This document shows, one piece after another, positions 1-33,429 of a DNA stretch of 33,429 bases. A program made the translations under genes and the position numbers. The stretch is taken from positions 1 to 33,429 of IMG/VR virus record IMGVR_UViG_3300020205_003285. The stretch is one strand, 5' to 3'. The first letter of the stretch is position 1, and every line of letters starts with the position of its first letter. This DNA comes from a virus. The notes under the pieces were generated by a model, which was not told where the DNA came from, searched no databases, and worked only from the letters and a program-made list of their open reading frames with translations.

Positions 1-2
1 CA

Positions 3-24
3 TTCGCTATTCGCAAATAGCGAA
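3..24. repeat. 9-bp perfect inverted repeat
   Basis: TTCGCTATT (3-11) and AATAGCGAA (16-24) are perfectly complementary around a 4-base loop. No T-run follows, so this is not a canonical intrinsic terminator. It may be an mRNA structure at the 3' end of a gene left of the window or in the leader of the small gene at 80. Function unknown. Confidence 0.6.
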
Positions 25-79
25 CGCAAACGCCGACTGAAGGAACGCTCTTTAACCTAAAAAACTAAGGAGAACCCTA

Positions 80-217
80 ATGTCTAAAGTAGTATATCGC
101 GGTGTTGAATATGATACTCAAAAGCGTCTTGAGTATCAACAACAAATGATGCAACAACCTCAACAATACAATGAAACCTATCGTGGTGTTAAGTTTGTAA
201 AAGAGGGACACAAATGA
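80..217 (+). CDS. 45-aa small conserved protein (DUF4278-like)
   Basis: This short ORF starts MSKVVYRGVEYDTQKR and ends ETYRGVKFVKEGHK. The start is well supported by an AAGGAGAA ribosome-binding site at 68-75. YRG appears twice (residues 6-8 and 35-37), flanking a Gln-rich middle. The YRGVxYD/YRGVKF layout resembles the tiny DUF4278-type proteins common in cyanobacteria and their phages; that assignment is from memory and the function is unknown. The stop overlaps the start of the next gene (ATGATGA), so the two are probably translationally coupled. Confidence 0.75.
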   Translation: MSKVVYRGVEYDTQKRLEYQQQMMQQPQQYNETYRGVKFVKEGHK

Positions 218-315
218 TGAAAAAACTAAACTTCCTACAATTAATCAAAGACCAAAAACAAAAAGAAGAGAGGCTTCGTAAAGCATCTCTTGCTACTCTG
301 GTAGCAGCAAAATAA
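214..315 (+). CDS. 33-aa basic peptide, hypothetical
   Basis: The ORF begins MMKKLNFLQLIKDQ and is followed by a Lys/Arg/Glu-rich helix. It starts inside the stop region of the previous gene (ATG at 214 or 217) and ends just before a terminator, so it is the last gene of a short operon. It has no recognisable domain. The overlap coupling and the terminator right after the stop argue that it is translated. Confidence 0.55.
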   Translation: MMKKLNFLQLIKDQKQKEERLRKASLATLVAAK

Positions 316-317
316 TT

Positions 318-348
318 TAGAGGGGGACTTGACTCCCTCTATTTTTTT
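318..348 (+). terminator. Rho-independent terminator
   Basis: TAGAGGG (318-324) pairs with CCCTCTA (335-341), followed directly by seven Ts (342-348). It ends the two-gene small-ORF operon. Its loop and 3' arm overlap the -35 box and spacer of the next promoter. Confidence 0.85.
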
Positions 349-357
349 GTGTATAAT
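329..357 (+). promoter_or_regulatory. sigma70 promoter for the thyX operon, nested in a terminator
   Basis: TTGACT (329-334), a 17-nt spacer and TATAAT (352-357) form a near-consensus host-type promoter. Transcription would start near 364, 17 nt upstream of the ATG at 381. The -35 box lies in the terminator loop and the spacer covers the terminator 3' arm and U-tract. Confidence 0.8.
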
Positions 358-380
358 TAGCTTTGTTAGCGTTCATATGA

Positions 381-554
381 ATGGATAAAGATAAACTTAG
401 GTTAATCGTCAGAAACCTTGAGTCTTTAGTAGAATGTCTAAAATCTGAGGTTTATTCTGATACAGATTCTTATAAACTAAACTATGAGGAAGTTGTCCCT
501 CATCTTGCCGACTATGATGAAATTTTTGAGGATAGTGATTTAGATGAATACTGA
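381..554 (+). CDS. 57-aa acidic hypothetical protein
   Basis: This short ORF begins MDKDKLRLIVRNLESLVECLKSEV and ends in a very acidic tail (DYDEIFEDSDLDEY). It is the first gene after the sigma70 promoter at 329-357, and its last 11 nt overlap the thyX start at 544, which suggests coupling. Small acidic proteins of this type recur in cyanophage genomes; no function can be given. ATG 381 is chosen because the ATG at 377 is in another frame. Confidence 0.7.
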   Translation: MDKDKLRLIVRNLESLVECLKSEVYSDTDSYKLNYEEVVPHLADYDEIFEDSDLDEY

Positions 555-1317
555 TGGAAAAAAAATGAAACCTATCAAAGCAAAAGACCTTCTTGAACTT
601 GATAAGCATCTTGAAGTCGTGAAACTTCAGGGATATCCTATTCCAGAGCAAGTAATTTGGCAGGCGGGTAAAGGAGATTATTCGGAAGTTCCTATCCACA
701 CAGTCAAGGTTCCAAATCACCATGAATGTGGTGAATGGATTGTAGAACAACTTCTTGCTAACGAAAGGGGGCACTGGGGTCCAATCGAGCATCCAGGAAT
801 TACTTTTTCGTGTGCTGGATTTGTTCATAATGTAATTGTTCAGGCAAGAACTCACCGAATTGGAACCTCTTGGGATGTGCAGTCTCAGCGTTACACTGGT
901 AAGCGAGTCGTGAAAGTTGCTAAGCGCGAACTTGATGTTGAAGAGGTCTTCTACGTGCGTCCTGTGGGGTTTTACACCAACCGTAAGGGTAAGAAGTATG
1001 AATGGACCGAAGAGCACCGCCAACGCAAGTTAGGGCGCATTTTGAGTGAGTGTGAAGAGTATGCTGATCTGTATGCAGAGGGAATGTGTGAAGAACACAT
1101 TCGTGATTACCTTCCCCAAGCAATCCGCCAGAACTTTGTAGTTTCCTTCAACCTTCGTTCTGTTCTTCACTTTATGGACCTTCGTTCTAAACTTGATGCT
1201 CAACTTGAAATTCAAGCACTATGTGATGCGTTTGTTCCTGAACTTCAGAAATGGGCTCCAAATGTCTGGAACTATTATGAAGAAAAGCGATTGCATAGAG
1301 CAAGATTGTCTCCATAA
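544..1317 (+). CDS. thyX: Flavin-dependent thymidylate synthase ThyX
   Basis: ThyX makes dTMP from dUMP using FAD/NADPH and methylene-tetrahydrofolate, supplying thymidine for AT-rich phage DNA. The 257-aa protein has the ThyX signature in its cyanobacterial form (residues 102-117, RTHRIG...DVQSQRY), the upstream HWGPIEHPGITF block (77-88), and the C-terminal NLRSVLHFMDLR (203-214) and DAQLEIQ (218-224) segments that bind substrate and flavin. The length is normal. The start may be ATG 544, overlapping the previous gene by 11 nt, or M8 at 565; neither has a strong ribosome-binding site. It sits upstream of the gp33-gp59-gp32 cluster, as T4 has td near gene 32. Confidence 0.95.
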   Translation: MNTDGKKMKPIKAKDLLELDKHLEVVKLQGYPIPEQVIWQAGKGDYSEVPIHTVKVPNHHECGEWIVEQLLANERGHWGPIEHPGITFSCAGFVHNVIVQARTHRIGTSWDVQSQRYTGKRVVKVAKRELDVEEVFYVRPVGFYTNRKGKKYEWTEEHRQRKLGRILSECEEYADLYAEGMCEEHIRDYLPQAIRQNFVVSFNLRSVLHFMDLRSKLDAQLEIQALCDAFVPELQKWAPNVWNYYEEKRLHRARLSP

Positions 1318-1323
1318 GTTTGA

Positions 1324-1331
1324 AATAAATA
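1324..1331 (+). promoter_or_regulatory. Putative late promoter -10 box
   Basis: AATAAATA matches the T4-type late box (TATAAATA) at all but the first base. It lies about 25 nt upstream of the TTG start of the next gene. Because the motif is AT-rich, position relative to the gene is the main support. Confidence 0.4.
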
Positions 1332-1356
1332 TTTACATATAGAATGGAGGTTAAAA

Positions 1357-1605
1357 TTGCCCACATATCCTGTAGTTAATAAAGAAACTGGTGAACAAAA
1401 AGAAGTGACCATGAGTGTTCATAATTGGGACCAATGGAAACAAGACAATCCGGACTGGGAAAGGGATTGGTCTGATCCTACAACTTGTCCAGCATCAGGA
1501 GAGATTGGAGAAGTTTATGATCGACTTAAAAAGTCTCACCCTGGATGGAACGATGTTCTGCGTAAAGCTTCAAAAGCTCCTGGATCAACTGTAAAACCAA
1601 TTTGA
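1357..1605 (+). CDS. 82-aa conserved cyanophage protein (FmdB-like N-terminus)
   Basis: The protein begins MPTYPVVNKETGEQKEVTMSV, resembling the N-terminus of FmdB-type regulatory proteins (MPxYxFxxxxxGExFE). The FmdB zinc-ribbon cysteines are missing; only one Cys is present (CPASGEIG). The C-terminal HPGWNDVLRKASK is a conserved phage tail of this family. The start is TTG at 1357, chosen because a perfect GGAGG lies at 1346-1350 and the N-terminal motif begins there. It lies between thyX and phoH. Function unknown. Confidence 0.7.
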   Translation: MPTYPVVNKETGEQKEVTMSVHNWDQWKQDNPDWERDWSDPTTCPASGEIGEVYDRLKKSHPGWNDVLRKASKAPGSTVKPI

Positions 1606-1611
1606 TAAAAT

Positions 1612-2370
1612 ATGCCTGCTAAGAAAAGAAACACTCCTCAGAATCCTGTTCCTTTTGGAACAAGTAATAGGCAAATGAAAAGAAAAAAACCAATTAGTCT
1701 TGATTATATACGAACAGTTGAACCTCTGACAGATAATCAAGAATTACTATTTCAGTCTTATAAGAAAGATCAGAACATCGTTGCATATGGTGCTGCTGGT
1801 ACAGGTAAGACATTCATTACTCTTTATAATGCATTAAAAGATGTACTTGACGAAAAATCACCATATGAAAAGATTTACATTGTAAGATCTCTTGTTGCAA
1901 CTCGTGAGATTGGTTTCCTTCCTGGAGATCATGAAGATAAGTCATCTCTTTATCAGATTCCATATAAGAATATGGTAAAGTACATGTTTGAGATGCCTGA
2001 TGACTCTGCATTTGAGATGCTTTATGGCAATCTTAAAACACAAGGAACGATTAGTTTCTGGAGTACATCTTTTATTCGGGGTACAACTCTTGACAATTCT
2101 ATTATTATTGTTGATGAGTTTCAGAATTTAAACTTCCATGAACTTGATTCAATCATTACTCGTGTTGGTGAAAACTCTAAGATTATGTTCTGTGGTGATG
2201 CAACCCAATCTGACCTTGTAAAAACTGCAGAAAAGAATGGTATTATTGATTTTATGCGAATTCTAAATGTCATGCCTTCAATTGATGTCATTGAATTTGG
2301 CGTTGAAGATATTGTTCGTTCAGGTCTCTGTAAGGAATATCTAATTGCAAAAGCGGAATTGAATTTATGA
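1612..2370 (+). CDS. phoH: PhoH-like P-loop ATPase
   Basis: This 252-aa protein has Walker A GAAGTGKT (60-67), Walker B IIIVDEFQN (164-172) and a GDATQSD motif (195-201), the hallmarks of PhoH-family ATPases related to superfamily 1 helicases. phoH is one of the most common accessory genes of marine phages. In bacteria it is linked to phosphate stress and RNA metabolism; its phage role is not settled. The protein lacks the extra nuclease (PIN) domain of long PhoH2 forms. It overlaps the next gene by 4 nt (ATGA), so it is in the same operon as the exonuclease and gp33. Confidence 0.92.
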   Translation: MPAKKRNTPQNPVPFGTSNRQMKRKKPISLDYIRTVEPLTDNQELLFQSYKKDQNIVAYGAAGTGKTFITLYNALKDVLDEKSPYEKIYIVRSLVATREIGFLPGDHEDKSSLYQIPYKNMVKYMFEMPDDSAFEMLYGNLKTQGTISFWSTSFIRGTTLDNSIIIVDEFQNLNFHELDSIITRVGENSKIMFCGDATQSDLVKTAEKNGIIDFMRILNVMPSIDVIEFGVEDIVRSGLCKEYLIAKAELNL

Positions 2371-3047
2371 CATTTATTCATCATAATTATTTGGGTGATA
2401 TTGAACTAGAATGTAAAACAACAGAAAGTATTCGTCTCTATAATCTTCCGAATGGTAACTGGGTGCCTTCTATCACTTCAGTTACCTCATTTTATAATCG
2501 TCAAATCTTTGCTAAGTGGAGACAAAGAGTAGGTATTGAAGAGGCGAATCGCATTACTAAAAAAGCAACTGCAAGAGGAACTGATTTTCACCAAGTCTGT
2601 CAAGACTACCTTGAAAACAAGGAATTAAATTGGGATGATTATCAACTCCTGACAAAACACATGTTCTTTCATGCAAAACCTTATCTTGATAAGATAAATA
2701 ATATCCATGCAATCGAAAGAACACTTTACTCAGAATACTTAGGTCTAGCTGGTAGAGTCGATTGTATTGCAGAGTATGATGGTGAACTTGCGGTCATCGA
2801 CTTTAAGACATCTGAAAAAATTAAACCTGAAGAGTGGATTGAAAATTACTTTGTTCAAGAGACATTCTATGCATCCGCATACTATGAACTTACAGGTAAG
2901 GTAGTTAAAAAACTTATCACATTGATGGTTACTCCTGGAGGAGAAGTGAAAGTATTTGACAAAAGAAACAAAGGCGACTATATTAAGTTATTAGTTCGTT
3001 ATATTAAAGAATTTGTACATCACAATACTGGGTCAAATGGAGAATGA
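2367..3047 (+). CDS. PD-(D/E)XK exonuclease (RecB/Cas4/MGME1-like)
   Basis: A 226-aa nuclease with motif I RGTDFH (70-75), GRVDCI (129-134) and IDFKTS (144-149), then a Q164/Y168 block (VQETFYASAYY). This order is that of RecB-family single-strand exonucleases such as MGME1 and Cas4, but there are no Fe-S cysteine clusters, so it is not a Cas4. It probably processes DNA ends or host DNA during replication and recombination. Its start overlaps phoH, and it is in the early replication operon where T4 carries rnh. Confidence 0.85.
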   Translation: MTFIHHNYLGDIELECKTTESIRLYNLPNGNWVPSITSVTSFYNRQIFAKWRQRVGIEEANRITKKATARGTDFHQVCQDYLENKELNWDDYQLLTKHMFFHAKPYLDKINNIHAIERTLYSEYLGLAGRVDCIAEYDGELAVIDFKTSEKIKPEEWIENYFVQETFYASAYYELTGKVVKKLITLMVTPGGEVKVFDKRNKGDYIKLLVRYIKEFVHHNTGSNGE

Positions 3048-3294
3048 GTTAGAAAAGGTATTAGAAAGTAAATTCTTCTGCCCTTCTCGGTTTGCACAGG
3101 AGATTGAATCTTTAGTGCAAACAAATGAAGACATGAACTACATTGATGCAATTATTTACTTCTGTGAGATGAATAATATTGATGTAGAGTCAGTTCCTAA
3201 ACTTATTTCTAAACCTCTAAAGGAAAAGATTAAGTATGAAGCAATGGAACTTAATTTCTTAAAGAAAACCTCCCGCGCTAAATTAATTTTTTGA
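3037..3294 (+). CDS. 33: Late transcription co-activator gp33
   Basis: This 85-aa protein (start MENELEKVLESKFF) matches cyanophage gp33: SRFAQEIESLVQ, YIDAIIYFCEMNNID, SVPKLISKPLKEKIKYEA and a basic C-terminal KKTSRAKLIF. In T4, gp33 links RNA polymerase, the late sigma gp55 and the sliding clamp gp45 at late promoters. ATG 3037 is preferred over 3013 because it gives the normal N-terminus and a short overlap with the exonuclease stop. It is followed directly by gp59, as in T4. Its presence fits the NATAAATA boxes seen across this window. Confidence 0.85.
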   Translation: MENELEKVLESKFFCPSRFAQEIESLVQTNEDMNYIDAIIYFCEMNNIDVESVPKLISKPLKEKIKYEAMELNFLKKTSRAKLIF

Positions 3295-3891
3295 ATGATG
3301 CCTTTTGATGCATATCGTGAATATCTTGCACTGAAGAATCACTTTACTAAAGATAGTTACGATTATCATAAGTATTGTGGGAAATCAAGAGCAACTGTGC
3401 AATCTTTCTATAAACGACGCGACAGATTCTGGTTTGAAAAGATTGCAAGACAAAAAACAGATCAAGAAGTTGTTGAATTCTTTGTATCTAACTTTATCGC
3501 CTGCACTGATCCAAGTAAGCTTTGGATAGGAGAAATGATACGAGAAGGTGAAGAGAGATACGAACAATGGAAGAAAAGAAATCAATCACTTTCTTATATC
3601 TTTAAAGAAGAAACTCAAAGTTTATTTGAAGATAGAAAAGTTGAGGAAGTATTTGACTGTTCCAAAGGTCATCCAGTAATTCTTAAAAAGTTTCTGAGTG
3701 GCAATATTAGTCCAGAAACAATGGTGATCTACGACAGAATATTCCTGTTCGGTAAAAATTTTGATAAGAAACTCAAAGATCCTGTGTGGGAAACCATAAG
3801 TAAAAAGATTAAAAAGTATTCTCCTTTTCTAAATATTGATGTGTTTCGTTTTCGTAAAATCTTGAAAGAAGTTGTTCTGGGAGACAAATGA
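3295..3891 (+). CDS. 59: Helicase loader gp59
   Basis: The 198-aa basic protein begins MMPFDAYREYLALKNHFT and has KSRATVQSFYKRRDRFWFEKIAR, typical of T4 gp59 (217 aa), which loads helicase gp41 on gp32-coated forked DNA. It starts immediately after the gp33 stop (ATG 3295 or 3298) and overlaps the next gene by 4 nt. Position beside gp33 and near gp32 matches T4 synteny. Confidence 0.9.
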   Translation: MMPFDAYREYLALKNHFTKDSYDYHKYCGKSRATVQSFYKRRDRFWFEKIARQKTDQEVVEFFVSNFIACTDPSKLWIGEMIREGEERYEQWKKRNQSLSYIFKEETQSLFEDRKVEEVFDCSKGHPVILKKFLSGNISPETMVIYDRIFLFGKNFDKKLKDPVWETISKKIKKYSPFLNIDVFRFRKILKEVVLGDK

Positions 3892-4232
3892 GTTTCTTTA
3901 AATCTGAAGTCGTCCGTGCGGAGATGACTGAAATATCTGAAATGCAAGAGGAAATTTATAAAAATGTTTTTGAGTTTCCTCGTATGTCTAAAGAGCAAAA
4001 ACTATCTCACGTAGATCTCTTAGACAAACTGTTGAATAAACAAAAGGTGCTTTATACTCGTTTGAGTTTATCTGATGATCCTGAAGCTCAGGAAATGAAA
4101 AGTCGTATTGCCGAGTCTGCATCAATGATGGGTCTTCCTGCAAATGTTGATATGAATGTAATTTTTAGTAATATGAGTAAGATGCTAGAGGCAATGCGTC
4201 AAAGAATTGATGAAACGGGATCGGATTTTTGA
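3888..4232 (+). CDS. Conserved cyanophage protein, 114 aa (DUF1825-like)
   Basis: The predicted helical protein begins MSFFKSEVVRAEMTEISEMQEEIYKNVFEFPRMSKEQKLSHVDLLDKLLNKQKVLYTRLSLSDDPEA. The N-terminal FFKSEVV block resembles DUF1825 proteins of cyanobacteria and cyanophages; I place it there only tentatively. It is the last gene of the plus-strand early operon, coupled to gp59 by an ATGA overlap, and it converges on the minus-strand gene at 4243. Function unknown. Confidence 0.75.
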   Translation: MSFFKSEVVRAEMTEISEMQEEIYKNVFEFPRMSKEQKLSHVDLLDKLLNKQKVLYTRLSLSDDPEAQEMKSRIAESASMMGLPANVDMNVIFSNMSKMLEAMRQRIDETGSDF

Positions 4233-4262
4233 ATAAAAAAATTTACGGTTTATTCAAAAATC
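4224..4262. repeat. 14-bp perfect inverted repeat at a convergent gene junction
   Basis: GATTTTTGAATAAA (4224-4237) is the exact reverse complement of TTTATTCAAAAATC (4249-4262), with an 11-nt loop. It spans the 3' ends of both converging genes and contains the TGA of the plus gene. The AT-rich stem has short T-runs on its arms, so it may work as a weak bidirectional terminator or mRNA end-stabilising hairpin. Confidence 0.7.
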
Positions 4263-4626
4263 TGGCGTAAGGAACAGTTCGTAAATAATCAATCTCATCA
4301 TTTTTTATAATATGTAATGGTCCAGCGACTTCTTGCCATGTGTAATTTCTTACAGTTCCCCAATGAAAATTTAATCCTCTAAATCCCCATCTTTGAATGT
4401 CAATACAAGCAATCAATGGATGAACATCAAAAGTAATCCCTGATGTCTTTGCAAGATATACAAAAGTATAATAGTTTCCAACACTAGGTATAAATTCAGT
4501 TTCTCTGAAAATACTTAGTATTTCCATCATGATAGAATCTGGATCGCTAAGTCCCTTTATTCTTCTTTTAAGTAGTTTTACTCTTGGTGATGAGTCCTTG
4601 ATATTTTTACCGAAACCTTCTGCCAT
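4243..4626 (-). CDS. Conserved T4-like cyanophage protein, 127 aa, unknown function
   Basis: The protein starts MAEGFGKNIKDSSPRVKLLKRRIKGL and has a PSVGNYYTFVYLAKTSGITFDVHPLIACIDI block and the aromatic-rich WGFRGLNFHWGTVRNYTWQEV. It is expressed with gp4 (TAATG overlap, 1 nt) and so is probably a late virion-assembly protein. The pattern is familiar from other T4-like cyanophages, but I do not recognise a T4 counterpart. Confidence 0.75.
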   Translation of the reverse strand: MAEGFGKNIKDSSPRVKLLKRRIKGLSDPDSIMMEILSIFRETEFIPSVGNYYTFVYLAKTSGITFDVHPLIACIDIQRWGFRGLNFHWGTVRNYTWQEVAGPLHIIKNDEIDYLRTVPYARFLNKP

Positions 4627-5078
4627 TACTTGATCCCTAATTCCGACTCTGTGATAATCTTAAATCCTATCATGCGGTCGTCGCACCATTCTTGAATGGA
4701 TTTCCACTTTGCTTGATTGATTGCATAGGTTTTAACTTCATTGATATATGTTTGTTCTTTTTTATTTCCTTTTACGGGAGGTACTGTTTGTTTTTTTGGT
4801 TTTATTTCTATAATATATTTTCTGACTTTATTATCATTTTCTAATACTTCAATTATAAAATCGGGAAAGTATCTACAAACTTTATTTTTAACAGGATTGA
4901 AATAAGGAACAAAAAATTCTTCTGAACCATATTTTAATATGCTTGGTGTTCTATCACACCATCTCATAAACTTTAATTCCCAAGAACTTCTGTATACTAT
5001 ATTTCGCGGATTTCCAATATATTTTTCTGGATTTTGTGGATGGAAGAATCCCTGATGATACTTTGAATCACGCGGCAT
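4626..5078 (-). CDS. 4: Head completion protein gp4
   Basis: This 150-aa protein begins MPRDSKYHQGFFHPQNPEKY and has the TnsA/PD-(D/E)XK-like arrangement WE (34 in this numbering), PDF (72-74) and EIK (91-93). It matches the T4 gp4 (gp50/65) head completion family, which acts after DNA packaging. The start is ATG 5078 rather than a TTG at 5087: an AGAGG motif lies 9 nt upstream of the ATG and would abut the TTG. A late-type box (5109-5116, minus strand) lies upstream. Confidence 0.85.
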   Translation of the reverse strand: MPRDSKYHQGFFHPQNPEKYIGNPRNIVYRSSWELKFMRWCDRTPSILKYGSEEFFVPYFNPVKNKVCRYFPDFIIEVLENDNKVRKYIIEIKPKKQTVPPVKGNKKEQTYINEVKTYAINQAKWKSIQEWCDDRMIGFKIITESELGIK

Positions 5079-5108
5079 TTTTTCCAACCTCTAATATATA
5101 AGTAAAAA

Positions 5109-5116
5109 TATTTATC
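5109..5116 (-). promoter_or_regulatory. Putative late promoter for gp4
   Basis: On the minus strand this reads GATAAATA, 30 nt upstream of the gp4 ATG. It lies 2 bp from the -35 box of the divergent gp32 early promoter, so the two promoters are back to back. Confidence 0.6.
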
Positions 5117-5118
5117 GC

Positions 5119-5147
5119 TTGACAAGACAAGGGAAAACTGGTAGAAT
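5119..5147 (+). promoter_or_regulatory. Consensus sigma70 promoter for gp32
   Basis: TTGACA (5119-5124), a 17-nt spacer and TAGAAT (5142-5147). The predicted start is near 5154, leaving a leader of about 67 nt before the gp32 ATG at 5221. A strong early promoter suits a single-strand binding protein needed in large amounts. Confidence 0.85.
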
Positions 5148-5153
5148 AAGATC

Positions 5154-5220
5154 ATTCGGGCTTAGCATCCCTTCACCTAGAGTGATAAAGTTGCTCACAA
5201 GCCAAATACGAAAAAATCAA
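5154..5220 (+). promoter_or_regulatory. gp32 mRNA leader with possible folded structure
   Basis: The leader has TCAC (5173-5176) complementary to GTGA (5182-5185), and GGCTT (5159-5163) complementary to AAGCC (5199-5203), enclosing it. A second TCAC (5195-5198) could compete for GTGA. No clear Shine-Dalgarno precedes the ATG. T4 gp32 represses its own translation through a leader pseudoknot; a similar role here is inference only. Confidence 0.3.
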
Positions 5221-6192
5221 ATGTCTTTCGAATCTCTCAAAAAACAGTCTAAACTTGGTTCTCTCACTGAAAAGTTGGTGAAAGAAGTTGAAAAAATGAA
5301 TAGTAACGGTTCCAGTGCTGGAGATGATCGTTTCTGGAAACCAACAATGGGTAAAGATGGTGTAGGATCTGCAGTGATCCGTTTCCTTCCTGCACCAGAA
5401 GGTGAAGATATTCCTTGGATTAAAATGTTTTCTCATGGATTCCAAGGTCCTGGTGGATGGTATATTGAAAACTCTCTGACTACAATTGGTCAGAAAGACC
5501 CTGTTTCAGAACACAATCGTGAACTCTGGAACAGCGGTCATGATGCAGATAAAGAAACTGTTCGTAAGCAGAAGCGTAAACTGTCTTACTACAGTAATAT
5601 CTATGTTGTAAAGGATCCTACAAATCCTGAAAATGAAGGTAAAGTCTTTTTGTTTAAGTATGGTAAGAAGATCTTTGATAAGATCATGGAATCTATGCAA
5701 CCTGAGTTTGAAGATGAAACTCCCATCAATCCTTTTGATTTCTGGCAGGGTGCTAACTTCCGTCTGAAACTAGTCAAAAAAGATGGATACTGGAATTACG
5801 ACAAATCGGATTTTGCTCCAGTTTCACCTTTACTAGAAGATGACGATGCTCTGGAAGCAGTCTGGAAAAAACAATATTCACTATCTGCAATTGTTGCTCC
5901 AGATCAGTTCAAGTCTTATGATGAACTTGAAAAGCGTTTGAACTATGTTCTGGGTGTTGGTAAAGTAGCACCAAAATCTGCATCTGCTGATGAAGAAGAA
6001 GAGTATGAATCTTATGTTCCTCGTCAATCTCGTGAAGAGAATGTGATGCAAGAACTTGAAGAGTCTTATCGTAAGAGTAAGAGTGCTGCTCCTGTTCCTG
6101 AAAATCTTAAAAAGGAAATTGACAATCTTTCTTCGAACGATGAAGATGAAGATGATGCCCTTTCGTATTTCCAGAAATTGGTAGACGATTGA
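5221..6192 (+). CDS. 32: Single-stranded DNA-binding protein gp32
   Basis: A 323-aa protein with a basic N-terminal LAST-like region (MSFESLKKQSKLGSLTEKL), a core matching T4 gp32 (SNIYVVKDPTNPENEGKVFLFKYGKKIFDKI, NPFDFWQGANFRLKLVKKDGYWNYDKSDF) and a very acidic C-terminal tail (SSNDEDEDDALSYFQKLVDD) that recruits partners such as gp59. The whole protein has no cysteine, so the T4 zinc site is absent. ATG 5221 is chosen because the known N-terminus begins there; a TTG at 5119 is in fact the promoter -35 box. A terminator follows inside the converging gp53 gene. Confidence 0.96.
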   Translation: MSFESLKKQSKLGSLTEKLVKEVEKMNSNGSSAGDDRFWKPTMGKDGVGSAVIRFLPAPEGEDIPWIKMFSHGFQGPGGWYIENSLTTIGQKDPVSEHNRELWNSGHDADKETVRKQKRKLSYYSNIYVVKDPTNPENEGKVFLFKYGKKIFDKIMESMQPEFEDETPINPFDFWQGANFRLKLVKKDGYWNYDKSDFAPVSPLLEDDDALEAVWKKQYSLSAIVAPDQFKSYDELEKRLNYVLGVGKVAPKSASADEEEEYESYVPRQSREENVMQELEESYRKSKSAAPVPENLKKEIDNLSSNDEDEDDALSYFQKLVDD

Positions 6193-7212
6193 TCACTCAA
6201 ACAATCTAATATTGTCTCCTTTCTTTAAGGTGGAACTTACAAATTGATTTCCACCTTTTTTGTATGGCATTAGATCTTCAAGATCATTGAAGACCACATT
6301 TAGGTATCTTGGTTTAAGTACATATATGTTTCTCTTGTTATCTTCAATTTTAGATTCATATTCATAATTTGTAACTGGAACCAAGAAGGAAGTTGATGGA
6401 ACTTGTACCAAAGATCCTAAATTAGAATCATAATACTCATAGTAGTATGAGTTTCCTGTGAATTGTCCGTTTTCAATAGTAAAAAGTGCTTCCTCTTGCT
6501 GACTTGTACTCATTGTTGGACTTGCAACAGTTGGAGTAGAAGGCAATTCATATGTAAATGATCTTGCAGATCCATCATCGAAAGGAATATAGACTGATGT
6601 TACTCTGTATCGACCATTGTATGCTATTTCTGATATGTTATTGATTGTGACTTCTGAACCAACTTGTAATCCTTGAATACCATTATTCATGGTAACAGTT
6701 ACTGTAGTTGAAGAAGTCTGACCATTACCAGAAAATATTTGACTGATCTTAGAGTTATTGATTTCAACAAAGTTACCATTTGTTTTCCATTGATTTGGCA
6801 TTCTAAGACCTTCTGGTATTAAGGTAATACCGTTCGAATCTGAAAGTCTTTGAGTCTGATAATGATGAATACCTGAATATAGATTTTCATATGAACCATA
6901 TTTTTCAAGCATAATCTTATCAAAAGATGCTTGTGACAATGGCCACTCAGATTGTACATTTAGGATGTTATTTGATAGGAGAACTACCCAATCTAAAGTC
7001 GAATCTTCATAAATTTTGTTTGCAACATTATCAGGTCTCTCATCACCTACAATTTTGTATTTTGTGAAGAATGCAAGGTTTCCAAAGATGTCTTCTCTGA
7101 GTTTTCCTCTTTTGAATAGATTCTTTACATCAGTATAATCTGATATCCGTGCATCCAGATTACGATTGACGTATGAAAAATTAGGTACTTGTCTGAAGTA
7201 TGGTTTAGCCAT
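6193..7212 (-). CDS. 53: Baseplate wedge protein gp53
   Basis: This 339-aa protein begins MAKPYFRQVPNFSYVNRNLDARISDYTDVKNLFKRGKLREDIFGNLAFFTKYKIVGDERPDNVANKIYEDSTLDWVVLLSNNI, the gp53 wedge signature with a LysM-like baseplate segment. T4 gp53 is 196 aa; the extra middle (residues about 165-250, with a Thr/Ser-rich repeat-like stretch) is an insertion common in cyanophages. It follows gp48 by 2 nt in the same late operon. Its last codons carry the gp32 terminator in antisense, and its stop abuts the gp32 stop (TGATCA). Confidence 0.9.
   Translation of the reverse strand: MAKPYFRQVPNFSYVNRNLDARISDYTDVKNLFKRGKLREDIFGNLAFFTKYKIVGDERPDNVANKIYEDSTLDWVVLLSNNILNVQSEWPLSQASFDKIMLEKYGSYENLYSGIHHYQTQRLSDSNGITLIPEGLRMPNQWKTNGNFVEINNSKISQIFSGNGQTSSTTVTVTMNNGIQGLQVGSEVTINNISEIAYNGRYRVTSVYIPFDDGSARSFTYELPSTPTVASPTMSTSQQEEALFTIENGQFTGNSYYYEYYDSNLGSLVQVPSTSFLVPVTNYEYESKIEDNKRNIYVLKPRYLNVVFNDLEDLMPYKKGGNQFVSSTLKKGDNIRLFE
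6227..6261 (+). terminator. Rho-independent terminator of gp32, inside gp53
   Basis: AAGGTGGAA (6227-6235) pairs with TTCCACCTT (6249-6257) and leads into a T-run (6256-6261). It lies 35 nt after the gp32 stop, in the antisense of the gp53 3' coding end. Confidence 0.85.
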
Positions 7213-7214
7213 TT

Positions 7215-8372
7215 TTAGTATCCAGTTCCTCCAATTTTATCGTAATCATCAGCATAAATTGGATTTAGTTCTGAGAATTGCATAGTGACATTATAGGAAG
7301 TCATTGATCCATCTCCATATGTCATGTAAGATCCTTCTGGAGTGTAATCAACATTAAAGTTTGTGAGAGCACAAAGTTTAATAGCATTCAAGAATGGATG
7401 CTGATCTCCTTGAGAATAAATGTATTTTAGTTTAAATACATTTGGAGTTTTTAAGAATAGACTTCCAGCACTTCTCTTTACTGCCATTTGAGTTTTGAAG
7501 AAAAGAATAATATTTTTAATTTCTTTTGCCTCTGCAGAATCTCTAGGAGTAAACTTAAAGTTATAATTAAAACTTCTTAATTGAGGTCCTCTGAAAAGAA
7601 GTTCGAGATTATTATTAATAACTTTTCCTGTTCTTCCTAGTAGATTAGCACCTACGGCTTGACCTGCAAAGTAACTGATAATATCTTGTTTTTCAATATC
7701 TCCTAAACCTGCTGTTGCTGCACTTTTTAATTGACTTACGAACTGTTGAGCCGCAGCTCCGATATCTGCATTGCTTAGATTTTCAATCAATCCTCCTGCA
7801 AGACCTGCTCCTGCTACTTGTATTGGATTTAATTGATCTGCGCCCCAGTCTACAGAATTTGAATCACTAATTCCTGGATGCATTGGTAATGCTACTGATC
7901 CAATTGCTTTTTTGTTAAGTATTCTTTCTTCTGCTTCTGGAAGAGTAAATGATTGTATTTGTTCTGTAGTTAATGGTTCATATTCATATGCAGATATTAG
8001 TAAATAATCATATCCACCGTTTGATTGGAGTGGATATCTAAAATTTACATTAGTGGTGCTTGGTGATGTTGAAGATCCATTTGCATCAGTGTTTGTTGCT
8101 ACAGATGCTCCAGAAAGTTCGACGTTTGGATCAAATGCAGTTTCTATATTTCCAGTGGAATTTAATATTGTCTTCTTTACATTTGGATCTGCCAAACTTT
8201 TCATGAAATTTGTAGACCCATTAATTTGCCTGAAAGTATTAGTAGTATAATTTACTACAGCTTGATCTGAGTTTGATGTATATTCTGATATTGTAAGATT
8301 TCCTGTCCCCGGTGTTCTTTCTTCAGAAGTATAATAACCTTGATCTATCACAAATGGAGTACTTTTTGCCAT
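7215..8372 (-). CDS. 48: Baseplate tail-tube cap protein gp48
   Basis: The 385-aa protein has the gp48 C-terminal block RGPQLRSFNYNFKFTPRDSAEAKEIKNIILFFKTQMAVKRS...LFLKTPNVFKLKYIYSQGDQHPFLNAIKLCALTNFNVDYTPEGSYMTYGDGSMTSYNVTMQFSELNPIY. gp48 forms the ring between the baseplate hub and gp54, on which the tail tube starts. A good ribosome-binding site (AGGAGG) precedes the ATG. It is the first gene of the minus-strand operon with gp53, divergent from gp54. Confidence 0.9.
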   Translation of the reverse strand: MAKSTPFVIDQGYYTSEERTPGTGNLTISEYTSNSDQAVVNYTTNTFRQINGSTNFMKSLADPNVKKTILNSTGNIETAFDPNVELSGASVATNTDANGSSTSPSTTNVNFRYPLQSNGGYDYLLISAYEYEPLTTEQIQSFTLPEAEERILNKKAIGSVALPMHPGISDSNSVDWGADQLNPIQVAGAGLAGGLIENLSNADIGAAAQQFVSQLKSAATAGLGDIEKQDIISYFAGQAVGANLLGRTGKVINNNLELLFRGPQLRSFNYNFKFTPRDSAEAKEIKNIILFFKTQMAVKRSAGSLFLKTPNVFKLKYIYSQGDQHPFLNAIKLCALTNFNVDYTPEGSYMTYGDGSMTSYNVTMQFSELNPIYADDYDKIGGTGY

Positions 8373-8457
8373 TAGAAATCCTCCTTATTCACAAGGAAAT
8401 TAAAACTTTTTTGTTTTACTACTTCTAAAAGCATTAAACTATAAGATCTTTATTATG

Positions 8458-8465
8458 TATTTATA
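8458..8465 (-). promoter_or_regulatory. Late promoter for gp48-gp53
   Basis: The minus strand reads a perfect TATAAATA, 86 nt upstream of the gp48 ATG, in the 160-nt gap between the divergent gp48 and gp54. On the plus strand, a weaker variant (TATAAACT, 8511-8518) lies 15 nt before gp54 and could be its late promoter. Confidence 0.75.
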
Positions 8466-8532
8466 GGTGGAATTGAAGACATTTTCTTTCTCTTTCTCGT
8501 CTACATAATATATAAACTTAGAGTACTTATAG

Positions 8533-9414
8533 ATGGCGGGAGTTCGTCCAGAAAACTTAAGAGTAAGTGATATTAAGTCCAGACTATTAAATATTGCACA
8601 AACTTCTCTCTATAGAGTAACTATACCAGTCCCTTCTGGAGTATCTTCTTTTATATCTAGAAGAGGAATAACTTCTATTGACATCGATAATATATCATTA
8701 CTTTGTAGCGAAGCTTCCTTACCAGGATCTTCTTTAGCAACTCATGATGTTACAAATGATTATCATGGTGTAACTGAAAAGATGGCATATAGAAGAATGT
8801 ATGATGAAACTTTAGACTTGACTTTTTATGTTGATAGAAATTATAAAGTAGTTGATTTTTTTGAAAGTTGGATTGACTTTATCAGTGGAGTTGGAAGCGT
8901 ATTCTCAAGAGCTGATTTCAAGAGTCCTTATGTTCATCATAGGATGGCATATCCAAATGACTATAAGATCAATATGTATCTTACTAAGTTTGAAAAAGAT
9001 CAGCACTCTCAGCAATCTAGAATACCTGCTGTGACTCTTGATTATACTTTTGTTTATGCATTTCCAACTAATATCATTGCAGTTCCAGTTTCGTATGATC
9101 AGAGTCAACTCTTAAAATGTAGTGTTTCTTTCTCATACATTAGATATGTTGTTGAAAGAAGTTCAGCAGCATCTGCATCCTCGTTAGTAAATTTTAATGC
9201 TCCTGGAGTTCCAGAAGTAAAATCTCCTCAAGGAACTACAGTGTTTAATGGACCTACTCCTACTCCTACATTTAATACACAAAGATTATCAACAACATTG
9301 ACTAATGAGTACTATAATAATGGAATTATTCGTGGACCTCTTCCTAGTCAACAAATTCAAGGACCTGGCGATATAAGACAAGATGCAACTAATTTTACTC
9401 GCGGCATAGCATAA
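8533..9414 (+). CDS. 54: Baseplate tail-tube initiator gp54
   Basis: This 293-aa protein (T4 gp54 is 320 aa) has IKSRLLNIAQTSLYRVTIPVP, the tube-like LCSEASLPGSSLATHDVTNDYHGVTEKMAYRRMYDETLDLTFYVDRNYKVVDFFESWIDFISG and YPNDYKINMYLTKFEKD blocks of the tail-tube/tube-initiator fold. It sits on the gp48 cap and nucleates gp19 tube growth. No clear Shine-Dalgarno is visible. First gene of a plus-strand structural operon running to 20287. A gp19-like tube protein is an alternative, but length and the neighbour gp48 favour gp54. Confidence 0.88.
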   Translation: MAGVRPENLRVSDIKSRLLNIAQTSLYRVTIPVPSGVSSFISRRGITSIDIDNISLLCSEASLPGSSLATHDVTNDYHGVTEKMAYRRMYDETLDLTFYVDRNYKVVDFFESWIDFISGVGSVFSRADFKSPYVHHRMAYPNDYKINMYLTKFEKDQHSQQSRIPAVTLDYTFVYAFPTNIIAVPVSYDQSQLLKCSVSFSYIRYVVERSSAASASSLVNFNAPGVPEVKSPQGTTVFNGPTPTPTFNTQRLSTTLTNEYYNNGIIRGPLPSQQIQGPGDIRQDATNFTRGIA

Positions 9415-9420
9415 TAAATA
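9413..9420 (+). promoter_or_regulatory. Late promoter overlapping the gp54 stop codon
   Basis: AATAAATA begins within the gp54 stop codon (TAA 9412-9414) and is 30 nt upstream of gp26. Between them ATCTTT (9432-9437) and AAAGAT (9444-9449) form a 6-bp hairpin ending 1 nt before the gp26 ATG. Confidence 0.6.
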
Positions 9421-9450
9421 AAATATCTGAGATCTTTATCATAAAAGATT

Positions 9451-10170
9451 ATGCCTTTACCTACAATTGCGACTCCTACTTATGAACTTGAGTTGCCGTC
9501 TACGAAACAAAAAATTAAATATAGACCATTCTTAGTAAAAGAAGAAAAACTTTTAGTGTTAGCACTTGAGAGTGAAGATACAAAAGAAATTACGAATGCA
9601 ATTAAAGCAGTTTTAAAAAATTGTATTCAAGCAAAAAATATTAAGGTTGATACACTTCCAACTTTTGATATTGAGTATCTATTTTTAAATATTCGTGCTA
9701 AGTCTGTTGGTGAAGAAATAGAAGTAAATCTTATTGCTCCTGATGATGGAGAAACTTCTGTCCCTGTTATTATTAATGTTGATGAAATAAAAGTCCAAAA
9801 GAATCCTGATCATACTAATAAAATTAAGTTGGATGATTCATTGATGATGGAAATGAAATATCCATCACTTGAGCAATTTATAAAAAATAATTTTAATTTT
9901 TCTGATGATAACACTTTAGATCAATCATTTAATCTTATAGCTTCATGCATTGATAAAATTTATAATGAAGAAGAAGTTTGGGTTGCATCTGATGTTACGC
10001 AGAAAGAACTAGTGGATTTTCTTGAGCAAATGAATAGTCTTCAATTCAAGCAGATTGAAAAGTTTTTTGAGACTATGCCCAAACTTTCTCATGAAATTAC
10101 ATTCACTAATCCAAAAACAAAAGTAGAAAGCACAGTCGTACTAGAAGGGTTATCAAGTTTTTTCGGTTAG
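9451..10170 (+). CDS. 26: Baseplate hub subunit gp26 / possible tail-assembly chaperone
   Basis: The 239-aa protein has the T4_baseplate (gp26) signature: MPLPTIATPTYELELPSTKQKIKYRPFLVKEEKLLVLALESEDTKEITNAIKAVLKNCI, then DIEYLFLNIRAKSVGEEIEV. In T4 gp26 is needed for hub assembly. Its last sense codons are AGT TTT TTC GGT TAG, containing the heptamer T TTT TTC (10158-10164). A -1 slip there would skip the stop and continue into the next small ORF, as in the lambda G/GT chaperones. It has no Shine-Dalgarno; a small hairpin abuts its ATG. Confidence 0.87.
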   Translation: MPLPTIATPTYELELPSTKQKIKYRPFLVKEEKLLVLALESEDTKEITNAIKAVLKNCIQAKNIKVDTLPTFDIEYLFLNIRAKSVGEEIEVNLIAPDDGETSVPVIINVDEIKVQKNPDHTNKIKLDDSLMMEMKYPSLEQFIKNNFNFSDDNTLDQSFNLIASCIDKIYNEEEVWVASDVTQKELVDFLEQMNSLQFKQIEKFFETMPKLSHEITFTNPKTKVESTVVLEGLSSFFG

Positions 10171-10188
10171 GTATGATCCATATGGATC
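10158..10188 (+). promoter_or_regulatory. Candidate programmed -1 ribosomal frameshift signal
   Basis: The heptamer T TTT TTC (10158-10164) is in the zero frame of gp26, two codons before its stop. Ten nt later GATCC (10175-10179) and GGATC (10184-10188) form a perfect 5-bp hairpin with an ATAT loop. After a -1 slip, reading continues CGG TTA GGT ATG with no stop, straight into the ORF at 10173. The predicted fusion is about 300 aa. Confidence 0.55.
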
Positions 10189-10349
10189 TAGAGAATTTTT
10201 ATAAAATAAACTTTGCTCTCATGCAGTTCCATAAATATTCATTAACAGAGATTGAAAATATGATGCCGTGGGAGCGTGACATTTATGTTGGATTACTCCA
10301 AAATCATCTGGAAGAAGAAAAACTAAGACAACAACAAAATGGTTCCTAA
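10173..10349 (+). CDS. 58-aa protein after gp26 (gp51-like / tail chaperone 'T' part)
   Basis: The ORF reads MIHMDLENFYKINFALMQFHKYSLTEIENMMPWERDIYVGLLQNHLEEEKLRQQQNGS. Alternative start M4 is at 10182. The pattern 'YSLTEIENMxPWERDIYVxLL' resembles the short downstream member of tail-assembly chaperone pairs, and the gene lies between gp26 and a tape-measure-like gene. It is in the -1 frame of gp26 and may be made both alone and as a fusion. In cyanophages genes here are sometimes named after T4 gp51. It overlaps the next gene by 11 nt. Confidence 0.75.
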   Translation: MIHMDLENFYKINFALMQFHKYSLTEIENMMPWERDIYVGLLQNHLEEEKLRQQQNGS

Positions 10350-12534
10350 TCCTACATCTTCTGCATTAGTTCCTGTAAAGGTTGACAATGACAACTTAGT
10401 AGAAGAAAAGATTGATGAGAGAATTCTTGCAATCTTAGGAATAGGAGATGTTTTTGATTTAACTTATGAAGAATATATTTCTTTACTTAAAGAGAAATCA
10501 ATAGAGTATCGAATGTCCGGTGCGGATGTTCCTACTGAAAGTGCCGAATTAATAACAGAAGAATTTAAAAGAGTAAAGAGAAAATCTGGAAAATTTAAAG
10601 TTAAATCGCAAAAAATTAATTTTGAAAAGGTTGTTAATGTCCGGACACCTTTACCACAAAAGGCACAATTAGATCCAAGTAAACTTTTACCTCTACCAAA
10701 AGAAGAAGAAAAAGTAGAGATTGAAAAAGAACCATCTATAAAAGATATTCTAAATTTTCTGAAAGGAGATCTTCTTAGTGGTTTATCTTCTATTCTAGAG
10801 TCTCTTACTCAAATCAATCAGACACTTAAGGAACAAAATCAGATTGATAGAAAGTCGAGAGAGTCTAAAAGAAGAACTGGAGAACTTGAAAAGAAGTCTA
10901 AAAGAGAGTCTGAATTAGAATCAAAACCTACTAAAAAGAAAGAGGAAGAAGAGAAATTAAAAACTCCTGTAATTAATTTTTTCGATTCCATTAAAAAGTT
11001 TGTCACCAATGTACTACTTGGTTCTGTAGTATTGGGTCTATTTAAGTGGTTGAAAGATCCTAAGAATGAAAAGGCAATCAATAGTTTTGGACAGTTTCTT
11101 ACTGATAATGCACCTTTGATACTTGGAGGATTGCTTGCTATTGCATCACTTCCTATAGCTGCAACTTTGTTTAAGTTAACTACCGCTGTTATTGGTGGAA
11201 TTGGTATGCTCGGAACTGCACTAGGTGGATTAACTACTTTACTTCCTGCTTTTGGTTTATTTGGTGCATTTGTTGGCGGTCAAATGATATTTAAAAACCT
11301 GCAAAAATTTGCTGGAGGTGAAGATGCTCCAGCTGTCGAAAGTGAACTTTATAAACTGAAAAAAGATTTGGTTCTCAGAAAAGGACAAGCACAATTGATG
11401 TCTGGAAAAGAAAAAGAACAATCTTTGAAAAAAATACAAGAAGATGAAAAAAAACTCAATAGGATAGAGCAAGAACTTTTGCCTAGAATGACCAAAACTC
11501 AAAGTATGAAAAGGCAATTAAATCAAACAAAACAAAAATTAAAAAAGGATGAAGAGGAACTTAAAAAATTAAAAGGGTATGAAGGCACTCCATTCTATAA
11601 GGCTAAATTAAAAGATATAGAAATATCTAAAAAGATAATATCAGAGAATGAAAAAAATATTCCAATATCGCAAAGAGAACAAGATAAGTTAATGAAAGAC
11701 ATTATGGGCCCTGAAGGAGCTCAAGGTGATGTTATTGATAAAATTGATAAGTTTATAAAAGATTCTCAAAAAATGGTTGAAAACTTAAATACTGAAGTTC
11801 AACCACAAAATTCTGCTGTTCCATCATCCTCAGATTATGTAAGTCCTTTTGCTGGTGCAAGGGATAGAGCGATACTTAATGCAAGTAAAATAACTGGAAA
11901 TGCTCCGATTACTATTGGTGAGAAAGCATCTGCGTATAGTGCATCTAGAGGAAGAGCGCATCGTGGAAGAGATATTGCTGCACCATCAGGAACGGGTTTA
12001 ACAGTTCCTTCTGAATCTGTGATTACCGACAAAGGTGTTGATGGTGGATATGGAAATTATGTTGTATTCAAAGATTCTAACGGCGTTGAACATTTTTATG
12101 GACATATGATAGAACAGTCTCCACTTAAAGTTGGAGATACTGTGTCTCCAGGAAATATTATTGGAAGAGTTGGATCTACTGGAAGAAGTACAGGACCTCA
12201 TCTTCACTGGGAAGTTTCTAGAGTAATGGGCGAAGTTGGAAGACCAAGAGCAAATATTATTGATCCCATCGAAATGGGTTTTCCTGCTCAAGCACCTTTT
12301 ACTGGAAAAGTTGAGGCAGCACAAATTGCACAAAAACCAATTGCAACACCATCAATACCTTCACCAACAGGAAGAAGCAATATAACTATGTTACCATTAA
12401 TTGCAGGTGCTGGTCCTCAACAAGTTTCTAGTGGAACCTCACCAAATCAGGCTCCTGTTCCAAACTTCTCTTCAGAGGATCCAAATAACATGACTATGTT
12501 AACAGTAAAAGCAATTTATAATATGGTCGGATAA
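10339..12534 (+). CDS. Hub/tape-measure-like protein with M23 peptidase domain
   Basis: A 731-aa protein. A charged coiled-coil region (about 150-210) is followed by a hydrophobic helix (221-237), a long hydrophobic region (258-318), another coiled coil (335-460) and a C-terminal M23/LytM endopeptidase. The zinc ligands are visible: H541/D545 in HRGRD, H589 in FYGHM, and H621/H623 in GPHLHWEV. The domain should cut peptide cross-links of peptidoglycan during DNA entry. The place after gp26 and the hydrophobic/coiled-coil build suggest a tape-measure or gp29-like hub role. It is paralogous in layout to the next protein. Confidence 0.85.
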   Translation: MVPNPTSSALVPVKVDNDNLVEEKIDERILAILGIGDVFDLTYEEYISLLKEKSIEYRMSGADVPTESAELITEEFKRVKRKSGKFKVKSQKINFEKVVNVRTPLPQKAQLDPSKLLPLPKEEEKVEIEKEPSIKDILNFLKGDLLSGLSSILESLTQINQTLKEQNQIDRKSRESKRRTGELEKKSKRESELESKPTKKKEEEEKLKTPVINFFDSIKKFVTNVLLGSVVLGLFKWLKDPKNEKAINSFGQFLTDNAPLILGGLLAIASLPIAATLFKLTTAVIGGIGMLGTALGGLTTLLPAFGLFGAFVGGQMIFKNLQKFAGGEDAPAVESELYKLKKDLVLRKGQAQLMSGKEKEQSLKKIQEDEKKLNRIEQELLPRMTKTQSMKRQLNQTKQKLKKDEEELKKLKGYEGTPFYKAKLKDIEISKKIISENEKNIPISQREQDKLMKDIMGPEGAQGDVIDKIDKFIKDSQKMVENLNTEVQPQNSAVPSSSDYVSPFAGARDRAILNASKITGNAPITIGEKASAYSASRGRAHRGRDIAAPSGTGLTVPSESVITDKGVDGGYGNYVVFKDSNGVEHFYGHMIEQSPLKVGDTVSPGNIIGRVGSTGRSTGPHLHWEVSRVMGEVGRPRANIIDPIEMGFPAQAPFTGKVEAAQIAQKPIATPSIPSPTGRSNITMLPLIAGAGPQQVSSGTSPNQAPVPNFSSEDPNNMTMLTVKAIYNMVG

Positions 12535-12536
12535 AA

Positions 12537-14423
12537 ATGTTACCACTACTCGCGTCAATTGGAAGGTTAGCAATTTCATCAAAGGTCGGAAAAAAAGTCG
12601 CGGATGAAGGTGCAAAGAAAAGTGGTAAAAAGATTGCTGAAAAAGTTTTTAATAGAAATAAAGAAAGTCCAATTGAATCTGCAGGTGGTGGAAAAGGATC
12701 TGCTCTTGTAAAAGTTCCGAAAATATCTACAAAAATAATTTCTGCAGATTCACTTCTTGGTACTGAGAAAGAAGATGAATCGGAAAAAAAGGATGCTGCA
12801 AAAATAACAGAATCTTTTTTTGATGATATTTTAAATACACTTCAATCTATAAAAATAACTCTTAATAGAATTCAAGAAACACTTAATGAAAGAAAAAAAA
12901 TATCTTTAGAAGATGAAACTACTGAAAGAAAAGAAACATCAAAAAGAAGATCTGGAAAAAGAGAAGCAAAACTTGAAACAAAATCAAAAAAAGGATCTTT
13001 AGGTAAACTCAAGTTTGAAACTTCAGGTATTCCTTTTATTGATCGCATCATGAATTTTTTTGGTATGGTTTTAATTGGTTCTTTGGTTTTGTTTTTATAT
13101 AAAAAAATTAATGAAATCATCAAGTTCTTTGAGGAAACATTCTTAAAGATACAGGAATTTTTTAAGGCAATTGAACCTTTTGTGAAACCTATTTGGGATG
13201 GCATGAAATGGATTGTTGGTGGAGGTGCAAATATTATTGCAAAAATATTGGGTATTCCATCGCAAGAAGCAGATACTAATAGTATAAGTAAAAATTTGGA
13301 AGAGATTACTAAAAAAATTCCTGTAATTGGTGATCTGTTCAAAGGAATTCAAGATACTATTGATAGTATCAGAGGATATAAAGAACCATCAAGTGATGGT
13401 GGTTCTACCTCTAGTGGAGGTGGATATGTTGCTCCTGCTGTAGGATCGAAGCAAGGAGCGTATGATGTTGCTTCTAGAATAGGTGCAAATAAACAGCAGT
13501 GGGATACTTATAGAAATACTATAGCTCAAATAGAATCTGGTGGACGATATGAAGCAGTAGGTGGAAGTGGAGATTATTATGATGGAAGATATCAAATGGG
13601 AGGAGAGGCAAAAACCGATGCAGCTAGAATTCTAGGAATACCTAATCCAGGTCATTCATCTAATCCGAATGATCCAAGGAGAGTTGCATTTAGGAGAAAT
13701 CCAGAACTTCAAGAAAAAATGTTTGCTGCATACACACTAGCAAACCATGGATATCTTTCTTCCGATCCAAACTATCAAGCAAAACAAACTGTAGAGCAAA
13801 AGTTACAGGTTTTGGGTTATGCACATAATCAAGGTGCTGGTGGGGCATCAAAATGGATGAGAACTGGAAAGGTTGGTAAAGATGGATTTGGAACCTCGGG
13901 AACAAAATATAGTAATGCTTTACGAGAGGCATTTAAAAGATCTCCTTCATATAAACAAACGATCGCAGATACAACCGCACAGGCAGCCGCCGCGCAAAAT
14001 CAAATTACACCAACCTCAGTATCACCAACAGCATCAACACCAGCATCAATAGCACCAACCTCAGCATCACCAGCAGCACTAACCTCAGCATCACCAGCAT
14101 CATTGACCGCACCAAATCAAACATCTTCTTCTATGCTTGTCCAGTCAAGCACAACACTACAACAAACTCAAATTACACAAGCACAAATATCATCGATGCA
14201 AGAACCTCCATCAGTGTCTGCAAGTGTACCTCAAATAATGCAGCAAGCAGAATATGAAATTCAAGGAACTCAAAATAATATTTTTATGATTGGTTCGAGT
14301 AAATCGCCAAATGTTTCTATGTCATCTGGATCTAGATCAGTGCTTCTATCAATGTCCAAAAAAGAAGCATTAAATAGTTATTATCAATCTCAACTTATTG
14401 GATTCCTTTATAAGCAAGGTTAA
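12537..14423 (+). CDS. Hub-type protein with lytic transglycosylase-like domain
   Basis: This 628-aa protein has the same layout as its neighbour: basic/acidic coiled coil (85-160), transmembrane-like helix FFGMVLIGSLVLFLY (174-188), amphipathic helices (190-280), then a Gly/Ser linker. A lysozyme/SLT-like domain follows (about 305-470), with candidate catalytic E333 in AQIESGG, GRYQM (350-354) and LGYAHNQGAGGA (426-437). A Pro/Ala/Ser/Thr repeat linker (490-530) leads to a conserved C-terminus. It probably cleaves glycan strands while the previous protein cuts peptides. The start follows the upstream stop by 2 nt, and the stop overlaps the next start (TAATG). Confidence 0.8.
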   Translation: MLPLLASIGRLAISSKVGKKVADEGAKKSGKKIAEKVFNRNKESPIESAGGGKGSALVKVPKISTKIISADSLLGTEKEDESEKKDAAKITESFFDDILNTLQSIKITLNRIQETLNERKKISLEDETTERKETSKRRSGKREAKLETKSKKGSLGKLKFETSGIPFIDRIMNFFGMVLIGSLVLFLYKKINEIIKFFEETFLKIQEFFKAIEPFVKPIWDGMKWIVGGGANIIAKILGIPSQEADTNSISKNLEEITKKIPVIGDLFKGIQDTIDSIRGYKEPSSDGGSTSSGGGYVAPAVGSKQGAYDVASRIGANKQQWDTYRNTIAQIESGGRYEAVGGSGDYYDGRYQMGGEAKTDAARILGIPNPGHSSNPNDPRRVAFRRNPELQEKMFAAYTLANHGYLSSDPNYQAKQTVEQKLQVLGYAHNQGAGGASKWMRTGKVGKDGFGTSGTKYSNALREAFKRSPSYKQTIADTTAQAAAAQNQITPTSVSPTASTPASIAPTSASPAALTSASPASLTAPNQTSSSMLVQSSTTLQQTQITQAQISSMQEPPSVSASVPQIMQQAEYEIQGTQNNIFMIGSSKSPNVSMSSGSRSVLLSMSKKEALNSYYQSQLIGFLYKQG

Positions 14424-15790
14424 TGGCAAATAATAGCAAAATAACATCAGGTAATCTATCAAGATTTCAAATATACTCTGCAGAAAACGGAACGAACTCT
14501 GTTGACATGTCCGCATCTGCTGTTGAGATAAGTTATTACGAAAGTGTCTTATCAAATTCTGTTTCTCTCACAGCAACAATCATAGAAACTGGATTTACTG
14601 ACATTAAAATTGCTGAAGATCAAGTCAAACCAACAGGTATTCTGGATACACTTCCTGTTCGTGGTGGTGAGCAAACAATAATTGAATTTGAAGATAATCA
14701 AGCAACGCCAAATAAGTTATCTTTCAAAGGCGAGAAGTCTCTTTATGTCAATAGAGTAAGAGATATTGATCCTGGAACGCAAAAGGATCTATACTTTATT
14801 GATTTTTGTACAAGAGAATTTATTACAAATGAACAAACGAGAGTTGTTAACAGGTATAATGAAAAAATATCAGATAATATACGGAGAATACTCACTGATT
14901 CTAAAGGATTAAATACTGAAAAAAATTTAGAGATAGATTCTACCTCAATAAAGTATAACTTTATTGGAAATGATAAAAAACCATTTTATGTTTGCACATG
15001 GTTAGCGTCTAAGTCTGTTCCTGAGTTAAGTGTTGATGGAAAAAGTAGTATTGGTGGTGCAGCTGGATATTTCTTTTTTGAAAATTATGATGGATTCAAG
15101 TTTAAATCTTTAGATAAACTTTTAGATTCTAATTCTAGATCTCCTATCAAAAAATATATTTACACAAATACTGCAGAAAAACCTGATGGATATGATGGAA
15201 AAATTCTTTCTGCAAAAATTGATAGAGATATTGACTTGCAACAAAATCTTACGCTAGGATCTTATTCCAACTCTAGTATCTTTTTTGATTTTTATGCGAT
15301 GGATTATATCCGAAGAAATTATAATGTAGATGACGATCAAAAAGATAAAATTAAGAATGCTGGATCTAAAGATATTAGTTGGGTTGCTGATGAGTTTAGA
15401 ACACCAACATCAAGACTTATGAGCCATGTTCTTGATGTTGGTACATTGCCATCTGGAAAAGATATTACCTCACAGTTAGATAACTGGAAAAATACTCCAT
15501 TTGATCCTACTTACGATGCTGCAAACACAATGGTGCAGTCAATCATGAGATATAATCAACTTTTTACTATTAAAACAAATATAGTTATTCCTGGAGATTT
15601 TAGTCTGAGAGCAGGTGATCTTATTCATTGTGACTTTCCTCAGTTGACTTTGGATAAAAATAAAGAAGTAAACAGTGAGAGTGGAGGTATATATATGATA
15701 GCGAGTATATGTCATAGAATTACACCTAGAAATACATTTTCTAGTTTGACTTTAGTAAGAGACACCTTTGGCAGAAAGCCATTTAAGTAA
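14423..15790 (+). CDS. Baseplate hub protein, gp27-like
   Basis: A 455-aa protein beginning MANNSKITSGNLSRFQIYSAENGTNSVDMSASAVEISYYESVLSNSVSLTATIIETGF, typical of a gp27/gpD-like hub domain. The C-terminal IPGDFSLRAGDLIHCDFPQLT...GGIYMIASICHRITPRNTFSSLTLVRDTFGRK is the standard end of such hub proteins. In T4, gp27 forms the trimeric torus holding gp5. Its position, upstream of the OB-fold gp5-like gene, fits. Assignment to gp27 rests on position and these motifs. Confidence 0.75.
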   Translation: MANNSKITSGNLSRFQIYSAENGTNSVDMSASAVEISYYESVLSNSVSLTATIIETGFTDIKIAEDQVKPTGILDTLPVRGGEQTIIEFEDNQATPNKLSFKGEKSLYVNRVRDIDPGTQKDLYFIDFCTREFITNEQTRVVNRYNEKISDNIRRILTDSKGLNTEKNLEIDSTSIKYNFIGNDKKPFYVCTWLASKSVPELSVDGKSSIGGAAGYFFFENYDGFKFKSLDKLLDSNSRSPIKKYIYTNTAEKPDGYDGKILSAKIDRDIDLQQNLTLGSYSNSSIFFDFYAMDYIRRNYNVDDDQKDKIKNAGSKDISWVADEFRTPTSRLMSHVLDVGTLPSGKDITSQLDNWKNTPFDPTYDAANTMVQSIMRYNQLFTIKTNIVIPGDFSLRAGDLIHCDFPQLTLDKNKEVNSESGGIYMIASICHRITPRNTFSSLTLVRDTFGRKPFK

Positions 15791-15791
15791 C

Positions 15792-16004
15792 ATGGACAGA
15801 ACATTACAACAACACATTAATGATGATCGTGATGAGATTGATAATCCCACTACAAGTGGCCAACGTCGTCGTCACTTAGAGGATGAACTTGATTCCTTAG
15901 AAAAGTATCAAGCAAATCATCCAGATGATGATCACGATCCAAATGCTTTAGAACTTTTTTGTGATGCAAACCGAAATGCCTTAGAATGTAGGATATATGA
16001 ATAA
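15792..16004 (+). CDS. 70-aa conserved acidic protein of the hub operon
   Basis: The ORF begins MDRTLQQHINDDRDEIDNPTTSGQRRRHLEDELDSLEKYQANHPDDDHDPNALELFCDANRNALECRIYE. It is predicted to be helical and acidic, with two Cys near the C-terminus (FCD and ECRIY). ATG 15792 is used; a TTG at 15768 would run back into the previous gene. It lies 1 nt after the gp27-like gene and 2 nt before the gp5-like gene, as in other cyanophages. Function unknown. Confidence 0.75.
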   Translation: MDRTLQQHINDDRDEIDNPTTSGQRRRHLEDELDSLEKYQANHPDDDHDPNALELFCDANRNALECRIYE

Positions 16005-16006
16005 AA

Positions 16007-18289
16007 ATGATTGAACAAGGACTTTTCAAGAGACATTTCGTTGGTCGTGATGGTTTTATTTGGTGGATAGGTCAAGTAGTTTCGGAGGAAAAGTGGGCAG
16101 GTAATATTCCCGCAAGACCAACAAGAAATACATCGGATCATGCTGGTTTTGGTGAAAGATTTAAAGTTCGCATTATGGGGTATCATACTGCGAACAAAAA
16201 AGAATTAAGTGATGATGAGTTGCCTTGGGCATCTGTAATGTATCCAGTTACTGCAGGTGGCGGTGGTGCTGGAACATGGTCCAATGCTGCAATCCGTCAA
16301 GGCAATTTTGTTTTTGGTTTCTTTATTGATGGAGAAGATGCACAACAACCTGTAATTATGGGTGTGTTGGGAACTAATCAATACACTGCTCTTGCATCAA
16401 AAGATAATCCTGATATTGCATTCTTTCCATTCAGTGGATATACAAATACCAATACTGTTGCAAGATATTCATTAACATTAGATAATACTACATCTCCTCC
16501 AGCAACTCAGACAGGATCTACACAAAAACCTAGCAACAAAGGAAAACAGGAAGGTGTTGCTGGTCAAGAGTTGTCTTCTGGATCCGATAAAGAACAATAT
16601 GAGAATGGAAAAGTAAAAAAACCTATACCTAAACCATCAACATGTGAACCAGTTCCTTTAGGAGCAATACAGAGACGAATTAAAAATCTTATTGCTGATA
16701 TTGAAAGGATCAAGAAAACTGCAGGTGATTGGGAAACAAAAGTATCTACTAAGATTAATAACATAGAGAACGAAATTAATAAGGCAGTTTCTAAATCTTC
16801 AGAGTTTATTGCTGGTGGTATAAAGTGGTTGATTGAGGAGGTGCAAAAATATACCACCAATAAAATAAACAATACAATGAAAGATACTTATTATCTTTTG
16901 TTTCCTAATCAAAGACCAAGACTTAAAAAAGCAGTAGAAACTGCGAATGATTTGATTGCATGTTTATTCAGAAAGATCATTAGTAATCTTTTGAAGATGG
17001 TTGGTAGATTTTTACTTTCTGCTGTAGATCGATTTATCAATACGCCTTTATGTGCTGTTGAAAATTTTGTTGGTGCATTGGTTGGTAAACTTGCAGGATT
17101 AATTACCTCAGCAGTAGATGCTATTTTAGGTCCAGTTAAGGCAATCGTAGGTGCAGCATTTGATCTTGCTGGTGGTATTTTAAACTTCATTACTGATCTT
17201 CTTTCTTTCTTATCATGTGAAGAAAAACCATCTTGTTCAGAAATTAAGGAATGGAGTATTTGGGAAGGATCTGAATCTGTTCCAACTTTAGATCTTAACT
17301 CAATCGTAAGTGAAGTTCAAAATGTTGCTAGTACTATTACACAGGCAATTGATCTAAATAATTTTAATTTTGATTTAGACTTTACTGATGTGTTTGATTC
17401 TCTTGGATCATGTAATGTTGGTCCAATTTTCTGTGGTCCACCAATTGTTGAGTTCTTTGGTGGTGGCGGATCTGGTGCAACTGGAAATGCAATCATTGGA
17501 GCTGCTGGCGACATTCTTGGAGTTGACATTATAACTCCAGGATCTGGATATTCATCTGCACCTTTTGTTAATTTTAGAGATAACTGTGGAAATGGAAGAG
17601 GGGCAGCTGCCAGAGCAATTTTGGGACAAGTTCCAGTAACTGATAGTGAAAATGGAGAAACTCAAACAACAGGAGTGGTAAATGTAGTGATTGATCAATC
17701 TGGTACTGGATACTTGCCAGCTCCAGATGGAAGTCAGGGTGGAGACGGTAGAACTTGGGCTGGAGCAGGAGATACCGTTGTTAAAAGAGCAAATGGAATA
17801 TATGACTCTCCCTATAAGTCTGGACAAGTTATTAATTTAAATCCCGGTGATATTGTTCAAACTCCTTCTGAACCAGCGTATGTTGTTAATGAAACAACAT
17901 CCATAACTGCTCCAGAGTATAATGTTCAGAGGATTGGTGGAAATAGTCCAACATCAAATAATGGAGAGTATCCGATTGTTCTTGAGGTTGGTGATGTGTT
18001 TATTTCTGATCCAGGATTGTCATATGAAAATGGAGATAGAATTGTAGTATCTCCATCTAATGGATTAGTCTTAGAACCAAAATTTGATAGTCTTGGATCT
18101 CTAACTAAGGTGAATATTATAAATCCTGGTCAAGGATTTAAAGAATTCCCAGAGATTTACATTGAGAGTGATACAGGTTATAATGCTAAAATTATTCCAA
18201 TATTTAATGTTAGAAGAGTTGTTGATGAAGAAATTCAAGTTCCAGTTACTGGAATTATCAATGTCGTGGATTGTGTAGGTAAGTTCTAA
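16007..18289 (+). CDS. 5: Baseplate hub OB-fold protein, gp5-like, no lysozyme
   Basis: The 760-aa protein has an N-terminal OB-fold of gp5/gpV type (13-128: GRDGFIWWIGQVV...RFKVRIMGYHT...LPWASVMYPVTAGGGGAGTWS...GNFVFGFFIDGEDAQQPVIMGVLGTNQ). A helical/hydrophobic middle (215-400) follows, then a C-terminal half with four Gly/Tyr-rich repeats (near residues 506, 561, 667 and 702; pattern PGxGYxxxP). The T4 lysozyme catalytic domain and the triple beta-helix are not visible; the spike seems to be the next gene. T4 gp5 is 575 aa, so this is longer but reorganised. It overlaps the next gene by 1 nt (TAATG). Confidence 0.82.
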   Translation: MIEQGLFKRHFVGRDGFIWWIGQVVSEEKWAGNIPARPTRNTSDHAGFGERFKVRIMGYHTANKKELSDDELPWASVMYPVTAGGGGAGTWSNAAIRQGNFVFGFFIDGEDAQQPVIMGVLGTNQYTALASKDNPDIAFFPFSGYTNTNTVARYSLTLDNTTSPPATQTGSTQKPSNKGKQEGVAGQELSSGSDKEQYENGKVKKPIPKPSTCEPVPLGAIQRRIKNLIADIERIKKTAGDWETKVSTKINNIENEINKAVSKSSEFIAGGIKWLIEEVQKYTTNKINNTMKDTYYLLFPNQRPRLKKAVETANDLIACLFRKIISNLLKMVGRFLLSAVDRFINTPLCAVENFVGALVGKLAGLITSAVDAILGPVKAIVGAAFDLAGGILNFITDLLSFLSCEEKPSCSEIKEWSIWEGSESVPTLDLNSIVSEVQNVASTITQAIDLNNFNFDLDFTDVFDSLGSCNVGPIFCGPPIVEFFGGGGSGATGNAIIGAAGDILGVDIITPGSGYSSAPFVNFRDNCGNGRGAAARAILGQVPVTDSENGETQTTGVVNVVIDQSGTGYLPAPDGSQGGDGRTWAGAGDTVVKRANGIYDSPYKSGQVINLNPGDIVQTPSEPAYVVNETTSITAPEYNVQRIGGNSPTSNNGEYPIVLEVGDVFISDPGLSYENGDRIVVSPSNGLVLEPKFDSLGSLTKVNIINPGQGFKEFPEIYIESDTGYNAKIIPIFNVRRVVDEEIQVPVTGIINVVDCVGKF

Positions 18290-18873
18290 TGTCAGAAAGA
18301 ACAAATTATCATTTTAATCGTGTTGGTAATGATCATGGCGAAATAAGATTTGGTCATATCCACCAAGATAATAACATCTCTGGGGTTATGTTAAGAACCG
18401 GAGAAGATGGTGGTCGTCATTACATGACGATGGATTCTTCTGGTGACATTGATCAGGGAAGAAAAGGAAGCACAATGAATGTGTGTCCCGGATCTTTTTC
18501 TGTAATGGCAGGAAAAGATGTCGCAAAAGAAACCCCAGCAATCTTTCAGTATGCAGAGAATGGTGATATAATTATTGGTGCTCCAAGCGGCAGAATCAGA
18601 ATTTTCGCTCAAAATATCGAATTGATTGCTTCTGGTTCTGATGGTCAAAATGGAGTTATAACTATTGATGGTAATGAAAAGGTTATTGTAAAAGCACCAC
18701 AAATTGATATCAATTCAAAAGTATCTACAAAGATCTTCTCTGAAAAAACAGTTGATATAATTGGTAAAGCAATCTTGAATATATACGGAGGATTGATTGA
18801 TTGTGCCGATGGCGCTACAAAACTTAAAGGATCTAAAGGTGGTTCTACAAATGAGGAGCAAAATAAAAAATGA
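18289..18873 (+). CDS. Beta-helical spike protein (gp5 C-terminal-like)
   Basis: The 194-aa protein has alternating beta-strand repeats (GDIIIGAPSGRIRIFAQNIELIASGSDGQNGVITIDGNEKVIVKAPQIDINSKVSTKIFSEKTVDIIGKAILNIYGG), typical of the triple-stranded beta-helix of gp5 and gpV-type spikes. It probably trimerises as the membrane-piercing needle under the hub. It is encoded separately from the OB-fold protein. Overlaps both neighbours (TAATG upstream, ATGA downstream). Confidence 0.7.
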   Translation: MSERTNYHFNRVGNDHGEIRFGHIHQDNNISGVMLRTGEDGGRHYMTMDSSGDIDQGRKGSTMNVCPGSFSVMAGKDVAKETPAIFQYAENGDIIIGAPSGRIRIFAQNIELIASGSDGQNGVITIDGNEKVIVKAPQIDINSKVSTKIFSEKTVDIIGKAILNIYGGLIDCADGATKLKGSKGGSTNEEQNKK

Positions 18874-19646
18874 AAGTACCTGATTTATATGTTGGTAAGA
18901 GATTATTTGTTGGAGAAGGCAACCCAATTGCATTGGGTATCGGCCCACTAGAAGCAAGAGGTTCTGCTTACATTGAAGGTCCAGCAATTATTGGAGAACC
19001 CTTATCATTTCCATTTAATTATGCAACCTTAATGGTTGGACCAAATAGAAATGGAGAAGCAATACCTCCGGTTGTTCCTGGAGCATTGTGTACTGGTGTT
19101 AATAATCCATATTCTCTTGCTGTTGATGGAGATGCTGCAATTTTTAATACATTAGATGTAGCTTTAAATATTAATGCTGGGTTAAATATTGTTGCACAAG
19201 GAGAGGTAATGTCTCGATGTGGTGGTCATATTCTTTCTGCAAAGAAAAATTTTGACATTCCCCACCCAACAAAAGATGGTTGGAGACTTCGCCACACCTG
19301 TCCAGAAGGTCCCTCAAATGATGTTTACACTCGCGGTAGAGTGACTGGCAAAAGAGAAATTGAACTGCCAGAGTATTGGACTGAACTTGTTGATCCAAGA
19401 TCAATTACAGTGTCACTGACTCCAATTGGTGCTCATCAGGATGTGATTGTAAAAAGAATTGGCGAGAATAAAGTGTTTCTGCAGTCAAGAGGAAATATGC
19501 CTATTGATTGTTATTATCACATTTTTGCAGAAAGAAAAGATGGTGAGAAACTTATTCCTGAATATCAGGGAGAAAGTCCTGCCGACTATCCAGGAAACAA
19601 TAATGAGTATTCTGTTTCTGGTTATCACTATGATGTCAAGGAGTAA
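18870..19646 (+). CDS. Structural fibre/baseplate-type protein, paralog A
   Basis: A 258-aa protein: an N-terminal beta-rich segment (MKVPDLYVGKRLFVGEGNPIALGIGPLEARGSAYIEGPAIIG) and a C-terminal domain from about residue 125 (KKNFDIPHPTKDGWRLRHTCPEGPSNDVYTRGR...LPEYWTELVDPRSITVSLTPIGAHQDVIVKRI...AIDCYYHIFAERKDGEKLIPEYQG). The same C-terminal domain recurs in the next gene, and the family is widespread in T4-like cyanophages. Virion location is inferred from the operon. Confidence 0.7.
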   Translation: MKVPDLYVGKRLFVGEGNPIALGIGPLEARGSAYIEGPAIIGEPLSFPFNYATLMVGPNRNGEAIPPVVPGALCTGVNNPYSLAVDGDAAIFNTLDVALNINAGLNIVAQGEVMSRCGGHILSAKKNFDIPHPTKDGWRLRHTCPEGPSNDVYTRGRVTGKREIELPEYWTELVDPRSITVSLTPIGAHQDVIVKRIGENKVFLQSRGNMPIDCYYHIFAERKDGEKLIPEYQGESPADYPGNNNEYSVSGYHYDVKE

Positions 19647-19648
19647 TT

Positions 19649-20287
19649 ATGGCAAACGAATTTATACCTAGAAATTTTGGTAGAAGAAATTGCGATGATC
19701 CTATAACTGGGATTCCTCATCCAAACTTTGATTATCTTCATAGAACTACGACAGGAGATGAAGACTATCCTGAAGATGCCTGTGCAAGATATCTTCAAGT
19801 AAATGCAAAGTTCGACAATCTTCAAGTTACTAATGATGTTGATGTTACAGGAACTGTTACTGCATCTGAGGTTACTGCAAGTGGAATTACTTTAACCTCC
19901 AGAAAACCATTTGATATTCCACATCCAAGCAAACCTGGATGGAGACTTCGCCATGTTTGTTTAGAGGGTCCAGAATCTGGTGTCTATTATCGTGGCAGAC
20001 TTACAGATTCAAATGTAATTGATTTACCTACTTACTGGGAGGGACTGATTGACCCAGAAACAATTACAGTTACTCTCACTCAAATTGGATCTTCTCAAGA
20101 TTTGATTGTTGATCGAATTGAATGGGGTAAAAGAGTTGTATTGAGATCTGGAAGTGCTTCTGCAATTGACTGTTATTATTTGATTCACGCAGAAAGAATT
20201 GATGGAGAAAAGCTAATTGTGGAATATGAAGGAAGCACCATTGATGATTACCCTGGGGACAATTCTCAATATAGCATCAACAAATAG
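19649..20287 (+). CDS. Structural fibre/baseplate-type protein, paralog B
   Basis: A 212-aa protein with a different N-terminus (MANEFIPRNFGRRNCDDPITGIPHPNFDYLHRTTTGDEDYPEDACARYLQVNAKF, then the short strand repeats VTNDVDVTGTVTASEVTASGITL) and the same C-terminal domain as its upstream neighbour (KPFDIPHPSKPGWRLRHVCLEGPESGVYYRGRL...DCYYLIHAERIDGEKLIVEYEG, about 88-205). Last gene of the late operon; the accessory island begins 4 nt later. Confidence 0.7.
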   Translation: MANEFIPRNFGRRNCDDPITGIPHPNFDYLHRTTTGDEDYPEDACARYLQVNAKFDNLQVTNDVDVTGTVTASEVTASGITLTSRKPFDIPHPSKPGWRLRHVCLEGPESGVYYRGRLTDSNVIDLPTYWEGLIDPETITVTLTQIGSSQDLIVDRIEWGKRVVLRSGSASAIDCYYLIHAERIDGEKLIVEYEGSTIDDYPGDNSQYSINK

Positions 20288-20290
20288 CCC

Positions 20291-20319
20291 TTGACACGGA
20301 CCCCCGACCGTGCTATGAT
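20291..20319 (+). promoter_or_regulatory. Consensus sigma70 promoter opening the accessory island
   Basis: TTGACA (20291-20296), 17-nt spacer, TATGAT (20314-20319). The predicted start is near 20326, 19 nt upstream of the ATG at 20345. It begins 4 nt after the stop of the structural operon. The spacer is unusually GC-rich. Confidence 0.85.
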
Positions 20320-20344
20320 ACCTAGGTAATCAACGGACGACCAA

Positions 20345-20527
20345 ATGCAAGATGAGTACCTGACACGCTGCGTGGTGGACCCCATCAAGCGAACCGTGTA
20401 TCTGTATTCTAGTGAAGGAGACACCAAGGAAGTCACCTGTGATACGGTAGAGGAGTTTATGAACGTGCTAGACTTCGTTCGTGCTACAGTGGACGAAGAG
20501 ACTCTCTCATACGCAAATCCACTCTAG
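20345..20527 (+). CDS. 60-aa hypothetical protein, GC-richer than neighbours
   Basis: The ORF reads MQDEYLTRCVVDPIKRTVYLYSSEGDTKEVTCDTVEEFMNVLDFVRATVDEETLSYANPL. Small proteins of this kind recur in cyanophages, function unknown. Its codons (CTG, CGC, GTG, ACC) are more GC-rich than the surrounding genes, which suggests a different origin or stronger selection. Directly behind the sigma70 promoter at 20291; no Shine-Dalgarno in the short leader. Confidence 0.7.
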   Translation: MQDEYLTRCVVDPIKRTVYLYSSEGDTKEVTCDTVEEFMNVLDFVRATVDEETLSYANPL

Positions 20528-20586
20528 CTTCCAAAAAGGTCAAAGAAAAATCCCGGCAAAAATTTACGCACGATACTTTTTTAAAA

Positions 20587-20793
20587 ATGAATCCTTATCG
20601 CATTAACTACAAGGCACTGAAAGAAGACCCAGTGAAAACAACACCAGAGAATGTGAAGGAAGCAAATGAGAACTTGTTTCGTGCTCGTTGGAACTTACCA
20701 ACCGCCGCTAAGAACTGTGGGATGAGTGAAAAGGAGATGAAGTTGACATTCTTTGAGTATCTCAAGTATAATCCTACTACTTACAAAGCGTAA
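20587..20793 (+). CDS. 68-aa conserved hypothetical protein
   Basis: The ORF begins MNPYRINYKALKEDPVKTTPENVKEANENLFRARWNLPTAAKNCGMSEKEMKLTFFEYLKYNPTTYKA. The segment WNLPTAAKNCGMSEKEMKLTFFEYL could be a helix-turn-helix-like fold, but this is not certain. A near-perfect sigma70 promoter lies inside its 3' end, and its stop codon lies in the terminator stem that follows. Confidence 0.72.
   Translation: MNPYRINYKALKEDPVKTTPENVKEANENLFRARWNLPTAAKNCGMSEKEMKLTFFEYLKYNPTTYKA
20743..20772 (+). promoter_or_regulatory. Consensus sigma70 promoter for tRNA-Leu, inside a gene
   Basis: TTGACA (20743-20748), 18-nt spacer, TATAAT (20767-20772), both boxes perfect. Predicted start is near 20779, at the first base of the following terminator hairpin. 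It lies in the 3' coding end of the 68-aa gene and would transcribe tRNA-Leu. Confidence 0.8.
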
Positions 20794-20804
20794 GTTTTTT
20801 TTTT
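20779..20804 (+). terminator. Terminator hairpin abutting tRNA-Leu
   Basis: ACTTAC (20779-20784) pairs with GTAAGT (20790-20795), followed by a T-run to 20804; the first tRNA base is 20805. The stop codon of the 68-aa gene lies in the 3' arm. The stem is short and AT-rich, but the T-run is long. Confidence 0.65.
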
Positions 20805-20878
20805 GGGCGTGTATTCCAACCGGCAGAGAAAATTGACTTAAAATCAATAAAGTGTGGGTTCGAATCCCACCACGCCTA
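20805..20878 (+). tRNA. tRNA-Leu (anticodon UAA)
   Basis: Acceptor GGGCGTG (20805-20811) pairs with CACGCCT (20871-20877). Anticodon stem ATTGA/TCAAT (20832-20836, 20844-20848), loop CTTAAAA with anticodon TAA. T stem GTGGG/CCCAC with loop TTCGAAT (20859-20865). The D stem is imperfect. The variable loop is only AAAGT (5 nt), unlike the long arm normal for tRNA-Leu. No CCA is encoded. It would decode UUA, frequent in AT-rich phage genes. Confidence 0.85.
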
Positions 20879-20891
20879 TAAATAATAATAC

Positions 20892-20964
20892 CTGTGGTCG
20901 GCAAACTAACAGGAAGAGGGTGAAAGTCCCTCTATTTTATTATAAATAATAGTGCCGACCATAG
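20892..20964 (+). promoter_or_regulatory. Structured leader of the homing endonuclease with late promoter in its loop
   Basis: CTGTGGTCGGCA (20892-20903) pairs with TGCCGACCATAG (20953-20964): 12 bp with one G-U. Inside is a second hairpin, AGAGGG (20915-20920) with CCCTCT (20928-20933). A perfect TATAAATA (20941-20948) lies between the arms. The outer 3' arm ends 7 nt before the endonuclease ATG. Confidence 0.65.
20941..20948 (+). promoter_or_regulatory. Late promoter for the HNH endonuclease
   Basis: Perfect TATAAATA, 23 nt upstream of the endonuclease ATG at 20972. Transcription would start near 20954, inside the 3' arm of the leader hairpin. A second TATAAATA (20877-20884) overlaps the tRNA-Leu 3' end. 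Confidence 0.7.
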
Positions 20965-20971
20965 AGTAGAA

Positions 20972-21652
20972 ATGAATTATTTAAAAATTTATTGTAGACT
21001 TATCAGGAAAGCGGAGAATAGAACTCCTCCCGAAGGTTATATAGAAAAACATCATACCTTTCCAAAAAGTATTTTTGGAAAAAACAATAGAATTGTGGTA
21101 CTTACAGCAAGAGAACATTCTGTTGCACACGCATTGTTAGAAAAAATTTATTTGAATAGATATGGTATTGAAAATTGGAAAACTCAAAAAATGATTTTTG
21201 CATACTGTAATATGAGCGCCAGTAATCAATATCATAAAAATAGATATATTAACTCTAGATTATATGAAAGTTCTAGAATGAGGAAAAGTAAAATAATGTC
21301 AGGTGAAAATAATCCATTTTATGGAAAAAAACATAGTGATAAAGTAATTGCTAAAATAAAACAAGCAAATACTGGAAGAAATATGATAATCACTGAAGAA
21401 CACGCCAAAAAAATAAGTGAAAGTAAAAAGGGAAAACCACTGTCGAAAAAATGTAGAGAAAGATGTAAAGAAATTAATACTGGAAATACTTATAGATTGG
21501 GAACTAAACATACTGACGAAACAAAAGAAAAAATGAGAAAAAGAAGAGAGGGTCTAAAGTGGTGGAATGATGGCAAATCAAATGTAATGAAAAGAGAATG
21601 TCCAGGTGAAGAATGGAAACCAGGTAGATTGTATTATACAAGAAATAAATAA
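20972..21652 (+). CDS. Free-standing HNH homing endonuclease with NUMOD3
   Basis: The 226-aa basic protein has an HNH core (EKHHTFPKSIFGKNNRIVVLTAREHSVAHALLEKIY, residues 25-60, with H27/H28, N39, H49 and H53), a NUMOD3 DNA-binding motif (GENNPFYGKKHSDKVIAKIKQANTG, 111-135), a second weaker one (GTKHTDETKEKM, 177-188) and a C-terminal WWNDGKSNVMK module. It should nick or cut DNA at a target in related phages and copy itself by recombination. No intron signature surrounds it, so it is probably intergenic. It lies between tRNA-Leu and a small ORF. Confidence 0.88.
   Translation: MNYLKIYCRLIRKAENRTPPEGYIEKHHTFPKSIFGKNNRIVVLTAREHSVAHALLEKIYLNRYGIENWKTQKMIFAYCNMSASNQYHKNRYINSRLYESSRMRKSKIMSGENNPFYGKKHSDKVIAKIKQANTGRNMIITEEHAKKISESKKGKPLSKKCRERCKEINTGNTYRLGTKHTDETKEKMRKRREGLKWWNDGKSNVMKRECPGEEWKPGRLYYTRNK
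21644..21651 (+). promoter_or_regulatory. Putative late promoter overlapping the endonuclease stop
   Basis: AATAAATA spans the last codons and stop (TAA 21650-21652) of the endonuclease gene, 12 nt upstream of the next ATG. The motif may simply be an AT-rich gene end. Confidence 0.4.
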
Positions 21653-21663
21653 AATCAAAACCA

Positions 21664-21951
21664 ATGAAATATAAGATTTCTTTTTCTTATAATTGGTATG
21701 AAACTGAAACTGATAGGAGCATCATAAAAACATACTATATTAATGGTGTTGCTTTTACCTTTGATGATGTTCCTTCAATATTTCAAGACCATCCAGAGAT
21801 TATAATTCAGGCAAATCAAAATCTTACATATACACCCGAATATTTTTACTTAAAATCATTTTACTTAATAGATGAAGAATGTCATCCTTGTTTGTTTGAA
21901 CTGGAATTAGAAAATCCAGAAATGCTTGAAGAACTTGACAGTCTGGCATAG
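21664..21951 (+). CDS. 95-aa hypothetical protein
   Basis: The ORF begins MKYKISFSYNWYETETDRSIIKTYYINGVAFTFDDVPSIFQDHPEIIIQ and ends in an acidic LFELELENPEMLEELDSLA. It is rich in aromatic residues, with two Cys (ECHPC), and has no recognised domain. A perfect sigma70 promoter for tRNA-Thr begins inside its last codons. Confidence 0.6.
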   Translation: MKYKISFSYNWYETETDRSIIKTYYINGVAFTFDDVPSIFQDHPEIIIQANQNLTYTPEYFYLKSFYLIDEECHPCLFELELENPEMLEELDSLA

Positions 21952-21963
21952 ATACCTTATGAT
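21935..21963 (+). promoter_or_regulatory. Consensus sigma70 promoter for tRNA-Thr
   Basis: TTGACA (21935-21940), 17-nt spacer, TATGAT (21958-21963). Predicted start near 21970, about 3 nt before the mature tRNA 5' end. It lies in the 3' end of the 95-aa gene and would also transcribe the following small genes. Confidence 0.85.
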
Positions 21964-21972
21964 GTTTTTATT

Positions 21973-22046
21973 GCCAAATTAGCACAGTTGGTAGTTGCAT
22001 TCGCCTTGTAAGCGAAAGGTCGTCGGTTCGAGCCCGACATTTGGCT
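21973..22046 (+). tRNA. tRNA-Thr (anticodon UGU)
   Basis: Acceptor GCCAAAT (21973-21979) pairs perfectly with ATTTGGC (22039-22045). Anticodon stem TTCGC/GCGAA (22000-22004, 22012-22016), loop CTTGTAA with anticodon TGT (22007-22009). Variable loop AGGTC. T stem GTCGG/CCGAC with loop TTCGAGC. No CCA is encoded. It reads ACA, a common codon in AT-rich phages. Confidence 0.92.
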
Positions 22047-22065
22047 TGAGTTCTATAAAACTCCA

Positions 22066-22239
22066 ATGTCACTTATTTCACAACAAGACCGTCAAATGGT
22101 CATTGAAGCACTTGAATATTATGTCCAGGATATGGAAAAAAATAACTGCAATGATGCGGCAATTTATTCCTACAACACACTCCTCAATTGGATTCGACTC
22201 GAACATTTCAAAAATGAAGATATCAATCTGGTATTGTGA
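22066..22239 (+). CDS. 57-aa hypothetical protein
   Basis: The ORF reads MSLISQQDRQMVIEALEYYVQDMEKNNCNDAAIYSYNTLLNWIRLEHFKNEDINLVL. It is a predicted helical protein with no recognised domain. It lies 19 nt after the tRNA-Thr and overlaps the next gene by 26 nt, which fits a translationally coupled pair. Likely transcribed with the tRNA. Confidence 0.6.
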   Translation: MSLISQQDRQMVIEALEYYVQDMEKNNCNDAAIYSYNTLLNWIRLEHFKNEDINLVL

Positions 22240-22387
22240 ATCTATGAATCAATGGCGGTGGACCCTATGCGACTCTTCACGCACAATTCGTAGACAAGAA
22301 TCAGGGCAGAGACCACACCTTCGTGATGCTATGGAAGACATTGCAAACACTATAGAATATATGTTAAAATGCAAACAAAGTGAGTAA
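22214..22387 (+). CDS. 57-aa conserved hypothetical protein
   Basis: The ORF begins MKISIWYCESMNQWRWTLCDSSRTIRRQESGQRPHLRDAMEDIANTIEYMLKCKQSE. The WYCESMNQWRW and GQRPHLRDAMEDIANTIEY blocks look like a conserved small phage protein. The longer frame back to 21995 runs through the tRNA and is not real. A weak sigma70-like pair (TTGCAA 22341-22346, TAAAAT 22365-22370) lies in its 3' end, upstream of the Mom-like gene. Confidence 0.6.
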   Translation: MKISIWYCESMNQWRWTLCDSSRTIRRQESGQRPHLRDAMEDIANTIEYMLKCKQSE

Positions 22388-22396
22388 AAATACTTA

Positions 22397-23017
22397 ATGA
22401 AATCAGATTTTTATATAGATAGAGTAGGTAAAGAAGAAATCAAAGAACTTCTTTATACTCATCATTATCTTAAAGACGAATCGAAGGATTTCAAAAGTGG
22501 ATACAATTACTCACTTTACCGCAAATCATTCACAGATGTACTTAATATTGGCGGCTCTGTTGGTGCTTGCATTTTCAGTACTCTCCCAGTTCCAGAAATT
22601 GCCGTAGGTGCTTTTGGACTAGAAAGAAATCAACAAGAAGGAATATACGAGTTGTCAAGACTTTGTATACATCCTGATATTCAAAAAGAAGAGTATAATA
22701 TCACATCTTGGTTCGTCAGTCGTTGTATAAAGAGGTTTAGAAAAGATGTCCGCGTTTCTTGTATTCTTAGCTACGCTGATGCTAATCACCACTCTGGAAC
22801 TATATACAGAGCTTGTAATTTTACTTACTACGGTATGACTGATCCAAAAAAAGATTTTTGGATTAAACAATCCGATGGTTCTTTTATAAAACACTCTAGA
22901 GGGCCAACTAAAGGATTGGATGGTGAATGGAGAGAAAGAAGTAGGAAACACCGATACCTTATGATATTTGATAAAGAACTGAAAAAACGCTTGACATGGA
23001 AGGAAGAGAAGTGGTAA
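22397..23017 (+). CDS. Mom-like GNAT-fold DNA adenine-modification protein
   Basis: The 206-aa protein has the blocks expected for the Mu Mom-like GNAT family: YELSRLCIHPD (84-94), SWFVSRCIKRF (104-114), SCILSYADANHHSGTIYRACNFTYYG (121-146), and RKHRYLMIFDK (183-193). Mu Mom converts adenine in DNA to a carbamoylmethyl-type form that blocks restriction. The match is by motif only; a general N-acetyltransferase is possible. No Com-like activator is seen next to it. A strong promoter lies in its 3' end. Confidence 0.65.
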   Translation: MKSDFYIDRVGKEEIKELLYTHHYLKDESKDFKSGYNYSLYRKSFTDVLNIGGSVGACIFSTLPVPEIAVGAFGLERNQQEGIYELSRLCIHPDIQKEEYNITSWFVSRCIKRFRKDVRVSCILSYADANHHSGTIYRACNFTYYGMTDPKKDFWIKQSDGSFIKHSRGPTKGLDGEWRERSRKHRYLMIFDKELKKRLTWKEEKW

Positions 23018-23020
23018 AAT
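22991..23020 (+). promoter_or_regulatory. sigma70 promoter in the 3' end of the Mom-like gene
   Basis: TTGACA (22991-22996), 18-nt spacer, TAAAAT (23015-23020). Predicted start near 23027. The next terminator is at 23063-23086, so the product would be about 60 nt unless transcription reads through into the 1989-aa gene. Confidence 0.75.
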
Positions 23021-23026
23021 ATAAGT

Positions 23027-23086
23027 TCCTTCCGTGTGAATAGTGGCACAATGTGCATAGTGAACCTCCTTCTAGGAGGTTTTTTC
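23027..23086 (+). ncRNA. Candidate ~60-nt small RNA
   Basis: The stretch is bounded by a consensus-like promoter and a strong intrinsic terminator and contains no credible ORF. It holds a small hairpin, GCAC/GTGC (about 23047-23057), followed by the terminator stem. I know no RNA family that matches. The alternative is an early promoter with an attenuator for the large gene at 23128. Confidence 0.4.
23063..23086 (+). terminator. Strong Rho-independent terminator
   Basis: AACCTCCT (23063-23070) pairs with AGGAGGTT (23074-23081), 8 bp with a 3-nt loop, followed by a T-run. It closes the accessory island; a late promoter follows 5 nt later. Confidence 0.93.
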
Positions 23087-23090
23087 TTAT

Positions 23091-23098
23091 GATAAATA
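23091..23098 (+). promoter_or_regulatory. Late promoter for the 1989-aa gene
   Basis: GATAAATA, 29 nt before the ATG at 23128 and 5 nt after the terminator. The layout insulates the late structural gene from the early island. Confidence 0.65.
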
Positions 23099-23127
23099 AT
23101 CTATAATAGAAGTAAAAAGAACTTAAA

Positions 23128-26100
23128 ATGGGATTAAGTCGTCTTGATAATTTTCTGAAGTCTGTTCGCGGAAATATTATCTATGTTGATCCAAATAGTA
23201 TTGACGCTACTGATAGCATTGAAAATCAAGGAAATAGTCTAACCAGACCTTTTAAAACTATACAAAGAGCACTGGCCGAGGCATCTAGATTTTCCTATCA
23301 GAGAGGATTAGATAACGATAGATTTGAGAAAACTACAATTCTTTTGTATCCTGGAGATCATGTTGTAGATAACCGTCCAGGGTGGATTCCTGATGGCGCA
23401 AATAACTATCGTCTTCGTAATGGTTTAACTTCTAACGACTTTCCTTCTTGGGATCTTACAACTAATTTTGATTTAGAAACACCAAATAATGCACTCTACA
23501 AGTTGAACTCTGTTCATGGTGGTGTTATTATTCCGCGAGGAACCTCAATTATCGGTCTTGATCTAAGAAAAACAAGAATTCGTCCTAAGTATGTTCCAAA
23601 TCCAGAAAACAATCAAATTGAAAGATCTGCGGTATTCCGCGTAACAGGTGCTTGTTATCTTTGGCAGTTTACTGTTCTTGATGCAAATCCAAATGGAACT
23701 TGTTATAAGGACTATACCACAAATATTTTTGTTCCTAATTTTTCTCACCACAAATTAACGGCATTTGAATATGCTGATGGTGCAAATGGTGTAAGTATTG
23801 CGGATGATTTCCAGACTTACTCTACGACCAGAACAGATCTGCAGATGTATTATGAGAAGATTGGACTAGCATATGGTTCCTCTTCTGGTCGTGAGATTCA
23901 ACCAGATTATCCGTCATCCTCTATTGATATTCAACCTAAGATTGATGAATATCGTATTGTTGGTTCTCGTGGTGCTGAAATTGGCATTACAAGTATAAAG
24001 TCTGGTAATGGTGTTATTCCATCTACAAACATTACAGTCACACTTGAAAATTCACTTGGCGGGATTGATGTTGATACACCTATTCGTATCGAAGGTGTCG
24101 GTGCATCTGGTTATGACGGTCAATATGTTGTAAGTGAGGTCAATAATTCTACAGAAATTGTCTATCAGGTTCAAAATCCACCTCTTGATCCACTTCCTCC
24201 TGTTGTAAGTGCAACTCTCAACATTTCTGTTGATACTGTAACATCAGCATCTCCATATATCTTTAATATCTCGATGAGATCTGTATATGGAATGTGCGGT
24301 CTTCATGCAGATGGAGACAAGGCTGATGGATTCAAGAGCATGGTTGTCGCACAATTTACAGGTATTGGTCTTCAAAAAGATGATAATGCTTTTGTAAAAT
24401 ATAATACAACTTCTGGTGTATATGAAGACAATACTGCATTTGGAAATGAAAATATACACACAGATTCTCGTGCTCGATTTAAACCGGAGTATGAAAACTA
24501 TCACATCAAGTGTTCGAATGACGCATATCTTCAGTTAGTTTCTGTATTTGCTATCGGTTATGCAAATCACTTCTTGGTTGAGTCTGGTGGCGATCAATCA
24601 ATCAACAACTCAAACTCTAACTTTGGCGCAAAGGCATTAGTTGCATCAGGATTTAGAGATAATGCATTTCCAAGAGATGATGTAGGATATATCACTCACG
24701 TTATTCCTCCTAAGGTTCTAGAGTCTGAAGAAACTACAGTTGAATTTACATCTATTGATGTCGGTGTTACAACTTCTGTCGGAATCTCATCTCACTTGTA
24801 TCTGTATAATCAGACTAACGCTGCTGTATTTCCAGAAGGTGTTATTGAAGGATACCGAATTGGCGCAAAAGTTGATGAAACAATTAATGTATTGATTACT
24901 GATAGTGGAACTGCAACGGAGTATTCTGCAAATATTGTAATGCCTAATACTCTGGATGTTATTTCAGAGAAAAAACTAACAGTCGGTAGAAGTTCTGCAG
25001 GTATTAATAGCATTACGAGTAATGTTATGACTCTTACCTCAAATCACAACTTGATTAACGGTGAGAGTGTTCGTGTTATTTCAAACACAGGACAACTTCC
25101 TGATGGAGTTCAGCCAAATCAGGTTTATTATGCTATCACAAATACTGTTGCATCAATTAATGCATATCAAATTAAGATCGCACAAACACTAAACGATGCT
25201 ATTGCAGATAATCCAATTACAATCAATAATAAAGGCGGACTTCTCAGTATTGTAAGTCGTGTCTCAGATAAGAGTTCTGGTGATATCGGACATCCAATTC
25301 AATATGATTCCGCACAAGGTCAGTGGTATGTAAATGTTGCAACCGCAGCAACTGCAAATACAATTTATAGTGCGCTTGGAACTTTAGGAGTATCTGGTCT
25401 AGGAGATGCAACGCCAAGAACTTATATCAAGAGAAAACCTGATACTCGTAATATTATTGACACTGTTTACAGACTTCGTTATGTAATTCCTTCAGACTCA
25501 ACAATTGTAGCAAGACCACCTCTTGATGGTTATGTTCTTCAAGAGTCAAATACATCTATAGGATCTACTTCTACAGAAGTTGCTTATCAGTTTAATCCAT
25601 CAACTGTTACACTTTCTAACTCAACAGAACTTAGAAACCAAAAGATTATTGCCGGTGCTACATGGAATTCTACTGTAGCTACAATTACAACTGAACTTCC
25701 TCATAATTTGAATGCTGGATCTGAAGTTGAAATTTTAAATGTAACTAGTACAAATAATACTTCAGGAACTGTAGATCAAGGATATAATGGAACATTTACT
25801 GTAGTTTCTGTAGTTAATAGTAAAAAGTTTACTGTTACTATTGCATCAAATCCAGGAACATTTACGAACGACACTTCTGTAAGAACAACTAATCTTCCTT
25901 ATTTAAGAAGAAAGAAATTCCTAAACAACTATTACATCTATCGTTCTCAAGAAGTTCAGAGTTATATTCCAGGAGAACAAGATGGTGTTTATCATCTACT
26001 TGTTGCTAATGCTTCCAATTCACCTTCTGTTGTCCCATTTAATGATTTAGAGTTCGCTCAACCAATACAAAATCTATATCCTCAGACAAACCGCGATACT

Positions 26101-29097
26101 CCAGTATCTGATCCAAAGGCATCTGTTTCTTTTGCACTTCCAGATCCAATCGGTCAGGTTGTAATTAACAAACCTCAGAACAGCATCACAAAAGAAAGTC
26201 TAGGAAAAGGATTAATTGATTTCAATGTTGGTGTTGCACTTACAAACATTATTTCTGGTGCTGCTGGAACTACACACACCTTTAATACTAAACAAGATCA
26301 TGGACTGAATCGTATTATCTCACTTTCTCTTGTAAATCAAGGTGCAGGATATGGTGATGGTACTGCATCTGCTAAGAATTATTTCAACGCACAGTTAATT
26401 AATGCTTCTGGTGCTACAAATGGATTCAATGCAACTGCAAGAGTTAGTGTAAGTGCTGCTGGTACTATTACCGCAGTTAAAATAATGGACGGTGGTAGTG
26501 CGTATTCTGTTGGAGATCAACTCAATGTTGTTGGTATTGCAACTACTACTGGATTCTCTGTTGGTATCGTAAGTGTTACTGGAATTTATAATAATGTTGG
26601 TGATACTTTACTCGTTAGTGGTATTGTACCTGAAACTTTTGATGCGTACAATAACTATTATCGTATCACTGGAATTTCGAGTAGTAAGACAGTTAGTGTT
26701 GCATCGGCATCTACAATTAGTCCAGCTGTTACAACTGGTCTTGGATTAACTGTTACTGCATTCTCTAATGCAATTCTAACAGGACAAACTCTCAATATTT
26801 CTTCCTTGGTTTATAATAATGTTGTAGGTCTTGCAACAGTTACCACCTTACAGAATCATGGTTTGAATGTTGATAATAAGGTTCATCTTGGTGGAGCAGA
26901 AAATAGTTTCTACAATGGAGATTTTGTTGTTAAGAGAGTTGTAAGTAATACCTCCTTTGTAATTAATCCTGGTGTGAGAACAGATGTTCCAGCAACAACT
27001 GGAAATAAATTTGTATATCAAAGTGGATTTGTTGCAAGTGGTGGTAATATCACTAGAGTTAATGAAAATCTTGGTGGAAGACAAATCACACAATATGCTG
27101 GTATTACAACAACACTAGCTTCCACAGTCAGTGATCCAAACTCAGCGACTCTTGGTATTCTAAACGCAACTTCTCTTGATCTTAATATTGGCGATTACTT
27201 ACTATTAGATGAAGAAATTGTCAGAATTAAGACAACAGTAACTTCTTCAAATGTTTCAGTATTCAGAGGTCTGTTTGGAACTCGTAGAACATCTCATAAT
27301 TCTGGAGAAGTTGTTCGTAGAATTAAACCAATTCCAATTGAACTTCGTCGTAATTCATTAATTCGCGCATCAGGTCATACCTTTGAGTACCTTGGTTTTG
27401 GTCCTGGTAACTATTCAACGGCATTCCCAGAAAGACAAGATCGTACTGTTACTGCTCAAGAAGAACTTTTATCACAAGCAACAAAGCAGAGTGGTGGTAT
27501 TGTCGTATTCACTGGAATGAATGCTGATGGTGACTTCTATGTTGGAAATAAAAAAGTAAGTTCTGCAACAGGTCAAGAAGAAGTATTTGATGCACCAGTT
27601 CCAACGGTAACTGGAGAAGATCCTGGTACTGGAAGTTTAAATATTGGTTTTGATGTTCTTTCGCCACTTGAAATATCTGTAACTCGTTCTCTAAGAGTTG
27701 AAGGTGGTCCAGATGCAAATATTATTTCTGAGTTTGATGGTCCTGTAATCTTTAATAATAAGATTACTTCTACTTCAGATAAAGGAATTGAAGCAAACTC
27801 AATCTTTTTACAAGGTGATGCATCAGTTTCTAGAAAATATACTGTTGGTATTTCTACTCCCGTTCTTGCAGGAAATCCTGGAGACATACAATATAATGCT
27901 GTTCCTGTAAGTAAAGATTATATTGGTTGGGTCTATACTGATAACAATCGTTGGGAACAGTTTGGTTATATTGGACCAGAAGTTAATGCTGTTGGTATTT
28001 CTTCTGGTGGAACATATGTTGGTCTTTCAACTCTAGTCAATTTTGAGACTGGTCTTGGAGCAACTATTACAAGTTCTCATGATTCAGTTTCTGGAATTAC
28101 CACTCTAAGATTCCAGGCAAATCCATTAAATGTTGGTGTTGGTCTCGGAAATACTTTTGTTGGCATAGCAACTCAAATCAACTTCATTGGTTATGGAATC
28201 ACTGTTGGTATGATATTCAATGCTGGCATTGCTAGTGTTACTTTATCAGGTGGTGTTGGTGCAGGTGGAAGTAATCCTGGACTTCCAAATAATGCAGTTC
28301 AATACAATGATGGTGGATTCTTCCGTGGTAGTTCTGGTTTTACATTTAATGGAACTAATCTTGAACTGAATAACTCATCTACATCTACACTTTTCCGTAT
28401 TATTCAAACGGGAACAGGAAATGCATTCCAAGTAGATGATGTTGCAAGTGATACAACTCCATTTGTAATTGCAAATGATGGTTCTGTTGGCATTGGAACC
28501 GCAAATCCAACAGCAAAAGTTGAGGTAGTTGCATCTACACAAGAATCAGTTCGTATTAAATCTACAAGTGGATCTGGTAACATTGTAAGAGTTGATAATA
28601 CTAACAATGATACTACACCTGTTATTATTGATGTTAATGGAAATGTTGGTATTAATACTGTAAGTGCAATTGCGTCACTTGATGTTGTTGGAAATGCAGC
28701 TGTTACTGGTGAAGTAAGGTATTATGAGACTGACAGAACAAATTATGTCTCGTTACAAGCACCAACACTTGCTTCTAATGTAAGTTTGACACTACCTCCT
28801 GTAGTTGGTGCTGCAAGCAGTGTTCTCTATACAACTGGTAGTGGAATTCTTAATTGGATTTCTCCACGAGCATTAATTGCTCTTGGTCTTACCAATACTG
28901 ATAGTATTTCCGAAGGATCTACAAATCTATACTTTACTGATGAAAGAGCACAAGATGCTGTTGGTGCGGCAATTAATGCCGGTATTCAAACTGGAATTAC
29001 TGTAACGTATGATGATGCAAATAATCGCATCAACTTTAATGCCACAGGATCTGCACCATATCCATTCACAACTCGTGGATTTGGATTTCCTCTTTGA
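23128..29097 (+). CDS. Very large virion structural / tail fibre protein
   Basis: A 1989-aa protein. The N-terminus (MGLSRLDNFLKSVRGNIIYVDPNSIDATDSIENQGNSLTRPFKTIQRALAEASRF) starts like a right-handed beta-helix fibre, with a conserved GMCGLHADGDKADGFKSMVVAQFTGIGLQKDDNAFVKY block (about 388-425). The middle repeats a 'H-x-L-x-x-G' module near residues 635, 855, 1057 and 1242. The C-terminus (1600-1989) is Gly/Thr/Val-rich fibre-like and ends in FGFPL. Such giant proteins are common in cyanophage fibre regions. Exact position in the virion (baseplate wedge or side fibre) is not determinable here. Confidence 0.8.
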   Translation: MGLSRLDNFLKSVRGNIIYVDPNSIDATDSIENQGNSLTRPFKTIQRALAEASRFSYQRGLDNDRFEKTTILLYPGDHVVDNRPGWIPDGANNYRLRNGLTSNDFPSWDLTTNFDLETPNNALYKLNSVHGGVIIPRGTSIIGLDLRKTRIRPKYVPNPENNQIERSAVFRVTGACYLWQFTVLDANPNGTCYKDYTTNIFVPNFSHHKLTAFEYADGANGVSIADDFQTYSTTRTDLQMYYEKIGLAYGSSSGREIQPDYPSSSIDIQPKIDEYRIVGSRGAEIGITSIKSGNGVIPSTNITVTLENSLGGIDVDTPIRIEGVGASGYDGQYVVSEVNNSTEIVYQVQNPPLDPLPPVVSATLNISVDTVTSASPYIFNISMRSVYGMCGLHADGDKADGFKSMVVAQFTGIGLQKDDNAFVKYNTTSGVYEDNTAFGNENIHTDSRARFKPEYENYHIKCSNDAYLQLVSVFAIGYANHFLVESGGDQSINNSNSNFGAKALVASGFRDNAFPRDDVGYITHVIPPKVLESEETTVEFTSIDVGVTTSVGISSHLYLYNQTNAAVFPEGVIEGYRIGAKVDETINVLITDSGTATEYSANIVMPNTLDVISEKKLTVGRSSAGINSITSNVMTLTSNHNLINGESVRVISNTGQLPDGVQPNQVYYAITNTVASINAYQIKIAQTLNDAIADNPITINNKGGLLSIVSRVSDKSSGDIGHPIQYDSAQGQWYVNVATAATANTIYSALGTLGVSGLGDATPRTYIKRKPDTRNIIDTVYRLRYVIPSDSTIVARPPLDGYVLQESNTSIGSTSTEVAYQFNPSTVTLSNSTELRNQKIIAGATWNSTVATITTELPHNLNAGSEVEILNVTSTNNTSGTVDQGYNGTFTVVSVVNSKKFTVTIASNPGTFTNDTSVRTTNLPYLRRKKFLNNYYIYRSQEVQSYIPGEQDGVYHLLVANASNSPSVVPFNDLEFAQPIQNLYPQTNRDTPVSDPKASVSFALPDPIGQVVINKPQNSITKESLGKGLIDFNVGVALTNIISGAAGTTHTFNTKQDHGLNRIISLSLVNQGAGYGDGTASAKNYFNAQLINASGATNGFNATARVSVSAAGTITAVKIMDGGSAYSVGDQLNVVGIATTTGFSVGIVSVTGIYNNVGDTLLVSGIVPETFDAYNNYYRITGISSSKTVSVASASTISPAVTTGLGLTVTAFSNAILTGQTLNISSLVYNNVVGLATVTTLQNHGLNVDNKVHLGGAENSFYNGDFVVKRVVSNTSFVINPGVRTDVPATTGNKFVYQSGFVASGGNITRVNENLGGRQITQYAGITTTLASTVSDPNSATLGILNATSLDLNIGDYLLLDEEIVRIKTTVTSSNVSVFRGLFGTRRTSHNSGEVVRRIKPIPIELRRNSLIRASGHTFEYLGFGPGNYSTAFPERQDRTVTAQEELLSQATKQSGGIVVFTGMNADGDFYVGNKKVSSATGQEEVFDAPVPTVTGEDPGTGSLNIGFDVLSPLEISVTRSLRVEGGPDANIISEFDGPVIFNNKITSTSDKGIEANSIFLQGDASVSRKYTVGISTPVLAGNPGDIQYNAVPVSKDYIGWVYTDNNRWEQFGYIGPEVNAVGISSGGTYVGLSTLVNFETGLGATITSSHDSVSGITTLRFQANPLNVGVGLGNTFVGIATQINFIGYGITVGMIFNAGIASVTLSGGVGAGGSNPGLPNNAVQYNDGGFFRGSSGFTFNGTNLELNNSSTSTLFRIIQTGTGNAFQVDDVASDTTPFVIANDGSVGIGTANPTAKVEVVASTQESVRIKSTSGSGNIVRVDNTNNDTTPVIIDVNGNVGINTVSAIASLDVVGNAAVTGEVRYYETDRTNYVSLQAPTLASNVSLTLPPVVGAASSVLYTTGSGILNWISPRALIALGLTNTDSISEGSTNLYFTDERAQDAVGAAINAGIQTGITVTYDDANNRINFNATGSAPYPFTTRGFGFPL

Positions 29098-29337
29098 TTA
29101 AGTTCCGTCTTCTTTGATGATTGAGATATTATAAGCACCCGACGAAGCAGAAAAAATTTGTGAGGGTGCTAAAAATATTTCTTTTGGAGTAGGATTTGAT
29201 GCACTTATATTCACTGTAACATTCGCCCACGAAACATTCGTGGGATTTTGTAAGAAGTTTATTTTAACTCTTACGTTCTGCCCTGTATTATTTGAATACG
29301 TTGGATTTGATGTTCCGTTAAGAATTTGTGATGCCAT
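29098..29337 (-). CDS. 79-aa small beta protein, paralog of the next gene
   Basis: The ORF starts MASQILNGTSNPTYSNNTGQNVRVKINFLQNPTNVSWANVTVN and ends PSQIFSASSGAYNISIIKEDGT. ATG 29337 is chosen over 29349 because the paralog next door begins MASQVLSGSGNPSYTNNTGQNVRV. It lacks the middle region of the paralog. The stop touches the stop of the 1989-aa gene. Likely a small fibre-associated structural protein; function unknown. Confidence 0.7.
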   Translation of the reverse strand: MASQILNGTSNPTYSNNTGQNVRVKINFLQNPTNVSWANVTVNISASNPTPKEIFLAPSQIFSASSGAYNISIIKEDGT

Positions 29338-29338
29338 A

Positions 29339-29773
29339 TCAGGTCCCATCCTCTTTGATGACTATAATGTTGTATGCTCCAGAAACAGCACCAAATGATT
29401 GTGTTGGTGCTAAAACAACTTCGACCGGCAGATTAACTGCTGGTCCAATGCTTGTTGGAACATAAGCGATTGTTGATAAAGATCCACTACCAACATTTAT
29501 TGACCCTGGAGATCCAGAAGGAGAATATGGAGTGACAAGAAGTATATTGCCGGTCGGTGATGCAATAGAACCTGTAATAGGTACAGAAACTTGTGAGGTT
29601 TGAACTTGTAAATTATCTTTACTGACTGTTGTTGCTGCGGGTGGTGTTACTGTTACTCCCGCCCAAGTCATGCTAGTACAACTAGCCAAGTAATTGATAA
29701 TAACTCTTACGTTTTGTCCTGTATTATTTGTATAAGATGGGTTACCAGACCCACTCAACACCTGAGATGCCAT
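29339..29773 (-). CDS. 144-aa beta-rich protein, paralog pair
   Basis: The protein begins MASQVLSGSGNPSYTNNTGQNVRVIINYLASCTSMTWAGVTVTPP and ends VLAPTQSFGAVSGAYNIIVIKEDGT. Both ends match the 79-aa neighbour, and the middle (residues 50-115) is extra. Transcribed from the minus half of the bidirectional late promoter; 1 nt separates it from the next gene. Confidence 0.72.
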   Translation of the reverse strand: MASQVLSGSGNPSYTNNTGQNVRVIINYLASCTSMTWAGVTVTPPAATTVSKDNLQVQTSQVSVPITGSIASPTGNILLVTPYSPSGSPGSINVGSGSLSTIAYVPTSIGPAVNLPVEVVLAPTQSFGAVSGAYNIIVIKEDGT

Positions 29774-29797
29774 ATTAATTCTTGAATGCTTTTCTAA

Positions 29798-29809
29798 TAT
29801 TTATAAATA
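29798..29809. promoter_or_regulatory. Palindromic bidirectional late promoter
   Basis: TATTTATAAATA is a perfect 12-bp palindrome giving TATAAATA on both strands (29802-29809 plus; 29798-29805 minus). It lies 27 nt upstream of the plus gene at 29837 and 24 nt upstream of the minus gene at 29773. Confidence 0.75.
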
Positions 29810-29836
29810 AGTAAAAAGGGTGGAGAGTGAAACCCC

Positions 29837-31198
29837 ATGTCTATTGATAAGAATTTTGTAGTAAAGAATGGTCTTGAGGTTAATACAAATCTCATTCTTG
29901 CAAATGCTGTAACAAATCAAGTTGGTATTGCTACCACCGTTACAAAATACACTCTACATGTTAATGGTGGTATTGGTGCAACTAATTTATCAGTAACTGG
30001 TGTAGCAACGTTTCCTCAAGTAGTATTAACAGGAACCGTAAGTGTTGCAAATTCGACTGGGGAATCGGGACAATATTTAAAATCTACTGGAACTGGTGTT
30101 ATCTGGGAAGATTTTCCTGTAGGTAGAACATCTACTACATTTGTTGCAGCAGCAGGACAAGACACATTTAATTTTGCTTATGCTGTTGGTCTTATTGATG
30201 TCTTTGTAAATGGCATCAAACTTACTCCATCAGAATTTAATGCTTCTGATGGAGTTTCAATTGTATTGAACACTACATGTTTTGGTGGAGAAGTTGTAGA
30301 TGTTCATGCATACTCTGTATCAGGAATTGGTGTTGGTGGAACTGGTATCACTGGTCTTACCGTTCAAGATGAAGGTTCAACTATTGGTACTCCTCAAGGT
30401 GTAACATCAATTAACTTCATTGGTGCTGGATTAACTGCGTCGGCATCTGGTGCAGGTTTAACTGTAAGTTTGCAAGATGCTTGGTATCCAACATCTGCTG
30501 GCATAAGCACACTTTCAAATGTTGGTATTGCAACCACAAATCCAAGATTTGCATTAGAAGTTGGTTCAGTTGGTTATGGCGGCACTGCCTTGTGGGTTAA
30601 TGGCAACGCAAGAATTACTGGAATTTTAACAGTTGGAACTTCTAGTATTGTTCTTAATGGATTATCTGATACTCTAACAGTTCCAAATCTTGTTGTTACA
30701 AATTCTTCTACTGGTGTTATTGGTGCGGCAGTTACTGTAAGAGATGGTGGTGGAGATTTAGGTCTTGCAAAAATCATTGATTTTGGAGAGAACCTTTCAG
30801 TATCATTTGCATCTGGTATTGCAACTGTTACTGGATTTTCTTTTTGGGAAACATATTCTGCAGGAGTTTACATTCATACTCTTGCAAGTGTTGGTAATGT
30901 TGGTATTGGAACAACAGTTCCACTAGATAGACTTTCAGTTGTTGGTAACACATCTGCTACAGGAACTACCTTTACAAATAGGTTAAGTGTAGGAACTGGT
31001 GGAACTGTAATTAATACAACTTCTGATGGTTTAGTTGGTATTGGAACCACGAATCCAACATCAAAACTGACTGTTTTGGGTGGTGATATTTCTGTTGGTG
31101 TTAGCACTTCTCATGGTGTTATTCTCACATCACCAAATGGAACTCACTATCGTTTGATTGTAGCTGATAATGGCACACTCAGCACCACTACTGTCTAA
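29837..31198 (+). CDS. Tail fibre-like structural protein, 453 aa
   Basis: The protein begins MSIDKNFVVKNGLEVNTNLILANAVTNQVGIATTVTKYTLHVNGGIGATNLSVTGVATF, the repeated strand pattern of cyanophage fibres. A domain at about 94-160 (TSTTFVAAAGQDTFNFAYAVGLIDVFVNGIKLTPSEFNASDGVSIVLN) is a receptor or spacer-type module. Many short VGIGTTxPxxxLxV repeats follow. A GGTGGAG ribosome-binding site lies upstream. No autoprocessing domain is present. Host-binding role is inferred. Confidence 0.75.
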   Translation: MSIDKNFVVKNGLEVNTNLILANAVTNQVGIATTVTKYTLHVNGGIGATNLSVTGVATFPQVVLTGTVSVANSTGESGQYLKSTGTGVIWEDFPVGRTSTTFVAAAGQDTFNFAYAVGLIDVFVNGIKLTPSEFNASDGVSIVLNTTCFGGEVVDVHAYSVSGIGVGGTGITGLTVQDEGSTIGTPQGVTSINFIGAGLTASASGAGLTVSLQDAWYPTSAGISTLSNVGIATTNPRFALEVGSVGYGGTALWVNGNARITGILTVGTSSIVLNGLSDTLTVPNLVVTNSSTGVIGAAVTVRDGGGDLGLAKIIDFGENLSVSFASGIATVTGFSFWETYSAGVYIHTLASVGNVGIGTTVPLDRLSVVGNTSATGTTFTNRLSVGTGGTVINTTSDGLVGIGTTNPTSKLTVLGGDISVGVSTSHGVILTSPNGTHYRLIVADNGTLSTTTV

Positions 31199-31204
31199 TA
31201 AATA
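31197..31204 (+). promoter_or_regulatory. Late promoter overlapping a stop codon
   Basis: AATAAATA overlaps the TAA (31196-31198) of the previous fibre gene and lies 20 nt before the next ATG. Confidence 0.55.
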
Positions 31205-31224
31205 AAACATAAGGAACTCCAGAG

Positions 31225-32400
31225 ATGGCAAATAACAGAGAACTATCACAATTTGGAAACTTTATAATCGTCAATGATACCTCAAAAAATATTGGTATCA
31301 GTACGGATGTAATTATTTCTGGAGTTCTAACTGCCACCAGGTATTATGGTGATGGATCACAACTTACTGGAATCGCAACAGTCGGTGGCGGAACATCTTT
31401 AGGGATTACAACAATTTCTCAACTGACTGTTACTGGAATTACAACTCTTGGAGTTGTATCGGCAACAAGTCTAAATGTATCTGGCGTCTCTACATTTGGA
31501 AATATTGTTTTAAATCCAGTAGGAATTATTACTGCCAAAGTAGGAGTTGTAACTTATTATGGTGATGGTTCCAAACTAACTGGTGTTATTTCTGGTGTTG
31601 GAATCAGGACTGCAGGAGGAACTGTAGGATCTGGTGCAACAGTATTAGATTTCCGTGGATCTGGAATTTCTACTGTTACTGTTGGATCTGGAATCGGAAC
31701 TATCTTCATTCAAGGTGGTGGTGGAGGTTCAGTTAGCATTAGTAGTGTTGCACCGGTATCACCATCAAGTGGAGATTTGTGGTATAGTATTGATTATGGA
31801 AGAACTTTTGTTTATTATGATGAAGTTGTATTAGGTGTTGGTTCATCTGCATTCTGGGTAGATGCCGCACCATTCAATGTAAATCTTTCTCAATTTGATA
31901 GTTTAACGGTTACGAATCTTACAGTTAGTAATACTACAAGACTTCTTGGTATTACTACTGCAAATACACTTAATGTTACTGGAATTACTACATTAAATAC
32001 CTTAAATGTTACTGGAATTACTACATTAAATACATTAAGTGCATTAAATGTTACTGGAATTACGACTCTCGCAAGTCTCAATGTAGGAGGTGTAAACTCA
32101 TCAGGTATTGTCACTGCAGTTGATTTTAACTCCACATCTGATGTTAATCTTAAAGAAAATATTAGCACTATTAATAGTGCTCTAGAAACTGTAAATCAAC
32201 TTCGTGGTGTTTCATTTGATTGGAAGGATACTGGAAGAAGATCTTATGGTGTAATCGCACAAGAGATTGAAGAAATACTTCCAGAACTCGTTTCAAATTC
32301 TGATATAAAAACGGTAAATTATAATGGTATTATTGGAGTTCTGATTGAAGCAGTAAAAGAACTTTCTGCTGAAATTCAAGAATTTAAGAGTAATAAATAA
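31225..32400 (+). CDS. Tail fibre with S74 autoprocessing chaperone domain
   Basis: The 391-aa protein has fibre repeats (two YYGDGSxLTG modules near residues 40 and 112; LNVTGITTL repeats around 247-282) and a C-terminal peptidase S74 intramolecular chaperone (305-391). SDVNLK (305-310) matches the S-D-x-x-x-K Ser-Lys dyad of endosialidase-type chaperones. Cleavage just before S305 would release the last 87 residues after trimer folding. The ribosome-binding site is AAGGAA. Confidence 0.87.
   Translation: MANNRELSQFGNFIIVNDTSKNIGISTDVIISGVLTATRYYGDGSQLTGIATVGGGTSLGITTISQLTVTGITTLGVVSATSLNVSGVSTFGNIVLNPVGIITAKVGVVTYYGDGSKLTGVISGVGIRTAGGTVGSGATVLDFRGSGISTVTVGSGIGTIFIQGGGGGSVSISSVAPVSPSSGDLWYSIDYGRTFVYYDEVVLGVGSSAFWVDAAPFNVNLSQFDSLTVTNLTVSNTTRLLGITTANTLNVTGITTLNTLNVTGITTLNTLSALNVTGITTLASLNVGGVNSSGIVTAVDFNSTSDVNLKENISTINSALETVNQLRGVSFDWKDTGRRSYGVIAQEIEEILPELVSNSDIKTVNYNGIIGVLIEAVKELSAEIQEFKSNK
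31972..32063 (+). repeat. 33-nt in-frame tandem repeats in the fibre gene
   Basis: The 29-nt block beginning AATGTTACTGGAATTAC occurs at 31972-32000 and again at 32005-32033, a 33-nt period. A third partial copy starts at 32047, offset by an extra 9 nt. Each unit encodes NVTGITTLNT(L). Confidence 0.85.
32392..32399 (+). promoter_or_regulatory. Putative late promoter at the end of the S74 fibre gene
   Basis: AATAAATA lies in the last codons and stop of the fibre gene, 31 nt upstream of the next ATG. Confidence 0.5.
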
Positions 32401-32429
32401 GATAAGTAAAGCCGAGTGGAAACACGACG

Positions 32430-32789
32430 ATGGCCATCAAAATATCAGGAACTACCGTCATAGGTGATTCCCGAAGTTTGGAAAATGTTGGAATTGGATC
32501 TACAACAATTACCACACTTTTCAGCGGAATCACGACAACAGCAACAAACAAAACTCTTGCAAATCGTGAGTTTTGTGAAGTTGTTGGTGCAGGTCTTACA
32601 ATAAGTTTACCTGCAAATCCAATTCCAGGTAATGTAGTCAAGATTGGTGTTGGTACTTTTACCGACACTGTTGTTGGTAGGAATGGAAAAAATATAATGA
32701 AATTGGCAGAGAATTTAACAATAGATACTCAAAATATAAATCTTGGATTAATTTACGTAGACAATACAATCGGTTGGAGGATTTTCTAA
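32430..32789 (+). CDS. 119-aa small structural protein
   Basis: The protein begins MAIKISGTTVIGDSRSLENVGIGSTTITTLFSGITTTATNKTLANREFCEVVGAGLTISLP. It is beta-rich and ends QNINLGLIYVDNTIGWRIF. Similar short proteins occur near fibre genes in cyanophages. Its place before the Gly-rich protein suggests a fibre or capsid decoration role. Confidence 0.65.
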   Translation: MAIKISGTTVIGDSRSLENVGIGSTTITTLFSGITTTATNKTLANREFCEVVGAGLTISLPANPIPGNVVKIGVGTFTDTVVGRNGKNIMKLAENLTIDTQNINLGLIYVDNTIGWRIF

Positions 32790-32790
32790 A

Positions 32791-33429
32791 ATGAGTTTAC
32801 TAAGTCAATTTTTTCCTTCAGGTGGAGGCGCTTCTGGTGCCAATGCAATAAAAACTAATATGCTTCTTGTTGCCGGTGGTTCTGGAGGTAATCCTGGTGG
32901 TGGAAGTACGCCTTGTTGTGTTGGATCTGGAGGTGGCGGCGGGGGTGGCGGAGAAGTTTTTGAATTTGTAAACTATGATATTGCTCCAGGATCTTCTATT
33001 ACTGTTACTGTTGGTTCTGGTGGAGCATCTGGAAGTAATGGTGGAAATAGTTGTGTTGCTATAAGTGGTTCTTATACTTTTGTTGCTAAAGGAGGAACTT
33101 CGGGACAATTATCTGGATGTACATGTTGCATTACACCAGTAGATTCTTGTTCTACTTTTGGTCATAACTACCTATCAGGATCAAAATCTGGTGGTGGTGG
33201 AGGTGCTACAGGTCAAGTTTGTATTACTCCTGGACCTGGCGGAGCTGGATCTAACGCTGGACCTGGCGGAGGCCTTCGCGCAAATCTTGCCGGAATGATT
33301 TATTGTGGAAGAAATTATTCTCCAAATTTATATTGTTCAGGATATCAAAATAATATTAACTGTCCTTCGTCTTGTGTATTTGCATGTTTAACTGCATGTT
33401 CTATTGATTATGATGGAGAAGGTGTTGTA
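32791..33429 (+). CDS. Gly- and Cys-rich adhesin-like structural protein (cut by window end)
   Basis: The frame starts MSLLSQFFPSGGGASGANAIKTNMLLVAGGSGG and stays open for 213 codons to the last base. Glycine runs (a run of eight near residue 50) alternate with many Cys (PCC, CTCC, DSC, CVFAC, LTAC), as in glycine-rich domain proteins and T-even gp38-type adhesins. It begins 1 nt after the previous stop. The C-terminus is outside the window. Confidence 0.72.
   Translation, partial: MSLLSQFFPSGGGASGANAIKTNMLLVAGGSGGNPGGGSTPCCVGSGGGGGGGGEVFEFVNYDIAPGSSITVTVGSGGASGSNGGNSCVAISGSYTFVAKGGTSGQLSGCTCCITPVDSCSTFGHNYLSGSKSGGGGGATGQVCITPGPGGAGSNAGPGGGLRANLAGMIYCGRNYSPNLYCSGYQNNINCPSSCVFACLTACSIDYDGEGVV

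Follow-up and report, generated by a model that had tools for sequence, protein, structure and literature searches.

A predicted -1 frameshift site at the end of gp26 in a cyanophage-like virus and its relatives

The stretch of DNA analysed here, referred to as the window, comprises positions 1 to 33,429 of the IMG/VR virus record IMGVR_UViG_3300020205_003285. By sequence comparison, this 33.4-kb record carries T4-like tail genes and is cyanophage-like. The genes and features around gp26 are:

8533 to 9414, plus strand: tail tube protein gene, directly upstream of gp26 (context; PF23849, phrog_45)
9451 to 10170, plus strand: gp26, proposed short tail assembly chaperone (TAC-N) of 239 aa (PF12322, phrog_150, chaperone fold matches of the structure model)
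10144 to 10149, plus strand: Shine-Dalgarno-like GAAGGG, candidate stimulator (anti-Shine-Dalgarno pairing minimum; GAG and GGG enrichment)
10158 to 10164, plus strand: slippery heptamer T_TTT_TTC (canonical site in 247 of 250 loci; internal Phe-Phe control)
10164 to 10349, plus strand: -1 frame extension, 61 residues and stop (open frame; homology to the C-terminus of T4 gp51)
10168 to 10170, plus strand: zero-frame stop TAG of gp26 (read from the sequence)
10173 to 10349, plus strand: small ORF of 58 aa (phrog_634, E 1.4e-27; phrog_150 columns 240-281; annotation of relatives)
10175 to 10188, plus strand: candidate 5-bp hairpin GATCC-ATAT-GGATC, weakly supported (pairs in relatives)
10339 to 12534, plus strand: 731-aa coiled-coil and M23 peptidase protein, tape-measure-like, role putative (context; PF01551, phrog_35029)

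The gp26 of the window matches PF12322 (T4_baseplate; T4 gp26 and gp51) with an E-value of 1.1e-74 and 251.2 bits, against a curated cut-off of 24.5. Its zero-frame 3' end is TCA AGT TTT TTC GGT TAG. From position 10164, the -1 frame reads CGG TTA GGT ATG ATC CAT ATG and continues without a stop into the ORF at 10173. The first-pass annotation had proposed a frameshift at this junction, and its sequence, frame and coordinates for the slip site and the 58-aa ORF all proved exact when re-read in the window. The predicted long form (TAC-NC) consists of gp26 residues 1-238 followed by the extension, 299 aa in total. In many cyanophage records, ORFs of the 58-aa type are labelled 'gp51' or 'baseplate hub assembly catalyst'.

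The tail tube gene adjoins gp26, as is the case for G/GT-type chaperone genes. The gene downstream of the 58-aa ORF is plausibly that of the tape measure, and tape measure families match its 731-aa product mostly via the M23 domain. In phiM12, a note of similarity to tape measure proteins attaches to the gene two places downstream of the extension. The region 10339-14423 of the window holds this M23-peptidase gene and an adjoining gene of a phage endolysin family, whose N-terminal parts both match phrog_35029 (E 3.5e-25 and 7e-4), as if the pair were derived from a duplication.

The heptamer is common in this A+T-rich window, so a single sequence is weak evidence for recoding. TTTTTTC occurs 33 times on the two strands against 23.6 expected, a count reached in 2 of 100 shuffles, and canonical in-frame heptamers of any kind number 52 in the 10,016 codons of 31 selected ORFs. 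We therefore turned to relatives. The set comprised 254 loci: 80, 80 and 78 from three viral-contig scans, 14 named one-gene phages, a second copy of VAP7 and the window itself. None of the peptide patterns used to recruit contigs spans the slip site. Four loci (L219, L240, L241 and L256), in which the contig ends before the gp26 stop, were dropped, leaving 250. Merging loci of at least 90% identity over 500 nt gave a non-redundant set of 154, free of the twice-fetched contigs and of L001 (whose gp26 is identical to that of the window), which the set of 250 includes. Two-gene phages (L081, L093, L094, L098 and L257-L266) were deliberately kept out of the heptamer survey and viewed on their own.

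A canonical T_TTT_TTN lies within the -1-open stretch at 247 of 250 loci and 152 of 154 non-redundant ones; it takes the form TTTTTTC in 230, TTTTTTT in 16 and TTTTTTG in one. The three loci that miss it are Vibrio phage K361 and the two copies of VAP7. In 151 of 151 non-redundant genes the heptamer is encoded by a terminal Phe-Phe, and the preceding T is always present although it is supplied by eight different codons. The 152nd gene, that of RL2RES, has Phe-Leu instead and reads T_TTT_TTG. An internal conserved Phe-Phe, at residues 205-206 of the window protein, provides a natural control: here the heptamer is found in only 2 of 136 genes, the commonest codons being TTC TTT (95 of 136). Silent variation, assessed at 129 columns, is lowest at codon 237 and third lowest at codon 238.

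The -1 frame is similarly well kept. At 244 of 245 complete loci (148 of 149 non-redundant), it runs on without a stop for 45 codons or longer beyond the end of gp26, compared with 1 of 149 for the +1 frame and 0 of 149 for the zero frame in the complete non-redundant loci. The sole failure is L022, in which the extension is lost 13 codons past the stop. In this contig only, a 20-nt tandem duplication (2347-2395) breaks the extension, and it may be either an assembly error or the mark of a broken phage. At 6 of 152 loci, the heptamer itself is where the open stretch of the -1 frame begins, which makes entry from farther upstream impossible there. Conservation of the heptamer and of the -1 relation was the point on which the first-pass annotation had let its proposal stand or fall, and both hold across the relatives. 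Within the first 15 codons after the slip, 118 of 152 loci have an ATG, 12 have only GTG or TTG and 22 have none of the three.

Among 18 whole phage records, PF12322 occurs once in 14 and twice in four, namely T4, Klebsiella phage Mineola, Shewanella phage Thanatos-1 and Aeromonas phage 25. The window, a fragment, holds a single copy, and the T4-like two-gene arrangement was not encountered in it. In these four, gp26 is the short protein, and gp51 consists of the PF12322 domain followed by a C-terminal extension that shares homology with the small ORF of cyanophages. T4 gp51 residues 3-248 match columns 13-280 of phrog_150, in which T4 gp26 ends at column 235. Homology of the window extension to the C-terminus of T4 gp51 is seen in phrog_634, in phrog_150 columns 240-281 and in a protein alignment (A4). 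The alignment omits L265, a T4-type contig whose gp51 gene (2501-3258) closely resembles that of Mineola and falls into two ORFs, through either a sequencing error or a real defect.

No heptamer was found at the end of gp26 in the four two-copy isolates and the eight related contigs viewed (L259 and L265 lay outside this view). The terminal Phe-Phe is kept as TTC TTT in T4, Mineola and five contigs and is lost in the remaining two-copy phages viewed. The -1 extension is present in every one of the 14 one-copy phages, and 12 of them have the canonical heptamer. In this set, the slip site and the second gene thus stand in for each other.

Among named phages, the canonical site is present in P-SSM2, S-PM2, ACG-2014d, S-SSM4, P-HM2 and Melnitz-3, as well as in phiM12, RL2RES, Desulfovibrio phage 7757, Stenotrophomonas phage Moby, Aeromonas phage AS-zj and Vibrio phage D486. 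Outside the 250 loci, it was also found in Aeromonas phage 65, phiM9 and P10VF. The extension is unannotated in the records of ACG-2014d and S-SSM4. In P-HM2 (L097, 3197-3381), 'gp51' is annotated as a short ORF from an internal ATG, although no stop interrupts the -1 frame between the heptamer and that ATG.

The exceptions retain the extension. VAP7 (L095, 1749-2677, approximate ends), grouped with the Ackermannviridae-type phages, has a -1 extension after its PF12322 gene and a degenerate site, C_GTT_TTT. Vibrio phage K361 (L092, 2351-3267) has a 59-aa -1 extension without a canonical heptamer; the junction reads CTT TTC AAG TAA|TG, and this stop-start overlap may replace the slip site. Four Ackermannviridae-type phages, likewise outside the 250, have a -1 extension of 50-56 aa: Guerrero, phiDP10.3, 2050H1 and XDRKpn-1, the last assigned to this type by similarity only. 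Their sites are of the X_XTT_TTY form only (A_ATT_TTC in two, G_GTT_TTC and G_ATT_TTC in one each), and three of these phages have a -1 frame that is open from only 3 or 4 codons before the stop. G_GTT_TTC is a slip site of the T7 gene 10 type. The four loci lie at approximately 1495-2460 (L269), 1495-2450 (L270), 1495-2425 (L271) and 1495-2460 (L272), and in three of them the extension is unannotated. Scanning with the Vibrio phage D486 protein found no relative and scanning with that of VAP7 recovered only its own sequence, so these two clades are represented by isolates only. A profile of six distant gp26 proteins offered no stretch conserved enough for scanning.

The structure model of gp26 (mean pLDDT 86.3) gave, as its top rows in VIA-align, 3fgx (Z 7.9), 2ob9 (7.7), 3klu (7.2) and 5ir0 (4.9), followed by a next score of 3.5. 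The best-matching part is the N-terminal domain, and these four best matches are solved tail assembly chaperones, which supports the analogy to lambda G/GT drawn in the first-pass annotation. The entry 2ob9 is the HK97 tail assembly chaperone. A passage in the text of PMC9603447 refers to 2OB9, 3KLU and 3FGX as tail assembly chaperones, while its table gives 3KLU and 3FGX as uncharacterized; 5IR0 is described as a tail assembly chaperone in a passage of PMC12987554. Since the Z scores stay below 8 and neither the gp26 nor the long-form model had a hit reaching E 0.001 with Foldseek alone, we accept a tail-chaperone-like fold of the short form with caution. To represent the long form, we modelled a gp51 that occurs naturally in a two-gene arrangement (L262; mean pLDDT 94.0), whose C-terminal part is predicted to form helices at residues 198-205, 210-223, 228-232 and 236-251. 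VIA-align returned no chaperone row for this model and no useful match for its C-terminal part. Searching solved structures by sequence found no match to gp26 and returned three rows at chance level for the long form; in NCBIfam, neither gp26 nor the extension came near a cut-off.

In frameshifting of the dnaX type, a -1 heptamer is stimulated by a Shine-Dalgarno-like element about 8-10 nt upstream. In the window, GAAGGG precedes the heptamer by 8 nt. Across 149 loci, the mean pairing energy with the anti-Shine-Dalgarno sequence has a sharp minimum of -6.6 kcal/mol at the 7-mer that starts 15 nt before the heptamer. A Glu-Gly is conserved as protein at this position, and its codons are skewed: Glu is encoded by GAG in 83 of 132 cases against 1170 of 3721 gene-wide (p 4e-13), and Gly by GGG in 47 of 146 against 58 of 963 (p 2e-17), kinship being ignored in both tests.

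The 5-bp hairpin reported in the first-pass annotation is present 10 nt after the heptamer, as described, and proved weakly supported as a stimulator. In the window its z score is -0.55, and an equally good fold arose in 59 of 200 shuffles. All five pairs can form at 56 of 138 loci, compared with 0-2 when the positions are slid; two of its positions associate in the direction of pairing (Fisher p 0.001 and 0.0004, ignoring kinship), and the 60 nt after the heptamer have a mean z of -1.07 against simple shuffles across 149 loci. The arms overlap conserved codons, and none of three groups of relatives gave a consensus fold. We have therefore rejected the hairpin as the main stimulator and keep it as a weak candidate.

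On this sequence evidence, we propose, with a probability of roughly 0.9, that gp26 of the window is a G/GT-type programmed -1 frameshift gene that makes both TAC-N and TAC-NC for the tail assembly chaperone. Most ribosomes would reach the TAG and release the short form of 239 aa. Of the others, a fraction whose tRNAs sit on the TTT and TTC of T_TTT_TTC would slip back by one base, probably aided by the Shine-Dalgarno-like GAAGGG behind the ribosome. These ribosomes would bypass the stop and add 61 residues, giving the 299-aa long form. By analogy with lambda gpG and gpGT, many short copies would sit on the tape measure protein, and the C-terminal helices of the long form would recruit tail tube or hub subunits. 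T4 makes the counterpart pair with gene 26 encoding the short form and gene 51 the long one. The sequences and models directly show the site, a conservation of it that exceeds what the protein requires, the open -1 frame, the homology of the extension to the end of gp51 and a fold similar to that of chaperones. The recoding itself, how often it occurs, the stimulation by GAAGGG and the separate tasks of the two forms are what we infer here. We know of no case of U_UUU_UUC slippage on cyanobacterial ribosomes. For the roles assigned to the two forms we follow the account of lambda in PMC5009743, where many short copies sit on the tape measure and the long form recruits subunits.

The best-surviving alternative is translational coupling, in which ribosomes stop at the TAG (10168-10170) and restart at the ATG at 10173 (or at 10182), producing a separate 58-aa protein and no fusion. 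TAG and ATG are 2 nt apart in the window, the ORF is listed as a gene in many records, and the ATG found within 15 codons of the slip at 118 of 152 loci means that a separate small protein could also arise. However, coupling requires neither the heptamer nor the -1 frame, and both are kept; 22 of 152 loci lack any start codon in the first 15 codons, and the two parts form one fused protein in T4 and three relatives. Together, the kept heptamer, the kept frame and the missing start codons argue for frameshifting and against restart as the sole route, which we regard as improbable. Coupled restart may coexist with frameshifting.

Still less probable is transcript slippage, in which RNA polymerase would slip on the T run so that some mRNAs lose or gain bases and the two frames are joined. 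The run of six T, extended to seven at 16 of 250 loci, would be its substrate, but polymerase slippage usually calls for a run longer than six to seven bases. Moreover, the in-frame phase of the run is fixed, a C follows the six T at 230 of 250 loci, and slippage of this kind gives the upstream Shine-Dalgarno-like element no role. That there is no recoding, and that the heptamer arose by chance from a conserved Phe-Phe and A+T-rich codons in a window where TTTTTTC is common, can be set aside given its conservation in relatives, its near absence at the internal Phe-Phe (2 of 136 against 151 of 151 at the terminal one) and two-gene phages such as T4 and Mineola, in which the terminal Phe-Phe persists, encoded by TTC TTT, and forms no heptamer.

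Returning to programmed frameshifting as the preferred reading, a broader scenario can be drawn for the PF12322 tail chaperones, to which, taken jointly, we give about even odds. One gene with a slip site would be the older state, found from cyanophages to Pootjesviridae and Emmerichvirinae, and in Ackermannviridae with a degenerate X_XTT_TTY. In the T4 line, this state would have been lost in favour of separate, divergent short and long genes, the heptamer decaying and the Phe-Phe often being kept. The main conserved stimulator would be the Shine-Dalgarno-like element and not the hairpin. In this scenario, the 'gp51' genes in cyanophage records would be C-terminal fragments of a fusion protein. 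The present data suggest that the 'gp51' ORF of cyanophage records is not a stand-alone gene. The natural comparison of one gene with a slip site and two genes without makes the frameshift ratio, the subunit ratio and tail length testable.

The proposed gp26 frameshift is probably not new in kind. Xu, Hendrix and Duda reportedly described the frameshifts of lambda G/GT and other tail assembly chaperones in 2004. Like lambda G/GT, the window has a short chaperone gene with a predicted -1 slip near its 3' end, a small C-terminal extension and an adjoining tail tube gene. It differs in its slip sequence, that of lambda being GGGAAAG, and in its proteins, the window extension being homologous to T4 gp51. 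To our knowledge, no upstream Shine-Dalgarno-like element has been described for lambda G/GT. The -1 heptamer with a nearby Shine-Dalgarno-like element at similar spacing recalls the dnaX type, in a different gene and with the window element as a candidate stimulator.

A passage of PMC5009743 (2016) calls the G-T frameshift widely conserved among long-tailed phages 'except T4'. According to part of PMC10885494, citing Vladimirov, Gautam and Davidson 2022, T4-like phages have one short and one long gene and no frameshift; part of PMC12846349, citing the same work (Virology), attributes poly-T -1 signals to TAC-N genes of T4-like phages. We found no description of a cyanophage gp26 frameshift in the literature looked through, a search that most subscription journals lay outside, and it is quite possible that the cyanophage case has been published before. 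What is added here is the breadth across relatives, the natural controls and the upstream Shine-Dalgarno-like element.

T4 gp26 and gp51, reported as tail assembly chaperones by Vladimirov, Gautam and Davidson, belong to the same protein family and comprise the same short and long products, the long one being predicted in the window. T4 has two divergent genes and no heptamer, whereas the window has one gene with a slip site. A parallel in arrangement is offered by the Vandenendeviridae and Andersonviridae, exemplified by Pseudomonas phage Adele, in which, as related in part of PMC12846349, a -1 extension follows the chaperone gene at a poly-T motif and is usually annotated as a separate gene or omitted. 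Their invariant motif is given there as GTTTTT, whereas the site in the present set is T_TTT_TTN, mostly TTTTTTC.
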